Below are positions 1 to 64,000 of a DNA stretch of 64,000 nt, one piece after another. Position 1 is the first letter of the stretch, and the number at the start of each line of letters is the position of its first letter. This DNA is from Mesorhizobium shangrilense. GTDB lineage: Bacteria > Pseudomonadota > Alphaproteobacteria > Rhizobiales > Rhizobiaceae. The position numbers and the translations under genes were made by a program. The stretch lies in contig NZ_JBEWSZ010000001.1 of NCBI RefSeq assembly GCF_040537815.1, positions 3,844,001 through 3,908,000 of the forward strand, given 5' to 3'. The notes under the pieces were generated by a model, which worked only from the letters and a program-made list of their open reading frames with translations, searched no databases and was not told the DNA's origin.

Positions 1-13
1 GCCCCGTTGCGGC

Positions 14-274
14 CTATTTGGGCCGCGGCCGGATAATGATCGGGCGATAGAACACAGGCTGGTCCCAGGGATCGAAGGCCGGCGTGGCGCGCAGTTCCGC
101 GCGCCGCTCAAGATCGATGCGCTGCAGGCACTCGGCAAAGGCGTCGTTCTTCTTGAGGAAGCCATAGGACCGGCATTTCGCCTCGTCAGCGGCACGGCGA
201 TCCTGCGCCGACATCGTCGTGCAGCCGGCACTGATTGCCGCCAGTGCGGCCACGATCGCTATCTTGCGCCACAT
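14..274 (-). CDS. small predicted lipoprotein, unknown function
   Basis: An 86-aa protein of unknown function. The N-terminus is a short signal (Trp-Arg-Lys then a hydrophobic Ala/Ile/Val run) ending in a lipobox-like AISAGC with Cys18, so it is probably lipidated and exported. Two further Cys (in KCRSYGF and ECLQRI) could form a disulfide; the C-terminal tail is rich in Ile, Arg and Pro. I chose the ATG at 274 because GAGGAGG lies 6 bases upstream (281-287). A TTG at 289 would add five residues and overlap that Shine-Dalgarno sequence. The AT-rich stretch at 291-325 probably holds its promoter. No family was recognised. Confidence 0.65.
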   Translation of the reverse strand: MWRKIAIVAALAAISAGCTTMSAQDRRAADEAKCRSYGFLKKNDAFAECLQRIDLERRAELRATPAFDPWDQPVFYRPIIIRPRPK

Positions 275-384
275 GGAGATCCTCCTCAAATAAAGTGGAG
301 GTTTATTGTATACTTATTTTCGACGGATGACACGCCCCGGCTTTGATGCAGGCCCAGCGCCCTCTTGGGCCTGCCAGATCATTG

Positions 385-1671
385 TCAGCGGCCGGTCGGG
401 CGATGCCGGCGGTTCACCGTTGCCGGCCTCCCCTCGATAGCAAGCCGCGTGTCCTGCCTGGTCCGCTCCGCCACCACCTTGCCCCTTGCGATGACGCAGA
501 TGCGCTCGGCGCGCAGGCGCAAGGCCTCGATCGGGTTGCCGGCATCGAGAACGACGAGGCTGGCGCGCTTGCCGACCGCCAGGCCCAGATGATCCAGCCC
601 CATGATGGCGGCGTTGACGTTGGTGACCATGTCGAAGCAGCGCGCCATGTCGGCTGGACTCGACATCTGGGCGACATGAAGGCCCATGAAGGCGACGTCG
701 AGCATGTCGGCGGTGCCCAGGGAATACCAGGGATCGAGCACGCAATCCTGACCCCAGCCGACACGGATGCCGAGCGCCTGCATTTCCTTGACCCGGGTCA
801 GGCCGCGGCGTTTCGGAAATGTGTCGTGGCGACCTTGCAGCATGATGTTGATCAACGGATTGGGGATGGCTGAAACACCCGCCTCTGCGATCAGCGGCAG
901 AAGCTTCGAGACATAATAATTGTCCATCGAATGCATGGAGGTGAGATGCGAGCCGGCCACCCTGCCCTGCAATCCGAGGCGCTGCGTTTCATAGGCCAGC
1001 TGTTCGACATGGCGCGACAGCGGATCGTCGGTCTCGTCGCAATGCAGGTCGACCATCAGGCCGCGCTTGGCCGCGATCTCGCAGAGTTCGCTCACCGAAC
1101 GCGCGCCGTCGGCCATGGTGCGCTCGAAATGCGGAATGCCACCGACGACATCGACGCCCATGTCGAGGGCACGGAGGGTGTTTTCACGCGCTGTCGGCGA
1201 GCGGTAAAATCCATCCTGCGGGAAGGCGACCAATTGCAGGTCGATATAGGGCGCGATGGTTTTCTTCACGTCGAGCAGCGCTTCCACCGCCAGCAGCCGG
1301 TCGTCGCAGACATCGACATGCGTGCGGATGGCCAGCAGGCCCATCGACACCGCCCAGTCGCAATAGGCGAGCGCGCGGTCGCGCACCGCCTCATGCGTCA
1401 ACAGCGGCTTCAATTCACCCCACAGTGAAATGCCTTCCAGCAGCGTGCCCGACGCATTGATGCGCGGGATACCGTAGGACAGGGTCGCATCCATGTGGAA
1501 ATGTGGATCGACGAAGGGCGGCGAGACCAGATTGCCGCGCGCGTCGATGGCTGTACCCGCCGTGACATTCAGTTCGGGCTCGATCGCCACGATCGTCTCG
1601 CCGACAATGCCGATGTCGGCGATCCTGCCGTCAGGCAGCGTTCCGCCGCGCACGATAAGGTCGAAATTCAT
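385..1671 (-). CDS. cytosine deaminase-like amidohydrolase (CodA family)
   Basis: A 428-aa metal-dependent hydrolase of the amidohydrolase superfamily, cytosine deaminase / N-isopropylammelide hydrolase branch. It should hydrolyse an exocyclic amine or amide from a pyrimidine or triazine-like ring in the cytoplasm. Metal ligands are visible: HFHMD (57-61), DLHCDE (208-213), HLTSM (242-246) and GQDCVLDPW (307-315), whose Asp is the usual last ligand. The C-terminal small beta domain (VGKRASLVVLDAG) is present and length is normal for the family. It stands alone here, with no transporter or regulator beside it, so the true substrate (cytosine, creatinine-like or another ring) is open. Confidence 0.85.
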   Translation of the reverse strand: MNFDLIVRGGTLPDGRIADIGIVGETIVAIEPELNVTAGTAIDARGNLVSPPFVDPHFHMDATLSYGIPRINASGTLLEGISLWGELKPLLTHEAVRDRALAYCDWAVSMGLLAIRTHVDVCDDRLLAVEALLDVKKTIAPYIDLQLVAFPQDGFYRSPTARENTLRALDMGVDVVGGIPHFERTMADGARSVSELCEIAAKRGLMVDLHCDETDDPLSRHVEQLAYETQRLGLQGRVAGSHLTSMHSMDNYYVSKLLPLIAEAGVSAIPNPLINIMLQGRHDTFPKRRGLTRVKEMQALGIRVGWGQDCVLDPWYSLGTADMLDVAFMGLHVAQMSSPADMARCFDMVTNVNAAIMGLDHLGLAVGKRASLVVLDAGNPIEALRLRAERICVIARGKVVAERTRQDTRLAIEGRPATVNRRHRPTGR

Positions 1672-1803
1672 CGTTCGTCATCCCCTTGAAGAATCATGTC
1701 GCGACAGTGGCGCAAAGGACAGCCTGCCGCAGTCGTTTCCTTCGAATGACTGCTACAGGTTCCATCACGCGGCAACTGGTTCTATAAGCCGCCTCTCGCC
1801 CCT

Positions 1804-3603
1804 GTGGCGAATCCGAAATTCGCGTCAGTCAGACATGGGATCCACCATTTGTTTCGCTTCTTCCGTTCGACGGAGAACCAGCGCCTTGTCGTAAGGCTGG
1901 TCAGGGAATCCTTCCGGCAACACATGTTCGGATACGGCGCCGCCATCCTGTCGATGCTGGTGGTGGCCGGCATGACGGCTGCCAGTGCCTGGATCCTGCG
2001 AGAAATCACCAATGAATTCGTGATCGACAAGAGAATCGAACGCGTCAACATGATTGCCGCGGCGGTCGCCGTGATCTTCATCGTCAAGGGCGTCGCCAAT
2101 TTCGTCCAGGCCTACTTCATGAGCCGGGTCGGCAACGCCATCATCGCTGAACGGCAGCGCAAGATCTACGACCGCATACTGGCGCAAGGTATCGAATTCT
2201 ACCATTCGACCTCGTCGTCCGACCTGATCACCCGCATGACCAACAACGCGCAGGCGGCACGCAACGTGCTCGACCTCGTCGTCACGTCCTATGTACGGGA
2301 TCTGGTGACCTTGGTTGCCCTCGTGCTGGTCATGATCGTGCAGCAGCCAGCGCTGTCCCTGATCTGCTTCGTCGTCGGCCCCCTGGCCATCTACGGGGTC
2401 AACCTCATCCTGAAGCGCGTCCGCAAATTCGCCGCCATGGAGTTCCGCTCGGTCGGCCAGATCGTGCAAGTGATCCAGGAAACCGCGATCGGTGTGCGCG
2501 TGGTCAAGGCCTTCAACCTCGAAGGCATGATGCGCAAGCGCATGTACAGGGCGGTGTCGGACGTCGAGGACCGGGCCAACAACATCGCGACTCTGGAAGC
2601 CGTTACCAGTCCGGTGATGGAAACGCTCGCCGGGCTGGCGATCGCCGGCGCTGTCCTGGTCAGCGGCCTTCTGGTCCTGGAAGGCGGCCAGACACCAGGC
2701 GGCATCATGGCCTTCATCGCGGCGTTGCTGCTGGCCTATGAGCCGGCGAAGCGCCTTGCGCGCGTGCGCATCGCGCTTGAGAGTGGCATTGTCGGCGTGC
2801 GCATGATGTTCCAGCTGGCCGACGAGCCGCTGACGCTGGCCGAGAAGCCGGATGCGAAGCCACTTCTGGCCGGACCGGGCGAGATCAGGTTCGACGCCGT
2901 CAGCTTCGCCTATCAAAATGGCCCGCCGGTGCTCGACCGGTTCGACATGACGCTTGCGCCCGGCAAGATGACGGCACTGGTCGGACCGTCCGGCAGCGGC
3001 AAATCGACGATTTTGAACCTGATCATGCGTATGTACGACCCTCAGAGCGGCAGGGTGCTGTTCGATGGCCAGGACATCTCCCATGCCACGCTCGCCTCGC
3101 TGCGGGAAAAGATCGCCTATGTCAGCCAGGACACGTTCCTGTTTGCTGGCACGATCATGCACAACATCCGCCTCGGGCGTCAGGATGCGACGGATGCGGA
3201 GGTGATCGCCGCCGCCAGGGCCGCCAATGCACACGACTTCATCAGCGCGCAGGCGAAAGGCTACGAGACGGAAGTCGGCGAAAACGGCGCCTTCTTGTCC
3301 GGTGGCCAGCGTCAACGCATTTCAATCGCCCGCGCCATGCTGCGCAATGCCGAGATCCTGTTGCTGGACGAGGCGACGAGCGCGCTCGATGCCGAATCGG
3401 AGGCGCTGTTCCGCGACGCATTGCAGCAACTGACCGAGGGACGCACGACGATCGTCATCGCGCATCGTCTGTCGACCGTGCACCAGGCCGACACGATCGT
3501 CGTGCTCGAAGCCGGCAAGGTGGTGGAGAGCGGCCCGCACAGGGACCTTCTCAAGCAGGGCGGGCTCTATCAGAAGCTGTATGAATATCAGCTGATGCCG
3601 TGA
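1804..3603 (+). CDS. ABC exporter, fused membrane and ATPase domains (MsbA/HlyB type)
   Basis: A 599-aa half-transporter that would work as a homodimer in the inner membrane, exporting a lipid, drug or peptide. Residues about 40-330 form a six-helix ABC transmembrane domain. The ATPase domain has Walker A GPSGSGKST near 394-402, signature LSGGQRQR near 499, Walker B ILLLDEATSALD near 518-529 and the H-loop AHRLS near 553. The GTG at 1804 gives the full open frame; the family N-terminus is variable, so a start further in is possible. It converges on ilvD, with a shared hairpin between them. The substrate is not predictable. Confidence 0.9.
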   Translation: MANPKFASVRHGIHHLFRFFRSTENQRLVVRLVRESFRQHMFGYGAAILSMLVVAGMTAASAWILREITNEFVIDKRIERVNMIAAAVAVIFIVKGVANFVQAYFMSRVGNAIIAERQRKIYDRILAQGIEFYHSTSSSDLITRMTNNAQAARNVLDLVVTSYVRDLVTLVALVLVMIVQQPALSLICFVVGPLAIYGVNLILKRVRKFAAMEFRSVGQIVQVIQETAIGVRVVKAFNLEGMMRKRMYRAVSDVEDRANNIATLEAVTSPVMETLAGLAIAGAVLVSGLLVLEGGQTPGGIMAFIAALLLAYEPAKRLARVRIALESGIVGVRMMFQLADEPLTLAEKPDAKPLLAGPGEIRFDAVSFAYQNGPPVLDRFDMTLAPGKMTALVGPSGSGKSTILNLIMRMYDPQSGRVLFDGQDISHATLASLREKIAYVSQDTFLFAGTIMHNIRLGRQDATDAEVIAAARAANAHDFISAQAKGYETEVGENGAFLSGGQRQRISIARAMLRNAEILLLDEATSALDAESEALFRDALQQLTEGRTTIVIAHRLSTVHQADTIVVLEAGKVVESGPHRDLLKQGGLYQKLYEYQLMP

Positions 3604-3607
3604 GGGC

Positions 3608-3638
3608 TTTTCCTTCTCCCCCTGTGGGAGAAGGAAAA
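3608..3638. terminator. bidirectional hairpin between ABC exporter and ilvD
   Basis: A perfect 13-bp inverted repeat (arms 3608-3620 and 3626-3638, TTTTCCTTCTCCC and its complement) with a 5-base loop, between two convergent genes. The flanking T and A runs let it act as an intrinsic terminator in both directions. Its sequence is the same as the outer arm of the larger palindromic repeat at 6228-6377, so it is probably a minimal copy of that rhizobial repeat family. Confidence 0.7.
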
Positions 3639-3645
3639 ACTGCCC

Positions 3646-5490
3646 TTATTCCGGAACGTGCCTCACCGCACCCTTGTCGGCGCTGGTCGCAAAGGCGGCA
3701 TAGGCTCGCAAGGCGGTCGTCACCTTGCGCTTGCGCTTCTCCTGCGGCTTCCAGGCGCCCGCACCCTTTGCTTCCATCGCTGCCCGGCGGCTGGCAAGCT
3801 CGGCTTCGCTGACAGCGATGCGGATGGTGCGGTTCGGAATGTCGATCTCCACCGTATCGCCTTCCTGCACCAGCCCGATCAATCCGCCCTCCGCGGCCTC
3901 CGGCGAGACATGGCCGATCGACAGGCCCGACGTACCGCCGGAGAAGCGGCCATCGGTGACCAGCGCGCAGGCCTTGCCGAGGCCCTTCGACTTCAGATAG
4001 CTGGTCGGGTAAAGCATTTCCTGCATGCCGGGACCGCCGCGCGGCCCCTCGTAGCGGATGACGACGACGTCGCCGGCCTTGATCTCGTTCGACAGGATCG
4101 CCTTGACGCTGGCGTCCTGGCTTTCGAACACGCGGGCCGGACCCGTGAATTTCAGGATCGATTCATCGACGCCGGCGGTCTTCACGATGCAGCCGTCAAG
4201 CGCCAGATTGCCTTTCAGGACGGCGAGGCCGCCATCCTTGGAGAAGGGATGCTCCGCTGAGCGGATGACACCTTTTTCGCGGTCGAGATCGAGCTCGTCC
4301 CAGCGGCGGTCCTGGCTGAAGGCGACCTGTGTCGGCACGCCACCGGGTGCGGCCAGGAAGAAGTCGCGGACGCTTTGGCTCGAGGTGCGGGAGATGTCCC
4401 AATGGTCGAGTGCTTCACCTAGCGTTGAGGTATGCACGGTCGGCAGATCGCGGTTGATCAGCCCGGCATTGTCGAGCTGGCCGAGGATCGCCATGATGCC
4501 GCCGGCGCGATGGACGTCTTCCATGTGCACATCCGACTTGGCAGGAGCTACCTTGCACAGCACCGGCACCCTGCGTGACAGTGCATCAATGTCATCCTGG
4601 TCGAAATCGATCTCGCCCTCATGCGCCGCGGCCAGGATGTGCAGCACGGTGTTGGTCGAGCCGCCCATGGCGATATCGAGCGTCATGGCGTTCTCGAACG
4701 CGCCCTTCGCGGCGATGTTGCGTGGCAACGCCGTCTCGTCGTCCTGCTCGTAATAGCGCTGGGCGAGATCGACGATCAGATGGCCGGCCTCGACGAACAG
4801 ACGCTTGCGGTCGGCATGCGTGGCCAGCGTCGAGCCGTTGCCCGGCAGCGACAATCCCAGCGCTTCGGTCAGGCAGTTCATCGAATTGGCGGTGAACATG
4901 CCCGAGCAGGAGCCGCAGGTCGGGCATGCCGAGCGCTCGATGGTCTTGACGTCCTCATCGGAAATCTTGTCGTCGGCGGCGGCAACCATGGCATCGACGA
5001 GGTCGAGCGCCTGCGTCTTGCCGGCCAGCACGACCTTGCCGGCCTCCATCGGTCCGCCGGAAACGAAGACGGTCGGGATGTTGAGGCGCAAGCTGGCCAT
5101 CAGCATTCCCGGCGTGATCTTGTCGCAATTGGAGATGCAGACCATGGCGTCGGCGCAATGCGCGTTGACCATGTATTCGACCGAGTCGGCGATCAGTTCG
5201 CGCGACGGCAGCGAATAGAGCATGCCGTCATGGCCCATCGCGATGCCGTCGTCGACGGCGATGGTGTTGAACTCCTTGGCAACGCCGCCAGCCTTCTCGA
5301 TCTCGCGCGCCACCAGCTGGCCAAGGTCCTTCAAATGGACATGGCCCGGCACGAACTGGGTGAAGGAATTGACCACCGCGATGATCGGCTTGCCGAAATC
5401 GCTGTCCTTCATACCGGTGGCGCGCCAGAGGCCGCGGGCGCCGGCCATGTTGCGGCCATGGGTGGTGGTGCGGGAGCGATAGGCAGGCAT
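3646..5490 (-). CDS. ilvD: dihydroxy-acid dehydratase
   Basis: A 614-aa IlvD that dehydrates 2,3-dihydroxy-isovalerate and -methylvalerate to the 2-oxo acids of valine and isoleucine synthesis (EC 4.2.1.9). The length is normal. The Fe-S cluster cysteines are in SNCDKITPG and in [16 protein letters not shown], and the C-terminal active-site region [15 protein letters not shown] is intact. The [21 protein letters not shown] start is the classic family N-terminus. It is a stand-alone gene with no leader or other ilv gene nearby. Fe-S dependence ties it to the cluster-assembly gene at 38.2 kb only in a general way. Confidence 0.98.
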
Positions 5491-5743
5491 GTTTTTTCCT
5501 TGGTGGCTGGCCGCTGCCTAAGCATGGCGCGGCGGAGCTGAATTCGGACCGCAGGCGTTATAACCGCCATAGCTTGGTCTGGCCACAATTTTGCAATGCG
5601 CCAGATTCTCAAAGAAAATTGCGCGCCGCTGTCGGATCGCGTGTCGCACGTCCGTCCTTGGGCAGACGGCAGGGGAATGGCGCCATTCTTGGCGCCAACC
5701 GTTCAACCGCAGCAGCAACCAAAACAGCCCGAGGAGAGAGACG

Positions 5744-6214
5744 ATGCAAAAGATCACCACCTTCCTGTGGTTCGACGGACAGGCCGAAGAGGCGATGAAC
5801 CACTACATCTCCATCTTCGAGAACTCGAAAGTGCTCAGCGTGACACGCTGGCCAAAAGGCCACGCCGAGGAAGGCAAAGTGCTGGTGGCCTCGTTCGAAC
5901 TCGACGGCATCCAGTTCCAGGCGCTGAATGGCGGGCCGCAGTACAAGTTCACCGAGGCGATGTCGCTCTCCATCGACTGCAAGACGCAGCAAGAAGTCGA
6001 TCATTTCTGGACAAGGCTGACCGAGGGCGGCGGCGAACCCGGGCCTTGCGGCTGGCTGAAGGACAAGTTCGGCGTCTCCTGGCAGGTCGTGCCGGAGCAA
6101 TTGCCGAGACTGCTGCAGGATCCGGACCGGGCCAAGGCCGGCCGGGTGATGAATGCGATGATGCAGATGGGCAAGATTGATATCGCCAAGATCGAAGCGG
6201 CGGCGAAGGGGTGA
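5744..6214 (+). CDS. VOC/PhnB-like protein (3-dmu-9_3-mt fold)
   Basis: A 156-aa protein of the PhnB / 3-demethylubiquinone methyltransferase-like branch of the VOC superfamily. It starts with the typical ITTFLWFDGQAEEAMNHY and has the conserved GxxCGWLKDKFGVSWQVVP near 105-125. Members are small metal-binding folds of mostly unknown function; the old methyltransferase name is not supported by data. The ATG at 5744 has GAGGAGAG at 5731-5738, which decides the start although the frame is open further upstream. It converges on prfC across a 150-bp palindromic repeat. Confidence 0.85.
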   Translation: MQKITTFLWFDGQAEEAMNHYISIFENSKVLSVTRWPKGHAEEGKVLVASFELDGIQFQALNGGPQYKFTEAMSLSIDCKTQQEVDHFWTRLTEGGGEPGPCGWLKDKFGVSWQVVPEQLPRLLQDPDRAKAGRVMNAMMQMGKIDIAKIEAAAKG

Positions 6215-6227
6215 GCCCTGCGCGGTC

Positions 6228-6377
6228 TTCCCTTCTCCCCCTGTGGGAGAAGGTGGATCGGCGCGAAGCGCCGAGACGGTTGAGGGGTGCTCCAGCGGAG
6301 TGAGGCGTTGGCGTTCCCCGGAACACCCCTCATCCGTCGCCTTCGGCGACACCTTCTCCCACAAGGGGAGAAGGGAA
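6228..6377. repeat. rhizobial palindromic intergenic repeat (RIME-like), 150 bp
   Basis: A long near-palindrome between the convergent VOC gene and prfC. The outer 28-base arms (from 6228 and up to 6377) match at all but one position when inverted. Inner arms TTGAGGGGTG (near 6280) and CACCCCTCAT (near 6325-6334) pair again, so the whole could fold as a cruciform or long hairpin. The layout resembles the mosaic palindromic elements described in Rhizobiales. It probably also terminates both genes. Confidence 0.75.
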
Positions 6378-6389
6378 AGGCAGCGCGGC

Positions 6390-7982
6390 TTACGCCGCCT
6401 TGTCGCGGACCTGATAGTCCTTGATCGTGGCGAAGCGGATCGCTTTCCAGCGCTCGGCTTCGTAGTTCAGCGAGAAGGCGTGCTGGGCGAGGAAGACCGG
6501 ATCGTTGTCGAGGTCGCGGGCGATGTCGCCTCTGTGCGCCTCGATGAAGCGGTGAACCTCGGCCTTGTCGTCGGCCGATATCCAGCGGCATACCGAGAAG
6601 CGCGACATCTCGAATTCGACCGGCAGCGTGTATTCGAAGTTCAGCCGCTCCTTCAACACGTCGAGCTGCAGGGCGCCAACGACGCCGACGATGGCCGGTG
6701 AACCGTCCTCGGGCGAGAACAGCTGCACGACGCCCTCCTCGGCCATCTGGTGCAGTGCTTCCTTGAGCTTCTTGGCCTTCATCGCATCGCCGAGGCGGAC
6801 GCGGCGCAGGATTTCCGGGGCAAAATTCGGCACACCACGGAACAGGATCTCCTCGCCCTCGGTCAGCGTGTCGCCAATGCGCAGCGTACCATGATTGGGG
6901 ATGCCGACGACGTCGCCGGCAAAGGCCTCGTCGGCGGTGACGCGGGTGCGGGCGAAGAAAAACTGCGGCGCCGACAGTGACATCGGCTTGCCTGTGCGCA
7001 CCAGCTTGGCTTTCATGCCGCGCTCGAGCTTGCCCGAGCAGACGCGGACGAAAGCGATGCGGTCGCGGTGGTTGGGATCCATGTTGGCCTGGATCTTGAA
7101 GACGAAGGACGTCATCTTGTCCTCGGTCGCCTCGACCTTGCGCGTGTCGGCCTCCTGCGCGCGCGGCGGCGGCCCATAGGCGCCGAGCGCCTCGATCAGG
7201 TCGCGGACGCCATAGTTGCGCAGCGCCGAGCCGAAATAAACCGGCGTCAGATGGCCTTCACGGAAGGCGTCGAGGTCGAGCGGCCGGCAGGCTTCGCGCG
7301 CCAGTTCGAGCTCCTCGATGAAGGCCTCGCGCTCGTTTTCCGGCAGCAGGCCGGCGACGCGGTTGGAATCGGGACCGTTGACCGGCGTGCGTTCCTTTTC
7401 CGCATCGCCCTTGCGCACGGCATTCTGAGCCAGATGATAGGTGCCGGAGAACGTCTTGCCGCGGCCGATCGGCCAGGTGATCGGCGCGGTGTCCAGCGCC
7501 AGCTTCTGCTCGATCTCGTCGAGGATCTCGAACGGATCGCGGCTTTCGCGGTCCATCTTGTTGATGAAGGTGATGATCGGGATGTCGCGCAGGCGGCAGA
7601 CCTCGAACAGTTTCAGCGTGCGCGGCTCGATGCCCTTGGCGGCGTCGATCACCATGACCGCGCTATCGACCGCCGAAAGCGTGCGGTAGGTATCGTCAGC
7701 GAAATCCTCGTGGCCGGGCGTGTCCAGGAGGTTGAAGACATTGTCCTCATACTCGAACGTCATCACCGAGGTGACGACGGAAATGCCGCGCTCGCGCTCG
7801 ATCTTCATCCAGTCGGAGCGGGTCTGGATCCTGTCCTTCTTGGCCTTGACCTCGCCGGCAAGCTGGATGGCGCCGCCGAACAAAAGCAGCTTTTCGGTGA
7901 GCGTGGTCTTGCCGGCGTCCGGATGCGCGATGATCGCGAAGGTGCGGCGGCGCGATACCGCCTGTTCGATGTCTTCAGCCAA
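6390..7982 (-). CDS. prfC: peptide chain release factor 3
   Basis: A 530-aa translational GTPase that recycles RF1/RF2 from the ribosome after peptide release. The G motifs are complete: AHPDAGKTT (about 19-27), DTPGHEDF (about 93-100) and NKMD (about 147-150). The EF-Tu-like domain II and the RF3-specific C-terminal domain follow, and length matches the family (about 529 aa). It is a single gene. Its start lies 135 bases from the start of the divergent FAD oxidoreductase. Confidence 0.97.
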   Translation of the reverse strand: MAEDIEQAVSRRRTFAIIAHPDAGKTTLTEKLLLFGGAIQLAGEVKAKKDRIQTRSDWMKIERERGISVVTSVMTFEYEDNVFNLLDTPGHEDFADDTYRTLSAVDSAVMVIDAAKGIEPRTLKLFEVCRLRDIPIITFINKMDRESRDPFEILDEIEQKLALDTAPITWPIGRGKTFSGTYHLAQNAVRKGDAEKERTPVNGPDSNRVAGLLPENEREAFIEELELAREACRPLDLDAFREGHLTPVYFGSALRNYGVRDLIEALGAYGPPPRAQEADTRKVEATEDKMTSFVFKIQANMDPNHRDRIAFVRVCSGKLERGMKAKLVRTGKPMSLSAPQFFFARTRVTADEAFAGDVVGIPNHGTLRIGDTLTEGEEILFRGVPNFAPEILRRVRLGDAMKAKKLKEALHQMAEEGVVQLFSPEDGSPAIVGVVGALQLDVLKERLNFEYTLPVEFEMSRFSVCRWISADDKAEVHRFIEAHRGDIARDLDNDPVFLAQHAFSLNYEAERWKAIRFATIKDYQVRDKAA

Positions 7983-8117
7983 TGTCTGGAATCCTGTCTG
8001 TGGCGCGGGCTTCTAGCAGCGCTTCTTGGGCCTGTCGAACAGTTTTGGGCAGATAGGCCTCGCCCAATATGGTAACGGCTAACCGAAATGCCACTCAAAA
8101 TTCGGCAAAGGTCCAGC

Positions 8118-9191
8118 ATGAGCGCGGTCAAGCAAGTTGTGGTCATCGGCGCCGGCATCATCGGCGCCTCCGTCGCCTGGCACCTGGCCAAGGCTGGCGC
8201 ACGGGTGACGGTGATTGCAGAGAGCGCCGTCGGCGGGGTCGCGACACCGAATTCCTTTGCCTGGATCAATGCCAGCTGGGGCAACCCGGAACCCTATTTC
8301 CGGCTACGCACCCGCGCCATGGCCGAATGGACGCGGCTGGCAAAAGACGTTCCCGCCATCCCCCTCGCCTGGTGCGGTGGCCTGTGCTGGGACCTGCCGG
8401 CGGACCGGCTCGAAGCCTACGCGGCGGAGCATTCCGCCTGGGGCTACGGCATCGAGCGGGTTGGCCGAGAGCAGGTGGCGCGCATCGAGCCCAATCTCAC
8501 CGAGCTTCCTGATTTCGCGCTTCATGTTGCCGAGGAAGGCGTGGCCGAACCCGTGGCCACCGCGAAGGTGCTGCTGGCGGATGCGGAACAGGGTGGCGCG
8601 AAAATCATGACCGGAACCGTCACCGCTTTGGTGCTTTCCAACGGCAAGGTCGCCGGCGTGGAAATTTCCGGCCAACGGATTGTCGCCGACGAGGTGGTGA
8701 TCGCGGCCGGCGCCGGCGCTCCGGCGATCGCAGCCACCGCCGGCATCAAGCTGCCGATCGAGACGCCACCAGGTCTGATTGTCCACTCGCGGCCCTACAA
8801 GAAGCTGCTCAACGGGCTGGTGCACGCCGAGAAGCTGCATATGCGCCAGACGGCCGAGGGCCGCATCATCGCCGGCTCGGATTTCGCCGGCGGCAATCCG
8901 GGCGATGACCCTGAAGCCACTGGGCGCGAATTGTTCGCGGTCATGAAGGCAGCGTTACGCGACGGCGACGGGCTGGAGCTGGATTTCCACACGGTTGGCT
9001 ATCGTCCGACACCGATCGACGGCTTTCCGATCATCGGCCGCACCGAGGGTGTCGGCGGCCTCTATGTCGCGGTCATGCATTCCGGGATCACCCTGGCGCC
9101 GGCCGTCGGCCTGTTCGCCGCCCAGGAAATCCTCGACGGCAAGCGCGACCCGCTGCTTGCCCCGTACGGCCTGTCGCGCTTCGCTCAATAG
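8118..9191 (+). CDS. FAD-dependent oxidoreductase (D-amino-acid oxidase/glycine oxidase fold)
   Basis: A 357-aa DAO-family flavoprotein, probably oxidising an amine or amino acid in the cytoplasm. The dinucleotide-binding GAGIIGAS is at 11-18. The C-terminal part carries the family motif around GYRPTPIDGFPIIG and YVAVMHSGITLAPAVG, which closes over the flavin. I prefer the ATG at 8118; an in-frame ATG at 8088 would add ten residues without a better ribosome site. Its last seven bases overlap the end of the convergent amidase. The substrate is unknown. Confidence 0.85.
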   Translation: MSAVKQVVVIGAGIIGASVAWHLAKAGARVTVIAESAVGGVATPNSFAWINASWGNPEPYFRLRTRAMAEWTRLAKDVPAIPLAWCGGLCWDLPADRLEAYAAEHSAWGYGIERVGREQVARIEPNLTELPDFALHVAEEGVAEPVATAKVLLADAEQGGAKIMTGTVTALVLSNGKVAGVEISGQRIVADEVVIAAGAGAPAIAATAGIKLPIETPPGLIVHSRPYKKLLNGLVHAEKLHMRQTAEGRIIAGSDFAGGNPGDDPEATGRELFAVMKAALRDGDGLELDFHTVGYRPTPIDGFPIIGRTEGVGGLYVAVMHSGITLAPAVGLFAAQEILDGKRDPLLAPYGLSRFAQ

Positions 9192-10552
9192 CCCGGCGGG
9201 CGGCGAAAGCCGCCGGCCAATGGCTCGATCGCCCTGGCGATGCAGAGCAGCCACGACTCCGACCAGCGTTTGCCGACCAGTTGCAGGCCGATCGGCAGGC
9301 CGTCGCTGTCCAGCCCGCACGGCAGCGCAAGCGCGGGATGGCCGCTGTAGTTGAAGACAGCGCCATAGGCTGGAAGCATCCAATAGCTCTGCTTCTTGCC
9401 GTCGACCTTGATCGATGTGCCCGGCTCACAATGTGGAAAGGCCGTGGTCATGGCGACCGGGCAGAGCAGCGCATCCCAGCTTTCGAAGAATTGATCCCAG
9501 GCGAGAATGGATCTGTCGCGGCGGGCAAGTGCCTCGAACCAGCGCGACACCGGCGTCGGTTCCTCCGGTGGCTGCGCGGCCTCCATCATCATGCCGATCA
9601 GCGCGCCGCCCTGCTCCAGATCGTCGTGTAGATCGAGCTTGGGCAATTTCGCTTCCTCGACGATGGCGCCGGCCGATCGCAACTGCGTTGCCAGATTTTC
9701 GACCGCGGCACTGATGCCGCCGGCCACGGGAAATCCGGGAAAGGACGACGCGAAGGCGATGCGCAATGTCCTGAGGTCGAGCTTCGGCATGTCCTCGACT
9801 GGTACCGGCGCAAGATCGGTATCGCGTCCGTCCGGCCCGGCGATGATCCTGTAGATGAGCGAAAGGTCTTCCACGCTGCGCGCCAGCGGGCCGAGGCAGG
9901 ACATCAGCCGCACGCTGCGCGCGGCACTTCCCGGATCGGGGAAGGCGCCGGCTAGCGAGACACGGTGCTCGGTCGGCTTGAGGCCATGGACGCCGCAGAA
10001 AGCGGCCGGCAGGCGGATCGAATCCTGCATGTCGGTGCCGACGTCGAACGGCGTCATGCCAGCACAAACAGCCGCCGCCGCGCCGCCGCTGGAGCCGCCC
10101 GCGGTGCGCTGGAGGTTCCAGGGATTGCCGGTGCGGCCGAACAGCGGGTTGTTCGACTGCCAGTCGCCTAGCATAGTCGCGACATTGGTCTTGGCCGCCA
10201 GCACGCCGCCGGCTGCCTTCAGCCGGGCAACTACCGGGCTGTCCTGCCTGGCGACATAATCGGCGAAGGGCGGGAAGCCGACGGTGGTCTTCATGCCCGC
10301 GGTCTCATGCGTGTCCTTCAGCGTGAAGGGCACGCCATGCAGCGGTCCAAGCGTCTCGCCGCGCGCCAGTGCCGCGTCGGCCTTCTTCGCGCGCTCGCGG
10401 GCCCCTTCCCTGTCGAGCGAAATGACGGCGTTGACCGCGTCATTGCGGCTGTCGATCTGCGCCAGATGCGCGTCGAGCGCTTCTACAGCGGAGATTTTGC
10501 GGTTGGCGATCGCGGCAGCCAGTTCGACGGTTGAGGAAAAGACGATGTCCAT
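9185..10552 (-). CDS. amidase-signature family amidase
   Basis: A 455-aa amidase-signature hydrolase. The Ser-cisSer-Lys machinery is visible: Lys79 in FTLKD, the Gly/Ser loop GGSSGG (152-157) and a nucleophile Ser178 in DMQDSIR. The usual motif around the nucleophile is D-x-G-G-S-I-R; here the two glycines are Gln-Asp, an unusual change directly next to the catalytic serine. I chose the ATG at 10552 (MDIVFSSTVELA), where homologues begin, over in-frame starts up to 10603. The gene stands alone; the substrate could be an aliphatic or aryl amide. Confidence 0.88.
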   Translation of the reverse strand: MDIVFSSTVELAAAIANRKISAVEALDAHLAQIDSRNDAVNAVISLDREGARERAKKADAALARGETLGPLHGVPFTLKDTHETAGMKTTVGFPPFADYVARQDSPVVARLKAAGGVLAAKTNVATMLGDWQSNNPLFGRTGNPWNLQRTAGGSSGGAAAAVCAGMTPFDVGTDMQDSIRLPAAFCGVHGLKPTEHRVSLAGAFPDPGSAARSVRLMSCLGPLARSVEDLSLIYRIIAGPDGRDTDLAPVPVEDMPKLDLRTLRIAFASSFPGFPVAGGISAAVENLATQLRSAGAIVEEAKLPKLDLHDDLEQGGALIGMMMEAAQPPEEPTPVSRWFEALARRDRSILAWDQFFESWDALLCPVAMTTAFPHCEPGTSIKVDGKKQSYWMLPAYGAVFNYSGHPALALPCGLDSDGLPIGLQLVGKRWSESWLLCIARAIEPLAGGFRRPPGY

Positions 10553-10685
10553 GATCAATGCTCCGGCTCGGCCGCGCGTGTCGATTGACATGGAGGATTG
10601 CACCGCGGCTTCAAGCCAAGTTCAGCATTTGAAGCTCGGCGGCGCTTGATCGGAATTGCGCCTTTGAGGTCGACGCTCTACGGCG

Positions 10686-10716
10686 CGCGCCTCTGTCCTG
10701 CCGGACAGGGGGCGCG
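10686..10716. repeat. GC-rich hairpin in the amidase / glutamine amidotransferase gap
   Basis: An imperfect inverted repeat with arms CGCGCC-t-CTGTCC and GGACAG-gg-GGCGCG around a TGCC loop. The core GTCCTGCCGGAC also occurs in the large repeat at 35912-36093, so this may be a decayed fragment of that family. It lies downstream of the minus-strand glutamine amidotransferase start, in a 199-base gap with no other recognisable feature. Confidence 0.4.
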
Positions 10717-10755
10717 AAGGAACGCGACGTTGCCGCATATTGGAAAGCTGAAGGC

Positions 10756-11556
10756 CTACCCAGCCAGGGCCAGCTTCGCCGTGACCGGGGCAAAGGGATG
10801 AATGGTGATGCCGTCCAGGGTCATGGTGACGAAGCTCGATGGCGGGACCGCCTGCCAGTCGCCGCCGTCGCGATCGAAGGGTTCGGATACGATGCAACGG
10901 CCGCCGCCCTTGCCGAAAGTGGAGGTGTAGAGCGTCGGCGCATGATCGTCGGTGGCGTAGCGAACCGCGTAGAGCGCCTGGCCGTCCGAAAAGGCGGCGG
11001 TAAGTTTCAAAGCCGGCTCAAGACCGGCGCGGCGCGAGGCATCCAGCACGCGGCTAGTGGCACGGGATATGGCGCCTTGAGGGTCATCAGACAGGCCCTC
11101 GTCTATCATCAGGAGAAAAAACAGCTCGGAGTCGGTAGTGCCTTCGCGATGGTCGAAAACCGCGTCGGACAGCGAATTCTCCAGTGCGCGGCGGATCTTT
11201 TCGAAGCCGCCGATCTGGCCGTTGTGCATGAACGACCAGCGGTCGAAAATGAAGGGATGGCAGTTCATGCGGCTGGTGGCGCCGCCTGTCGAGGCGCGGA
11301 CATGGGCCAGGAACAGACGGGATTTGATCTGCCGGCACAAGCTCTTCAGATTGGGGTCGGACCAGGCGGGAAGGATGTCGCGATAGAGACCGGGCTCCGG
11401 CCGGTCGCCATACCAGGCAAGACCGAAACCGTCGCCATTGGTCGGCGACTTCGCTTCCTGGGCACAATGGCTCTGGGCGATCAGCGAATGGCAGGGCGCC
11501 GTGACGATGTCTTCGAGAAAGACCGCTTCACCGAGATAGGCCGCCCACCGGCACAT
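10756..11556 (-). CDS. class II glutamine amidotransferase (YafJ/EgtC-like)
   Basis: A 266-aa Ntn-type glutamine amidotransferase with the N-terminal nucleophile Cys2 (MCRW). Substrate-pocket motifs are NGDGFG (40-45), AHVRAST (84-90), NCHPF (98-102) and HNGQI (111-115), as in the YafJ / EgtC single-domain group. It would hydrolyse glutamine or a gamma-glutamyl amide bond, as EgtC does in ergothioneine synthesis. No ergothioneine genes (egtB, egtD) are nearby, so that specific role is not supported. Length is normal. Confidence 0.88.
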   Translation of the reverse strand: MCRWAAYLGEAVFLEDIVTAPCHSLIAQSHCAQEAKSPTNGDGFGLAWYGDRPEPGLYRDILPAWSDPNLKSLCRQIKSRLFLAHVRASTGGATSRMNCHPFIFDRWSFMHNGQIGGFEKIRRALENSLSDAVFDHREGTTDSELFFLLMIDEGLSDDPQGAISRATSRVLDASRRAGLEPALKLTAAFSDGQALYAVRYATDDHAPTLYTSTFGKGGGRCIVSEPFDRDGGDWQAVPPSSFVTMTLDGITIHPFAPVTAKLALAG

Positions 11557-11570
11557 CGCTTTGTCGTCCT

Positions 11571-11819
11571 CTAGGCACGATCCATCAGAGCCGCCGGCTC
11601 CTTGGTCGCGTGCGAGCCTCTGTTGTGCGTCCGCTCGTAGAGTTCGCGAACGATTCGGCTGGCGGTAGTCTCAAACAAAAATGGCAAGAAAGCATGAACA
11701 ATCGCAGCGCACGCCGCCATGAACAGTCTCGACGAGAACCAGGCGGCAAAGGCCATGTGGCCGAAATAGGTTTCGCCGACCTTGGCCGGATGAGAGGTGA
11801 AAATCCTTGCGACCGACAT
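11571..11819 (-). CDS. DUF6356-like small membrane-associated protein
   Basis: An 82-aa protein starting MSVARIFTSHPAKVGETYFGH. It matches in layout the short DUF6356 proteins: a conserved HPAxVGETYxxHM block, one hydrophobic helix (about 24-50, AAWFSSRLFMAACAAIVHAFLPFLF) and a charged tail. The function of the family is unknown. The ATG at 11819 is preceded by AAGGGGA at a suitable distance. It is divergent from the Lrp regulator with 114 bases between starts, so the two may share a control region. Confidence 0.7.
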   Translation of the reverse strand: MSVARIFTSHPAKVGETYFGHMAFAAWFSSRLFMAACAAIVHAFLPFLFETTASRIVRELYERTHNRGSHATKEPAALMDRA

Positions 11820-11911
11820 GTTCGTCCCCTTCAGCGTTTGACGTTCCCGATATGAGTATCCTGACACGCTTCGCCGGTTCATCGGTCTCAAAATGTCCTT
11901 GTATTTGGCCA

Positions 11912-11932
11912 TCCCATGGGACAAACATCCCA
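11912..11932. promoter_or_regulatory. inverted repeats at the lrp start, candidate autoregulatory site
   Basis: Two overlapping palindromes sit at the beginning of the Lrp-type gene: TCCCATGGGA (11912-11921) and TGGGA-CAAACA-TCCCA (about 11917-11932). Lrp/AsnC regulators commonly bind such repeats near their own start. This position overlaps the upstream candidate ATG (11916), which argues for the ATG at 11934 as the true start. No footprint or consensus is available from the sequence alone. Confidence 0.4.
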
Positions 11933-11933
11933 C

Positions 11934-12404
11934 ATGGTGCCAGAAATTGACGAGATCGACCGAAAATTGCTGACTGAATTGCAGCGCGACGGCTCGCTTT
12001 CGGTCGACCAGCTGTCCGAAAAAGTCGCCCTGTCGCGCAACGCCTGCTGGCGGCGGGTCAAGCGACTGGAGGAAGCTGGCGTCATCACCGGACGCGTGGC
12101 GCTGGTCGATGCAGAGAAGCTCGGGCTTGGCCTTTCGGTGTTCATCCTGATCCGGACGTCCAACCACGATCCGGACTGGCTGCAGAAATTCCGCGCAGCG
12201 GTGACCGGCTTTCCAGAGATCACCGGCGTCTATCGCATGTCCGGGGATCTCGACTATGTGCTGCGCGCCCGCGTCGCCGACGTGAAAGCCTATGACCGGC
12301 TCTATCAGCGGCTGATCGCCAAGGTGGCGCTGTCGGATGTTTCCGCCTCCTTCGTGATGGAGGAGATCAAGGAGACCACGGTCGTTCCGATGGAACTGCG
12401 CTGA
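11934..12404 (+). CDS. Lrp/AsnC family transcriptional regulator
   Basis: A 156-aa feast/famine regulator. The N-terminal winged HTH (about 5-50, IDRKLLTELQRDGSLSVDQL then SRNACWRRVKRLEEAG) is followed by the RAM/ACT-like effector and oligomerisation domain. Such proteins sense an amino acid and control its metabolism or export. It is divergent from the DUF6356 gene. An in-frame ATG at 11916 lies inside a palindrome; I favour 11934. The TGA stop is the first codon of a dispersed palindromic repeat. Confidence 0.9.
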   Translation: MVPEIDEIDRKLLTELQRDGSLSVDQLSEKVALSRNACWRRVKRLEEAGVITGRVALVDAEKLGLGLSVFILIRTSNHDPDWLQKFRAAVTGFPEITGVYRMSGDLDYVLRARVADVKAYDRLYQRLIAKVALSDVSASFVMEEIKETTVVPMELR

Positions 12405-12547
12405 GGTATGTCGATATTCAGGTGATGCCGGCCTGCAAACGACGGGTTTCTGCGCTTCCGGTGCTCACGGACCGAATGTCCGCTCCGCTCCGGTTCTCGA
12501 AACCCACCGTTTTCGACTCGGCCTGACCTGAATCTCAACACACCTCA
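12402..12547. repeat. composite palindromic repeat, copy A (with nested insert)
   Basis: The outer parts match copy B at 37998-38067: a left arm beginning TGAGGT with CAGGTGATGCC and CCTGCAAA, and a right arm with CGGCCTGACC and CTCAACACACCT. Between them copy A carries about 75 extra bases that form their own inverted repeat (GGGTTTC near 12445 with GAAACCC near 12499). The element starts exactly at the TGA stop of the lrp gene. This is a mosaic of two palindromes in the style of rhizobial intergenic elements. Confidence 0.7.
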
Positions 12548-12633
12548 GGTCATAGTGATGCCTGAAAGAAAGGCGTTGATAGCATTGCGGTCGAGTTGAC
12601 CGAATCGAAGTTCGCGCCGATAGGATCGATTTT

Positions 12634-13119
12634 ATGCGCGCATCCATCCAAACTTCCTCCGTCATTGGTCCAACCGTTGGCTTCGTCAGGTTGCCTCACG
12701 GTGAGGGCCTGCCCCTCCCCGCCTATGAAAGCACCGGCGCCGCCGGCATGGACCTGCGTGCGGCGGTGCCGGACGACCGGCCATTGCTGATCCTGCCGGG
12801 AAAACGGGCGCTGGTGCCGACCGGGCTGATCCTGGAAATTCCCGAAGGCATGGAAGGCCAGGTGCGGCCGCGCTCCGGCCTTGCCTTCAAGCATGGCCTT
12901 ACCGTCCTCAATACGCCCGGTACGATCGACAGCGACTATCGCGGCGAGGTGAAGGTGCTGCTGGTCAACCTCGGCGACGAGGATTTCGCGGTGACACGCG
13001 GCATGCGGATCGCGCAGATCGTCTTTGCGTCGGTGACCCAGGCGACCGTCGAGGAGCGCTCATTGGCCGGCGGCACGGCACGCGGCTCCGGCGGGTTCGG
13101 TTCGACCGGCACGGCCTGA
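12634..13119 (+). CDS. dut: dUTP diphosphatase
   Basis: A 161-aa trimeric dUTPase that hydrolyses dUTP to dUMP and pyrophosphate, keeping uracil out of DNA. All five motifs are present: AGMDLRA (37-43), RPRSGLA (78-84), [10 protein letters not shown] (96-105), RIAQIVF (125-131) and the flexible Gly-rich tail [10 protein letters not shown] (150-159). The stop overlaps the start of the next gene by one base (TGATG), so the two are translationally coupled. Confidence 0.97.
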
Positions 13120-13778
13120 TGAACACACCCAAGCTGGTTATCTTCGATTGCGACGGTGTTCTGGTCGACACCGAGAACCTCGCCAATCGACGCCTGGCCG
13201 AATGGCTGACCACTGCGGGTTTTCCGACGAGCTTCGAATATTGCCGCAAGCATTTTTCCGGCCGCAGCATGGTCTCCGTGCAAAAGGAGATCGAAGCGCA
13301 GACCGAGGTCAGGCTCGGCGCCGATTTCGTCGAGCGCTGGAATGCCGGCCTGCCCGACCTGTTCGCGCACGGGGTCGAAGCCATCCCCCATGTTCGCGAA
13401 TTCGTCGAAGCGGTGCGCGCCGCTGGCATCGCCTATTGCGTCGCCACCTCGGCGCGGGTTTCGAAAATGCACATCACGCTTGGCCAGACCGGGCTGTTGC
13501 CGCTGTTCGAACACGCGCTGTTCAGTGCCACCATGGTCGGACGCGGCAAGCCGTTTCCCGATCTCTTCCTGCATGCTGCCGAAACGATGGGGTTCGCGCC
13601 CGCCGATTGCATCGTCATCGAGGACAGCGTCGCCGGCACGCAAGCGGGCGTTGCCGCCGGCATGCGGGTGTTTTCCTACCACGGCGATCCGTATACCGAC
13701 CGCGACGGACTGGTTGAAGCCGGCGGCGTGCTGTTCGACGACATGCGCGAATTGGCCGGACTGGTGCCGATCCACTGA
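13119..13778 (+). CDS. HAD-superfamily phosphatase (phosphoglycolate phosphatase / beta-PGM-like)
   Basis: A 219-aa HAD hydrolase with a helical cap. Motif I is DCDGVLVD (10-17), the motif III Lys lies in GRGKPFPD and motif IV is VIEDSVAG. It should remove phosphate from a small sugar or nucleotide phosphate. Coupling to dut by a one-base overlap makes a house-cleaning role on a nucleotide plausible, since dUTPase yields dUMP, but this is inference. Phosphoglycolate is an equally usual substrate for this subgroup. Confidence 0.88.
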   Translation: MNTPKLVIFDCDGVLVDTENLANRRLAEWLTTAGFPTSFEYCRKHFSGRSMVSVQKEIEAQTEVRLGADFVERWNAGLPDLFAHGVEAIPHVREFVEAVRAAGIAYCVATSARVSKMHITLGQTGLLPLFEHALFSATMVGRGKPFPDLFLHAAETMGFAPADCIVIEDSVAGTQAGVAAGMRVFSYHGDPYTDRDGLVEAGGVLFDDMRELAGLVPIH

Positions 13779-13933
13779 CCTGATCAGCTTTTATCTGCCC
13801 GAGGTTTCCGAACAGCTGAATAGAATGGCAGGAGAGAACGCGAAATGCTTCTGCGCCAATCGCATTCGTTTGCCCAGCGCACGACGGCGCGATAAAACCC
13901 TTTCCATCACTCAGCACATGATGGGAAGCTTCC

Positions 13934-14737
13934 ATGGACAAGGGCAAGACCTTTCGTGACCTGCATGCCTCGACCTTCGTCATGCCCAATCCGTGGGATA
14001 TCGGCACCACGAAGCTGCTTGGCTCTTTCGGCTTCAAGGCGCTGGCGACGACCAGCGCCGGCTTTGCCTTTTCGCGCGGCCTGCCCGATGGCGCGGTAAC
14101 GTTCGAGGCGATGATCCACCACTGCCGCGAGGTGACGGCAGCCACCAGCCTGCCGGTTTCCGCCGATCTGGAACGCGGCAAGGGCGACAGCGCGACAAGT
14201 GCCGCGGAAACCATCTTCGCCGCCGAGGCGGCTGGCCTTGCCGGCTGTTCGATTGAAGACCATGGCGACGACCCAGACAAGCCGATCTATGATTTCTCGC
14301 ATGCGGTCGAGCGTGTCGCCGCTGCCGCTGAAGCGGCGCGGGCGCTGAAACGCGATTTCGTCTTCACCGCGCGGGCCGAGAATTTTCTGTGGGGCAGGCC
14401 CGACATCGACGACACGATCAAGCGCCTGCAGGCCTTCGAGAAGGCGGGTGCCGATGTGCTTTACGCACCGGGTATCAGCGACATCGAAATCGTGCGGACC
14501 ATCTGTTCGGCGGTGACCAGGCCGGTGAATGTCATGGCACGGCCGGGTTTCACGATCGCCGATCTGGCCCAGGCGGGCGTCAAGCGCATCTCGCTCGGGC
14601 CATGGCTCACCAATTTCACCTTCGGCATGCTGGAGACGGCGTCGCGCGAAATCCAGCAGGACGGCACCTTCGGCTTCACCCGCGCCGCCATGCCTTTCGG
14701 CAAGCTGCAGGAACTGTTTGCAAAGTCCAACGCATGA
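13934..14737 (+). CDS. isocitrate lyase / PEP mutase family protein
   Basis: A 267-aa TIM-barrel protein of the PEP mutase / isocitrate lyase superfamily. The Mg-binding region shows SADLERGKGDS (about 75-85) and SIEDHGDD (about 111-118), and an ARAENFL segment follows the family pattern. It would break or rearrange a C-C or P-C bond of a 2-oxo or 2-hydroxy acid such as methylisocitrate or oxaloacetate. Its stop overlaps the next start by four bases (ATGA), so it is co-translated with a trans-3-hydroxyproline dehydratase, suggesting amino-acid or hydroxy-acid catabolism. Confidence 0.85.
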   Translation: MDKGKTFRDLHASTFVMPNPWDIGTTKLLGSFGFKALATTSAGFAFSRGLPDGAVTFEAMIHHCREVTAATSLPVSADLERGKGDSATSAAETIFAAEAAGLAGCSIEDHGDDPDKPIYDFSHAVERVAAAAEAARALKRDFVFTARAENFLWGRPDIDDTIKRLQAFEKAGADVLYAPGISDIEIVRTICSAVTRPVNVMARPGFTIADLAQAGVKRISLGPWLTNFTFGMLETASREIQQDGTFGFTRAAMPFGKLQELFAKSNA

Positions 14738-15732
14738 CACTCACCGTCGTCGACATGCACACAGGTGGCGAACCGCTGCGGATCGTCACTGGCGGCTATC
14801 CGGACATCCCCAGGGGCACGATCCTGGAAAAGCGCGCCTATGTGCGAGACCATCTCGACCGTATCAGAAAGATCCTGATCTTCGAGCCGCGCGGACACTA
14901 CGACATGTATGGCGCGCTGCTGGTCGAACCCGATCTTCCCGGCGCCGACCTTGCCGTGCTGTTCATGCACAATGAGGGCTATTCCACCATGTGCGGCCAC
15001 GCCATCATCGCGCTCGGCCGCTACGCCGTCGACGAGGGGCTGGTGGCGAAGCAGGAGCCGGTGACTACGGTCAAGATCGAGGCGCCGTGCGGGCTGATCG
15101 TCGCTTCGGTGGAGATCAAGGACGGCAAGGCGGGCGCGGTGTCGTTCGAAAGCGTGCCGGCTTTTCTGTTCGCCCACGGCCAGACGGTCGATCTGCCGGG
15201 CTTCGGTCCGATCGGTTTCGACGTCGCCTATGGCGGCGCCTTCTACGCCCTGGCCGATTGTCACCAGTTCGGGCTGGAGTTCGGCCGCGACCGCGTGCGT
15301 GACTTCGTCGACGCGGCGACGGCGCTGACCGAAAAGTTGAAGGCGGAATTCCCGCTGTCACACCCCGACCATTCCGAGCTTGCCTTCCTCTACGGCACCA
15401 TCCTGACCGACGGCCGGGACGCGTTTTCCGACGAGCCGACGAAGAACATCTGTGTCTTCGCCGAAGCCGAGGTCGATCGTTCGCCGACAGGCTCAGGTGT
15501 GACGGCGCGGTTGGCGGCAATGCACGCCAAGGGCGAGATCGGCATCGGGCAGACACGGACGTTCGAAAGCATCGCGGGTTCGCGCTTTTCCGGCGCCGTG
15601 GCACGAACGACGCGCACCGGTCCGCACGATGCAATCACCGCCCGCGTCGGCGGCCGCGCTTATTATTCCGGACGGGCCGAATTCATCGTCGAAGCCGATG
15701 ACGAGCTCGGGCGTGGATTTCTCCTGCGATAA
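14734..15732 (+). CDS. trans-3-hydroxy-L-proline dehydratase (proline racemase family)
   Basis: A 332-aa protein of the proline racemase family. Racemases use two Cys; here the first is kept (Cys87 in MCGHA) but the second is Thr (about Thr252 in DRSPTGSG). This Cys/Thr pair is the known mark of trans-3-hydroxy-L-proline dehydratases (EC 4.2.1.77), which give delta-1/2-pyrroline-2-carboxylate. The start ATG at 14734 overlaps the previous stop. The following reductase step (pyrroline-2-carboxylate reductase) is not encoded nearby. Confidence 0.85.
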   Translation: MTLTVVDMHTGGEPLRIVTGGYPDIPRGTILEKRAYVRDHLDRIRKILIFEPRGHYDMYGALLVEPDLPGADLAVLFMHNEGYSTMCGHAIIALGRYAVDEGLVAKQEPVTTVKIEAPCGLIVASVEIKDGKAGAVSFESVPAFLFAHGQTVDLPGFGPIGFDVAYGGAFYALADCHQFGLEFGRDRVRDFVDAATALTEKLKAEFPLSHPDHSELAFLYGTILTDGRDAFSDEPTKNICVFAEAEVDRSPTGSGVTARLAAMHAKGEIGIGQTRTFESIAGSRFSGAVARTTRTGPHDAITARVGGRAYYSGRAEFIVEADDELGRGFLLR

Positions 15733-15780
15733 GTCGGCGCCGCGGGATAAGCAGCGGGCAGAGATTGAGCCGATACCGCC

Positions 15781-16476
15781 TCAGGCCGTTTCCCGTGCGG
15801 AGATCGTCTTGTGCAGGTGCACCATCATGGCGGCGGCAAAAAGCGGCGTCAGCAGGTTGAGCAGCGGCACGGCAAGACAGGTGGCGATGAGCAGGCCGGC
15901 GAGAAACACCGTGCCGGCATATTTCCGGCGCAGCGCCCTCGCCTCGTCCTCGGGGCGAAAGCGCATGGCGGCGAATTCGAAGAACTCGCGCCCGAGCAGA
16001 TAGCCGTTGACGATAAAGAAGGCAGCGATGTTGATGCCGGGCACCAGCAGAAGCAGCAGCGCCACGATGTTGGCGAGGATGACGACACCGAAGAACCTCA
16101 TGGCCAGCACGAGCGAGCGGAGCGCAGGCATGGCGCGGCCGGGCGGGTCGTTGGGATAGTCGGTGCGCTCGACCACCTCGGCGATGTCGTCGAGGAACAG
16201 GCCGGCGACAACAGCCGTCACCGGCGCGATGAGCAGCGCCATGCCGAGCGCAAGGCCGATGCCGGCGATGATGACGCCGAGCCATCCGGCCCAGGCCGGC
16301 AGTCCAGGCAGGAACACGTAGAGCCACGGCAAGGCCAGCCATTCTACGAGGCTCGTCAGGCCGAACCACATCGCCACCAGCGCCAGCAGGGTCAGCCCCA
16401 GCGTCTTCAGGAACACCGAACGGAATTCAGGCAGGAAAAGCTGGCTGGCGGCGGCACGGGCGGCGTCGAGGATCAC
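15781..16476 (-). CDS. EI24/CysZ-like membrane protein
   Basis: A 231-aa integral membrane protein of the EI24 / CysZ family, with several hydrophobic helices and the conserved pattern PGINIAAFFIVNGYLLGREFF near 150-170. CysZ proteins in enterobacteria take up sulfate; the alphaproteobacterial members are less well studied. It lies 73 bases downstream of the DMT transporter gene on the same strand and converges with the dehydratase. No cysteine-synthesis genes are adjacent. Confidence 0.8.
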   Translation of the reverse strand: MILDAARAAASQLFLPEFRSVFLKTLGLTLLALVAMWFGLTSLVEWLALPWLYVFLPGLPAWAGWLGVIIAGIGLALGMALLIAPVTAVVAGLFLDDIAEVVERTDYPNDPPGRAMPALRSLVLAMRFFGVVILANIVALLLLLVPGINIAAFFIVNGYLLGREFFEFAAMRFRPEDEARALRRKYAGTVFLAGLLIATCLAVPLLNLLTPLFAAAMMVHLHKTISARETA

Positions 16477-16549
16477 GGCGTTTTTTCAACCTGTGTCGGA
16501 GGAGACGTCTCCGAGATAGGCAGCGCCAGCCGCGAGCGCAACCTTGCTA

Positions 16550-17452
16550 CTAGCGTGCGAGCGCCGGCTTGCGAACGGGAATGGTCATCGCCGCGACGCC
16601 GGCTATGACAAAACCCATCCCCAGCCATGCCGTCGAACCAAGGCTTTCGCCAAGGAAGATGGCGCCGATGCCGACGCCGATCGGCACGCGCAGATAGGCT
16701 TGCGAGGTGGTGCCGACGGAGCCCAGCGTGTGGATGAGGCGGAAATAGATGACGAAGGCCAGCGCGGTCGAAAACACCGACAGGCCGAGCAGCGCAAGGA
16801 TCGAAGCGGTCGACGGCGCCAGCGTCCATGGCTGGTCGACCGCGAGGCTCAAGGGCACGAGCATGACGGCGCCGCAAAGCATCGAACCGGCGGCCGGGAG
16901 CATCGGATCGAGGCCCTTGAAGCCGCGCCCGAAAATGGCGGCACCCGCATAGCTTATCGTCGCCGCGACGATGGCAAGCTGCGCCCACAATTGGTGACCG
17001 ATGCCGCTGAGCGCTTGGGTGCCGACGATCAGGCATATTCCGGCTATGCCGGCGCCGACGCCGATCAGCTTGCGCATGGTCACAGGCTCATGGCGGGTGA
17101 TGAGGGCGGTGAGCAGGAAGGTGAAGATCGGCGAAGTCGCATTGAGGATCGTGGCGAGGCCGGCGTCAACCGAGCGCTCGGCAGCGGCGACCAGGGTGAA
17201 GGGCACGACACTGTTGAGACAGGCCTGGAAGACGAAGCGGCGCCAGGTCTCCGCATCGCGGGGCATGGCGAGCCCGCGCCAGCGGATGATCGCCACGAGG
17301 ATGGCGCCGGCGATCAAGGTTCTGGCGGCGATCAGCGTTATCGGCGGGATCGTCTCGACGCCGATCTTGATGAATGTGTAGGAGGCGCCCCAAAGCACCG
17401 CCAGCACGAGCAGCAGTGCGAGGTCGGTGGTCGTATCGTTCTTTGCGGGCAT
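16550..17452 (-). CDS. DMT/EamA family transporter
   Basis: A 300-aa inner-membrane protein with ten predicted helices in two EamA repeats, the drug/metabolite transporter architecture. It likely exports an amino acid or other metabolite. The ATG at 17452 has GAAGG seven bases upstream and is preferred over an in-frame TTG at 17470. The CysZ-like gene follows on the same strand 73 bases later and may be co-transcribed. Confidence 0.85.
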   Translation of the reverse strand: MPAKNDTTTDLALLLVLAVLWGASYTFIKIGVETIPPITLIAARTLIAGAILVAIIRWRGLAMPRDAETWRRFVFQACLNSVVPFTLVAAAERSVDAGLATILNATSPIFTFLLTALITRHEPVTMRKLIGVGAGIAGICLIVGTQALSGIGHQLWAQLAIVAATISYAGAAIFGRGFKGLDPMLPAAGSMLCGAVMLVPLSLAVDQPWTLAPSTASILALLGLSVFSTALAFVIYFRLIHTLGSVGTTSQAYLRVPIGVGIGAIFLGESLGSTAWLGMGFVIAGVAAMTIPVRKPALAR

Positions 17453-17684
17453 GGCGGGGCCTTCGGACAATCATCAATCATCAAGTATGCCGTGTTGTAG
17501 GCAACGCCGGGGTGGAATGCTTCTACCACGGTCGAATAATCATGACGCCTCACCCGGCATGCGTGCCTGGACACTGGATCGATTCCGATTTTCGGGATCA
17601 GCGCTAGGCAAACCCATTCCAAATCGCTAGACCCGCGCCCGGCCGGCGTGGCAGAAAGCCGGCGGGTTCTTGGCGGAGACATTG

Positions 17685-18677
17685 ATGCCGGATTATGACG
17701 TGCTTTGCATCGGCAATGCGATTGTCGACATCATCGCCCAGTGCGACGAGGCATTCCTCGAAACCAATGGCATCATCAAGGGCGCGATGAACCTCATCGA
17801 CACCCGACGCGCCGAACTGCTCTACAGCCGCATGGGTCCGGCGATCGAGGCCTCCGGCGGCAGCGCGGGCAACACGGCGGCGGGCGTCGCCAGTTTTGGT
17901 GGCCGCGCCGCCTTCTTCGGCAAGGTTTCCAGCGATCCGCTCGGCGAAATCTACGCGCACGACATCCACGCACAGGGCGTCGCCTTCGACACCAAGCCGC
18001 TCAATGGCGAGCCGCCGACGGCGCGCTCGATGATCTTCGTGACGCCGGACGGCGAGCGCTCGATGAACACCTATCTCGGAGCCTGCGTCGAGCTCGGACC
18101 GGAAGACGTCGAGGCCGACAAGGCGTCGGGCGCCAAGGTCACCTATTTCGAGGGCTATCTGTGGGATCCGCCGCGCGCCAAGGAAGCGATCCGGCAGACA
18201 GCCAAGCTTGCCCACGCCGCCGGCCGCGAAGTGTCGATGACACTGTCGGACTCATTCTGTGTCGACCGCTATCGCGACGAGTTCCTCGAGCTGATGCGCT
18301 CGGGTACCGTCGACATCGTCTTCGCCAACAGCCACGAGATCAAATCGCTGTACCAGACCTCGTCCTTCGAGGAAGCGCTGGCGCAGATCCGGAAGGATTG
18401 CAAGATCGCCGCCGTGACGCGCTCGGAAAAGGGCTCGGTGATCGTGCGCGGCGACGAGACCGTCACCATCAAGGCGACGGCGATAAGGGAACTGGTCGAC
18501 ACCACCGGCGCCGGCGACCTCTACGCCGCGGGCTTCCTGCATGGCTACACACAGGGCCGCGACCTGCAAGCCTGCGGCGACCTCGGCTCGCTGGCCGCCG
18601 GACTGGTGATCCAGCAGATTGGGCCAAGGCCAAGGCAAAATCTGCGCCACGAGGCCGAACGGGCGGGATTGCTGTAA
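17685..18677 (+). CDS. PfkB-family carbohydrate kinase, adenosine kinase-like
   Basis: A 330-aa ribokinase-fold kinase. The N-terminal GNAIVDI and GGSAGNTAAG (about 55-65) and the C-terminal PfkB signature DTTGAGD (272-278, catalytic Asp278) are all intact. Its sequence style, including MNLIDTRRAELLYSRMG, matches rhizobial proteins annotated as adenosine kinase (EC 2.7.1.20), which salvage adenosine to AMP. Another nucleoside or sugar is possible. The ATG at 17685 follows GGCGGAG (17672-17678); an in-frame TTG at 17670 is less likely. Confidence 0.88.
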   Translation: MPDYDVLCIGNAIVDIIAQCDEAFLETNGIIKGAMNLIDTRRAELLYSRMGPAIEASGGSAGNTAAGVASFGGRAAFFGKVSSDPLGEIYAHDIHAQGVAFDTKPLNGEPPTARSMIFVTPDGERSMNTYLGACVELGPEDVEADKASGAKVTYFEGYLWDPPRAKEAIRQTAKLAHAAGREVSMTLSDSFCVDRYRDEFLELMRSGTVDIVFANSHEIKSLYQTSSFEEALAQIRKDCKIAAVTRSEKGSVIVRGDETVTIKATAIRELVDTTGAGDLYAAGFLHGYTQGRDLQACGDLGSLAAGLVIQQIGPRPRQNLRHEAERAGLL

Positions 18678-19103
18678 GGCATCCCCTGCTCTTCCCGTTT
18701 GAGGTGAGACGCGCTCCGCCAGGTCAATGAGATACCAATCTCCGGCCTTTCGAGCTTCGAACGGTGAAGGCGCATCGCTGTCACGGTTCGTCGGCTTTTC
18801 TTCGTGTCTCGGCGAGCGATCAATTGGTTTCGGAACCATCGGTTCGCCGTCGTGTGTCTGTCACACATGGCACCTACACGCGACTGATGCTCGTGGCGCG
18901 TAGACTGACATGCGCGCCGCGAGCCGATGGCCCGGGGGTGTCCGGCCGTAGTGTCGTGGGGTGAATATGCGAAATATTGATCGCGCGTTTGTGCGCATCG
19001 GTAGCAATTGCGCTTGCCGATCATCTGGATAGGCATTCTTCCCCTATAGGCGTTCGGCCGTATCAGCACTCCTGCAACGCGTGGCGGCTTGCAAGGATAA
19101 TGC
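18678..19103. other. 426-base intergenic region, no gene recognised
   Basis: This is the longest gene-free gap in the window. No open frame here has a convincing start, composition or family match. The first 130 bases resemble decayed intergenic repeat sequence (TGAGGTGAGACG near 18701). The last 150 are more AT-rich and presumably hold the promoter of the antitoxin-like gene at 19104. A short GCGC-GTTTGT-GCGC hairpin lies near 18982-18995. Confidence 0.5.
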
Positions 19104-19814
19104 ATGACCAAATTTCAAAACAGTTCGGATGAAATCCGACACCATGAATTCGCAACCGTCGTAGCAAAGGAAGTCGAGCGCTTGCTGGCTCAGCGCAATG
19201 AGGCTGTTGACGCGCATATCCTGGCCACTGCCAGCAGGATCGCCGGCAGCGTCGCCGCGGCCGTGACGTCGCTTTCGCCCAGACATCAACGTGCCATCGA
19301 CGCCATCCAGGGCGACCTGGCCGGCCTGGCGTCGAAGTTCGTTCGAACGCTCGCCGTCGAAGCCACGCGCCGCAGCGAGGCGAAGATCGCCGGCATGGAG
19401 CAGGCCCCGACCGTGCCCCCGGTTCTTATCGAAGGGCCTGCCCAGCCGGCCCAGCGCGACGATTTCGAATCGATGCTTATCGAAGACTGGGCGGGCCGCG
19501 TCGCCGGATCGACCTACCTGGAAGAGAACCTGCACATTGCACGGTCGACCTTGCACCGTTGGCAAAAGCGCAATGATGTCGTTGCCCTGAGAACGGGCGG
19601 CCGCAAGCATGTGTTCCCGCTCGCGCAGTTCATCGATGGCAGGCCGATCGCGGGCATAAGCGACGTGCAGTCCGCCATCACAAACCCCAGGCTTGCCTGG
19701 TTCTGGCTGACACGCCAGTCGACGCATCTCGAGGGTCGTATTCCCCTCGATATGCTCAGACAGGATCTGGTCGAAGAGGTGGCCGCAGCCGCCCGTGCGT
19801 TTTCGGGGGGCTGA
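19104..19814 (+). CDS. HTH protein with Xre/MbcA/ParS antitoxin-like C-terminus
   Basis: A 236-aa protein. Residues about 1-110 are a charged helical region. About 135-170 form a putative helix-turn-helix (STYLEENLHIARSTLHRWQK followed by GGRKHVFPLAQF). The C-terminus has NPRLAWFWL (194-202), the hallmark of the Xre/MbcA/ParS toxin-binding domain, then a typical RIPLDMLRQD-x-EEV ending. Such domains usually neutralise RES-type toxins encoded next door, but no toxin gene is adjacent: the next gene is maeB on the other strand. It may be an orphan antitoxin or a transcription factor. Confidence 0.6.
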   Translation: MTKFQNSSDEIRHHEFATVVAKEVERLLAQRNEAVDAHILATASRIAGSVAAAVTSLSPRHQRAIDAIQGDLAGLASKFVRTLAVEATRRSEAKIAGMEQAPTVPPVLIEGPAQPAQRDDFESMLIEDWAGRVAGSTYLEENLHIARSTLHRWQKRNDVVALRTGGRKHVFPLAQFIDGRPIAGISDVQSAITNPRLAWFWLTRQSTHLEGRIPLDMLRQDLVEEVAAAARAFSGG

Positions 19815-19829
19815 GCTCAGTCGCCCCCC

Positions 19830-22109
<2,280 letters not shown>

Positions 22110-22322
22110 GATGCTTTTGATTTCCTCACCAATGCAGCACCTCCTTGAAGCGGGTGCCTTGTGTTGTTTTGAATTAAGACCACGCGCCGCCGCGTGTAAA
22201 CCGCCGGCGTTCGGGAATCGCGGTTCGTGATGATGATTGCCGACCCCGACCGTCCCAGTCGTCCCCTGTTTTTCGAAGCTCCGGCATTAAACCGCGCGTT
22301 CACATCTGCTAGCCTGCCGCAC

Positions 22323-25055
22323 ATGAACATGCACAACCCGAACGAGCCCGACGCCCCCGAGGCGATGACGCCTTCGCCGATCGCCACTGCCGCCGTCACG
22401 CCGATGATGGAGCAGTTCATCGAGATCAAGGCGGCGAACCCGGATTCGCTGCTGTTCTATCGCATGGGCGATTTCTACGAATTGTTCTTCGACGACGCCG
22501 AGAAGGCGAGCCGGGCGCTGGGCATTGTGCTGACCAAGCGTGGCAAGCACCAGGGACACGACATCCCGATGTGCGGCGTGCCGGTGCATGCCGCCGACGA
22601 CTATCTGCAGAAGCTGATCGGTCAGGGTTTCCGCGTGGCCGTGTGCGAACAGATCGAGGATCCGGCCGAGGCCAAGAAGCGCGGCTCAAAATCGGTGGTG
22701 CGCCGCGATGTCGTGCGGCTGGTGACGCCGGGCACCATCACCGAGGACAAATTGCTGGCGCCGTCGGAATCGAGTTTCCTGATGGCGCTGGGAAGGGTGA
22801 AGGGCGGCGCGGAGCACAGCTTCGCGATTGCCTGGATCGAGATATCGACCGGCACCTTCCGCGTCGCCGAGACCACCGCCGACCGGCTGCTGGCCGATGT
22901 CTTCCGCGTCGATCCACGCGAACTGATCGTCGCCGAACCGGTGTTTTATGATCCTGAGCTGAAGCCTATCTTCGACGTGCTCGGCCGTGTCGCCAGCCCG
23001 CAGCCGCCTTCGCTGTTCGATTCGGCCTCGGCGACGGGGCGCATCGCCCGCTTCTTCGAGGTGGCGACGCCGGACAGTTTTGGCGCGTTTTCCCGCGCCG
23101 AACTGTCGGCGATCTCGGGTGCCATCGCCTATGTCGAGAAGACACAGAAGGCCGAACGCCCGCCACTGTCGCGGCCCGAGCGTGAGGAGCAGGGATCGAC
23201 CCTGTTCATCGATCCGGCGACGCGCGCCAATCTGGAATTGCTGCGCACTTTGTCGGGCAGCCGCGAAGGGTCGCTGTTCAAGGCGATCGACCGCACGGTG
23301 ACCGGCGGCGGCGCACGCCTTTTGGCGGACCGGCTGATGGCGCCGCTGACCGACCCGGCGGCGATCACGGCGCGGCTCGATTCGGTGTCGTTCTTCCGAT
23401 CCGAGACCCGTCTATGCCAGGTGGTTCGGGCGAGCCTGAAGAGCGTCGCCGACATGCCGCGTGCTCTGTCCCGGCTGGCGCTCAACCGTGGCGGCCCGCG
23501 CGATCTTGGCGCGTTGCGCGCCGGGTTCGAGGCGGCCGAGGCGATCGCCGGAATTTTCGCAGCAACCGCCTTGCCCGGGGAATTGGCGGCGGCGCTTGAA
23601 GCGATCAAGGCGCTGCCGCGCCCGCTGTCGGCGCATCTCACGCAAGCGCTCGGCGAAGAGTTGCCCTTGCTCAAGCGCGACGGCGGCTTCATCCGTGGCG
23701 GCTATCATGGCGAACTCGACGAGATGCGGGCGCTGCGCGACGAGTCGCGAAAAGTGATCGCCGGGCTGGAACGCTCGCTGATCGACGAGACCGGCATTCG
23801 CTCGCTGAAAATCCGGCACAACAATGTGCTCGGCTACTACATCGAGGTGACGGCCAACCATCACGCGATCATGACCGGCAGCGACGGCGCGAAGGCCCGC
23901 TTCATCCATCGGCAGACCATGGCCAACGCCATGCGTTTCACGACCACGGAACTGGCGGAGCTGGAAACAAAGATCGCCAACGCCGCCGACCGCGCGCTGA
24001 GCATCGAACTTGCGGCCTTCGACACGCTGACAGCGGAGGCCGTCGGCGAAGCGCAGAAGATCCGCGCCGGGGCCGAGGCGCTGTCCGTGCTCGATGTCTC
24101 TGCGGCACTTGCCCTGCTCAGCGAAAGTGAAGCCTGGTGCCGGCCGATCGTCGATGGCGGACTCGCCTTCGAGATTTCGGGGGGACGCCATCCGGTGGTC
24201 GAACAGGCGCTGCGGCGCTCGGGCGAAGGCCCGTTCGTCGCCAATGACTGCGACCTGTCGCCGGAGGGTGGCGCCAAGAACGGCGCCATCTGGCTGCTGA
24301 CCGGCCCCAACATGGGCGGTAAGTCGACGTTTCTGCGGCAGAATGCGCTGATTGCGATCCTTGCCCAGACCGGCTCGTTCGTGCCGGCGTCATCAGCCCA
24401 TATCGGCGTCGTCGACCGGCTGTTCTCACGCGTCGGCGCATCCGACGATCTGGCGCGCGGGCGCTCGACCTTCATGGTCGAGATGGTCGAGACCGCGGCT
24501 ATCCTCAACCAGGCCGGCGAACGAGCCCTGGTGATCCTCGACGAGATCGGCCGTGGCACAGCGACCTTCGACGGCCTGTCGATCGCCTGGGCGGCAGTGG
24601 AATATCTGCACGAAAAGAACCGCTGCCGGGCGATCTTCGCCACCCATTTCCACGAAATGACGTCGCTGGCGGGAAAACTGCCGCGACTGCACAACGTCAC
24701 CATGCGGGTGAAGGAATGGGAGGGCGACGTCGTCTTCCTGCATGAGGTCGGCAAGGGCGCCGCCGACCGGTCCTACGGCGTGCAGGTGGCGCGACTGGCG
24801 GGCCTGCCGGAAGCGGTGGTCGGCCGGGCCAAGGAAGTGCTGCACCAACTGGAGGAAGGCGAGGTTTCCGGCAAGGCCAACCGGCTTGTCGACGACCTGC
24901 CGCTGTTTTCCGTGGCGCTGAAGCGGGAAGCGCCAAAGCCGGTCAAGAACGATGCCCTGGGCGCGGCACTCGGCGAGATCAACCCCGATGAGATGACGCC
25001 CCGCGAGGCGCTGGACGCACTGTATCGGCTGAAGGGGCTGGCGAGCAAACCGTAG
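22323..25055 (+). CDS. mutS: DNA mismatch repair protein MutS
   Basis: A 910-aa mismatch-recognition ATPase. The N-terminal mismatch-binding domain shows the F-x-E contact as MGDFYELF (about 44-51 from this start). The ATPase has Walker [10 protein letters not shown] near 660-668, then Walker [12 protein letters not shown] and ATHFHEM. I chose the ATG at 22323; an in-frame GTG at 22227 would add 32 residues of poor character, and a downstream ATG at 22365 is also possible. MutS binds mispairs and recruits MutL to start repair. Confidence 0.97.
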
Positions 25056-25087
25056 CGACGCTCTGCCAGGGTCTGCGGCAATCGGCC

Positions 25088-25116
25088 TTGACGTCATTGT
25101 ACTGATCGGTACAATG
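25088..25116 (+). promoter_or_regulatory. promoter with overlapping TetR-type operator
   Basis: A -35 TTGACG (25088-25093) and a -10 TACAAT (25110-25115) are separated by 16 bases. Across the spacer and the -10 lies a perfect inverted repeat: CATTGTAC (25095-25102) and GTACAATG (25109-25116) separated by 6 bases. A repressor bound there would block RNA polymerase. The operon behind this promoter ends with a TetR-family gene, so autoregulation by that protein is the simplest reading. Confidence 0.75.
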
Positions 25117-25155
25117 CCTCCCATCTGGCCGTGTCGCGGCCTTTGGGAGAACGCC

Positions 25156-25620
25156 ATGAGCCGTCCGCCGCTGCCGCCCTTCACGCTAGAGACTGCCGCG
25201 CAGAAGGCGCGCATGGCCGAGGACGCCTGGAACAGCCGCGATCCGGAACGCGTTTCGCTCGCCTATACCGAGGACAGCGTGTGGCGCAATCGCTCGGAGT
25301 TCATCACTGGCCGGCCCGAAATTGTCCGGTTTCTGGCGCGCAAATGGGCGCGCGAGCTCGACTACCGACTGATCAAGGAGGTTTGGGCCTGGCACGACAA
25401 CCGCATCGCGGTGCGCTTTGCCTATGAGTGGCGCGATGACAGCGGCCACTGGTTCCGCTCCTACGGCAACGAGAACTGGGAATTCGACGCCGCCGGCCTG
25501 ATGCGCCGGCGGCTGGCTAGCATCAACGACCTGCCGATCAACGAGGGCGAGCGCAAATATCATTGGCCGCTCGGCCGCCGGCCCGACGATCATCCCGGCC
25601 TTTCCGAACTCGGATTGTAG
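25156..25620 (+). CDS. DUF1348 / NTF2-like (SnoaL fold) protein
   Basis: A 154-aa protein of the DUF1348 branch of the NTF2-like fold: an N-terminal helix block ([26 protein letters not shown]), a central W/R-rich beta region ([24 protein letters not shown]) and a conserved end [13 protein letters not shown]. The fold makes small barrel pockets; the specific function is unknown. GGGAGA precedes the ATG at 25156. It is the first gene after the operator and is followed 8 bases later by the TetR regulator. Confidence 0.85.
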
Positions 25621-25627
25621 GAGCCAC

Positions 25628-26188
25628 GTGCGCAGGATCGCGCCCGACCGCGACAGCCTCGTGGCTGTTGTGGCCGAAGTCTTCCGCAAGCATGGCTATG
25701 AAGGCGCCAGCCTGTCGCTGATCGGCGAGGCGACGGGTCTGGGCAAGGGAAGCCTCTATCATTTCTTCCCCGGCGGGAAGGAGGAGATGGCGGCTGACGT
25801 CATCTCCCATATCGACGGCTGGTTCGAAGCGAACGTCTTTATGCCCTTGCAGGACAAGCACGACCCTCGGGCAGGCATCGAGCGGATGCTTGAAGCGACC
25901 GACAGCTATTTCCAGTCCGGGCGCCGTGTGTGCCTGATCGGCGCCTTCGCGCTGGACGACGCCCGCAATCATTTCGCCAGGCAGATCGGAAGCTATTTCG
26001 GCCGTTGGGTCATGCATCTGACCGAGGCGTTGAAACGGGCCGGGCACAGCCAGCCAGAAGCGATCGCACTTGCCGAAGAGACGGTTGCCGTCATCCAGGG
26101 TGCACTCACCCTTGCCCGTGCCTTCGACGACACGGCGGTCTTTTCGCGCGCGCTGCAACGAGCCAGGGCGAAGCTGGACGCCGGCTAG
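25628..26188 (+). CDS. TetR/AcrR family transcriptional regulator
   Basis: A 186-aa repressor-type protein. The N-terminal HTH (about 10-50, [20 protein letters not shown] then [17 protein letters not shown]) is typical of TetR, followed by a helical ligand domain. The GTG at 25628 has AGGAG overlapping the previous stop (25619-25623). It is the second gene of the operon headed by the palindromic operator at 25095-25116, which it probably binds. The TAG stop shares the four bases CTAG with the stop of the convergent aldo/keto reductase. Confidence 0.9.
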
Positions 26189-27078
26189 ATCATCTCCAGG
26201 CCGCGCTTGCGCGTCGGCGGCGGGAAGGCGCGATCAAGCTCGGCGATATCCTCGCTAGTAAGCTCTATGTCGAGCGCGGTGACATTCTGGCGAACGTGTT
26301 CCTGACTGCTGGCCTTGGGAATGGCGATGACGCCGTCCCCGCGCATCACCCAGGCGAGCGCGACCTGCGCCGGGGTCACATTATGGCGGCTGGCGATGGC
26401 CTGCAGCTTGGCGCTGCGCGCCAATGCGCCCTGCTCGACCGGCGAATAGGCCATCAGCGGGATGCCGCGCTGCCGGCCCCAGGGCATGAGGTCGAATTCG
26501 GGACCGCGCCGGGACAGATTGTAGAGCACCTGGTTGGTCTGCACATTGCCGCCGGCCGGCAGGCGGGCCAGTTCCTCCATGTCGTCGGTGTCGAAATTGC
26601 TGACACCCCAGTGACGGATCTTTCCGGCCTTGCGCAACGCCTCCAGGGCCTCGACCGTTTCGGCCAGCGGGACGCCGCCACGCCAGTGCAGCAGATAGAG
26701 ATCGATGCGGTCGGTGCGCATGCGCTTCAAGCTTTTCTCGCATGCCAGCGGCACGCCCGAGCGCGATGCGTTGGATGGCAACACCTTGGACACGAGGAAG
26801 ACTTCGTCGCGACGCCCGGCAATGGCCTCAGCCACCACCTCCTCGGCGCCGCCGCTCGCATACATTTCGGCGGTGTCGATCAGCGTGATGCCAAGGTCGA
26901 GGCCGAGCTTAAGGGCATTGACCTCGTCGGGACGGTGTCGGGCATCCTCGCCCATCTTCCAGGTCCCCTGGCCGAGTACCTGAACGGCTTCACCGGAGGG
27001 CAGCGTGGTTGTTCTTATCACAGATGGACATGGGGGCTCCCGGCGTGGCGCGATCGATGCTGAAGGCATCATAGACAT
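26185..27078 (-). CDS. aldo/keto reductase
   Basis: A 297-aa NADPH-dependent aldo/keto reductase, a TIM barrel reducing aldehydes or ketones. The catalytic tetrad is visible: Asp and Tyr in DTAEMY, Lys in VSKVLP, His in LLHW. The C-terminal NADPH-binding [13 protein letters not shown] is intact. The start is uncertain: ATG at 27078 or 27072, or an internal GTG just before IRTTTLPSG. It converges with the TetR regulator, and a reductase next to a TetR gene hints at response to a reactive carbonyl, though that is inference. Confidence 0.88.
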
Positions 27079-27132
27079 CGGCGGAAATCCGGAAAGCGTC
27101 TTCCCGGATTTCTGCCGCGCGCAGCAGCCGCG

Positions 27133-27525
27133 CTACTTCACCGGATGGGCGGCGAGCCAATCCTGCATCTGCTTGATCTCGGCTTCCTGCGCGGCGATGA
27201 CCGCTTCGGCCAGTTTGCGAATTTCCGGATCCTTGCCGTTGGCAAGCTCGACCTTGGCCATGTCGACCGCGGCCTGGTGGTGCGGGATCATGCCGCGGAC
27301 GAAATCGACGTCGGCGTTGCCCGAATATTCCACCGCCATCATGTCGGTGTGCATCTTGTCCATGGCCGCCTTGTAGCCGTCGGTCGAAGGGCTTGCCGCG
27401 CTCATGGCCATCGCGCTCATGTCGTGTTTCATCTCCTCGGATTGAGCAGGGACGCTTTCGAGGAAGACGGCAAGCAGCATTCCCGCCGCCATCAGCAACA
27501 GCACGAGTTTTTTAGCGAAGGTCAT
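27133..27525 (-). CDS. DUF305 exported protein, copper-associated
   Basis: A 130-aa protein with an N-terminal signal or anchor helix (KKLVLLLMAAGMLLAVFLES) and a ferritin-like four-helix DUF305 domain. The family core GMIPHHQAAVDMAK and several Met/His-rich segments (EEMKHDMSAMAMS, MDKMHTDMM) suggest copper binding in the periplasm. It lies 44 bases downstream of the copper ATPase on the same strand, as DUF305 genes often do, so it is probably co-transcribed and induced with it. Confidence 0.85.
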   Translation of the reverse strand: MTFAKKLVLLLMAAGMLLAVFLESVPAQSEEMKHDMSAMAMSAASPSTDGYKAAMDKMHTDMMAVEYSGNADVDFVRGMIPHHQAAVDMAKVELANGKDPEIRKLAEAVIAAQEAEIKQMQDWLAAHPVK

Positions 27526-27569
27526 TCATGGTCTCCTGTTGATTGGGATTTCGTATTTGGGGGTTGGGA

Positions 27570-30080
27570 TTACAATTTCAACGTCCGCAACCGCAAAGCG
27601 TTGGCGATGACCGAAACCGAGGAGAGACTCATCGCCGCAGCCGCCAGCATTGGCGACAAAAGCGTGCCGGTAAGCGGATAGAGCACACCGGCGGCGACGG
27701 GCACGCCAAGCACGTTGTAGAGGAAGGCGAAGAACAGGTTCTGGCGAATGTTGCCGATCGTCGCCTGGGCGAGCGTGCGAGCCCGGACGATGCCGTTGAG
27801 ATCGCCCTTGACCAGCGTGATGCCCGCGCTCTCCACTGCGACATCAGCGCCGGTGCCCATGGCGATGCCGACATCGGCGGCGGCAAGTGCGGGCGCATCG
27901 TTGACGCCGTCGCCGGCCATGGCGACGCCGGCACCCCTGGCGCGCAGCTCCTCGACGAGGGCCGCCTTCTGTTCCGGCATCAACCCAGCGCGCACTTCAT
28001 CGATGCCGAGCCGCTTGGCGATGGCCTTCGCCGTGCGCTCGTTGTCGCCGGTCGCCATGATGATCCTGAGGCCACGCTCATGCAGTGCCTTGATCGCTTC
28101 GACCGTGGTTGCCTTGATGGGATCGGCAACGGCAACGATGCCGGCCAGCTTCTTGTCGACAGCGACGAACATCGCCGTCTTGCCGTCGGCCTGAAGCGCG
28201 CCTGCCCGCTCGGCGAGCACTGCGATATCGATGCCGAGATCGGCCATCATGGCAGCATTGCCAAGCGCGACATTCTTTCCCGACACCGTGCCGGAAACAC
28301 CCTTGCCGGTTGTCGCCTCGAAATCGCTGGCATCGGCGATACTGGCGCCGCGTTCGCGGGCACCGTCGACGATGGCTTCGGCCAGTGGATGCTCTGACCC
28401 TTTTTCCAGGCTAGCGGCGAGCGCCAGAAGAACATTTTCCGCCATGCCTTCGACAGAAACGACATCCGTCAGCCGCGGGCGGCCTTCGGTCAGCGTGCCG
28501 GTCTTGTCGACGATCAGCGTGTCGACCGAGGCAAACCGCTCGAGCGCGGCCGCCTCCTTGATCAGCACGCCGGCATGCGCGCCGCGCCCGGTCGCCGTCA
28601 TGATCGACATCGGCGTCGCCAGCCCGAGCGCGCATGGGCAGGCGATGATCAGCACCGAAACCGCCGAGACGATGGCGAAGATCAGGCTGGGCGCGGGGCC
28701 GAACATCGCCCAGGCTGCAAATGCAGCGAGCGCGATCAGCACGACAGCGGGGACGAAGTAGAAAGACACGCGGTCGGCCAGCCCCTGGATCGGCGCGCGC
28801 GAACGCTGCGCCTTGGCGACGAGCTCGACGATGCGCGCCAGCGTGGTCTCGGCGCCGATCTTCTCGGCACGCATGATCAGCGAACCGTTCTTGTTGAGCG
28901 TGCCGCCGGTAAGGGCGTCGCCTTGTGTCTTTTCGACCGGCAGCGGCTCGCCGGTGATCATCGATTCGTCGATCGAAGAGCGGCCCTCCAGCACGCTGCC
29001 ATCGACGGGCACCGCGTCGCCGGGGCGGATCCTCAGCCGGTCGCCGGCCTTGACCGCGTCGAGCGGAACATCCTTTTCGGAACCGTCCTCGCCGATCAGC
29101 CGCGCTGTCTTGGGCGCGAGGTCGAGCAGCGCACGGATGGCCGAGCCGGTCTTCTCACGGGCACGAAGTTCCAGCACCTGGCCGAGGAACACCAGCGCGA
29201 CGATGACAGCCGCCGCCTCGAAATAGACCGGCACCTTGCCGCCATGGCCGCGGAACTGATGCGGAAAGATGTCCGGAAACAGGGTAGCGACGACGCTGTA
29301 GAGATAGGCCGTACCGACGCCGAGTGAAATCAGCGTCCACATGTTGGGGCTGCGGTTGAGGACGGACTCCCAGCCGCGATGGAAGAAGGGAATTGCCGCC
29401 CACAGCACCACTGGGCTCGCCAGCGCCAATTCCACCCACACCAGCACGCGCTCATCAATGAGGTTTGCAAAGGACGGGCCGAGCATCGGCCCCATCGCAA
29501 CGACCAGCAATGGCACGGACAGAACCGCGCTGACCCAGAACCGCCGGGTAAAATCGACCAATTCGGGATTAGGACCCTCATCGCCGGTGGGCACGCCCAT
29601 CGGCTCCAGCGCCATGCCGCATTTCGGGCAGGATCCCGGCTTGTCGCGGATCACTTCCGGATGCATCGGACAGGTGTATTGCGTGCCCTTGGGCATCGGC
29701 TGGGGCGCGGGCCTGCCGCCCAGGTATTTCAGCGGCTCCGCCTCGAATTTCGCCATGCAGCCGGCCGAGCAGAAATAGAAGCTGTGGCCTTCATGGTTCA
29801 GAAAATGCTTGGCGGCGGCACGGTCGACGCTCATGCCACAGACAGGATCGGTGGCCGTCAGGTATTTTTCCGGCTCCGCCACGAATTTCGAATGGCAGCG
29901 CTCGCTGCAGAAATGGAAGACATGGCCGCCATGTTCGGCGGTCGGCTTGCCCGACGCTGGATCGACCGTCATGCCACAGACCGGATCGCGCAAGACGGCA
30001 TCGCCAGCGGGCGGAGCCGCCTTCGCGGAACAGCAGCTGCCATGCGCGTGCGTGTGATGATCATGATCGGAATGCGTCAT
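27570..30080 (-). CDS. copA: copper-exporting P1B-type ATPase with YHS domains
   Basis: An 836-aa heavy-metal P-type ATPase that pumps Cu(I) out of the cytoplasm. The N-terminus is His-rich (1-20), followed by two YHS repeats (about 30-72 and 76-118, each with DPVCGM and a CSxxC or CSAGC pair) and a CPMHPEV...CPKCGM metal-binding domain (about 129-152) in place of the usual CxxC HMA domain. The core has the transport motif CPC (about 480), DKTGT (about 523) and GDGVND (about 720). A CueR/HmrR-type promoter lies upstream. The rhizobial name for such a pump is actP. Confidence 0.94.
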   Translation of the reverse strand: MTHSDHDHHTHAHGSCCSAKAAPPAGDAVLRDPVCGMTVDPASGKPTAEHGGHVFHFCSERCHSKFVAEPEKYLTATDPVCGMSVDRAAAKHFLNHEGHSFYFCSAGCMAKFEAEPLKYLGGRPAPQPMPKGTQYTCPMHPEVIRDKPGSCPKCGMALEPMGVPTGDEGPNPELVDFTRRFWVSAVLSVPLLVVAMGPMLGPSFANLIDERVLVWVELALASPVVLWAAIPFFHRGWESVLNRSPNMWTLISLGVGTAYLYSVVATLFPDIFPHQFRGHGGKVPVYFEAAAVIVALVFLGQVLELRAREKTGSAIRALLDLAPKTARLIGEDGSEKDVPLDAVKAGDRLRIRPGDAVPVDGSVLEGRSSIDESMITGEPLPVEKTQGDALTGGTLNKNGSLIMRAEKIGAETTLARIVELVAKAQRSRAPIQGLADRVSFYFVPAVVLIALAAFAAWAMFGPAPSLIFAIVSAVSVLIIACPCALGLATPMSIMTATGRGAHAGVLIKEAAALERFASVDTLIVDKTGTLTEGRPRLTDVVSVEGMAENVLLALAASLEKGSEHPLAEAIVDGARERGASIADASDFEATTGKGVSGTVSGKNVALGNAAMMADLGIDIAVLAERAGALQADGKTAMFVAVDKKLAGIVAVADPIKATTVEAIKALHERGLRIIMATGDNERTAKAIAKRLGIDEVRAGLMPEQKAALVEELRARGAGVAMAGDGVNDAPALAAADVGIAMGTGADVAVESAGITLVKGDLNGIVRARTLAQATIGNIRQNLFFAFLYNVLGVPVAAGVLYPLTGTLLSPMLAAAAMSLSSVSVIANALRLRTLKL

Positions 30081-30113
30081 CGGAAAATGCCTTTATGTCT
30101 CAATCTCGATCCG

Positions 30114-30144
30114 AAGGTAGTGCTTCCAGCAACTGGAAGGTCAA
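30114..30144 (-). promoter_or_regulatory. CueR/HmrR-type copper promoter of copA
   Basis: On the minus strand a -35 TTGACC (30144-30139) and a -10 TACCTT (30119-30114) are 19 bases apart, too far for ordinary sigma-70 use but standard for MerR-family activators. The spacer holds the dyad CTTCCAG-n3-CTGGAAG (30123-30139), the typical copper-regulator operator. This places copA and the DUF305 gene under a CueR/HmrR-like activator. Confidence 0.8.
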
Positions 30145-30266
30145 GGGCTGATTTCTCGCCTTTTTTGCATCCTGGCGAGCGACAACGAGTTCGAGCAGAA
30201 GAACCACGCGCAATCGCAACGCTGTGCTCTTGACGCCGTCGCCCAAGGCTGCATCGATCCGAGCTG

Positions 30267-31118
30267 ATGAAATGCCTGCTTATCAACCTCGACCGATCCA
30301 AGGACCGGCTCGCCCACATGACAGCCGAATTTGCCCGGCTTGGGGTGGCATTCGAGCGCATGGCGGCGATCGACGGAAGGGATCGGCCAGACTTCGATGC
30401 CATCCCGATGTACGCCAATCGCGTGATCAAGCTGCGTCTGACCGGCTCCGAGATCGGCTGCCTCCTCAGCCACAGGGCCTGCTGGGAAATCATCGCGCGG
30501 GGAGATGATCCTTACGGAGCGATTTTCGAGGACGATGTCGTCTTTTCGGAACAGGCAGGCGCTCTGCTGACCAGTTCCGACTGGATCCCCGCCGATGCCG
30601 GCATCGTCAAGCTGGAGACGTTTTTCAGTAAAACCATTATCGGCCGGAAACGTATTTCGCTCGGCCAGGGCCTTTCAGTGTCCAGGCTGTATGGACTTCA
30701 TATCGGCACGGGTGGCTACGTCATATCAAGACAATCTGCGCGCGACCTTGTCGAGGGAACGCATGAGATCGGCATTCCTGTCGACCAGGTCATGTTCAAC
30801 CCCAATCTCGCGACATCGTCCCAGAACATCATCTACCAGTCCGTTCCAGCAATTTGCGTGCAGGATCAGTTCCTCGGCGACAAGGCCGTCGGATTGCCGA
30901 GCCTGATCAAGGATCAACGCATGGATCTGTTGCTTGCCAACGGCCTTCTGGAGCGGCGCAAGCCCAGGTTGGCGAAGAAGATCGGCATCGAAATCAGGCG
31001 GCTGGCGAGGCAGATCGCCAATTTCTGCCGCCTCCGACAGGCGAAGGTCATCCCGTTCGATTACCACGGTGAGCATTTCCGCCCGCCTCGTACCCAGCGC
31101 CGTGAGAACGCGGTATAG
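30267..31118 (+). CDS. glycosyltransferase family 25 (LPS-type)
   Basis: A 283-aa GT25-like transferase. The family pattern is clear: an N-terminal LLINLDRSKDR, then RLTGSEIGCLLSH (57-69), the nucleotide-sugar motif IFEDDVVF (86-93) and DQVMFNP near 173. These enzymes add a hexose to lipopolysaccharide or another glycan on the cytoplasmic side. No other polysaccharide gene is nearby. The 3' end lies in one copy of an imperfect 59-base tandem duplication that continues into the glnD leader. Confidence 0.88.
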   Translation: MKCLLINLDRSKDRLAHMTAEFARLGVAFERMAAIDGRDRPDFDAIPMYANRVIKLRLTGSEIGCLLSHRACWEIIARGDDPYGAIFEDDVVFSEQAGALLTSSDWIPADAGIVKLETFFSKTIIGRKRISLGQGLSVSRLYGLHIGTGGYVISRQSARDLVEGTHEIGIPVDQVMFNPNLATSSQNIIYQSVPAICVQDQFLGDKAVGLPSLIKDQRMDLLLANGLLERRKPRLAKKIGIEIRRLARQIANFCRLRQAKVIPFDYHGEHFRPPRTQRRENAV

Positions 31119-31207
31119 GCGCCGCCAGAACGGTGACGTTGGCCGGGCATACCCACGGCCGCGAAAACGCGCTATAGACGCCGCCGAAAAGGCGAGGCCA
31201 ACCAGCA
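31091..31207. repeat. imperfect tandem duplication at GT25 end / glnD leader
   Basis: Two adjacent units (31091-31149 and 31150-31207) begin TACCCA and share GAACGCGGTATAGGCGCCGCC / AAACGCGCTATAGACGCCGCC. Unit one encodes the last residues and the TAG stop of the GT25 gene; unit two is the leader of glnD, ending just before its ATG. Divergence is about a quarter of positions, so the duplication is old. Confidence 0.6.
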
Positions 31208-31210
31208 CTT

Positions 31211-34015
31211 ATGGCAAGAATCTCCCTGAAGCTCGATGAACTGATCGACGGCGAAGCCTTGCGCCGCGAAATGAGTGCGCTGACCGCGGCGACGGCCGGC
31301 GATGGCTCCGGGCAAGCCGCGCGCACGGGCGTTCTCCAGCTTCTCAAGGGCAGGCTGGCGGACGGTCGCAAGACAGCCGAGCGCATGCTGATGGACGATG
31401 GCGGCGGCACCGCCTGCGCCGAGCGGCTCTCGCATCTGATGGATGAGATCATCCGTGCGCTCTATGATTTTGCCGTCACCCATGTCTACCGGGTGAAGAA
31501 CCCATCATCGGCGGAGCGCATGGCCGTGGTCGCCGTGGGCGGCTATGGCCGCGGCACGCTGGCGCCGGGTTCCGACATCGACCTCCTGTTCCTGCTCCCC
31601 TACAAGCAGACGCCGTGGGGCGAGCAGATCGTCGAGTACATGCTCTACATGCTGTGGGACCTGGGGCTGAAGGTCGGCCATGCCACCCGCAACATCGACG
31701 AATGCCTGAGATTGTCGCGCACCGATGTCACGATCCGGACCTCGATCCTCGAGGCGCGTTTCCTGTGGGGCGAGATCAAGCTCTATGATGAACTGATGCT
31801 GCGCTTCGACCACGAAGTGGTGCGCACGACCGGGCCGGAATATGTGCAGGCCAAGCTCGCCGAACGTGACGAACGTCATGCCAAGGCCGGCGAAAGCCGC
31901 TATCTGGTCGAGCCCAATGTCAAGGACGGCAAGGGCGGCCTGCGTGACCTGCAGACGCTGTTCTGGATCGGCAAGTATTTCTACCGGGTGCGCACTGGCG
32001 AGGAACTGGTCGACAAGGGCGTGTTCACCGAAGCCGAGTACCGCGAGTTCCAGAAGGCCGAGGATTTTCTCTGGGCGGTGCGCTGCCATATGCATTTCCT
32101 CACCGGCAAGGCCGAGGAGCGGCTGCATTTCGATATCCAGCGCGAAATCGCCGAGCGGCTCGGCTACACCACTCATCCCGGCCTTTCGGCGGTCGAGCGG
32201 TTCATGAAGCACTACTTCCTTGTCGCCAAGGATGTCGGCGACCTCACCCGTATCTTCTGCGCAGCACTCGAGGAGGAGCAGGCCAAGCATGTGCCGGGCT
32301 TCAACCGAATCTTCCTCACCTTCTCGCGCCGCAAGCGCAAGCTTGCCGGCACGTCCGACTTCATTGTCGACAATCATCGCATCAACATCGCCGATGACCA
32401 GGTGTTCGAGCGCGATCCGGTCAATCTTCTGCGGCTCTTCTGGTTCGCCGACAAGCATGGGCTGGAGTTCCATCCGGACGCGCTGAAGCTGCTGACCCGC
32501 TCGCTCGGGCTGGTCAACAAGGCACTGCGCCGCGACGAGGAGGCCAACCGGCTTTTCCTCGACATATTGACGTCTGACCGAAACGCCGAACTCAATCTGC
32601 GGCGCATGAACGAAGCGGGCCTGCTGGGAAAGCTCATCCCGGACTTCGGCAAGATCGTCGCCATGATGCAGTTCTCGATGTACCACCACTATACGGTGGA
32701 CGAGCATCTGATCCGCTGCATCGGCGTGCTGGCCGAGATCGAGCGCGGCGACGGCGAGAAGATCCATCCGCTCTCCCACACGCTGATGCCGGGCCTGAGG
32801 AAGAGCCGCGAGGCGCTCTATGTCGCCGTGCTCCTGCACGACATTGCCAAGGGCAGGCCGGAGGACCATTCCGAGGCAGGCGCCAGGATTGCACGGCGCA
32901 TCTGCCCGCATATGGGACTGTCGCCAGCCGACACCGAGACGGTCGCATGGCTGGTGGAGAACCATCTCGTCATGTCGATGACGGCACAGACCCGCGATCT
33001 CAACGACCGCAAGACGATCGAGGATTTTGCAGCGATCGTGCAGTCGGTCGAACGGCTGAAGCTGCTGCTCATTCTCACGGTCTGCGATATCAGGGGTGTT
33101 GGGCCGGGCGTCTGGAACGGCTGGAAGGGGCAGTTGCTGCGCACGCTCTACTACGAGACCGAACTGCTTTTGACCGGGGGGTTTTCGGAAGTGTCGCGCG
33201 CGCAGCGCACCGCGGCGGCACGCGAGCGGCTTGCAGAGGCGCTTGCCGACTGGCCCGACGAGGCCCGCAAGCGCTATGTCGCCCTGCACTACGAGAACTA
33301 TCTGCTGGCTGTCGACCTTGCCGACCAGATCCGTCATGCCGAATTCATTCGCGAAGCGGATATCGCCGGCAACAGGCTGGCCACCATGGTCAAGACCCGC
33401 GAGTTCGAGGCGGTGACTGAAATCACCGTGCTGGCACAGGATCATCCGCGCCTGCTATCGGTCATCGCCGGCGCCTGTGCCGGAGCCGGCGGCAACATTG
33501 TCGACGCGCAGATCTTCACCACATCGGACGGCCGCGCGCTGGACACCATCCTGATCTCGAGGGAATTCGACCGTGACGAGGATGAACGCCGTCGCGCCGA
33601 GCGCGTCGGACGGCTGATCGAGGATGTGCTGTCCGGCAAGAGCTGGCTGCCGGAGATGATCGAGAAACGCACCAAGCCGCGGCGCGGCTCCAAGGTGTTC
33701 AAGATCCCGCCGCGCGCCGAAATCCGCAACACCTTGTCGAACCGGTTCTCGGTGATCGAGGTCGAGGGACTGGACCGGCCAGGCCTGCTGTCGGAGATCA
33801 CAGGGACGCTGTCCGACCTGTCGCTCGACATTGCTTCGGCCCACATCACCACTTTCGGCGAAAAGGTCATCGACACGTTCTATGTCACCGATCTCACCGG
33901 CCAGAAGATCGACAGCCCGGCGCGCACCAACGCCATCCACAACAGGCTGATCGCGGCGCTGGAAGGCATCACGCCCGAGCGTGGCGGCGGCAAGGCCAAG
34001 GCGGCCGCCGAGTGA
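31211..34015 (+). CDS. glnD: [protein-PII] uridylyltransferase / uridylyl-removing enzyme
   Basis: A 934-aa bifunctional nitrogen sensor that uridylylates PII proteins under nitrogen limitation and deuridylylates them when glutamine is high. The nucleotidyltransferase motif [17 protein letters not shown] is near 109-125, and an HD domain ([15 protein letters not shown]) near 540. Two C-terminal ACT domains follow (about 735-810 and 850-925), which bind glutamine. The length is normal. The start ATG at 31211 has only a weak ribosome site. murJ follows 46 bases later, a common rhizobial order. Confidence 0.97.
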
Positions 34016-34061
34016 CGTCCCTACTCCACTTGTCCCAAAATCGCAGGCAGTTTCCAGACCT

Positions 34062-35660
34062 ATGAGCCTTGTCAGAAAATTCGCGACGGTCGCTTCCGGC
34101 ACGTTGATGAGCCGGGCGCTCGGCTTTGGCCGCGAAATGCTGATGGCGGCAGCACTCGGCACTGGACCGATCGCCGACGCCTTCAACGCCGCCTTCCAGT
34201 TTCCCAACACCTTTCGCCGGCTGTTCGCCGAAGGCGCCTTCAACGCCGCCTTCGTGCCGCTCTTCGCCAAGGAGATCGAGACCCACGGCACCGATGGCGC
34301 CAAGCGCTTTTCGGAGGAAGTGTTCGGCGTGCTGTTTTCGGCGCTGCTGGCGCTGACCATCGCCATGGAACTGGCGATGCCGCTGATCGTGCGCTACCTG
34401 GTGGCGCCGGGCTTTGCCGAAACGCCGGGCAAGTTCGAGATGACCGTCCGTCTTGCGACGATCATGTTCCCCTATCTGATCTGCATGTCGCTCGCGGCGA
34501 TGATGGCGGGCATGCTGAATTCGTTGCGCCGCTATTTCGCGGCTGCCATCGCACCCGCCTTCCTGAACATCATCCTGATCGGTGTGCTGGCCTACGCATG
34601 GTACCATGGCCTGGATGCGCATGACGTCGGGTTCGGCCTGTCCTGGGGCGTGCTGGCAGCGGGCATCGTGCAACTCGCCATCGTCTGGGTAGCGGTGCGC
34701 AATGCCGGCATCGCGATCGGTTTTCGCCGGCCGAAGCTGACGCCCAACGTCAAGCGGCTCCTGATCCTGGCGCTGCCTGCCGCGATCACCGGCGGCATCA
34801 CCCAGATCAACCAGCTGATCGGCACGGCGATCGCATCGGCGCAAAACAGCGCGGTCTCCTCGCTTGCTTATGCCGATCGCGTCTACCAGTTGCCGCTCGG
34901 CGTCGTCGGCGTCGCCGTCGCCATCGTGCTTTTGCCCGAACTGTCCAGAGCACTGAAGTCCGGCAATCTGATCGAGGCGGCCAATCTGCAGAACCGTTCG
35001 GTCGAGTTCACCCTGTTCCTGACCCTGCCGGCCGCCGCCGCTCTTTGGGTGATGTCCGAGCCGATCGTGCGGCTGGTCTATGAGCGCGGGGCGTTTGCCG
35101 CCAACCACTCGACGCCGACGGTGGCGGCGATCCTGGCGATTTTCGGCTTGGGCTTGCCGGCTTTCGTGCTGATCAAGGCATTCACGCCCGGCTATTTCGC
35201 CCGTGAGGACACGCGCACGCCGATGATCTTTGCCGCCATCTCGGTGGCGGTGAACGTCACCACGGCGCTGACGCTGTTTCCGTCGATGGGCGCGCCCGGC
35301 ATCGCGGTGGCCTCCGCCGTGGCCGGCTGGGTCAATGCGGTGATGCTGCTCGGGACACTGATCCGGCGTGGCCACTGGGGCCGCGACGTGCCCTTGCTGA
35401 AGCGTATCCCTCGGCTGGTTCTGTCGGCGCTCGTGATGGGCGTCGCACTCTATTTCGCCGAACACTGGCTGGCCGCCAGGATCGGCCCCGGTTCGCCACT
35501 GCTGATCAAGGCGACGACAGTGCTGGCGCTGGTAGCCGGCGGGGCGATGCTCTATTTCGTCACCGCCTTCGCCACTGGCGGCGCCGATTTCGGCATGATC
35601 CGGCGCAATGCGACGCGCAAGGGCGCCCCGGCGATTAAGGGACAGTCTCGAGATCCGTGA
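34062..35660 (+). CDS. murJ: lipid II flippase MurJ
   Basis: A 532-aa inner-membrane protein of the MOP superfamily (MviN) that flips lipid II to the periplasm for peptidoglycan synthesis. It begins MSLVRKFATVASGTLMSRALG and has the conserved ADAFNAAFQFPNTFRRLFAEGAF near 31-53 (RRLFAEGAF carries functional Arg), with about 14 helices. The ATG at 34062 fits the family start; the frame is open upstream into the glnD end but that part is not conserved. It is probably co-transcribed with glnD. Confidence 0.96.
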   Translation: MSLVRKFATVASGTLMSRALGFGREMLMAAALGTGPIADAFNAAFQFPNTFRRLFAEGAFNAAFVPLFAKEIETHGTDGAKRFSEEVFGVLFSALLALTIAMELAMPLIVRYLVAPGFAETPGKFEMTVRLATIMFPYLICMSLAAMMAGMLNSLRRYFAAAIAPAFLNIILIGVLAYAWYHGLDAHDVGFGLSWGVLAAGIVQLAIVWVAVRNAGIAIGFRRPKLTPNVKRLLILALPAAITGGITQINQLIGTAIASAQNSAVSSLAYADRVYQLPLGVVGVAVAIVLLPELSRALKSGNLIEAANLQNRSVEFTLFLTLPAAAALWVMSEPIVRLVYERGAFAANHSTPTVAAILAIFGLGLPAFVLIKAFTPGYFAREDTRTPMIFAAISVAVNVTTALTLFPSMGAPGIAVASAVAGWVNAVMLLGTLIRRGHWGRDVPLLKRIPRLVLSALVMGVALYFAEHWLAARIGPGSPLLIKATTVLALVAGGAMLYFVTAFATGGADFGMIRRNATRKGAPAIKGQSRDP

Positions 35661-35690
35661 AGCGGACCGTAGCGAGCCGCTCGGCAAGCA

Positions 35691-35855
35691 TCAGTCGTCG
35701 CCAGACAATTCGTCGTAGACCGGGCGCGGCAGCGGTTTGCGTGCCTGCTCGCTGAGTACGATTCCGAATTCGGCCCGAAGCCGCGCCGCTGTCTCCAGCG
35801 GCGTCTCGCGGCTGCGGCGTTCCAAAACTTCCTCGTTGTTGACGTTGATGGGCAT
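35691..35855 (-). CDS. small VapB-like antitoxin, possibly truncated
   Basis: A 54-aa open frame with ATG at 35855 and TGA at 35691. It begins MPINVNNEEV and ends RPVYDELSGDD, which look like the two ends of VapB / Rv0623-type antitoxins (N-terminal beta strand; C-terminal toxin-contact tail). The usual middle segment with T-K-T-E-A-V-R is absent and the protein is about 25 residues short of that family. No PIN toxin follows. It may be a decayed antitoxin or a real short variant. Ribosome site is weak. Confidence 0.45.
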   Translation of the reverse strand: MPINVNNEEVLERRSRETPLETAARLRAEFGIVLSEQARKPLPRPVYDELSGDD

Positions 35856-35911
35856 CTTATTTCTCATCAGATCGTATGCGGAAAATGTTCCGCCATACTA
35901 TACATTGCGAT

Positions 35912-36093
35912 GTCGGCGCCGCCCCTCATTGTCCTGCCGGACATTTCTCCCCGTAAACGGGGAGAAAGTAGCTGACCGCAACGCAGCGCCTCTCTTGCAG
36001 CGCTGGCGATTGGGGAAACCGGTGATGACCGCGCCTTTCTCCCCGTCTCTATACGGGGAGAAATGTCCGGCAGGACAGTGAGGGGCGGCGCGG
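35912..36093. repeat. rhizobial palindromic repeat with TCTCCCCGT arms, copy 1
   Basis: A long inverted repeat. The left arm (from 35912, with GCCGCCCCTCATTGTCCTGC then CGGACATTTCTCCCCGT) pairs with a right arm ending near 36093. The arms differ at only a few positions. Inside are two smaller hairpins, CTCCCCGTaaACGGGGAG and CTCCCCGTctctatACGGGGAG. The same architecture recurs at 42138-42322. It lies between the small VapB-like gene and trpS; the 243 bases after it (36094-36336) hold nothing I recognise. Confidence 0.75.
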
Positions 36094-36336
36094 ACCTGTC
36101 AGGCTGAGGGACAGACGCAACAAGCACGACGCCCGACAACATCGAACAAACAATTCAGCTGAGGCAATGGCTGTGCGGGTTCTCCTGCCTCTTGATCCTC
36201 TCCCCGCTCTCGTCCATAAGCGCGCCGTCGCAATCCTTTCGCCGCGCGCGGTTTCCAGCCGCGTGATTGGCTCCGAAAAGTCCGCACTTTTTGGAATCAT
36301 GCTTATACGGCCCTCCACAAGCCAAGAGGAACAGCC

Positions 36337-37404
36337 ATGTCCGCCTTCAAGCCACTCGTCTTCTCCGGTGTCCAGCCGACCGGCAATCTGCATCTCGGCA
36401 ACTATCTCGGCGCCATCAAGAAATTCGTCGCCCTGCAGGACACATCCGACTGCATCTATTGCGTCGTCGACCTGCATTCGCTGACAGCCCAACTCGTCCA
36501 TGAAGACCTCGCCGACCAGACGCGGTCGATCACGGCGGCGTTCCTGGCCTCCGGCATCGACCCGAAGAAGCACATCGTCTTCAACCAGTCGCGGGTCATG
36601 CAGCATGCCGAACTCGCCTGGATCTTCAATTGCGTGGCGCGCATCGGCTGGATGAACCGCATGACGCAGTTCAAGGACAAGGCCGGCAAGGACCGCGAGA
36701 ACGCTTCGCTCGGCCTGCTGGCCTATCCGAGCCTGATGGCGGCCGACATCCTGCTCTACCGCGCCACGCATGTGCCGGTGGGCGAAGACCAGAAGCAGCA
36801 CCTGGAACTGACGCGTGACATCGCGCAGAAGTTCAACAACGACTTCTCGGACCGCATCGCCAGCCTTGGCGTCGGTGTCGAGATGCAGGTCGGCGAAGAG
36901 ACCGTGCATGGCTATTTCCCGCTGACCGAGCCGGTCATCGGCGGGCCGGCGGCGCGCATCATGTCGCTGCGCGACGGTTCGAAGAAAATGTCGAAGTCGG
37001 ACCCGTCGGACCTGTCGCGCATCAACCTGACGGATGATGCCGATGCGATCTCCAAGAAGATCCGCAAGGCGAAGACCGACCCGGAAGCGTTGCCGAGCGA
37101 ACTGGACGGTCTGGCCTCTCGTCCCGAGGCGGAAAATCTGGTCGGCATCTATGCGGGTCTCGCCGAGATTTCGAAGGAAGCCGTGCTGAAGGAGTTCGCC
37201 GGCCAGCAGTTTTCGGTGTTCAAGCCGGCGCTGGCCGACCTTGCGGTGGAAAAGCTGGCGCCCATCGCCAGCGAGATGCGCCGCATTTCCGACGACCGCG
37301 CCTATGTCGACGCGGTGCTGAAGGACGGCGGCGATCGCGCCCGCGTTCTGGCCGAAGCGACGATGAAGACGGTTCGCGACATCATCGGCCTGCTGCAGGG
37401 CTGA
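36337..37404 (+). CDS. trpS: tryptophanyl-tRNA synthetase
   Basis: A 355-aa class I aminoacyl-tRNA synthetase charging tRNA-Trp. The HIGH-type motif is PTGNLHLGN (14-22) and the KMSKS loop is present as KKMSKS near 217-222, with the [13 protein letters not shown] tryptophan-pocket region between them. The ATG at 36337 has GAGGAA at 36326-36331. Length is typical for rhizobial TrpS. The universal stress gene follows 104 bases later on the same strand. Confidence 0.97.
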
Positions 37405-37508
37405 TCCGCGTCGTCAGTGCGTTGCACAACACTTGCCCGAGACCGGCGGCTTGCCGCCGGTCAGCCATGGTGGCAGATTGCGCGCGAAAACACACCGAGT
37501 AGATAGAC

Positions 37509-38000
37509 ATGGTCTCCAAACGCCTCAGTCGCGAAGCCGGTCATCGCCGCAAGTTCCTGGCGATCATCGACGACACGCCGGAATGCGAGCGCGCCGTCGC
37601 CTATGCGTCGAAGCGGGCGCAGAGCACCAACGGCACGCTCGTGCTGCTCTACGTCATCGAGCCCGACGATTTCCAACACTGGCTGGGCGTCGAGAAGATC
37701 ATGCGCGAGGAGGCCACCGCCACGGCGCGCGGCACCCTTGATCGCTATGCCAACAAGGTGCGCCAGAAACTCGGCATCGAGCCGGAAGTGGTTGTGCGCG
37801 AAGGCAAGCCCACGGAAGAAATCCACAAGCTGATCGAGGAAGACCAGGACATTGCCATCCTTGTGTTGGCGGCGGGCGCCGGCAAGGAGGGGCCGGGGCC
37901 GCTGGTCGGCGCGGTGGCCGGCAAGGGCGCCGCCTTCCCGATTCCGGTGACCGTGGTGCCGCAGAATCTTTCGGACGAGGAGATCGACAGCCTGGCGTGA
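37509..38000 (+). CDS. universal stress protein (UspA family)
   Basis: A 163-aa UspA-fold protein with an N-terminal RKFLAIIDDTPECERAVAYA and a C-terminal ILVLAAGAGKEGPGPLVGAVAGKG that replaces the usual G-x2-G-x9-G-S/T ATP loop with a Gly/Ala/Pro-rich variant. Family members bind ATP or dimerise under stress; whether this one binds ATP is doubtful. Its TGA stop is the first codon of dispersed palindromic repeat copy B. Confidence 0.88.
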   Translation: MVSKRLSREAGHRRKFLAIIDDTPECERAVAYASKRAQSTNGTLVLLYVIEPDDFQHWLGVEKIMREEATATARGTLDRYANKVRQKLGIEPEVVVREGKPTEEIHKLIEEDQDIAILVLAAGAGKEGPGPLVGAVAGKGAAFPIPVTVVPQNLSDEEIDSLA

Positions 38001-38067
38001 GGTGTATTGATCTCCAGGTGATGCCGACCTGCAAATGCTCGGCCTGACCGGAAGCTCAACACACCTT
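37998..38067. repeat. dispersed palindromic repeat, copy B
   Basis: A 70-base imperfect palindrome with outer arms TGAGGTGTATTGA and CTCAACACACCTTCA and inner CAGGTGATGCC / CGGCCTGACC. It is the simple form of the element also seen, with a nested insert, at 12402-12547. In both places the element begins exactly at the TGA stop codon of the upstream gene. It may act as a terminator or mRNA 3' stabiliser. Confidence 0.7.
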
Positions 38068-38155
38068 CAAGAGAGCGGCAGAAGCCGCAAAAACATTCCG
38101 CCAGCCAGCCGTTCCGGCGATGCGTTTCGCTTGAATGTCCCGCCGATAGAGCCTA

Positions 38156-38172
38156 TTTAGAATTATTCCAAA
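38156..38172. promoter_or_regulatory. Irr-type iron control element (ICE box) upstream of nfu
   Basis: TTTAGAATTATTCCAAA is a 17-base near-palindrome with one mismatched pair. It agrees closely with the rhizobial ICE/Irr consensus, which is built on TTTAGAA-n3-TTCTAAA. It ends 31 bases before the ATG of the Nfu scaffold gene, where a promoter is expected. Irr, the haem-responsive Fur-family regulator of Rhizobiales, would repress this Fe-S assembly gene under low iron. The TGCCCG-CAA-CGGGCA hairpin (38178-38192) follows. Confidence 0.7.
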
Positions 38173-38203
38173 CTAGTTGCCCGCAACGGGCATGGAGACA
38201 GCC

Positions 38204-38773
38204 ATGTTCATCCAGACCGAATCGACGCCGAACCCGGCGACGCTGAAATTCCTGCCTGGCAAGGAAGTGCTTGTCGAAGGCACTGCGGATTTCCGCGATG
38301 CCGACAGCGCCGCCGTGGCCTCGCCGCTGGCAGGCCGGCTGTTCGAGATCCCCGGCGTCACCGGCGTGTTCTTCGGCTATGATTTCATCACGGTGACCAA
38401 GGACGGACCCGACTGGCAGCATCTGAAGCCGGCGATTCTCGGCGCCATCATGGAGCATTTCATGTCCGGCGCGCCGGTGATGACCAAAGCCGGCCCTGCC
38501 GCCGAAACCAGCCAGACCGGCGAGTTCTACGACAAGGCCGACGAGGAACTCGTCATCACCATCAAGGAACTGCTGGACACGCGGGTGCGTCCGGCCGTGG
38601 CGCAGGACGGCGGCGACATCACCTTCCGTGGTTTCGAGAACGGCACCGTGTTCCTGCACATGAAGGGTGCCTGCGCCGGCTGCCCGTCATCGACGGCGAC
38701 GCTCAAGCACGGCATCCAGAATCTGCTTCGGCATTTCGTGCCGGAAGTGCAGCAGGTGGAACAGGTTTCCTGA
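38204..38773 (+). CDS. NifU-like Fe-S cluster scaffold (Nfu)
   Basis: A 189-aa Nfu protein that carries and transfers 4Fe-4S clusters. Residues 1-88 are the Nfu N-terminal domain (MFIQTESTPNPATLKFLPG). The C-terminal NifU domain holds the cluster ligands CAGC (Cys157, Cys160). The ATG at 38204 follows GGAGA at 38194-38198. Upstream lies an Irr-type box, so iron control is likely; in Rhizobium leguminosarum an Fe-S scaffold gene (fssA) is reported in the Irr regulon. A strong terminator follows. Confidence 0.95.
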   Translation: MFIQTESTPNPATLKFLPGKEVLVEGTADFRDADSAAVASPLAGRLFEIPGVTGVFFGYDFITVTKDGPDWQHLKPAILGAIMEHFMSGAPVMTKAGPAAETSQTGEFYDKADEELVITIKELLDTRVRPAVAQDGGDITFRGFENGTVFLHMKGACAGCPSSTATLKHGIQNLLRHFVPEVQQVEQVS

Positions 38774-38827
38774 TCACCCGCCGGTCGCCAAGCGGCGGTA
38801 CGAAATCATCACAGCGATAAAAACAAA

Positions 38828-38853
38828 AAACCGGGCCAAAGTGCCCGGTTTTC
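38828..38853. terminator. rho-independent terminator after nfu
   Basis: A perfect 10-bp stem, AAAACCGGGC (38828-38837) and GCCCGGTTTT (38844-38853), with a 6-base loop, preceded by A-rich and followed by T-rich sequence. It lies 55 bases after the nfu stop and about 100 bases from the end of the convergent L,D-transpeptidase gene, so it can serve both strands. Confidence 0.85.
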
Positions 38854-38955
38854 TGTTTGGGACGTCAGTTGTTGCCTAGACGGTCCGCGTATGAAAGCTG
38901 CTAATTTCTAGTGTGATCACGATCTTTCCGACAACCGGATTTCCCGGACCATGGC

Positions 38956-39573
38956 CTAAAGAACAATGACCTTGGCGCCGACTTCGGCACGATCATAGAG
39001 GTCAATGATATCCTGGTTCATCAGACGGATGCAGCCTGACGACATCGCCTTGCCGATCGAGTTCCATTCCGGGCTGCCATGCAGGCGATAGCCCATGTCG
39101 CCACCCTTGTTGAACAGATACAAAGCGCGCGCGCCGAGCGGGTTCTTCAACCCCGGATCCATGCCGTTGGCAAACTTGGCCAGTTCCGGCTGGCGCTTGA
39201 CCATTTCGCGCGGTGGCGTCCAGGTCGGCCATTCACGCTTCAGCGCAACGTGCGCGGTGCCGTGCCATTCGAATCCCTCGCGGCCAACGCCAATGCCGTA
39301 GCGAATGGCCCGGCCGTCATCCTCGACGAAGTAGAGGAACTTGTTCTGGGTATCGACGATGATCGTGCCCGGCTTTTCCTTGGTGTCGTAGTCCACCTCT
39401 TGCCGATGGAACTGCCTCGGCACCTTCTCGATCGGGATGCGCGGCAGCTGGTAGCCAGCGTCTGTGACCGCGCCATAGTCGTTGGAGAATATTTGCGACC
39501 CGATGGTGCTGCAACCGCTGATGGCAGCTGACAGGGTAAGAGCGGCGACGATTGCAAACGACTTCATGCGCAT
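38956..39573 (-). CDS. L,D-transpeptidase (YkuD), predicted lipoprotein
   Basis: A 205-aa periplasmic L,D-transpeptidase that makes 3-3 peptidoglycan crosslinks or attaches proteins to the wall. A signal (SFAIVAALTLSAAIS) ends in a lipobox SGC, so it should be lipidated. The YkuD active site is complete: RLHGSPEWNSIGKAMSSGCIR, with the catalytic Cys near 181. The start is the ATG at 39573 (MRMKSF); an upstream in-frame start would add eight poor residues. Its convergent neighbour is nfu. Confidence 0.92.
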   Translation of the reverse strand: MRMKSFAIVAALTLSAAISGCSTIGSQIFSNDYGAVTDAGYQLPRIPIEKVPRQFHRQEVDYDTKEKPGTIIVDTQNKFLYFVEDDGRAIRYGIGVGREGFEWHGTAHVALKREWPTWTPPREMVKRQPELAKFANGMDPGLKNPLGARALYLFNKGGDMGYRLHGSPEWNSIGKAMSSGCIRLMNQDIIDLYDRAEVGAKVIVL

Positions 39574-39798
39574 AAGTTGATCCGATGCCCCGCCCAACGT
39601 CAGCGGCCCGAGTCAGCCGCTTTTCACCGCCATTCATGCTGGCATTTGCTTTGCTTGCCAAGCGCGCGATGCCGATATGCGGGAATTGACGGGCTGGTAA
39701 CCTTATCACTATGGCATTTCGGCAACATGCCTCACAGGATTGTGAAGGAAATTCAATGAGGGCGACATCGAACGGTTACCTGGAATCGGGGAGCCGCC

Positions 39799-40304
39799 AT
39801 GAATGTCGGTGATGCAGCCCAACGGTCCGGCCTGCCGGCCAAGACCATCCGCGGCTACCAAGACCATCTGCCGCTACGAGGAGATCGGCCTGATCCGACC
39901 CCAGCGCGCTGATAATGGCTACCGCGACTATTCAGACGACGACATCAACGGGCTGGCCTTCCTGCGCCGCGCGCGCAACCTCGGCTTTTCCATCGAGGAT
40001 TGCCGCCAGTCGATGGCGCTCTACCAGGATCGCGGCCGCGCCAGCCAGGATGTACGCGAAATCGCCGCCGCGCATGTCACCGCCATCGAGGAAAGCTCGC
40101 GCGAACTGCAGTCGATGCTGGCTACCTTTGCAGAAGCTCATCCATGCCTGCCATGGCGATGACCGGCCGGATTGTCCGATTTTGGATGTTATGGCGGGCG
40201 TGTCGCTCCGCCGGCGGTATCGTTTCGCCGTCGGCATAGCGGACCGGCAAACTCAAGGTCTGTCAAAGCGACAATCGCCCTCAACAAACGGGTTCAAACC
40301 GTGA
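39799..40304 (+). pseudogene. hmrR: MerR-family copper regulator (hmrR/cueR-like), two frameshifts
   Basis: The ATG at 39799 (ribosome site GGGGAG) opens MNVGDAAQRSGLPAKTIR, a CueR/HmrR N-terminus. A 19-base near-perfect tandem duplication follows (AAGACCATCCGCGGCTACC at 39840-39858, then a diverged copy), shifting the frame by +1. The rest of the HTH and helix (RYEEIGLIRPQRADNGYRDY through RELQSML) reads in the second frame. An extra T in ACCTTTGC near 40128 shifts again. The third frame then encodes HACHGDDRPDCPILD, the paired Cys metal-binding loop (C-x7-C) of copper sensors. All parts are recognisable but no single frame joins them. Confidence 0.85.
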
Positions 40305-40316
40305 ACAAAATCTGGC

Positions 40317-40829
40317 ATGGTGCCGGCCATGCCAATCATCTCCCCGATTCCCCTCAACCCCCTCATCGACGGTCGCCAGTCCGAACGCGCCATGCTGGTT
40401 CGACGCGGCGTGCAGCGGCTGTTGACGGCCATGGGCGCGCATGTGCTGCCCGAACTGTCGCTGGCGACCGGCCGCCGCGCCGATCTCGTCGCACTGACCC
40501 GCCAGGGCGACATCTGGATCATCGAGATCAAATCCTCGATCGAGGATTTCAAGGTCGACCGCAAATGGCCAGATTACCGGCTGCACTCCGACCGCTTCTT
40601 CTTCGCCACGCACCCCGGCGTGCCCTCGCAGATTTTTCCAGAGGAATGCGGCTTCATCCTCTCCGATGGCTACGGCGCCGAGATCCTGCGCGATGCGCCC
40701 GAGCACCGGATGGCGGCGGCAACACGCAAGGCGCTGATGCTCCGCATCGCGCGGGCCGGCGCGGCGCGGCTGCTGGCGGCGGAGCTTGCGGGTGTTTCCG
40801 TGCCGGTGGTCGAGGGTGAGAGCGAATAA
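40317..40829 (+). CDS. mmcB: MmcB family DNA repair protein
   Basis: A 170-aa protein of the MmcB family, a PD-(D/E)XK-like nuclease fold first linked to mitomycin C resistance in Caulobacter. The core is GRRADLVALTRQGDIWIIEI followed by KSSIEDFKVDRKWPDY, with the Asp and E-x-K of the nuclease motif. The start at 40317 or 40329 is not resolved by a clear ribosome site. In Caulobacter the gene is SOS controlled, but I see no proper GTTC-n7-GTTC box here. It converges on nhaA across a hairpin. Confidence 0.85.
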   Translation: MVPAMPIISPIPLNPLIDGRQSERAMLVRRGVQRLLTAMGAHVLPELSLATGRRADLVALTRQGDIWIIEIKSSIEDFKVDRKWPDYRLHSDRFFFATHPGVPSQIFPEECGFILSDGYGAEILRDAPEHRMAAATRKALMLRIARAGAARLLAAELAGVSVPVVEGESE

Positions 40830-40842
40830 CTCGCAGAACCTG

Positions 40843-40876
40843 GGTTCCTCCCCCCGCTTCGCGGGGGCGAGGAACC
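40843..40876. terminator. hairpin between mmcB and nhaA
   Basis: A strong inverted repeat: GGTTCCTC + CCCCCGC (40843-40857), loop TTC, GCGGGGG (40861-40867), one bulged C, GAGGAACC (40869-40876). It lies between two convergent genes with 65 bases separating their stops, so it probably terminates both. There is no long T run, so it may also be a small copy of a palindromic repeat. Confidence 0.6.
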
Positions 40877-40894
40877 AAGAATTGCAAACAGGCC

Positions 40895-42091
40895 TTACCC
40901 TTCGTCCTCGTCCACCCCACCCGCAGGCGGCGCCATCAGCAAAACGGCAGCGCCGAGCAGCGCGGCGACGAAGGAGCCGGCGAGGATGCCGACCTTGACC
41001 GCGTCCTGCAGCGCTACGTCGCTGGCGAAGGCGAGCAGGCCGATGAACAGGCTCATGGTGAAGCCGATGCCGCACAGCAGCGAGACGCCGAGCATATGCA
41101 GCCAGCCGGCATTGACCGGCAGGTCGGCGAAGCCAAGCCGGATGGCGATTGCGGAGGAACCCAACACGCCGACCAGTTTGCCGACGACAAGGCCGGCAGC
41201 GACGCCCAGCGTCAGCGGCTCGACGAGCGCGGCTGCGCTCAACCCGGCCAGCGAGACACCGGCATTGGCAAAGCCGAAGATCGGGATGACGACGAAGGGC
41301 ACGATCTTGTGCAGGGCGTGCTCGAGCCGGTGCAGCGGCGAATGGTCGAGATCATGCCCGGTGCCGGCGGAAACCTTCAGCGGTATGGTCAGCGCGAGCG
41401 CCACGCCGGCGAGCGTGGCATGGACGCCCGACTTCAGCACCAGCACCCACAGGATGACGCCGAGCACGATATAGGGGACCAGGGTCACCACGCGCATGCG
41501 GTTGAGCACGATGAGAGCGGCGATGACCGCGAACGCCGCCCCCAGATAGGCGAGCGACAGGCCCTTCGTATAGAATATGGCGATGATGATGACGGCGCCG
41601 AGATCGTCGATGATGGCGAGCGCGGTGAGAAAGATCTTCAGCGATGCCGGTACGCGCTTGCCAAGCAGGGACAGCACGCCAAGTGCGAAGGCGATGTCGG
41701 TGGCGGTGGGGATCGCCCAGCCGGACAAGGCAGCCGCGTTGTTGCGGTTGATGGCGACATAGACGAGCGCGGGAACCAGCATGCCGCCTGCCGCGGCGAT
41801 GCCGGGCAGGACGCGGCGTGGCCAGGTCGAGAGCTGGCCGTCCAGCATCTCGCGCTTGATCTCGAGGCCGACGAGGAGAAAGAACACGGCCATCAGCCCG
41901 TCATTGACCCAGTGTGACACGCTGAGCGGTCCGACATAGGCATGCAGGGCGGAGAAGTATGCTCCGGCCAGCGGCGAATTGGCGACGATCAGGGCAAGGG
42001 CGGCGGCCGCCATGAGAATGATGCCGCCGGCCGCCTCGCCATCGAGAAACTCGCGGAAGATGGAGACCGGGCGCGGCTTCAAATCCTGCAT
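40895..42091 (-). CDS. nhaA: Na+/H+ antiporter NhaA
   Basis: A 398-aa inner-membrane antiporter that expels Na+ in exchange for 2 H+ and controls internal pH. It has about 12 helices, the ion-binding double Asp in [11 protein letters not shown] and the conserved [17 protein letters not shown] and FANAGVSL segments. The Glu-rich C-terminus (GGVDEDEG) is short. It lies downstream of actR on the same strand, separated by a 185-base palindromic repeat, so a separate promoter is likely. Confidence 0.96.
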
Positions 42092-42137
42092 TTAGCCTCC
42101 GTTAAGTCGCCTGTTCGGCGGGCTTCATTGTCCAAAT

Positions 42138-42322
42138 GTCGGCGCTGCCCCTCACCTGCCTGCCGGCATCCTCTCCCCGTATAGCGACGGGGAGAGGGGC
42201 GCTGTCATCGCCGATTTCGCCAATCACCGACGTCGCAAGGAGGGCGCTAACATTGCGGCCAGCCTCTTTCTCCCCGTCTCTATACGGGGAGAAATGCCCG
42301 GCAGGGCAATGAGGGGCAGCGC
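42138..42322. repeat. rhizobial palindromic repeat with TCTCCCCGT arms, copy 2
   Basis: The same architecture as 35912-36093: outer arms with GTCGGCGCTGCCCCTCA near 42138-42154 and TGAGGGGCAGCGC near 42310-42322, inner CTCCCCGT-n-ACGGGGAG hairpins near 42171-42198 and 42271-42291. The right-hand hairpin (CTTTCTCCCCGTCTCTATAC) is identical in both copies, while the middle differs, as expected for mosaic elements. It lies between nhaA and actR. Confidence 0.75.
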
Positions 42323-42396
42323 GAATTTCGGCTATTGGTATGCTCCGCCATAAGTAGAAACTGGCCCGAGGCAATTGATCTGCGTGTCCAGCGATC

Positions 42397-42960
42397 TCAG
42401 CGCGGCGCGCGCTTGGCGAGTATCCGCTGCAGCGTGCGGCGATGCATGTTGAGCCGGCGGGCGGTCTCGGAGACGTTGCGGTCGCACATTTCATAGACGC
42501 GCTGGATATGTTCCCAACGCACGCGGTCGGCCGACATCGGATTTTCCGGCGGCGCGGCGCGCTCGCCGGTCGTGCGGGTCAGGGCCCCGAAAATGTCGTC
42601 GGCGTCCGCTGGCTTCGACAGATAGTCGACGGCGCCGAGCTTCACGGCCGTCACCGCGGTGGCGATGTTTCCGTAGCCGGTCAGGATCACGGTGCGGGCA
42701 TCCTCGCGCTTTTCGCGAATGGCGGCGACGACGTCGAGACCATTGCCGTCACCGAGCCGCATGTCGACCACGGCATAGGCTGGCGGATTGGCGCGCGCCT
42801 TTGCAACAGCCTCCTCGACGCTCTCGGCGGTCTCGACCACAAAGCCCCTTGTTTCCATGGCTCTGGCAAGGCGGGTGAGGAATGGCTTGTCGTCGTCGAC
42901 GATCAGCAGCGAGGTGTCCTCGCCTTCAACCATTGCTCCAATCGTTTCGTCGCCTGTCAT
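42397..42960 (-). CDS. actR: response regulator ActR (RegA/PrrA family)
   Basis: A 187-aa response regulator. The receiver domain has the acidic pocket VDDD (21-24), phospho-acceptor Asp66 in VVDMRLG, Thr in LTGYGN and Lys in SKPAD. A Pro-rich linker leads to a Fis-type HTH (SETARRLNMHRRTLQRIL). In rhizobia ActR works with ActS in acid tolerance and redox control of CO2 fixation, nitrogen and energy genes. The partner kinase lies just upstream on the same strand (62 bases). Confidence 0.95.
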   Translation of the reverse strand: MTGDETIGAMVEGEDTSLLIVDDDKPFLTRLARAMETRGFVVETAESVEEAVAKARANPPAYAVVDMRLGDGNGLDVVAAIREKREDARTVILTGYGNIATAVTAVKLGAVDYLSKPADADDIFGALTRTTGERAAPPENPMSADRVRWEHIQRVYEMCDRNVSETARRLNMHRRTLQRILAKRAPR

Positions 42961-43022
42961 CGTCTGTCATTCCTGCTGCCTGAATTTTACGCAGATATCG
43001 CTCCGCAGCGCCATTGTCCAAT

Positions 43023-44354
43023 TTACGCAGTGTCAAACATGTTGGCCGAAGCCGATTCCGGATTGAGGAAGACGCTGCGCGGCCATGATATCTGCACGAT
43101 GGCGCCCTCGCCGAGCCCGCTCGAATTGCGAAAATCAAGCGCGGCGCCCGAACGCTCCAGCAGCGTCTTGGCGATGAAGAGGCCGAGACCCAGACCGCCG
43201 CCGGCTTCGGTGCCCTGGCGCGTCGACATGTAGGGCTCGCCGATGCGGTCGATGATCTCGGCGGGGAAACCCGGCCCGTCGTCGATGATCGAGAAGGTTA
43301 CGGCGGCCTCGTCCCAGTTCCAGCTTATCGTGACGGTCTTGCGGGCAAAATCGACGGCGTTCTCGACCAGATTGCCAAGGCCGTAGATGACGCCGGGATT
43401 GCGCCGCCCGACAGGCTCGGGGCCGGTGCGCTCGCCTGGCCGAAGCTTGATCGAAATGCCGAAGTCGCGGTGCGGAGCGATCACCTCCTCGACCAGCGAC
43501 GTCAGCGGCAGCCGCGCCAGATGCGCCTCGCCCTCCGATGACAGGCTGGTCAGGCGCTTGAGGATTTCACGACAGCGTTCGCTCTGCGAGCGAAGCAGTT
43601 TGACATCCTCGCCGTATTTCGGATCCTTGCCAAGGGCCTTCTCCATCTCCTTGGCGACAAGCGTGATGGTGGCGAGCGGTGTGCCAAGCTCGTGCGCGGC
43701 TGCCGCCGCCAGGCCATCCAGCGCCGAAAGGTGCTGCTCGCGCTGCAGCACCAGTTCGGTGGCCGCGAGTGCGTTGGCCAGAAGCCGCGCTTCCGCGGCG
43801 ACCCGGAAGGCATACATCGCCGTGAAGGCGATGGAGGACAGCACGGCCATCCACATGCCGGCGACATAGATGAAGGGCATCACCAGCGGCGCCCCCTCAT
43901 ACCAGGGCAGCGGCAAATGCAGGAAGACCAGCAGGGTCGCCGCCGTCATCACCAGCGCACCAAGGATCGCGGTGAGGCGCAATGGCAGCGATGTCGCCGA
44001 GATGACCACGGGCACCGTCATCAGCAGCGAGAACGGATTGGTGAGGCCGCCGGTCATGTAGAGCAGTCCGGCAAGCTGCAGGCTGTCGAAGACCAGGATG
44101 CCGAAGGCCGCGAACGGCGTGAGCCGATGCGCCGCCGGAAAGCGAAAGGCGAGAAACAGGTTCATCCAGGCCGAGCAGGCGATCAGCGCGAAACACAGGC
44201 TGACCGGCAGCGGAAATTTCAGGCCATAGGCAACGACGAGCACCGTCAGACTCTGGCCGACAATGGCAAGCCAGCGCAGCCGGATCAGCGTGTTGAGGCG
44301 CAGCCTCTGGCTTTGCTGGAAGTCGGGTGTTCTGACGATATTGATCATGATCAA
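43023..44354 (-). CDS. actS: redox sensor histidine kinase ActS (RegB/PrrB family)
   Basis: A 443-aa membrane histidine kinase with six helices (about 25-185). The quinone-binding heptapeptide GGLTNPF is at 102-108. The H-box has His221 in AAAHELGTPL; the redox-active Cys of RegB corresponds to Cys261 in SERCREIL. N, G1 and G2 boxes (NLVENAVDFA, DDGPGFP, GGGLGLGLFIAK) are complete. It senses the quinone pool and redox state and phosphorylates ActR. The start may be the second ATG (MINIVR). Confidence 0.95.
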   Translation of the reverse strand: MIMINIVRTPDFQQSQRLRLNTLIRLRWLAIVGQSLTVLVVAYGLKFPLPVSLCFALIACSAWMNLFLAFRFPAAHRLTPFAAFGILVFDSLQLAGLLYMTGGLTNPFSLLMTVPVVISATSLPLRLTAILGALVMTAATLLVFLHLPLPWYEGAPLVMPFIYVAGMWMAVLSSIAFTAMYAFRVAAEARLLANALAATELVLQREQHLSALDGLAAAAAHELGTPLATITLVAKEMEKALGKDPKYGEDVKLLRSQSERCREILKRLTSLSSEGEAHLARLPLTSLVEEVIAPHRDFGISIKLRPGERTGPEPVGRRNPGVIYGLGNLVENAVDFARKTVTISWNWDEAAVTFSIIDDGPGFPAEIIDRIGEPYMSTRQGTEAGGGLGLGLFIAKTLLERSGAALDFRNSSGLGEGAIVQISWPRSVFLNPESASANMFDTA

Positions 44355-44380
44355 GGATTACAGGCGCGAGACTGGAAACG

Positions 44381-46960
44381 CTAGGTGCCGCGCGGTTTGG
44401 CGCGGCTGGTGGCGGCGGCCAGCAGCGGGTTTTCCGGCCAGACATGTTTGGGATAGCGGCCGCGCATGTCGGCGCGCACATCGGCCCAGGACCCCCGCCA
44501 GAAGCCTGGCAGATCGCGCGTCGTCTGGATGGGGCGGTGCGCTGGCGACAGCAGTTCAAGCGTCAGCGGCACGGTTCCACCGGCGATCGACGGATGCCGG
44601 TCGAGGCCAAACAGTTCCTGCACGCGAACCGCCAGAACCGGCCATTCGCCGTCATAGCGGATCGGCACGCGACTGCCTGACGGCGCGTCGAAATGCGTGG
44701 GCGCCAGGGCCTCGACCCTGCGCTGAAGGTCGTGCGGCACAAGCGTCGCCAAGCCAGCCGAAATCGCACCCGGATCGATCGCTGAGAACGACGCCGCGCC
44801 GGAAAGGAACGGCAGCAGCCAGTCGTCGAGATGTTCCATGAGCGCGGCATCGGACACATCGGGCCAGGGCGCGCCAAGGCCGCGATGCAGCCAGGACAGG
44901 CGCTGGCGAAGCGTTTCGGCTTCCTTGCTCCACGGCAGCAGCGACAGCCCGTGCTCACGCAAGGCATCGAGGATCGCCCGGTCGGCATCGGCGCCGGCTG
45001 GCGCCGGCAGCATGCGTTCGGAGATAACAATGGCGCCAAGGCGGATGGTCTCGCGCACGCGCACCGCGCGCTTGTCCCGGTCGAAACTGGTTTCGCGGCG
45101 GGTCTCGATCCTGTCGGCCAGCGCTGCACGAACATCGGATTCATCGATGGGCGCCGCCGCTGCGATACGCGCATTCTGCGCCTTGCCTTGCAGGTCGGCG
45201 ACGACGAGCCAGGTCTCGCCCGCCAGCGGATCGGCGGCATCGAGCATGGCGCCTGAGCCATTGGCCAGGACAAAGCGGCCGCGCTCGCCACGCGCCTTGG
45301 CGACGCGATCCGGCCAGGCATGAACAAGGAGAGCGCCCGCGCCACCCTCCCCCTCGAGGGGAGGGTCGATCCGCAAAGCGGATCGGGGTGGGGTCGGTTC
45401 GGGCACGCCATCGGCGACCCCACCCCGTCTCTCTCGCTTCGCTGCGCTCAGTTCGGTCGCCGACCCTCCCCTCAAGGGGGAGGGTAAGGCCTGTTTCGCC
45501 AGCCTCTCCGCAAGCTGCCGCGCGGCGGTGGCGCGCGGCGATCTCTCGGAGCGGAACCGCATCAGCCGCCGCTCAAGATCAGCGCCGTCGCCGCCGAGAC
45601 CGCGTTCGGTGAGCAGCACGGCAAGCATCGCCGCCTCGTGGGCATGGCCGGTCTTCGCCGCCTCGGCGACCATATGGGCGAGCCGCACCGGCAGAGCGAG
45701 CCGGCGCATCGCGGCGCCCGCCTCGGTCAGGCGCCCTGCTCCATCGATCGCATCAAGCGCGCCCAGCAACGCCCTGGCCTCATTGAGCGCGGGAGCCGGC
45801 GGCGGATCGAGGAAGGCAAGGCTGGTCGGGTCGGCGACGCCGAAGGCCGCGCAGTCGAGCATCAATCCGGACAGGTCGGCCTCGAGGATTTCCGGTGGCG
45901 TGAAGGCTGGCAATGCCGCCGTCTGCTCGGCGCGCCACAGCCGGACCGCGACACCCGGCTGCGTGCGACCGGCGCGGCCGGCCCGCTGGTCGGCGGAGGC
46001 CTTGCTGACGCGCACCGTCTCCAATCGCGTCAAGCCGCTGGCCGGTTCGTAGCGCGGCAGGCGCGAGAGGCCGGAATCAACGACGACGCGCACGCCGTCG
46101 ATGGTGATGGACGTCTCGGCGATCGAAGTCGCCAGCACCACCTTGCGGCGGCCGGATGGCGACGGCTTGATCGCCGCGTCCTGCTGCTTGCCGTCGAGCA
46201 TGCCGTAGAGCGGCACGATATCGGTGTCGGCGCCGAGCTTGCCGGCCAGCCGTTCGGCGGTGCGCTCGATCTCGCGCTGACCGGGCAGGAAAGCGAGCAC
46301 GCTGCCGCTCTCGTCGGCAAGGGCCGAGCGGATCGCCTTGGCCATGGCGTCCTCGATCGCGATGCCGGCTGGCCGTTCGTCGTAGCGGATGTCGACGGGA
46401 AAGGCGCGGCCTTCGCTTTCGATCACCGGCGCGCCCGACAGCAGCTTGGCGACACGCGCGCCGTCGAGCGTCGCCGACATCACAGCCAAGCGCAGGTCCG
46501 GGCGTAGCGCGCCTTGCACGTCAACAGCCAGCGCCAGACCGAAATCGCCGTCGAGCGAGCGCTCGTGGAATTCGTCGAAGATCACCGCAGAGATGCCGGG
46601 CAGTTCGGGATCGTCGAGGATCATCCGCGCCAGCACGCCTTCAGTGACAACCAGTATCCTGGTCTTCGCCGAGGTGCGGTTTTCCATGCGCATGGCATAG
46701 CCGACGGTGGCGCCGGGCTCCTCGCCAAGCAGTTCGGCCATGCGGCGGGCGGCGGCGCGGGCGGCCAGCCGGCGCGGTTCGAGCAAGACGATCTTGCCGG
46801 CGCCCAGCCAGGACGCATCGAGCAGCGCCAGCGGCACCAGCGTCGTCTTGCCGGCGCCGGGCGGCGCCACCAACACGGCGCTGTTGCCATGACCGAGCGC
46901 ATCGCTGAGCGCCGGCAGCACGGCGGATACCGGAAGCTCCGGCAGGGGTTTTGTCGTCAT
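44381..46960 (-). CDS. hrpB: ATP-dependent RNA helicase HrpB, with an in-frame palindromic repeat
   Basis: An 859-aa DEAH-box helicase. Walker A is GAPPGAGKTTLVP-like near 31-43, followed by FDEFHER, SAT and the QRAGRAGR motif. The C-terminal HrpB domain is complete. It is about 40-50 residues longer than usual: residues about 492-539 are Pro/Gly/Arg-rich and encoded by a 142-base palindromic repeat (45343-45484) at the join between the helicase core and the C-terminal region. The reading frame stays open through the repeat. The cellular role of HrpB in bacteria is not well defined. Confidence 0.93.
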   Translation of the reverse strand: MTTKPLPELPVSAVLPALSDALGHGNSAVLVAPPGAGKTTLVPLALLDASWLGAGKIVLLEPRRLAARAAARRMAELLGEEPGATVGYAMRMENRTSAKTRILVVTEGVLARMILDDPELPGISAVIFDEFHERSLDGDFGLALAVDVQGALRPDLRLAVMSATLDGARVAKLLSGAPVIESEGRAFPVDIRYDERPAGIAIEDAMAKAIRSALADESGSVLAFLPGQREIERTAERLAGKLGADTDIVPLYGMLDGKQQDAAIKPSPSGRRKVVLATSIAETSITIDGVRVVVDSGLSRLPRYEPASGLTRLETVRVSKASADQRAGRAGRTQPGVAVRLWRAEQTAALPAFTPPEILEADLSGLMLDCAAFGVADPTSLAFLDPPPAPALNEARALLGALDAIDGAGRLTEAGAAMRRLALPVRLAHMVAEAAKTGHAHEAAMLAVLLTERGLGGDGADLERRLMRFRSERSPRATAARQLAERLAKQALPSPLRGGSATELSAAKRERRGGVADGVPEPTPPRSALRIDPPLEGEGGAGALLVHAWPDRVAKARGERGRFVLANGSGAMLDAADPLAGETWLVVADLQGKAQNARIAAAAPIDESDVRAALADRIETRRETSFDRDKRAVRVRETIRLGAIVISERMLPAPAGADADRAILDALREHGLSLLPWSKEAETLRQRLSWLHRGLGAPWPDVSDAALMEHLDDWLLPFLSGAASFSAIDPGAISAGLATLVPHDLQRRVEALAPTHFDAPSGSRVPIRYDGEWPVLAVRVQELFGLDRHPSIAGGTVPLTLELLSPAHRPIQTTRDLPGFWRGSWADVRADMRGRYPKHVWPENPLLAAATSRAKPRGT
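45343..45484. repeat. palindromic repeat inserted in the hrpB coding sequence
   Basis: Outer arms ACCCTCCCCCTCGAGG... (45343) and ...CCTCAAGGGGGAGGGT (to 45484) pair, and inner arms GGGGTGGGGTCG (near 45383-45394) and CGACCCCACCCC (45414-45425) pair again. The GATCCGCaaaGCGGATC hairpin is nested in the left half. This style is typical of intergenic rhizobial repeats, yet here it is translated in frame within hrpB, adding about 47 codons. Confidence 0.8.
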
Positions 46961-47016
46961 CGCGTCCGCATATCAGCGGTCGCGGTCGCCATGCAACGTG
47001 TGCGGCTGATACACAC

Positions 47017-47907
47017 TCAAAGTCGGGTCCGCGAAAACGGGTTCCAGCGCACCGTGCCCAGCCGTGCCTCTTCCCGCACCATGGTCAGCAGGCCGGAGCC
47101 GCCAACGACCGCGAGACCTACCAGCGACAGCCAGTCCGGGTATTCCCGGAAGAACAGGGCGCCGAGGATCACCGCCCAGACGATCTGCGAATAATGCGTC
47201 GGGGCGATCCGGTTGGCGGGCGCGTATTTGGCTGCCAGCAGCTGCAGCAATTGCCCGCCTGCGGTGAAAGCGCCCGCCAGCACCAGCCAGACAAGCTGCA
47301 TGGCATTCGGCAAGGTGAAAAAGGTGGCGGCGGCGCCGACCCCGTTGAACAGCAGGCCATAGCCCACGAGCACGCCGAGCATCGATGTACGCTTTTCCTG
47401 CTGGGCAAGCGATCGCATCAGGATGATGATGGTCGCGGCGAGGAAGGCATTCACAAAAGCGGCCAGATGGCCGAGGTTCAATTCACGAAAACCCGGCCGC
47501 ACCACCAGCATCACCCCGGCAAAGCCTGCAAACACCGCCAACCACCGCCAGGGGCCAACCTTTTCCTTCAGGATGACGGTCGACAGGATGGTGACCAGCA
47601 AGGGAGCCAGAAAGACCAGGGCGTAGACTTCGGCCAGCGGAATGGTGGTGAAGGAATAGACGCTGAGCACACCGGAGGCGATGCCGGCCCAGGCCCGCGC
47701 CTGCACGGCCCACGGCCGCTTCATGCGCCAGAAATCACGCCAGCGCTCGCCCACCGGGCGCGTGAAGAACAGGAACAAGCCGGCAAACAAGGTCGTGAAG
47801 AAGCCGATCTCGAAGACGGTGAACTGTCCGCCCAGGCTCTTGATAACGGCATCGCTGCCCGAATAGCTTGCATAGGCGATCAGGGCGAGCAGAATTCCGT
47901 TCGTCAC
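47017..47907 (-). CDS. DMT/EamA family transporter
   Basis: A 296-aa membrane protein with ten helices in two EamA repeats, a putative metabolite exporter. Typical segments are GGQFTVFEIGFFTTLFAG and TIPLAEVYALVFLAPL. The start is a GTG at 47907 (VTNGILLALIAY); upstream reading would run into the divergent PIG-L gene, and no ATG fits the frame. Only 27 bases separate its start from that gene's TTG start, so their promoters must overlap coding sequence. Confidence 0.82.
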   Translation of the reverse strand: MTNGILLALIAYASYSGSDAVIKSLGGQFTVFEIGFFTTLFAGLFLFFTRPVGERWRDFWRMKRPWAVQARAWAGIASGVLSVYSFTTIPLAEVYALVFLAPLLVTILSTVILKEKVGPWRWLAVFAGFAGVMLVVRPGFRELNLGHLAAFVNAFLAATIIILMRSLAQQEKRTSMLGVLVGYGLLFNGVGAAATFFTLPNAMQLVWLVLAGAFTAGGQLLQLLAAKYAPANRIAPTHYSQIVWAVILGALFFREYPDWLSLVGLAVVGGSGLLTMVREEARLGTVRWNPFSRTRL

Positions 47908-47934
47908 GTTTTTCCATTTCCGGGAGAGAGTAGC

Positions 47935-48633
47935 TTGAAAATACTGGCGCTCGGTGCGCATCCGGATGACATCGAGATCTTCATGTTCGGTACGATGGCG
48001 GCCTATGCGGCGCAAGGCGCAGAACTCACTTTTGCCGTGGCCACGGATGGGGCCAGGGGCGGCAAGAGCGACCCCACGGTTCTCGCCCGCTTCCGTCGCG
48101 AGGAAGCGACCGCTGCCGCTGCGCTGCTTGGCGCGACCCCGCGCTTCCTTGACTTTCCCGATGGCGAGCTGATGGCCGATGCCGCGCTGATCGGCGCGCT
48201 GAAAACGCTGATACGCGAGACCGGACCGGATCTGGTGATCACGCATGCACCCAACGACTATCACGCCGATCACCGCGCGCTGTCGGACGGCGTGCGGATC
48301 GCGGCCTCGTTCGGTGTTCCGGTTGTCCACGCCGACACGATGGGCGGCACCGGGTTTTCGCCAACACATTATGTCGATATTTCCGCTTATGGCGACATCA
48401 AGGCGAAGGCGATCCGGATGCATCGGTCGCAGGGGCCAGAGCAATATGTCGACAGGGCGCGCATCCAGAACGAGTTTCGCGCCGGTCAATGCAACGGCGT
48501 CTCCGGTTCACTGGCCGAGGCCTTTCGCTTTGAGCCCAGATTCCCCTTCGCCGACATACGCGCCTTGTTGCCGCCCGCGCCTCCGCTCCGGCCGGTGATG
48601 CCAAACCCGAACATCGTCATCCCGGTCGGCTGA
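47935..48633 (+). CDS. PIG-L/LmbE family deacetylase
   Basis: A 232-aa zinc-dependent N-deacetylase of the GlcNAc-PI de-N-acetylase family. Zn ligands are in AHPDDIE (about 8-14) and HAPNDYHADHRAL (about 102-114). The likely start is TTG at 47935 (LKILALGAHPDD), with GGGAGAGAG at 47922-47930; nothing upstream in frame is conserved. Such enzymes deacetylate amino-sugars, bacillithiol or mycothiol precursors, or antibiotic intermediates. The substrate here is unknown. Confidence 0.82.
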   Translation: MKILALGAHPDDIEIFMFGTMAAYAAQGAELTFAVATDGARGGKSDPTVLARFRREEATAAAALLGATPRFLDFPDGELMADAALIGALKTLIRETGPDLVITHAPNDYHADHRALSDGVRIAASFGVPVVHADTMGGTGFSPTHYVDISAYGDIKAKAIRMHRSQGPEQYVDRARIQNEFRAGQCNGVSGSLAEAFRFEPRFPFADIRALLPPAPPLRPVMPNPNIVIPVG

Positions 48634-48727
48634 CAGGTTGCCGGAAGAACCGCCCGGCGGTCATTTCCCAACGATTTCAATCACCCGGTTTCGTCATGCT
48701 GCGACGCAGCAACGAATTCGCTTGCGT

Positions 48728-48767
48728 TGTTTAGTAAAAATTGCATCACTAAACAAATTACTAAACA
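48728..48767. promoter_or_regulatory. three TTACTAAACA half-sites upstream of the ABC/dha operon
   Basis: TGTTTAGTAA (48728-48737) is a perfect inverse of TTACTAAACA (48758-48767), and a third copy TCACTAAACA (48746-48755) lies between, nine of ten bases alike. The sites are about 100 bases before the binding-protein gene in an AT-rich block, where a promoter would sit. This is the layout of a repressor or activator operator for a sugar operon. The regulator gene itself is not in the window. Confidence 0.6.
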
Positions 48768-48868
48768 TCCGCCGCGCTGCCGCGCCGCCATGTTTAGGCC
48801 CCTGAGGAGAGGGGTTGAGGGTTCTTGAAACTCGTCATCCGGGCGTGTTTCGCAAATGGGAGGAAGGC

Positions 48869-50197
48869 ATGAAATCGAGCTTGAAACTGGCGTTGGGACT
48901 GGCCTCGGCGATATCAGCGTCGACCGCCGTCTCGAGTGTCGCGCACGCTGAAGACCTGACGCTGTGCTGGGCCGCCTGGGACCCCGCCAACGCGCTTGTC
49001 GAACTGTCCAAGGACTTCACCAAGCAGACCGGCATCGGCATGAAATTCGAGTTCGTGCCGTGGACCAACTACGCCGACCGCTTCCTCAACGAACTGAACT
49101 CGCACGGCAAGCTGTGCGACCTGATCATCGGCGACAGCCAGTGGATCGGCGGCGCCGCCGAGAACGGCCACTACGTCAAGCTGAACGACTTCTTCGACAA
49201 GGAGAAGATCAGCATGGACGACTTCGTGCCGGCGACGGTCCTTGGCTATTCGGAGTGGCCGAAGAACACGCCGAACTACTGGGCATTGCCGGCGATGGCC
49301 GACGCGGTCGGCTGGACCTATCGCAAGGACTGGTTCTCGCGCCCCGAGTTGCAGACCGAGTTCAAGGCGAAATACGGACGCGATCTGGCGCCGCCCAAGA
49401 CCTATGATGAGCTCAAGGACATTGCCAAGTTCTTCCAGGGCCGCGATATCGACGGCAAGAAGGTCTACGGCGCCTACATTTTCACCGAGCGGGGCTCTGA
49501 AGGCATCACCATGGGCGTGACAAACGTCCTCTACGACTACGGCTTTCAATACGAGAATCCGAAGAAGCCGTACGACATGAAGGGCTTCGTCAATTCGGCG
49601 GGCGCGGTGAAGGGCCTCGAGTTCTACAAGGATCTCTACAAGTGCTGCACCGCGCCGGGCATGACCGACGCCTACATGTCGGAGGGGCTTGACGCCTTCA
49701 AGTCAGGTCAGGTGGCCATGCAGATGAACTGGTTCGCGTTCTTCCCCGGTCTGTACAAGGACCCGAACGTCGGTGGCGACAAGATCGGGTTCTTCCCCAA
49801 CCCTGCCGGGCCGGACGCTCACTTCACGCAACTTGGCGGCCAAGGCATCTCGGTGGTCTCATACTCGGACCACAAGGACGCCGCGCTGAAGTACATCAAG
49901 TGGTTCGCCCAGCCGGCTGTTCAGCAGAAGTGGTGGGAGATCGGTGGCTACTCGGCGCTGAAGGCAGTGGTGGAAGCCCCGTCGTTCCCGAAAAGCGCGC
50001 CCTTCGCCCCTGACTTCCTCGCATCGATGCAGATGGTGAAAGACTTCTGGGCTGAGCCAAGCTACGCCACACTGCTGCAGGCGATGCAGAAGCGCGTCCA
50101 CGACTACGTCGTGGCCGACCAGGGCACCGCCAAGGAAGCGCTCGACAGCCTGGTCAAGGACTGGACATCGACCTTCCAGGACGACGGCAAGATGTAA
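48869..50197 (+). CDS. ABC transporter sugar/polyol-binding protein
   Basis: A 442-aa periplasmic binding protein of the family-1 (MalE-like) type. A Sec signal covers about 1-27 (SAISASTAVSSVAHA then EDL). The mature part has the typical WDPANALVELSKDF and LCDLIIGDSQWIGGAAENG segments. It captures the substrate for the two permeases that follow. The ATG at 48869 has GGGAGGA at 48858-48864. It opens an operon that also encodes dihydroxyacetone-kinase modules, so the substrate is probably a short polyol or ketose; this is inference from context. Confidence 0.9.
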   Translation: MKSSLKLALGLASAISASTAVSSVAHAEDLTLCWAAWDPANALVELSKDFTKQTGIGMKFEFVPWTNYADRFLNELNSHGKLCDLIIGDSQWIGGAAENGHYVKLNDFFDKEKISMDDFVPATVLGYSEWPKNTPNYWALPAMADAVGWTYRKDWFSRPELQTEFKAKYGRDLAPPKTYDELKDIAKFFQGRDIDGKKVYGAYIFTERGSEGITMGVTNVLYDYGFQYENPKKPYDMKGFVNSAGAVKGLEFYKDLYKCCTAPGMTDAYMSEGLDAFKSGQVAMQMNWFAFFPGLYKDPNVGGDKIGFFPNPAGPDAHFTQLGGQGISVVSYSDHKDAALKYIKWFAQPAVQQKWWEIGGYSALKAVVEAPSFPKSAPFAPDFLASMQMVKDFWAEPSYATLLQAMQKRVHDYVVADQGTAKEALDSLVKDWTSTFQDDGKM

Positions 50198-50304
50198 GGC
50201 TCCTCCCGAGCCATGGCCGAGTGTCCCGTGCCGCCCTTGGCACGGGACACAGTTCAGATAAAATCCATCATCGAGACGAGCACGTGACCGAAGCAGGAAT
50301 GACC

Positions 50305-51252
50305 ATGCTCAATCGGACCGCGGACAGCGTTGCCCGGGCGACCCCGGAACCGTTGGCGCGCAAAGTCCGTGGCATCAGCGACAAGGGCCTGGCGTGGCTG
50401 TTCATCTCGCCGACGATCCTTCTGCTGCTCGCCATCAACATCTTCCCGCTGTTCTGGGCGATCTATCTGTCGTTCACCAATTACCGCGCCAACCGGTCGA
50501 ACGAGGTTGTCAAGAACCTCGGCTTTGCCAACTACCAGCGCATCCTCGGCGACCAGGATGTCTGGATCGCCATGCAGACGACGGCGCATTTCGTCTTCTG
50601 GACCATCCTGCTGCAGACGGTGATCGGCTTCACGCTGGCCTGGCTGATCGACCGCAAGTTCCGCGGCCACGCCTTCTGGACCACCATCATCCTGGTGCCG
50701 ATGATGCTGTCGCCCGCCGTGGTCGGCAATTTCTGGCGCTTCCTCTACCAACCTCAGACCGGGCTCTTCAATTACATCGTCGCCTTTTTCACGGGCGTGC
50801 CGCCTTCCTCCTTCGAGATGCTGGGCAGCGTGCAGCTCGCGCCGTGGGCCATCGTCATCGTCGACACCTGGATGTGGACGCCCTACGTGATGCTGATCTG
50901 CCTCGCCGGCCTGCGTTCGATCCCCGAATACATCTATGAAGCGGCCGAGGTCGACCGCGCCTCCAACTGGCGGCAGTTCTGGTCGATCACGCTGCCGATG
51001 GCGCTGCCCTTCATCATGCTGGCGGTGCTGTTTCGCGGCATCGAGAACTTCAAGATGTTCGACATGGTCAACCTGCTCACCGGTGGCGGGCCGGGCTCGA
51101 CCACCGAGGTCGCCTCGATCACGCTGAAGCGGCAGGCCTTCGAGAGCTGGCGCACCGGCTATTCCTCGGCCTTCGCCATCATACTCTTCGTCGCGGTGTT
51201 TGGTTTGGCCAACATCTACGTCAAGGCGCTCAACAAGGTGAAGCAGAGATGA
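50305..51252 (+). CDS. ABC transporter permease (MalF type)
   Basis: A 315-aa integral membrane permease with six helices and the EAA cytoplasmic loop EAAEVDRASNWRQFWSITLP near 215-235, which docks on the ATPases. I chose the ATG at 50305 because AGGA lies six bases upstream; an ATG at 50299 or a GTG at 50284 would extend it slightly. The stop overlaps the next permease start by four bases (ATGA). It forms the heteromeric channel with that protein. Confidence 0.9.
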   Translation: MLNRTADSVARATPEPLARKVRGISDKGLAWLFISPTILLLLAINIFPLFWAIYLSFTNYRANRSNEVVKNLGFANYQRILGDQDVWIAMQTTAHFVFWTILLQTVIGFTLAWLIDRKFRGHAFWTTIILVPMMLSPAVVGNFWRFLYQPQTGLFNYIVAFFTGVPPSSFEMLGSVQLAPWAIVIVDTWMWTPYVMLICLAGLRSIPEYIYEAAEVDRASNWRQFWSITLPMALPFIMLAVLFRGIENFKMFDMVNLLTGGGPGSTTEVASITLKRQAFESWRTGYSSAFAIILFVAVFGLANIYVKALNKVKQR

Positions 51253-52199
51253 GCCTGACATCAGCCCATTCCGTCGTCGCCCCCAGCGCCAACTCGAAGC
51301 GGATCGCGGGTGCGATCATCATCGCCTATGCGCTGATCTCGATCGTGCCGCTGCTGTGGATCTTCGCCACCAGCTTCAAGACGCCGCCGGATTCGATCGC
51401 CTATCCGCCCAAGATCGTCTTCCAGCCGAGCATCGAGGGCTACTGCAACCTGTTCACGACGCGGACCCGGCAGACGCCGGAGTACATCAATTCGCTAGGC
51501 CCGGCGACGGGCATCTGCGACGAGACCGCGCGCGAGCGCAACATGGTCATCGCCGGCCCGTCCAACTTCCTGCCGCGCTTCGTCAACTCGCTGATCATCG
51601 CCTTCGGCTCAACCTTCTGCGCGGTGTTCCTCGGCACGCTATCGGCCTATGGTTTCTCGCGCTTCAAGGTGCCGCTGGCGGACGACCTTCTGTTCTTCAT
51701 CCTGTCGACGCGCATGATGCCGCCGATCGCCGTCGCCATCCCGATCTACCTGATGTACCGCGAGCTTGGCCTGTCCGACACCGCGCTCGGCATGATCCTG
51801 CTCTACACCGCCGTCAACGTCTCGCTCGCTGTCTGGTTGCTGAAAGGCTTCATCGACGAGATCCCGCGCGAATATGAGGAGGCGGCGATGATCGATGGCT
51901 ATACGCGGCTGCAGGCGTTCTGGCGCACGGTGCTGCCGCAGGCAACCACAGGCATTGCCGCGACCGCCATCTTCTGCCTGATCTTTGCCTGGAACGAATA
52001 TGCGTTCGCCTCGCTGCTCACGTCCGGCACGGCACAGACCGCGCCGCCGTTCATCCCGACCATCATCGGCGAAGGCGGCCAGGACTGGCCGGCGGTTGCG
52101 GCGGGCACGACGATCTTCCTGGTTCCGATCCTTGTCTTCACCATCCTGCTTCGCAAGCAATTGCTGCGCGGCATCACCTTCGGCGCGGTGCGCAAATGA
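51249..52199 (+). CDS. ABC transporter permease (MalG type)
   Basis: A 316-aa permease with six helices and the EAA loop EEAAMIDGYTRLQAFWRTVL near 214-233. A long first periplasmic loop (about 45-100) contains two Cys (GYCNLF and TGICDE) that could pair. It is translationally coupled at both ends: the start overlaps the first permease and the stop overlaps the 68-aa membrane protein by four bases. It completes the membrane channel of the importer. Confidence 0.9.
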   Translation: MSLTSAHSVVAPSANSKRIAGAIIIAYALISIVPLLWIFATSFKTPPDSIAYPPKIVFQPSIEGYCNLFTTRTRQTPEYINSLGPATGICDETARERNMVIAGPSNFLPRFVNSLIIAFGSTFCAVFLGTLSAYGFSRFKVPLADDLLFFILSTRMMPPIAVAIPIYLMYRELGLSDTALGMILLYTAVNVSLAVWLLKGFIDEIPREYEEAAMIDGYTRLQAFWRTVLPQATTGIAATAIFCLIFAWNEYAFASLLTSGTAQTAPPFIPTIIGEGGQDWPAVAAGTTIFLVPILVFTILLRKQLLRGITFGAVRK

Positions 52200-52402
52200 G
52201 CATGACCAAGCCCGTAAAACGCAAAACGCGCTGGCCGGTCTGGGCCAGGCGCGGCCTGATGGAAAACATCGCGACGGCGCTGATCGCCATCGGTTTCCTG
52301 ATGCTGTTCCAGCCCTTCGCGCTGTCCCTCTACACCTATTCCTTCATCACCATGCTCGCCGGCACCGTGATGTTCATCATCGTCTCGAAGTTCCCGGAAT
52401 AA
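52196..52402 (+). CDS. 68-aa two-helix membrane protein in the ABC operon
   Basis: A 68-aa protein with a basic N-terminus (KPVKRKTRWPVWARR) and two hydrophobic segments (about 27-42 and 46-63). Overlapping ATGA with the permease and two bases before the ATPase, it is translated with the transporter. A small protein in the same kind of position accompanies the rhizobial glycerol transporter genes, as far as I recall. It may be an accessory subunit of the permease complex. No domain is recognised. Confidence 0.75.
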   Translation: MSMTKPVKRKTRWPVWARRGLMENIATALIAIGFLMLFQPFALSLYTYSFITMLAGTVMFIIVSKFPE

Positions 52403-52404
52403 TC

Positions 52405-53517
52405 ATGGCCGAAATCCGCGTCCAACATTTGAGAAAGGCCTTCGGCGATTTCGTCGCCGTGCAGGATTCCAACTTCGTTGTCGAGGATGGCGAGTTCTTC
52501 GTCATGCTGGGACCATCAGGCTGCGGCAAGACGACGACGCTGCGCATGATCGCCGGGCTCGAGTTGCCGACCGGCGGCCAGATCCTGCTCGGCGGCGACG
52601 ACGTCACCATGCTGCGGGCACGCGAGCGCGACATCGCCTTCGTCTTCCAGCTGTTCGCGCTCTACCCTCACATGAATGTGCGCAAGAACATCGGCTTCCC
52701 GCTGCTGGCGCAAGGCATGCCATCAGCCGAAATCCGCACCAGGGTCGAGGAGACGGCGAAGCTGTTGCGCATCGACCATCTGCTCGACAAATCCGTCTCC
52801 GGTCTCGCCGGCGGCGATCGCCAGCGCGTTGCGCTCGGCCGCGCCATCGTGCGGCGGCCAAAATGCTTCCTGATGGACGAGCCGCTGGGAACCCTTGATA
52901 CTGAATTCCGCGATTTGATGGTCCATGAGTTGCGCGAGTTGCACAACCGCATCCACGCCACGACCGTCTATGTCACGCATGACCAGATGGAAGCGATGTC
53001 AATGGCCGACAAGATCGCCGTCATGAACCACGGCGTCATCGAACAGTTCGGAAGCCCACGCGAAATCTACGACCGCCCAGCGACCATGTTCGTCGCCGAC
53101 TTCATCGGTTCGCCGCCAATGAATTTCCTGGGGTTCGGCGGCGGGCTCGCCAAAGGCGCGAAGGAGATCGTCGTGCAGGGCGCGACAGTGGCCGTGCCCG
53201 AGGTGCGCGAGGACATCGCGCCCAGCGACATGGCACTCGGCATCCGCCCGGAACACATCCGCTTCGACGATGCCTCCAAACTACGCGGCGCTATCTACGG
53301 CACCGAATATCTCGGCACCACGCAGATCGTCGCGGTGGAAACGGCGGATGGCATCATCAAGGCGCGCGTGCCGGCCGAAATCCGGCTCAATACCGGCGAT
53401 CATGTCGGCCTGACACTGAACAGCGCGCGGCTGTCGCTGTTCGACAAGGGGTCCGGCCGCGCGGTGAGGACCGCTGTCCACGACACCGCCTCGGAGCGGA
53501 GGGCGCAGCATGGCTGA
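52405..53517 (+). CDS. ABC transporter ATPase, first of two (UgpC/MalK type)
   Basis: A 370-aa ATPase with Walker A GPSGCGKTT (36-44), Q-loop FVFQLFALYPH, Walker B FLMDEPLGTLD and H-loop THDQ. Its signature motif is LAGGDRQ near 134, an unusual form of LSGGQ. A C-terminal regulatory OB domain (TOBE) follows from about 240. It starts at ATG 52405 just after the small membrane gene and overlaps the second ATPase by 8 bases. The atypical signature suggests that it pairs with the second ATPase rather than with itself. Confidence 0.92.
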   Translation: MAEIRVQHLRKAFGDFVAVQDSNFVVEDGEFFVMLGPSGCGKTTTLRMIAGLELPTGGQILLGGDDVTMLRARERDIAFVFQLFALYPHMNVRKNIGFPLLAQGMPSAEIRTRVEETAKLLRIDHLLDKSVSGLAGGDRQRVALGRAIVRRPKCFLMDEPLGTLDTEFRDLMVHELRELHNRIHATTVYVTHDQMEAMSMADKIAVMNHGVIEQFGSPREIYDRPATMFVADFIGSPPMNFLGFGGGLAKGAKEIVVQGATVAVPEVREDIAPSDMALGIRPEHIRFDDASKLRGAIYGTEYLGTTQIVAVETADGIIKARVPAEIRLNTGDHVGLTLNSARLSLFDKGSGRAVRTAVHDTASERRAQHG

Positions 53518-54523
53518 CGTGCACATCAAGAACGTGACCAAGAGTTTCGGCGACCATGTCGCCGTCGATGGTCTCGACCTGCATATCGCCGATGGCGAAT
53601 TCGTCGTGCTGCTCGGGCCGACCGGGGCCGGCAAGACGACAACGCTGCGGCTGATCGCCGGGCTGGAACGGCCGGATGCCGGCACGATCGCAATCGGCGG
53701 TCATGACGCCACGACGCTATCGCCGGCCGAGCGCGACACCGCTTTCGTCTTCCAGCAATATTCGCTCTATCCGCATCTGTCGGTGTTCGACAATCTCGCC
53801 TTTCCGCTGCGCTCGCCGGCACGAAGAATTCCGGAGGACCAGATCCGCCGCCGGGTCGAGGAAGTGGCTGGCATGGTGCGCATCCATCACAAGCTCGCCA
53901 ACCGCTCGACAAAGCTGTCGGGCGGCGAAATGCAGCGCGTCGCCATCGGCCGCGCGCTGGTGCGCAAACCAGCCATCTACCTGATGGATGAGCCGCTGTC
54001 GTCGCTCGATGCAAAACTACGCGCGGACCTGCGGCTCGAATTGAAACGCATCCAGTCCGAACTCGGCGCCACCATGCTCTATGTCACCCACGACCAGATC
54101 GAGGCGATGACGATGGCCGACCGCATCGGCATTCTCGCCGACGGCGTGCTGGTGCAGATCGGCTCGCCGCGAACCATCTATTCCGAGCCGGCAAACCTGC
54201 ATGTCGCTGCAAGGCTCGGCCAGCCCGCGATCAATCTTCTGCCCACCGGGCTGCTGCCCGATGCCGACGCGCCGACAGGAACCAAGACGATCGGTGCGCG
54301 CACCGAGCACCTGGCGATCGAGAAGGCCACGAATGGCCATGCCGACGGCGTCGTCGACTGGGTCGAGCATCTCGGCGACCAGAACCACCTGCATGTGACG
54401 GTGGGGCCGAAGAAGCTGGTGACGCTGACCGATCCGGACACCGATCTGGCGCAAGGCGACAAGGTGATGATCCGCTACCGCTCGCCGCTCTATTTCGGCG
54501 CCGACGGACAAAGACTGATGTGA
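53510..54523 (+). CDS. ABC transporter ATPase, second of two (UgpC/MalK type)
   Basis: A 337-aa ATPase with Walker A GPTGAGKTT (36-44), canonical signature LSGGEMQR near 139, Walker B YLMDEPLSSLD and H-loop THDQ, then a shorter TOBE domain. With the preceding ATPase it probably forms a heterodimer, as in the two-ATPase rhizobial glycerol transporter GlpST. A 13-base direct repeat CTGATGTGAACGG (54515-54527 and 54530-54542) spans its stop codon. An 87-base gap separates it from the DhaKL gene. Confidence 0.92.
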   Translation: MADVHIKNVTKSFGDHVAVDGLDLHIADGEFVVLLGPTGAGKTTTLRLIAGLERPDAGTIAIGGHDATTLSPAERDTAFVFQQYSLYPHLSVFDNLAFPLRSPARRIPEDQIRRRVEEVAGMVRIHHKLANRSTKLSGGEMQRVAIGRALVRKPAIYLMDEPLSSLDAKLRADLRLELKRIQSELGATMLYVTHDQIEAMTMADRIGILADGVLVQIGSPRTIYSEPANLHVAARLGQPAINLLPTGLLPDADAPTGTKTIGARTEHLAIEKATNGHADGVVDWVEHLGDQNHLHVTVGPKKLVTLTDPDTDLAQGDKVMIRYRSPLYFGADGQRLM

Positions 54524-54610
54524 ACGGGGCTGATGTGAACGGTTTTCGGTGTTTCCCCTGGGGTTCAGCACCGGCCTCTGATTGACGATTGCGAATACGG
54601 GACAAATTCG

Positions 54611-56254
54611 ATGAAGCACTTTTTCAACCGCCGGGAAACGATCGTCACCGAGGCGCTGGACGGCCTGTTGCGGACCATCGGCGCTGGCGATCTCGCGCGC
54701 CTCGACGGCTACCCCGAGATCAAGGTCATCCTGCGCGCCGATTGGGACAAGGCAAGGGTCAGCGTCGTCTCCGGTGGTGGGGCCGGGCATGAGCCTTCGC
54801 ATGCCGGCTTCGTCGGCAAGGGTATGCTGACGGCGGCTGTCTCTGGCGAGATCTTTGCCTCGCCGAGCGTCGAAGCGGTGCTGGCGGCCATCCGCGCAGT
54901 CACCGGCCCTGCCGGCTGCCTGCTGATCGTCAAGAACTACACCGGTGACCGCCTCAATTTCGGCCTGGCCGCCGAGAAGGCGCGCGCCGAAGGCTTTCGT
55001 GTCGAGATGGTGATCGTCGCCGACGACATCGCGCTCCCCGACATTGCCCAGCCACGCGGCGTTGCCGGCACGCTGTTCGTGCACAAGATCGCAGGGCATC
55101 TGTCGGAAGCTGGCCACGATCTGGCGGATATCGCGGCTGCGGCACGAGCGGCGGCGAAGGACATTGTTTCGCTCGGCATGTCGCTGTCGTCCTGCTCTAT
55201 CCCCGGCCAGCCGCACGAGGACAGGTTTGGTGCTGATGATGGCGAGCTCGGCCTCGGTATCCACGGCGAGCCCGGCGTCGAACGCATTGCCGTGCAAAGC
55301 GCCGACCGGCTGGTCGCGATCATGGCGGAGCGCCTTGCAGCGCGGCTCGATCCGAAGGCTACCCATGCCTTGCTGATCAACAACCTCGGCGCGGTGCCGC
55401 CGCTCGAAATGTCTCTTGTAGCCAACGCCGTGCTTGCCTCGCCGCTCGCCAAAACCATCAAGCTGACGATCGGCCCTGGACCGCTGATGACGGCGCTCAA
55501 CATGAACGGCTTCTCGCTGTCGCTGATCCGGCTGGATGCGGCGCGCGAGGCTGCCTTGCTGGAGCCGGTCGGCCCGCACGCATGGATGCCGGCAAAGCCT
55601 GTCGTTGCGCCGGCTGTGGTGCCACTGGCCAAAAACGCCGGCGAAAGCACGGCACGCAAGCCCAGCCAGGACGCACGCACCAGACGCCTCATCACCACCG
55701 TCTGCGAAAGGCTGATTTCACTCGAAGCGGCATTGAACGGACTGGACGCCAAGGCCGGCGACGGCGACACCGGCTCGACGGTGGCGACCGGTGCGCGCAG
55801 CGTGCTGGAGCGCCTTGATACGCTGCCGCTGGCGGACTCTGCTGCTACCCTTGGCGCTCTGGGCAATATTCTGAGCGCCTCCATGGGCGGCTCCAGCGGG
55901 GTGCTGCTGTCGATCTTCTTCACGGCGGCGGCGCAGGCCCTGGATGCCGGCGCCGGCCTGGCCAAGGCGCTGCTTGCGGGGCTTGAGCGGATGACTTTCT
56001 ACGGTGGCGCCGCAACTGGGGATCGCACCATGGTCGATGCCCTGGAGCCCGCCCTGAGAGCGCTCGACGCTCATGGCCTGGAGGACGCGGCGGCAGCGGC
56101 CCGACGCGGCGCCGAGGCCACGGCGGCCATGGACAAGGCCAAGGCCGGACGGTCCGCCTATGTCGGCAGCAAGCTGCAGGGGGTGGTCGACCCCGGGGCT
56201 CATGCGGTGGCCGAGGTCTTCGCGGCCGTCGCCGCGCTGCATGCCGCGGCCTGA
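54611..56254 (+). CDS. dihydroxyacetone kinase family DhaK-DhaL fusion (ATP type)
   Basis: A 547-aa fusion. The K domain (about 1-330) binds the ketose covalently through His218 in GIHGEPG. The L domain (about 350-547) has the Mg/ATP motif KAGDGDTGSTVATGA near 378-392, the GDT form usual in ATP-dependent enzymes. It would phosphorylate dihydroxyacetone or a related ketose or tetrulose with ATP. A second, PEP-dependent set of K and L subunits follows in the same operon, so two kinases for related substrates are encoded side by side. Confidence 0.92.
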   Translation: MKHFFNRRETIVTEALDGLLRTIGAGDLARLDGYPEIKVILRADWDKARVSVVSGGGAGHEPSHAGFVGKGMLTAAVSGEIFASPSVEAVLAAIRAVTGPAGCLLIVKNYTGDRLNFGLAAEKARAEGFRVEMVIVADDIALPDIAQPRGVAGTLFVHKIAGHLSEAGHDLADIAAAARAAAKDIVSLGMSLSSCSIPGQPHEDRFGADDGELGLGIHGEPGVERIAVQSADRLVAIMAERLAARLDPKATHALLINNLGAVPPLEMSLVANAVLASPLAKTIKLTIGPGPLMTALNMNGFSLSLIRLDAAREAALLEPVGPHAWMPAKPVVAPAVVPLAKNAGESTARKPSQDARTRRLITTVCERLISLEAALNGLDAKAGDGDTGSTVATGARSVLERLDTLPLADSAATLGALGNILSASMGGSSGVLLSIFFTAAAQALDAGAGLAKALLAGLERMTFYGGAATGDRTMVDALEPALRALDAHGLEDAAAAARRGAEATAAMDKAKAGRSAYVGSKLQGVVDPGAHAVAEVFAAVAALHAAA

Positions 56255-56326
56255 CGCATGCTTGAGTTGTCGAATGACAGTTCTTTCGCTACTGCCGGCA
56301 GGATGGAAACCGGGAATTCGGGTGAC

Positions 56327-56929
56327 ATGGCGGCGTTGAACCTTTCCAGGCTGATCGCGGCCGCCGCGGATGCGATTGCTGATAACGCCGAGGCGTTGAC
56401 GGCGCTCGACCAGGCGATCGGCGACGGCGACCACGGGCTCAACATGAAGCGCGGGTTCGAGGTGGTGCGCGGCGAGGCCGAGGCTTTTTCGGCCAAACCG
56501 CTGCCCGACGCATTGAAGGCGATCGGCACCAAGCTGGTGATGACGGTCGGCGGTGCCTCCGGCCCGCTGTTCGGTACCTTGTTCATGGCGCTCGGCAAGG
56601 AGATTTCGGCGGATCCCGATCGCACCAACCTGACGACGGCTTTTGGCAAGGCGATCGACGCGGTGGCCGCGCGGGGCAAGTCGCAAGCTGGACAGAAAAC
56701 CATGCTGGATGTGCTGCAGCCAGTGCATGAGGCGTTGTTGCAAGGAAAGACCGCAGCGGAGATTGCGGATGTCGCCGACAGGGCTGCCGAGGCAACCATA
56801 CCAATGAAGGCCCTGCGCGGCCGCGCCTCGTTCCTTGGCGACCGTTCGATCGGCCACATGGATGCCGGCGCGCGCTCGACCGCGCTGCTGGTGCGCGCCG
56901 TTGTCGAAACCATCGGGGAACGTGCATGA
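56327..56929 (+). CDS. dhaL: dihydroxyacetone kinase subunit DhaL (PTS type)
   Basis: A 200-aa DhaL subunit. The ADP/Mg motif is ALDQAIGDGDHGLNM (26-40), the GDHG form found in PTS-linked enzymes, where bound ADP is rephosphorylated by DhaM. The lipid-sealed helix barrel ends with a conserved DAGARSTALL. The ATG at 56327 (MAALNLSRL) fits family starts; in-frame ATGs at 56258 and 56303 would add 8-23 residues. The stop overlaps dhaM by four bases. Confidence 0.9.
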   Translation: MAALNLSRLIAAAADAIADNAEALTALDQAIGDGDHGLNMKRGFEVVRGEAEAFSAKPLPDALKAIGTKLVMTVGGASGPLFGTLFMALGKEISADPDRTNLTTAFGKAIDAVAARGKSQAGQKTMLDVLQPVHEALLQGKTAAEIADVADRAAEATIPMKALRGRASFLGDRSIGHMDAGARSTALLVRAVVETIGERA

Positions 56930-57315
56930 GCAATGTCGGGATCGTAATCGTGTCGCATTCCCCGCTGGTCGCGGAAGGCACGGCCGACATGGTACGCCAG
57001 ATGGTGGGCGACGAAGTGCCGCTTGCGTGGTGCGGCGGAAACGGCCATGGCGGGCTGGGCACCAGCGTCGAAGCCATCATGGCGGCCATCGAGAAGGCGT
57101 GGTCGGAGGCGGGTGTCGCGGTTCTCGTCGATCTCGGCGGCGCCGAGACCAACAGCGAGATGGCGGTGGAAATGATCGGCGAGCCGCGTGCGCAGAAGAT
57201 CATCGTCTGCAACGCGCCGATCGTCGAAGGCGCGGTGATGGCGGCGACCGAGGCTTCTGGCGGCGCCTCGCTCAAGGAAGTGGTGGCGACGGCGCATGAA
57301 CTGTCGCCGTCGTGA
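56926..57315 (+). CDS. dhaM: DhaM-type PTS EIIA (mannose family)
   Basis: A 129-aa single-domain EIIA of the mannose/DhaM type. The phosphorylated His is His11 in VSHSPLVAEG; the rest follows the family (LVDLGGAETNSEMA, CNAPIVEGAVMAA). It passes phosphate from HPr to DhaL-bound ADP. In E. coli this domain is fused to HPr and a truncated enzyme I in one DhaM chain; here those two follow as separate genes in the same order. Confidence 0.9.
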   Translation: MSNVGIVIVSHSPLVAEGTADMVRQMVGDEVPLAWCGGNGHGGLGTSVEAIMAAIEKAWSEAGVAVLVDLGGAETNSEMAVEMIGEPRAQKIIVCNAPIVEGAVMAATEASGGASLKEVVATAHELSPS

Positions 57316-57336
57316 GTGAACGGGAATTCTGAAGAC

Positions 57337-57639
57337 ATGTCCGCAGCCGCCGAAGCCATCGTCCTGATCACCCACGAGGTTGGGCTGCATGCGCGTCCTT
57401 CGGTGAAGTTCACCAAGCTTGCCAAGAGCTTTGCCGCCGAGGTTGAGATAGCGCTTGCCGCCAACGGCCCATGGTTCGACGCCAAGAGCATCGTCAAGGT
57501 GATGGCCACCAAGGCGCCGAAGGGCACGCTGTTGCACATCAGGGCCAGAGGCGACGGCGCCAAGGATGCCGTTGGGGCGCTGGTCGAACTGGTGCGACGG
57601 GATTTCGACGAAGGCGCGGACCATGCCCGAACCGCTTAG
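57337..57639 (+). CDS. HPr family phosphocarrier protein
   Basis: A 100-aa HPr. The phospho-acceptor is His18 in GLHARPS, and a Ser in the place of regulatory Ser46 is present (Ser51 in DAKSIVKVM). It carries phosphate from enzyme I to DhaM. The ATG at 57337 is preferred to an in-frame GTG at 57316. The last 17 bases overlap the start of the enzyme I gene, showing tight coupling. Confidence 0.92.
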   Translation: MSAAAEAIVLITHEVGLHARPSVKFTKLAKSFAAEVEIALAANGPWFDAKSIVKVMATKAPKGTLLHIRARGDGAKDAVGALVELVRRDFDEGADHARTA

Positions 57640-59239
57640 GCTCCAGGGCATTTCGGCCTCGGCCGGCTATGCCGAGGGGCCGTTGTTCAACCTCGACGGG
57701 ATCGCATCGCCCTATGCCGGCAAGGCAACCGCCGCTGACGAGAAAGCAGCGCTCGAAACCGCGATCGGCATTGCAACGGCTCGTCTCACTGCCTTGATCG
57801 AAACGGCCGACAGCGACGCGGCCGGCATTCTCGAATTCCAGGTCGCCATGCTGGAGGACGACGCATTGAGCAGCCCGGCCTTTGCCGCGATCGCGGCCGG
57901 CCAGCCGGCCGATGCCGCATGGCGACAGGCGCTCGACGCCGAAATCGGCGGATACGAGAGTTCGGAGCAGCATTACTTCCGGGCGCGCGCCGCCGACATC
58001 CGCGATATCAGGGACCAGGTGCTGCGCGCCTTGACCGCGGACGGCGATATCCAGGCGCCAGCGGGCGCCATCTTCTATGGCGAGGACATCGCGCCGACGC
58101 GTTTTCTCGAAACCGACTGGAGCGGCGGCGGTGGCATCGCTCTGAAGGCCGGCAGCACGGCAAGCCATGTCGCCATGCTGGCGCGCTCGCGTGGCGTGCC
58201 AATGGTGGTTGGGCTTGGGGTGGTCGGGCCTGGGGTGGTTGGGCTTGGCCACTCGTCGGCCAATCCTGCCGGCACAGCGCTGCTCGACGCCGAACATGGC
58301 GGCATCGTGCTTTCTCCCTCCAGGACCGAGATCGATGCCTTTCGCCAATCGTCTCTGTCCTTCGCGGCGCGGCGCGACCGGGCCGGGACGTTCCTGGCGC
58401 GGCCGGCGCTGACGAAAGCCGGCACGGCGGTGCGCGTTCAGGTCAACATCGCCGATCCGTCCGATGTCGACGGCATCGACATTGCGACCTGCGACGGTGT
58501 CGGCCTGATGCGCACCGAATTCCTGTTCGGCAAGACATTGCCGGACGAGGAGACGCAGTATCGCTGTTATCGCAAGGTGCTGGAATGGGCCGGCGAGAAG
58601 CCGGTGACGATCCGCACCGTTGACGCCGGCGGCGACAAGCCGGTGCCCGGTTTCACCGTGGAAGAAAGCAATCCGTTCCTCGGCCTTCGCGGTATCAGGC
58701 TGTCGCTGGCGCGGCCGGAGGTGTTTCGTGTACAAATCCGGGCACTGCTGCGCGCCGCCATCCACGGCAGTCTGAAAGTGATGTTCCCGATGATCGCTGT
58801 TGTGGAGGAATACAGGCAGGCGGCGGTGATGTTCGCCGAGGAGCGGGCCGCGCTCGATGTTCGCGGCATCCCACACAAGATGCCGCCGCTCGGCATCATG
58901 GTCGAGGTGCCTTCGGTGGCGATCATGCCGGAGGCTTTTACCGAAGCAGCCTTCTTTTCGATCGGCTCCAATGACCTCGCCCAATATGTGATGGCGGCGG
59001 CGCGCGACAATGCCACTGTCGCGCATCTCAATTCTGTTCGTCATCCGGCGGTGCTGCGGCTGATCGGCTCGGTCATGGCCTTCGGACGGGAACGCGGGAT
59101 TCCGGTCAGCCTGTGCGGCGATGCCGGTGGCGATCCAGCCTCGATCCCCTCGCTGCTCGAAGCAGGTCTGCGTGATCTGTCCGTCGCGCCGGCTCAACTC
59201 GCCATGGCCAAGGCGGCCATCGCGGACGTTTCGATCTAG
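57623..59239 (+). CDS. PTS enzyme I (PEP-protein phosphotransferase), full length
   Basis: A 538-aa enzyme I. It has the N-terminal HPr-binding and swivel domain with His182 (TASHVAML), and the C-terminal PEP-binding barrel with GLMRTEFLF, Asn/Asp-rich GSNDLAQYVM and the active-site Cys498 in LCGDAGGD. No GAF domain is present, so it is not the nitrogen-type EI-Ntr. It can take phosphate directly from PEP and feed HPr. A 15-base unit is repeated three times (58205-58249), giving VVGLG-VVGPG-VVGLG just after the swivel His region. Confidence 0.93.
   Translation: MPEPLRLQGISASAGYAEGPLFNLDGIASPYAGKATAADEKAALETAIGIATARLTALIETADSDAAGILEFQVAMLEDDALSSPAFAAIAAGQPADAAWRQALDAEIGGYESSEQHYFRARAADIRDIRDQVLRALTADGDIQAPAGAIFYGEDIAPTRFLETDWSGGGGIALKAGSTASHVAMLARSRGVPMVVGLGVVGPGVVGLGHSSANPAGTALLDAEHGGIVLSPSRTEIDAFRQSSLSFAARRDRAGTFLARPALTKAGTAVRVQVNIADPSDVDGIDIATCDGVGLMRTEFLFGKTLPDEETQYRCYRKVLEWAGEKPVTIRTVDAGGDKPVPGFTVEESNPFLGLRGIRLSLARPEVFRVQIRALLRAAIHGSLKVMFPMIAVVEEYRQAAVMFAEERAALDVRGIPHKMPPLGIMVEVPSVAIMPEAFTEAAFFSIGSNDLAQYVMAAARDNATVAHLNSVRHPAVLRLIGSVMAFGRERGIPVSLCGDAGGDPASIPSLLEAGLRDLSVAPAQLAMAKAAIADVSI
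58205..58249 (+). repeat. 15-bp x3 in-frame tandem repeat in enzyme I
   Basis: Three 15-base units (58205-58219, 58220-58234, 58235-58249) of the form GTGGTTGGGCTTGGG encode VVGLG, VVGPG and VVGLG. Family members normally have one copy here, in the strand after His182. The reading frame is kept, so the protein gains ten residues in the phosphohistidine domain. Copies differ at one to three bases. Confidence 0.85.
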
Positions 59240-59241
59240 GC

Positions 59242-59676
59242 ATGGCTGGCATGGTCGACAAGACGCCTGAACCTGGTTCCGAAGAGGCGATCCGCGCCTA
59301 CAAGACGATCCTGTCGCACGTCATCGACCAGCGCCCGTCCGGCATGCGCCAGCGCCTCGCCGACGCGCTGGGCAAACACCGCAGTTTCGTCACGCAGATT
59401 TCGAGCCCCGCCTATTCGATCCCGATTCCGTCAAAACATTTGCCGGCTATTTTTTCAGTCTGCCATTTCAGCCCGGCCGAGCGCGACCAGTTTCTCGCCG
59501 CCTACCACCAGGCGCATCCCGGCAAGATCTCGGTGGCCGCCGGCATGCGCAAGACGCGGCATGTATCACTGATCGTTCCCGATTTCGGCGACGACAAGCA
59601 GAACGCCGCGCTCGACAAAGCGGTGAATGACTTCATCCAGAAGATTACCAGCATCACCGGCAAGGGTGGCAGCTGA
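59242..59676 (+). CDS. small putative HTH protein in the dha operon
   Basis: A 144-aa protein with no family I can name. Residues about 33-75 look like an Xre-like helix-turn-helix (MRQRLADALGKHRSFVTQIS then IPSKHLPAIFSVC), followed by SPAERDQFLAAYHQAHPGK. The C-terminal half (RHVSLIVPDFGDDKQNAALDKAVNDF) is a separate short domain. It starts two bases after the enzyme I stop and 32 bases before dhaK, so it is part of the kinase operon and may regulate it or link it to the phosphorelay. Confidence 0.7.
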   Translation: MAGMVDKTPEPGSEEAIRAYKTILSHVIDQRPSGMRQRLADALGKHRSFVTQISSPAYSIPIPSKHLPAIFSVCHFSPAERDQFLAAYHQAHPGKISVAAGMRKTRHVSLIVPDFGDDKQNAALDKAVNDFIQKITSITGKGGS

Positions 59677-59708
59677 ATATTTCTTGCCGGGTTGTTTGGG
59701 AGGACACC

Positions 59709-60695
59709 ATGAAGAAATTTATGAATTCGGTGGACACGGTGCTGACCGAGAGCCTCGACGGTTTCGTTGCCGCCCATGCCGACATCCTTGTGCTTGGTGA
59801 CGAGCACAAATTCATCCGCCGCAAGAGCTTGCGGTCGGGCAAGGTGGCGCTGATCTCCGGCGGCGGCTCCGGCCACGAGCCGCTGCATGGCGGTTTCGTC
59901 GGCCACGGCATGCTGGATGCCGCCTGCCCCGGCCAGGTGTTCACCTCGCCGACGCCCGACCAGATGCTGGCGGCGGCGGCGGCCGTCAATACCGGCGCCG
60001 GCTGCCTGTTCATCGTCAAGAACTATGAGGGCGACGTCATGAATTTCGACATGGCCGCCGAAATGTCGGAAGGCGTGTTGCAGGTGGTGATCAATGACGA
60101 TGTCGCCGTCGAGAATTCATCCTTTACGACCGGCCGGCGCGGCGTCGCCGGCACGCTGGTGGTGGAAAAAATCGTCGGCGCCGCGGCCGAGCATGGCCTG
60201 GCGCTGGCACCGCTGAAAGCGCTGGGCGACCGCGTCAATGCGGCCACCCGTTCGATGGGTGTGGCGCTGACCAGCGGCACCGTGCCGGCGGCGGGCAAGC
60301 CGACTTTCGACATCGGCGAAGGCGAGATGGAGTTCGGCGTCGGCATCCATGGCGAACCCGGTCGCCGACGCGACACGTTGAAAAGCGCCGATGCGATTGC
60401 CGAGGAAATCTGCGCCGCGATCATCGGCGATCTGGGCGACAAGGCGAAAGGCCCGGCGCTGCTGTTCGTCAACGGTTTTGGCGGCACGCCGCTGATGGAG
60501 CTCTATCTGATGTACAACAGCGCCCGCCGAATTTTCGAGAAGCACGGCGTGACCATAACCCGCTCGCTAGTCGGCTCCTATGTGACCTCGCTCGACATGG
60601 CCGGATGCTCGATCACGTTGACCATCCTTGACGCAGAAACGACCAGCCTGTGGGACGCGCCAGTCCATGCCCCCGCGTTGCGCTGGGGCATGTAG
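59709..60695 (+). CDS. dhaK: dihydroxyacetone kinase subunit DhaK (PTS type)
   Basis: A 328-aa DhaK that binds the ketose covalently at His214 (GVGIHGEPG) and receives phosphate from DhaL-ATP. The N-terminal VDTVLTESLDGF and the glycine-rich SGGGSGHEPLHGG (about 54-66) are typical. Together with dhaL, dhaM, HPr and enzyme I it completes a PEP-driven dihydroxyacetone kinase. It is the last gene of the operon; the 164 bases after it hold nothing recognisable. Confidence 0.94.
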   Translation: MKKFMNSVDTVLTESLDGFVAAHADILVLGDEHKFIRRKSLRSGKVALISGGGSGHEPLHGGFVGHGMLDAACPGQVFTSPTPDQMLAAAAAVNTGAGCLFIVKNYEGDVMNFDMAAEMSEGVLQVVINDDVAVENSSFTTGRRGVAGTLVVEKIVGAAAEHGLALAPLKALGDRVNAATRSMGVALTSGTVPAAGKPTFDIGEGEMEFGVGIHGEPGRRRDTLKSADAIAEEICAAIIGDLGDKAKGPALLFVNGFGGTPLMELYLMYNSARRIFEKHGVTITRSLVGSYVTSLDMAGCSITLTILDAETTSLWDAPVHAPALRWGM

Positions 60696-60865
60696 CATCG
60701 AATATCATTGTCAAACGACGTGAGTTGGGAAGGCCTCGAAATGTCGGGCGCCAGGCTCAACGGTACTGCGGTCAGCCTGCCGGAAGGGACGTATTGGAGA
60801 CAGCTGTGACGCCGGACAATTTCCCTGCCTTGCGTAGCACCGGCGCTTGATAGGCTTTCTTGCTC

Positions 60866-62032
60866 ATGCCATTCCCTTTGCCCAATAACAATCAGTGCAA
60901 ATCAACATATACGTCGCCCACTCGCAAGAGCGGCTCTGGCTTCGGCTCCGCTTTTCTGCAACCCTCTTTCTGGAACACCCCACTCATTGACGAAACTGCC
61001 TGGACAATGCTGCCTCCTCTTTCGCCGACCAACAAAAAGCTGCTGCTGCGCTACGCCGATCCGGAAGCGTTGATCGTTGGCGACAGTACTGATTCGGCCG
61101 ACACCCTGTCGGCCTTGCTGGCCAATGCGGAGTTCCATGGCACCCTGCCCGTCATGCTGCGCAAACTCCGGGAGCGCGGTGACGAGAACTTGCCGAGGGA
61201 CGCGGCGTTGCAGGCGACGTTGCACGGCCTGCGCCAGAAGGCGACGATCATCACCGGCCAATCGATGCTGTTGCAGTACCACGGCGACCGGATCATGAAG
61301 GCGCTCGCCGCCAACGGCATTCCGGCGCGGATCGTCAAGGGACCGGTCTTTGCGCGAAAGCTCTATCGCAATGTCGCCGACAGGCCGTTTACCGACATCG
61401 ACATCCTCGTCGAACCGGCCCGTTTGGCCGACGCCAACCGGACCATCGCGGCATGCGGCTTCGAGCTTGGCGGTGACGAGGCCCAATCCTATGAGCTGCA
61501 GGAATTCAAATGGCTCGAAAAGGAGAATTCGAGCCTGCTGGTCGAATTGCATGGCGACCTCGTGCATGACACCGGCATGCGGCGGCGGCTGTCGCTGGGG
61601 TACCGTGAATTGCGTGCGATCGACGGCGAGGCAAGCGACACGCCAGCAGCGCTGCTGACGATCGCCATCGTCCACGCCGCCGGCGGGCACAAATTCCATC
61701 GGCTGCAGCTTTGCGTCGACGTGCTGCAAGGCGTGCGCGCGCTGCGGTCCCCGGACGCCGAAGCGCGTCTGCTCGATGCTGCCCGCATGACCGGCATCGA
61801 ACTCGAACTGGCGACCGTGCTCAACGTGACCGGCAGGCTGTTCGACGAAAGACGAGCGCTTGAACTCGCCAGCCGGATCAAGCCCGATCTCGGCATCCGC
61901 TTAGCCCAGCGGCTGATCACTGGGAATACGCTGCTGAACGTCAACTCCAGGGACAAGATGCGCTCGCGCCTGCGCCGCGACGCCTTCCGCTGGATCCAGA
62001 GGCTTGCCAAACCCAGGCCGCGCTTCGCCTGA
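60866..62032 (+). CDS. nucleotidyltransferase family protein (NTP_transf_5-like)
   Basis: A 388-aa protein with a nucleotidyltransferase core: IPARIVKGPVFARKLY then RPFTDIDILVEP, where the D-I-D pair binds metal, and a helical C-terminus with several His (VELHGDLVH, IVHAAGGHKFHR). This type (PF14907-like) is often found with lasso-peptide or PqqD-linked genes, which indeed lie convergent just downstream. The start is unsure: ATG 60866 gives a low-complexity N-terminus, ATG 61007 a tidier one. It would transfer a nucleotide to a peptide or sugar. Confidence 0.78.
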   Translation: MPFPLPNNNQCKSTYTSPTRKSGSGFGSAFLQPSFWNTPLIDETAWTMLPPLSPTNKKLLLRYADPEALIVGDSTDSADTLSALLANAEFHGTLPVMLRKLRERGDENLPRDAALQATLHGLRQKATIITGQSMLLQYHGDRIMKALAANGIPARIVKGPVFARKLYRNVADRPFTDIDILVEPARLADANRTIAACGFELGGDEAQSYELQEFKWLEKENSSLLVELHGDLVHDTGMRRRLSLGYRELRAIDGEASDTPAALLTIAIVHAAGGHKFHRLQLCVDVLQGVRALRSPDAEARLLDAARMTGIELELATVLNVTGRLFDERRALELASRIKPDLGIRLAQRLITGNTLLNVNSRDKMRSRLRRDAFRWIQRLAKPRPRFA

Positions 62033-62037
62033 ACGGT

Positions 62038-63027
62038 CTAACCTTGCCCCGCCAACGCAGCCGAGATCAGCGCCGCTGCATCGGCAGGACTGGCGCCTAC
62101 TTCCAACGTGTAGGTCGGAACGGCGGTTACCAGTTTGGCGATCGTCGACAGCCGGCGCTTTTGCAAAGGCAGCAGGCCGGTCATGCCGGTCCTGACATTG
62201 TCCGCCGCCAGCGCCACCATCGCATCGGTTCTGGCCATGGCGACAAGCCGGCTCTGGCTATCCGGCGAACGCGCAAGATGGAGGACGGCAATGACCGGCC
62301 TGATGCTTGAATCCTCGACCCGCACGATCTCGCGCAGGTGTTCCAGCGAAACCGCCTGCTCGCCATTGCTATCCCACAAGGTGCCAAGGCATGGCGAAAC
62401 AAACGGAAGCATCTCGGCGGTTTTCTGGTGGATCTTCACATGGCGCGGCAAGCCCCAGGCGCCCGCTTTCGCCGATGCTCCGGTCACGATCATCGCATCG
62501 TCCGAACAGATGCCGAATCCTTGCGAGGCAAGCGCTAGCGATGTCGTGGTCTTGCCGGTGCCGCTCGGCGCGTGGATCAGCACAATCGCGTCCCGGTCCG
62601 GCATCGTCAACCCAGCGGTGTGAAGCATGTGCTGCCCGCCGGCATCCAGTGCCGCGTCAAGCAGCAGCATCCACGCGGTCCAGGTGATCCTGGTGTCCGG
62701 ACGGACGCGGATTTCAGCCCAGCCTTCGCTGCCATGGATCGAAAGCGTCTGGCTGGGAAAGACCAGATGAATGATCTCGCCGTCCTGGAACATGCGGCAC
62801 GGGCCGTCCTCCGGCACTTCGCCGTCGAAGACGAAAGATCCACCCGGCGTTTCCTGCAGGAGCGCCGTCTCGACAATGCGGACGTGAAAGCCCGGTTCGG
62901 CACAGGCGGCCATGCGCAGACTGCCGAGCATCCTGTCGAAGTCCAGCCAAAGGTCCGGACGCTCGGCCGATATGCCGATGACCTGCCCATTGAGAGCGTA
63001 ACAGGCCTGGACTGACGGCCCGGTCAT
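62038..63027 (-). CDS. HPr kinase-like protein (HprK-related, peptide-cluster type)
   Basis: A 329-aa protein. The C-terminal half is an HprK-like P-loop kinase: Walker A APSGTGKT (153-160), a SDDAMI segment (175-180) for metal, and a GLPRHVKIH stretch. The N-terminal 140 residues do not look like the HprK N-domain. Related kinases in lasso-peptide clusters phosphorylate the peptide C-terminal Ser; others are named HprK-related kinase A of an HPr-rel-A system. The ATG at 63027 overlaps the B2-like stop by four bases. Confidence 0.8.
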   Translation of the reverse strand: MTGPSVQACYALNGQVIGISAERPDLWLDFDRMLGSLRMAACAEPGFHVRIVETALLQETPGGSFVFDGEVPEDGPCRMFQDGEIIHLVFPSQTLSIHGSEGWAEIRVRPDTRITWTAWMLLLDAALDAGGQHMLHTAGLTMPDRDAIVLIHAPSGTGKTTTSLALASQGFGICSDDAMIVTGASAKAGAWGLPRHVKIHQKTAEMLPFVSPCLGTLWDSNGEQAVSLEHLREIVRVEDSSIRPVIAVLHLARSPDSQSRLVAMARTDAMVALAADNVRTGMTGLLPLQKRRLSTIAKLVTAVPTYTLEVGASPADAAALISAALAGQG

Positions 63028-63458
63028 GCCGCGCGCGCCTTTCCCGAATGGGCATGGTGGCGGTAGATTTCCACCATTCCGGGAAGGCTGTCGCTGACCA
63101 CCGGCCTGCCGTCGAGGCAAACCCAGCAATGCGCGGCCATGCGCGGCGCTTGCATCGATTTCGGATCAACGCCGAAGCGCAATTCCGGATCAAAGCCGGC
63201 AAAACGAAGAAACCGGTGCGCAAGCAGACCCTCCCGCAGGCATCTACGGTCACGCATCAGCCACGGACGCCTGACCGCGCGGTTCACCGTTGAAACGATG
63301 TAAGACGATGGCAGGCCCCGGTAGAGGGTCGGCGAACTGAGCGGCGCCCATTTGAGCACGGCCTCGAAACTGCGATTGGCGACCAGCAGCGGCATCAATC
63401 GCGCGCTTGCCCACACATGGCAGCGAAACAGGGCACGCAGGATCGGTCCGTCGGCCAT
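63024..63458 (-). CDS. lasso peptide B2-like protein (transglutaminase-like protease)
   Basis: A 144-aa protein with the papain/transglutaminase-like core of lasso B2 leader proteases: catalytic Cys73 in RRCLREGLLAHRF, His110 in AHCWVCLDG and Asp117. Length and order fit the family. It should cleave a leader peptide delivered by the PqqD-like protein. The ATG at 63458 shares one base with the preceding PqqD stop, and its own stop overlaps the kinase start, so all three are co-translated. Confidence 0.85.
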   Translation of the reverse strand: MADGPILRALFRCHVWASARLMPLLVANRSFEAVLKWAPLSSPTLYRGLPSSYIVSTVNRAVRRPWLMRDRRCLREGLLAHRFLRFAGFDPELRFGVDPKSMQAPRMAAHCWVCLDGRPVVSDSLPGMVEIYRHHAHSGKARAA

Positions 63459-63742
63459 CACGCGCCCGGAGCGGCGAGAATACCTTCCGACAGCAGATCG
63501 CTGGCCAATGCCGCCATGTCCTGGTCGAGCGTGTCCTTGTCGACCTCGAACTCGGCGCTGAGCAAGCCGACGATCTGGTCGAGGCTGCGCGCGCCATCCA
63601 CCTTGTCGAGAAACGCCTCGGTCGTGCCGTTGCAAGTATAGAGCTGGCCGCTGCGCGCCAGCAGCACCACGGCTCCGTCGCCGACGTGCTGGACGGAGGC
63701 GTCGTCCGCCAGCCGCAGAATCGTTTCAGAGGCAACTTCCAT
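63458..63742 (-). CDS. PqqD-like peptide chaperone
   Basis: A 94-aa PqqD-fold protein: a beta-rich N-terminus (VQHVGDGAVVLLARSGQLYT), then NGTTEAFLDKVDGARSLDQI and a helical end. Such RiPP recognition elements bind a leader peptide and present it to tailoring enzymes. The ATG at 63742 begins MEVASETILRLADD; the frame is open upstream to the window edge but that part is not conserved. It is the first gene of the set within the window; the precursor and a cyclase would have to lie beyond 64000. Confidence 0.82.
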   Translation of the reverse strand: MEVASETILRLADDASVQHVGDGAVVLLARSGQLYTCNGTTEAFLDKVDGARSLDQIVGLLSAEFEVDKDTLDQDMAALASDLLSEGILAAPGA

Positions 63743-64000
63743 CACCAACCCCACCCCATGCAGTATCCCTCGAAATGCAGATAGCGCGGCGGTGCCGCGC
63801 TGTCTATCGGCCCGCCGGTGAAGACTGGCCCGCGGGCTCATGCAGTTCTGCATTCCGACTATTTCTTGCCCGGTCGCAAGATTGCCGCCCCCCCAATTGG
63901 CGAACGAATTCGTCCCAGAAATAATCGTCAATCCTGCGTGACCAGCAAGCGGATCGGCCGGCAAGGCCGTTGCCTTCCTTCCCTTAAGTAAGGTAAGGAA
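63743..64000. other. window edge upstream of pqqD-like gene
   Basis: 258 bases with no gene I can support. On the minus strand one frame ends in a TGA at 63928-63930 and could be the tail of a gene lying mostly outside. No short open frame here has the layout of a lasso precursor (leader with Thr at -2, Gly1 core with an acid at 7-9). Confidence 0.4.

Follow-up and report, generated by a model that had tools for sequence, protein, structure and literature searches.

The PEP-dependent relay of E. coli, DhaKLM, works with a DhaM that is one fused protein without a complete enzyme I (EI), and its regulator is DhaR, for which DhaK and DhaL act as co-regulators. In the Lsr (autoinducer-2) system an ABC importer feeds a cytoplasmic kinase, with a link to the PTS; its kinase and regulator are unrelated to those of the operon described here, and the Lsr operon has no complete PTS relay. 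The 13-gene operon described here is not unique, since homologous gene sets were published in 2008 and 2016. Comas et al. 2008 (PMC2405797) reported an HPr/EI/DHA kinase operon of M. loti and B. japonicum in which, as in our operon, HPr and EI are separate genes beside DHA kinase genes. The two clusters were called identical and do not group with the fused IIA-Man proteins; the main text of that paper does not contain the term ABC, and where it deals with the operon it mentions no importer, HTH protein or operator. In Bradyrhizobium diazoefficiens (PMC5017801, 2016), the 12 genes blr3566-blr3577, co-expressed ABC and dha homologues, were each raised 4.2- to 24.3-fold by mutation of blr7984, and stood at 0.17–0.60 in wild-type bacteroids. 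These are the same 12 genes in the same order as in our operon, without the DhaK-DhaL fusion. Where that study deals with these genes, blr3576, which takes the position of the protein that we call HTHu, is labelled hypothetical, and no operator or substrate is proposed.

The window, a stretch of 64,000 nt from Mesorhizobium shangrilense, carries 13 plus-strand genes (48869–60695) in the order six-gene ABC importer, DhaK-DhaL fusion, DhaL, EIIA/DhaM, HPr, EI, HTHu, and DhaK. Contents and order match an earlier note on this DNA, which listed the same thirteen genes with few gaps between them. Junctions mostly overlap or are short, the widest gaps being 104 bp between the solute-binding protein and permease 1 and 87 bp between ATPase 2 and the fusion. 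All 10 regions fetched from the window's genus hold the identical gene set in this order. The 66 typed loci that bear HTHu share the order ABC(6)-[fusion]-DhaL-EIIA-HPr-EI-HTHu-DhaK. DhaK is inverted in L172, the fusion is placed last in two other HTHu loci, and one HTHu locus, most likely L045, is scored without permease 2 because the stop-to-stop frame begins early; the gene is normally placed there. Given this repeated conservation of gene order, the arrangement is far from chance. Spacing, conserved order and the published co-expression of the B. diazoefficiens homologues (PMC5017801) also support the single operon proposed before. Scans of the window gave 1 promoter-like site (shuffled mean 1.7) and 9 terminator-like sites (shuffled mean 8.7), in neither case above shuffles, so that they are silent on the operon ends. 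The window contained no Rfam family above cut-off and no tRNA.

The importer is of the carbohydrate type (MalEFGK/UgpABCE-like). It comprises a 442 aa solute-binding protein (48869–50197; SBP_bac_1 and SBP_bac_8 above the Pfam cut-off), the related permeases 1 (MalF/UgpA-like, 50302–51252, start codon chosen within a longer frame from 50221) and 2 (MalG/UgpE-like, 51249–52199, profile match), a 68 aa membrane protein of no Pfam family that is kept in the typed loci (52196–52402), and the UgpC-like ATPases 1 (52405–53517, with the degenerate signature LAGGD) and 2 (53510–54523, profile match). No equivalog cut-off was reached, so no substrate name follows, and the PDB sequence search with the solute-binding protein did not name a ligand. 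MalF/UgpA-type importers mostly take larger sugars or glycerol phosphate, which makes a triose atypical. The imported substrate is probably dihydroxyacetone or a very similar short ketose. A phrase search of listings of the open-licence literature found no paper on a bacterial ABC importer for dihydroxyacetone. A testable assignment is available for an importer family found repeatedly across the Alphaproteobacteria, and for the hypothetical protein HTHu. Among 397 genomes drawn from the order, 92 carry the importer, and the M. loti/B. japonicum operon has been in print since 2008 (PMC2405797); calling the combination unusual, as was done at first, was too strong.

DhaL (PEP-type ADP-binding subunit, 56258–56929; TIGR02365, 208.9 versus 138.3 bits), EIIA (DhaM, 56926–57315; TIGR02364, 141.3 versus 98.25 bits), HPr (57316–57639; His25 in GLHARP; TIGR01003, 62.2 versus 47.9 bits) and the complete, 538 aa EI (57623–59239; TIGR01417, 350.4 versus 341.7 bits) all score above their curated NCBIfam cut-offs. 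EI has the N-terminal, mobile and PEP-binding Pfam domains. The PEP-type DhaK (59709–60695; His56, Asp109 and His214) was scanned against Pfam and PDB only; it matched Dak1 with 408 bits, and its nearest solved relatives are PTS-dependent DhaK chains. To E. coli PDB chains, DhaK scored 319 and DhaL 131 bits. The swivel His182 and the PEP-site Cys498 of EI are present, numbered as given before, and do not vary across the 7 aligned EIs or across the 67 of a wider set, in which the EIIA His was unreadable in 3 of 67 rows and the HPr His in 1 of 67, because start trimming had removed the chain end. All tested catalytic residues of DhaK, DhaL, EIIA, HPr and EI are intact. This supports the view that a full PEP-EI-HPr-EIIA-DhaL-DhaK relay is encoded, through which phosphate would be passed.

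The earlier note held that this relay can run without the general PTS. The relay gene set is indeed complete, but independence from other PTS proteins does not follow, as the same genome encodes, besides an HPr-EI fusion, also another EI plus a further HPr and EIIA-man pair. EIIA, HPr and EI are three separate genes and not a fused IIA-Man multidomain DhaM, whereas E. coli has the fused DhaM together with DhaR. That the domains of E. coli DhaM appear here as separate genes was correct; that DhaM was simply split does not follow from the EI tree, in which the split EIs of the operon type form one clade whose link to fused DhaM the tree neither confirms nor rejects (AU p 0.163 for split and fused EIs together, no rejection). 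Fused DhaM forms are present in L264, L275 and L277. In a DhaM census of 398 genomes drawn from the phylum, 25 gave matches, and 6 of the 27 matches were in frames of fused size (at least 483 aa).

The ATP-type kinase (547 aa, 54611–56254) is a Dak1-Dak2 fusion with the catalytic His/Asp and the three Asp of the nucleotide site. Its residues 3–541 align, nearly end to end, with the solved kinase 1un9 (511 bits), likewise a DhaK-DhaL fusion, the ATP-dependent dihydroxyacetone kinase of C. freundii. Unlike that enzyme, the fusion of the window sits in an ABC operon and stays below the dak_ATP equivalog cut-off (530.2 versus 574.95 bits), and also below a second curated glycerone kinase cut-off (447.9 versus 492 bits). 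Nevertheless it may work as such a kinase. In the unrooted fusion tree all 14 fusions from loci with both kinases (dual loci) lie on one side of one branch (seven near-identical genus loci were excluded from the trees); the choice of root decides if L171 is one of them, and two long branches join at that point, so the tree gives no basis for counting separate gains of the fusion.

We think it fairly likely that the operon serves the catabolism of dihydroxyacetone or a very similar short ketose, with HTHu regulating it via ACTAAAC repeats. The solute-binding protein and the heteromeric ABC transporter would import the unphosphorylated ketose at the cost of ATP, and two kinases, the ATP-dependent fusion and the PEP-driven relay, would trap it inside as the phosphate. 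In the relay, phosphate would pass from PEP to EI, HPr His25, EIIA, the nucleotide held by DhaL, and finally to the ketose bound to His214 of DhaK. HTHu would bind the repeats ahead of the operon's first gene, with repression likelier than activation, and would be functionally tied to the PTS arm.

HTHu (144 aa, 59242–59676) is the most informative part of the operon; the earlier note listed an HTH protein and made nothing of it. It has no Pfam match. Its AlphaFold model (mean pLDDT 80.8) resembles XRE/lambda-repressor folds, and XRE/cI chains dominate the fold lists, with no match reaching E 0.001 in the Foldseek search. PDB sequences gave weak hints only (a designed DNA-binding protein, E 0.067; an XRE-like protein, E 0.11). 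Genome-wide, HTHu occurs in exactly the genomes with the PTS arm (10 of 21 genomes bearing the solute-binding protein), it is single-copy, and all ABC-bearing PTS-type loci except L254 have it. These data suggest that HTHu serves the operon as an XRE-type regulator of its own.

A predicted operator for it spans 48729–48766 (no strand assigned), with GTTTAGT at 48729–48735 and ACTAAAC at 48748–48754 and 48760–48766. Of the 66 HTHu loci, 65 have ACTAAAC repeats ahead of the operon, as do 2 of 41 others, better read as 1 of 40 since L187 was mis-typed as ATP; this tally leaves out five contig-cut loci (one with at least two sites, in neither group) and L254, a dual locus without HTHu that has one exact site. 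Among 15 held-out plasmid loci, picked for spread out of the 40 that were listed among 165 records, the repeats were present in 7 of 7 with HTHu and in 0 of 8 others. Allowing up to one mismatch, the tandem ACTAAAC-N5-ACTAAAC occurs nowhere else in the 8.35-Mb genome. Over 56 loci, ten near-identical genus loci being excluded, exact heptamers numbered 128 in 22,400 bp upstream and 3 in 823,999 bp elsewhere (mono-shuffled mean 1.7). The top upstream 8-mer of loci with the PEP arm only was ACTAAACA (35 of 45, versus 1 of 37 ATP loci). L291 and L312, which have HTHu without ABC genes, still carry the site in front of the operon; L193 has HTHu and 1-mismatch sites only.

The co-occurrence of HTHu and operator rests on about 5 evolutionary changes on the tree, and independent-pair tests fell short of significance (3 pairs on supported branches, 2.9 agreeing on average, median p 0.25; L187 excluded). 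With so few switches, a Fisher p of 1e-25 is not independent evidence, and we regard the link as suggestive. The co-occurrence is mostly joint inheritance, which would also fit binding of the repeats by another regulator, LacI or one encoded elsewhere, with HTHu employed otherwise, e.g., as a PTS accessory protein. DNA binding does not follow from fold similarity, an exact site without HTHu occurs in L250 as well as L254, and a LacI gene lies upstream in four PTS loci. However, no LacI of that kind was found beside any of the 21 remaining PTS or dual loci whose upstream sequence extends to 1.5 kb or more, single-copy HTHu tracks the site whether or not a locus has ABC genes, and the tandem site is unique in its own genome, so we consider another regulator rather unlikely. 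Regarding the direction of control by HTHu, a few relatives have TTGACA immediately ahead of the heptamer, from which we would guess a repressor; in the window there is no TTGACA match before the heptamer, and the consensus scan gave no promoter there. HTHu as a probable switch protein and its DNA target appear to be new, while the gene set was already in print.

Of 113 related loci, 108 have a DHA kinase after the same importer, and the other 5 end at contig edges. The kinase modules are swapped between loci: 45 have the PEP type only, 37 the ATP fusion only (35 if two loci with contigs ending inside the fusion are set aside), 22 both, and 4 DhaK and DhaL only. The two cut loci are L230 and L187; the latter was typed ATP, but another contig of its genome carries the remainder of a dual operon at its end. 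Two ATP-only species, L227 and L228, belong to the window's own genus. As one importer is coupled to ATP alone, PEP alone or both, the kinases seem to act as substitutes, and look like interchangeable modules for one substrate rather than a sign of two. The suggestion of two related substrates or two steps was thus not borne out.

In its explicit form, the fusion would phosphorylate another ketose (e.g., erythrulose) than the PEP kinase, and the importer would take both. Dual operons persist in 22 loci with the catalytic residues kept by both arms, and the fusion scores below the glycerone kinase cut-offs, which counts in favour of this reading. We nevertheless rank this reading below redundancy and hold it to be improbable, since most loci have one arm only (82 as typed, the 37 ATP loci including the two cut inside the fusion), and the nearest solved relative of the fusion is the dihydroxyacetone kinase 1un9. 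Moreover, in the 10 dual loci from other genera, the PEP-arm DhaK is more diverged than in any of the 45 PEP-only loci and the ABC genes show no such extra divergence, as redundancy predicts.

The diverged PEP arm of these 10 loci, the location of HTHu between EI and DhaK, and the co-regulation of DhaR by DhaK and DhaL in E. coli would also fit a PEP arm (EI-HPr-EIIA-DhaL-DhaK) that in dual operons mainly senses and controls the operon while the ATP fusion does the metabolic work; retention of the catalytic residues in dual loci and a DhaK that in the window's genus is as conserved as in PEP-only loci (0.71–0.72) speak against it, and we give this the least credit of the three alternatives. 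Control by an adjoining gene was rejected: the ORF preceding the operon (ending at 48633) is PIG-L deacetylase-like (named by eye), and among the regulators searched for next to the operons only LacI recurs, in the four PTS loci.

ATP-only, PEP-only and dual operons with one importer in relatives amount to a natural experiment on payment by PEP versus ATP, and the predicted regulator-operator pair makes this question directly testable. We tentatively put forward, as a possible but rather doubtful extension, that HTHu works together with the DhaM-type EIIA as a PTS-linked transcription switch of an undescribed kind. Bound to ACTAAAC, it would read the phosphorylation state of EI-HPr-EIIA (PEP supply and ketose demand) and set import and phosphorylation together, with the ATP kinase as a bypass. 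L291 fits such a switch: the locus already encodes a fused DhaM and has, next to HTHu, a stand-alone EIIA as well.

The earlier note had proposed a thirteen-gene operon, and this was confirmed: thirteen plus-strand genes are found at 48869-60695 of the window (G000:C1:3844001-3908000; the genome comprises 8.35 Mb in 49 contigs). They encode a solute-binding protein (SBP), two permeases, a 68-aa membrane protein, two UgpC-like ATPases, a DhaK-DhaL fusion (ATP-type kinase), DhaL, EIIA (DhaM), HPr, enzyme I (EI), HTHu, a predicted XRE-type regulator of 144 aa, and DhaK. The HPr and EI genes overlap by 17 bp, the gap between EI and HTHu is 2 bp, and the next gene after the operon encodes an NTP_transf_5 protein (60860-62032). 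ATPase 1 (52405-53517) has the signature LAGGD, ending in G-D in all 111 ATP1 proteins read, and the ATPase 2 signature is SGGE or SGGQ in the 62 proteins read; the two are perhaps an asymmetric pair. A paralogous ABC set is present in the same genome (L185, G000:C2:5000-24500), with identities to the operon of 43% for the SBP, 45% and 54% for the permeases and 43% for the two ATPases. No DHA kinase match was found in that stretch.

The proposed phosphorelay from PEP through EI, HPr, EIIA and DhaL to DhaK is supported by the sequences, since the residues are kept. EI His182, Cys498, Arg297, Arg331, Glu428, Asn450 and Asp451, for which we assume the roles assigned in E. coli EI, are conserved in 7/7 aligned proteins and in 67/67 of a larger set. 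HPr retains the GLHARP motif, DhaL three Asp, and DhaK His56, Asp109 and His214 (aligned with E. coli DhaK). Residues 3-541 of the fusion align with the solved kinase 1un9, and its score of 530.2 bits is under the curated glycerone kinase cut-off of 574.95. Judged by residue, relay and kinase machinery are predicted to be intact. The relay was also thought to be self-contained. This holds in that every relay protein is encoded within the operon, and both Dak1 matches of the genome are located there, with none elsewhere. Other PTS parts in the genome make cross-talk possible, however: an HPr-EI fusion (C1:4.77 Mb), HPr with EIIA-man (C1:4.39 Mb) and a further EI on contig C5, probably EINtr. 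Comas et al. (PMC2405797) connect the HPr-EI fusion of M. loti with a PTS of the glucitol class.

Among genomes sampled from the class, 22 of 385 have an SBP orthologue (at E up to 1e-100); for the order the figure is 92 of 397 (at E up to 1e-180). We typed 113 loci with profiles that combine the window with at most six relatives: 45 had only the PEP-type relay, 37 only the ATP fusion and 21 both (dual loci), while one had both without HTHu, four had DhaK and DhaL only, and five were cut by a contig end. ABC genes are followed by a DHA kinase in 108/108 loci not cut by a contig end. All ATP-typed loci but the contig-cut L187 (36 of 37) fall, together with L254, into one clade of the ABC tree; dual loci are scattered among PEP-only loci in this tree. 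In the fusion tree a single branch separates all 14 dual fusions from the ATP-only ones. Most likely, the importer carries the substrate of whichever DHA kinase it is paired with, and the two kinases would share that substrate. The idea that two kinases imply two substrates is unsupported, as the same importer accompanies either DHA kinase. The operon of the window's genus looks like a mosaic: in the trees, DhaK and EI of its PEP arm fall with L208 and L258, its ABC genes beside L198 and three dual loci (L042, L188, L191). Two genomes of this genus (L227, L228) have an ATP-only, LacI-type locus in place of the thirteen-gene operon. At L181-L184, L315 and L318 the importer is followed by DhaL and DhaK only; EIIA, HPr, EI and the fusion were not found at these loci.

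Compared with PEP-only loci, DhaK has a mean identity of 0.48-0.60 in the ten dual loci outside the window's genus, 0.66-0.74 among the 45 PEP-only loci themselves and 0.71-0.72 in the window's genus (11 rows). ABC identity is 0.71-0.74 in these ten loci versus 0.65-0.75 for PEP-only loci. Because six of the ten fall into one DhaK clade, they are not all independent of each other. It seems that redundancy has loosened the constraint on the PEP arm in most dual lineages, the window's genus being an exception; dual loci retain the catalytic residues despite this divergence. Two loci look like an apparent decay series: the ATP-type locus of L296 has behind it a PTS arm that lacks HTHu and whose DhaK is spread over two frames, that of L297 only DhaL and DhaK remnants.

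The predicted target of HTHu is the heptamer ACTAAAC upstream of the first operon gene. In the 400 bp before the SBP gene it is present, on either strand, in 65/66 HTHu loci versus 2/41 loci without HTHu; a reversed control heptamer occurs in 12/66 and 4/41. For 56 HTHu loci we counted 128 copies over 22,400 bp upstream versus 3 over 823,999 bp elsewhere, and shuffled upstreams contained 1.7 copies on average. An open 8-mer count gave ACTAAACA as top upstream 8-mer in PEP-only loci (35/45 versus 1/37 ATP loci), and GTACCTCA and CGTACCTC in ATP loci (26/37 versus 0/45 PEP-only loci). The spacing GTTTAGT-N12-ACTAAAC was seen in 20 of 24 opposite-orientation pairs found, and a third copy frequently follows after 5-6 bp. 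ACTAAAC-N5-ACTAAAC, allowing one mismatch, has one match in the window's own genome, the reversed control three. In two HTHu loci without ABC genes the heptamer also precedes the first gene: the sole exact copy in 19 kb lies 167 bp before it in L291, and 2 of 3 copies lie within 240 bp before it in L312. HTHu relatives were found at 459 loci, and 77 of 80 among the matches listed carry the name Mesorhizobium. In L291 (10339-11225) the gene for a fused EIIA-HPr-EI DhaM is followed by one for an additional, separate EIIA, whose score resembles that of the split type, and next by HTHu; this hints at a joint action of EIIA and HTHu.

The operator prediction was fixed in writing before 15 named plasmid loci were scanned. 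Among these, of which five sequences (two with their annotated gene tables) were known beforehand, the site was present in 7/7 loci with HTHu versus 0/8 without. All eight of the latter have a LacI gene, and a palindrome, also predicted beforehand, was found in 6/6 ATP-only loci. The other two, from Paraburkholderia phymatum and Caballeronia zhejiangensis, have DhaL and DhaK only and no site; the importers nearest to theirs are of the PTS type (L164, L165). Exceptions among the typed loci are L193, with HTHu and no exact site, and L250 and L254, with an exact site and no HTHu, where the PTS arm is decayed or HTHu-less and the ATP-type palindrome is present. The co-occurrence is limited as evidence because the traits are largely inherited together: only 5 changes of HTHu are needed on the tree, and an independent-pair test gave 3 pairs on supported branches (mean 2.9 agreeing, median p 0.25).

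The rarity claimed in the earlier note was overstated, as the gene set is partly in print. Comas et al. 2008 (PMC2405797) report that the second EI of M. loti is encoded together with HPr and DHA kinases in one operon, that a B. japonicum cluster is identical to it, and that neither groups with fused IIA-Man proteins. In a 2016 study (PMC5017801), B. diazoefficiens blr3566-blr3577 encode first an SBP, two permeases, a hypothetical protein and two ATPases, then a DhaL-like protein, EIIA, HPr, EI, the hypothetical blr3576 and DhaK; unlike the window's operon, the cluster is without the DhaK-DhaL fusion. Mutation of blr7984 raised the expression of all twelve genes 4.2- to 24.3-fold, and in wild-type bacteroids they stood at 0.17-0.60 of the free-living level (PMC5017801). 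In this fusion-less relative, ABC and dha genes thus behave as the one co-regulated unit that had been proposed. No further paper in the open-licence library searched names blr3572, blr3575, blr3576 or blr3577, and its listings contained no publication on the HTHu-ACTAAAC pair. Module swapping behind one importer and this predicted pair seem to be novel.

LacI adjoins 32/37 ATP loci versus 4/66 PTS or dual loci; among the latter, the search could cover 1.5 kb upstream in only 25. In L169, L171, L210 and L312 the first heptamer is directly preceded by TTGACA, a placement that hints at repression; no such match was found in the window. Upstream of the predicted operator, the window has the palindrome TGCTGCGACGCAGCA (48697-48711), and similar ones precede the operons of several relatives. 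It resembles PhaR/AniA sites, and a second control of the operon is therefore possible.
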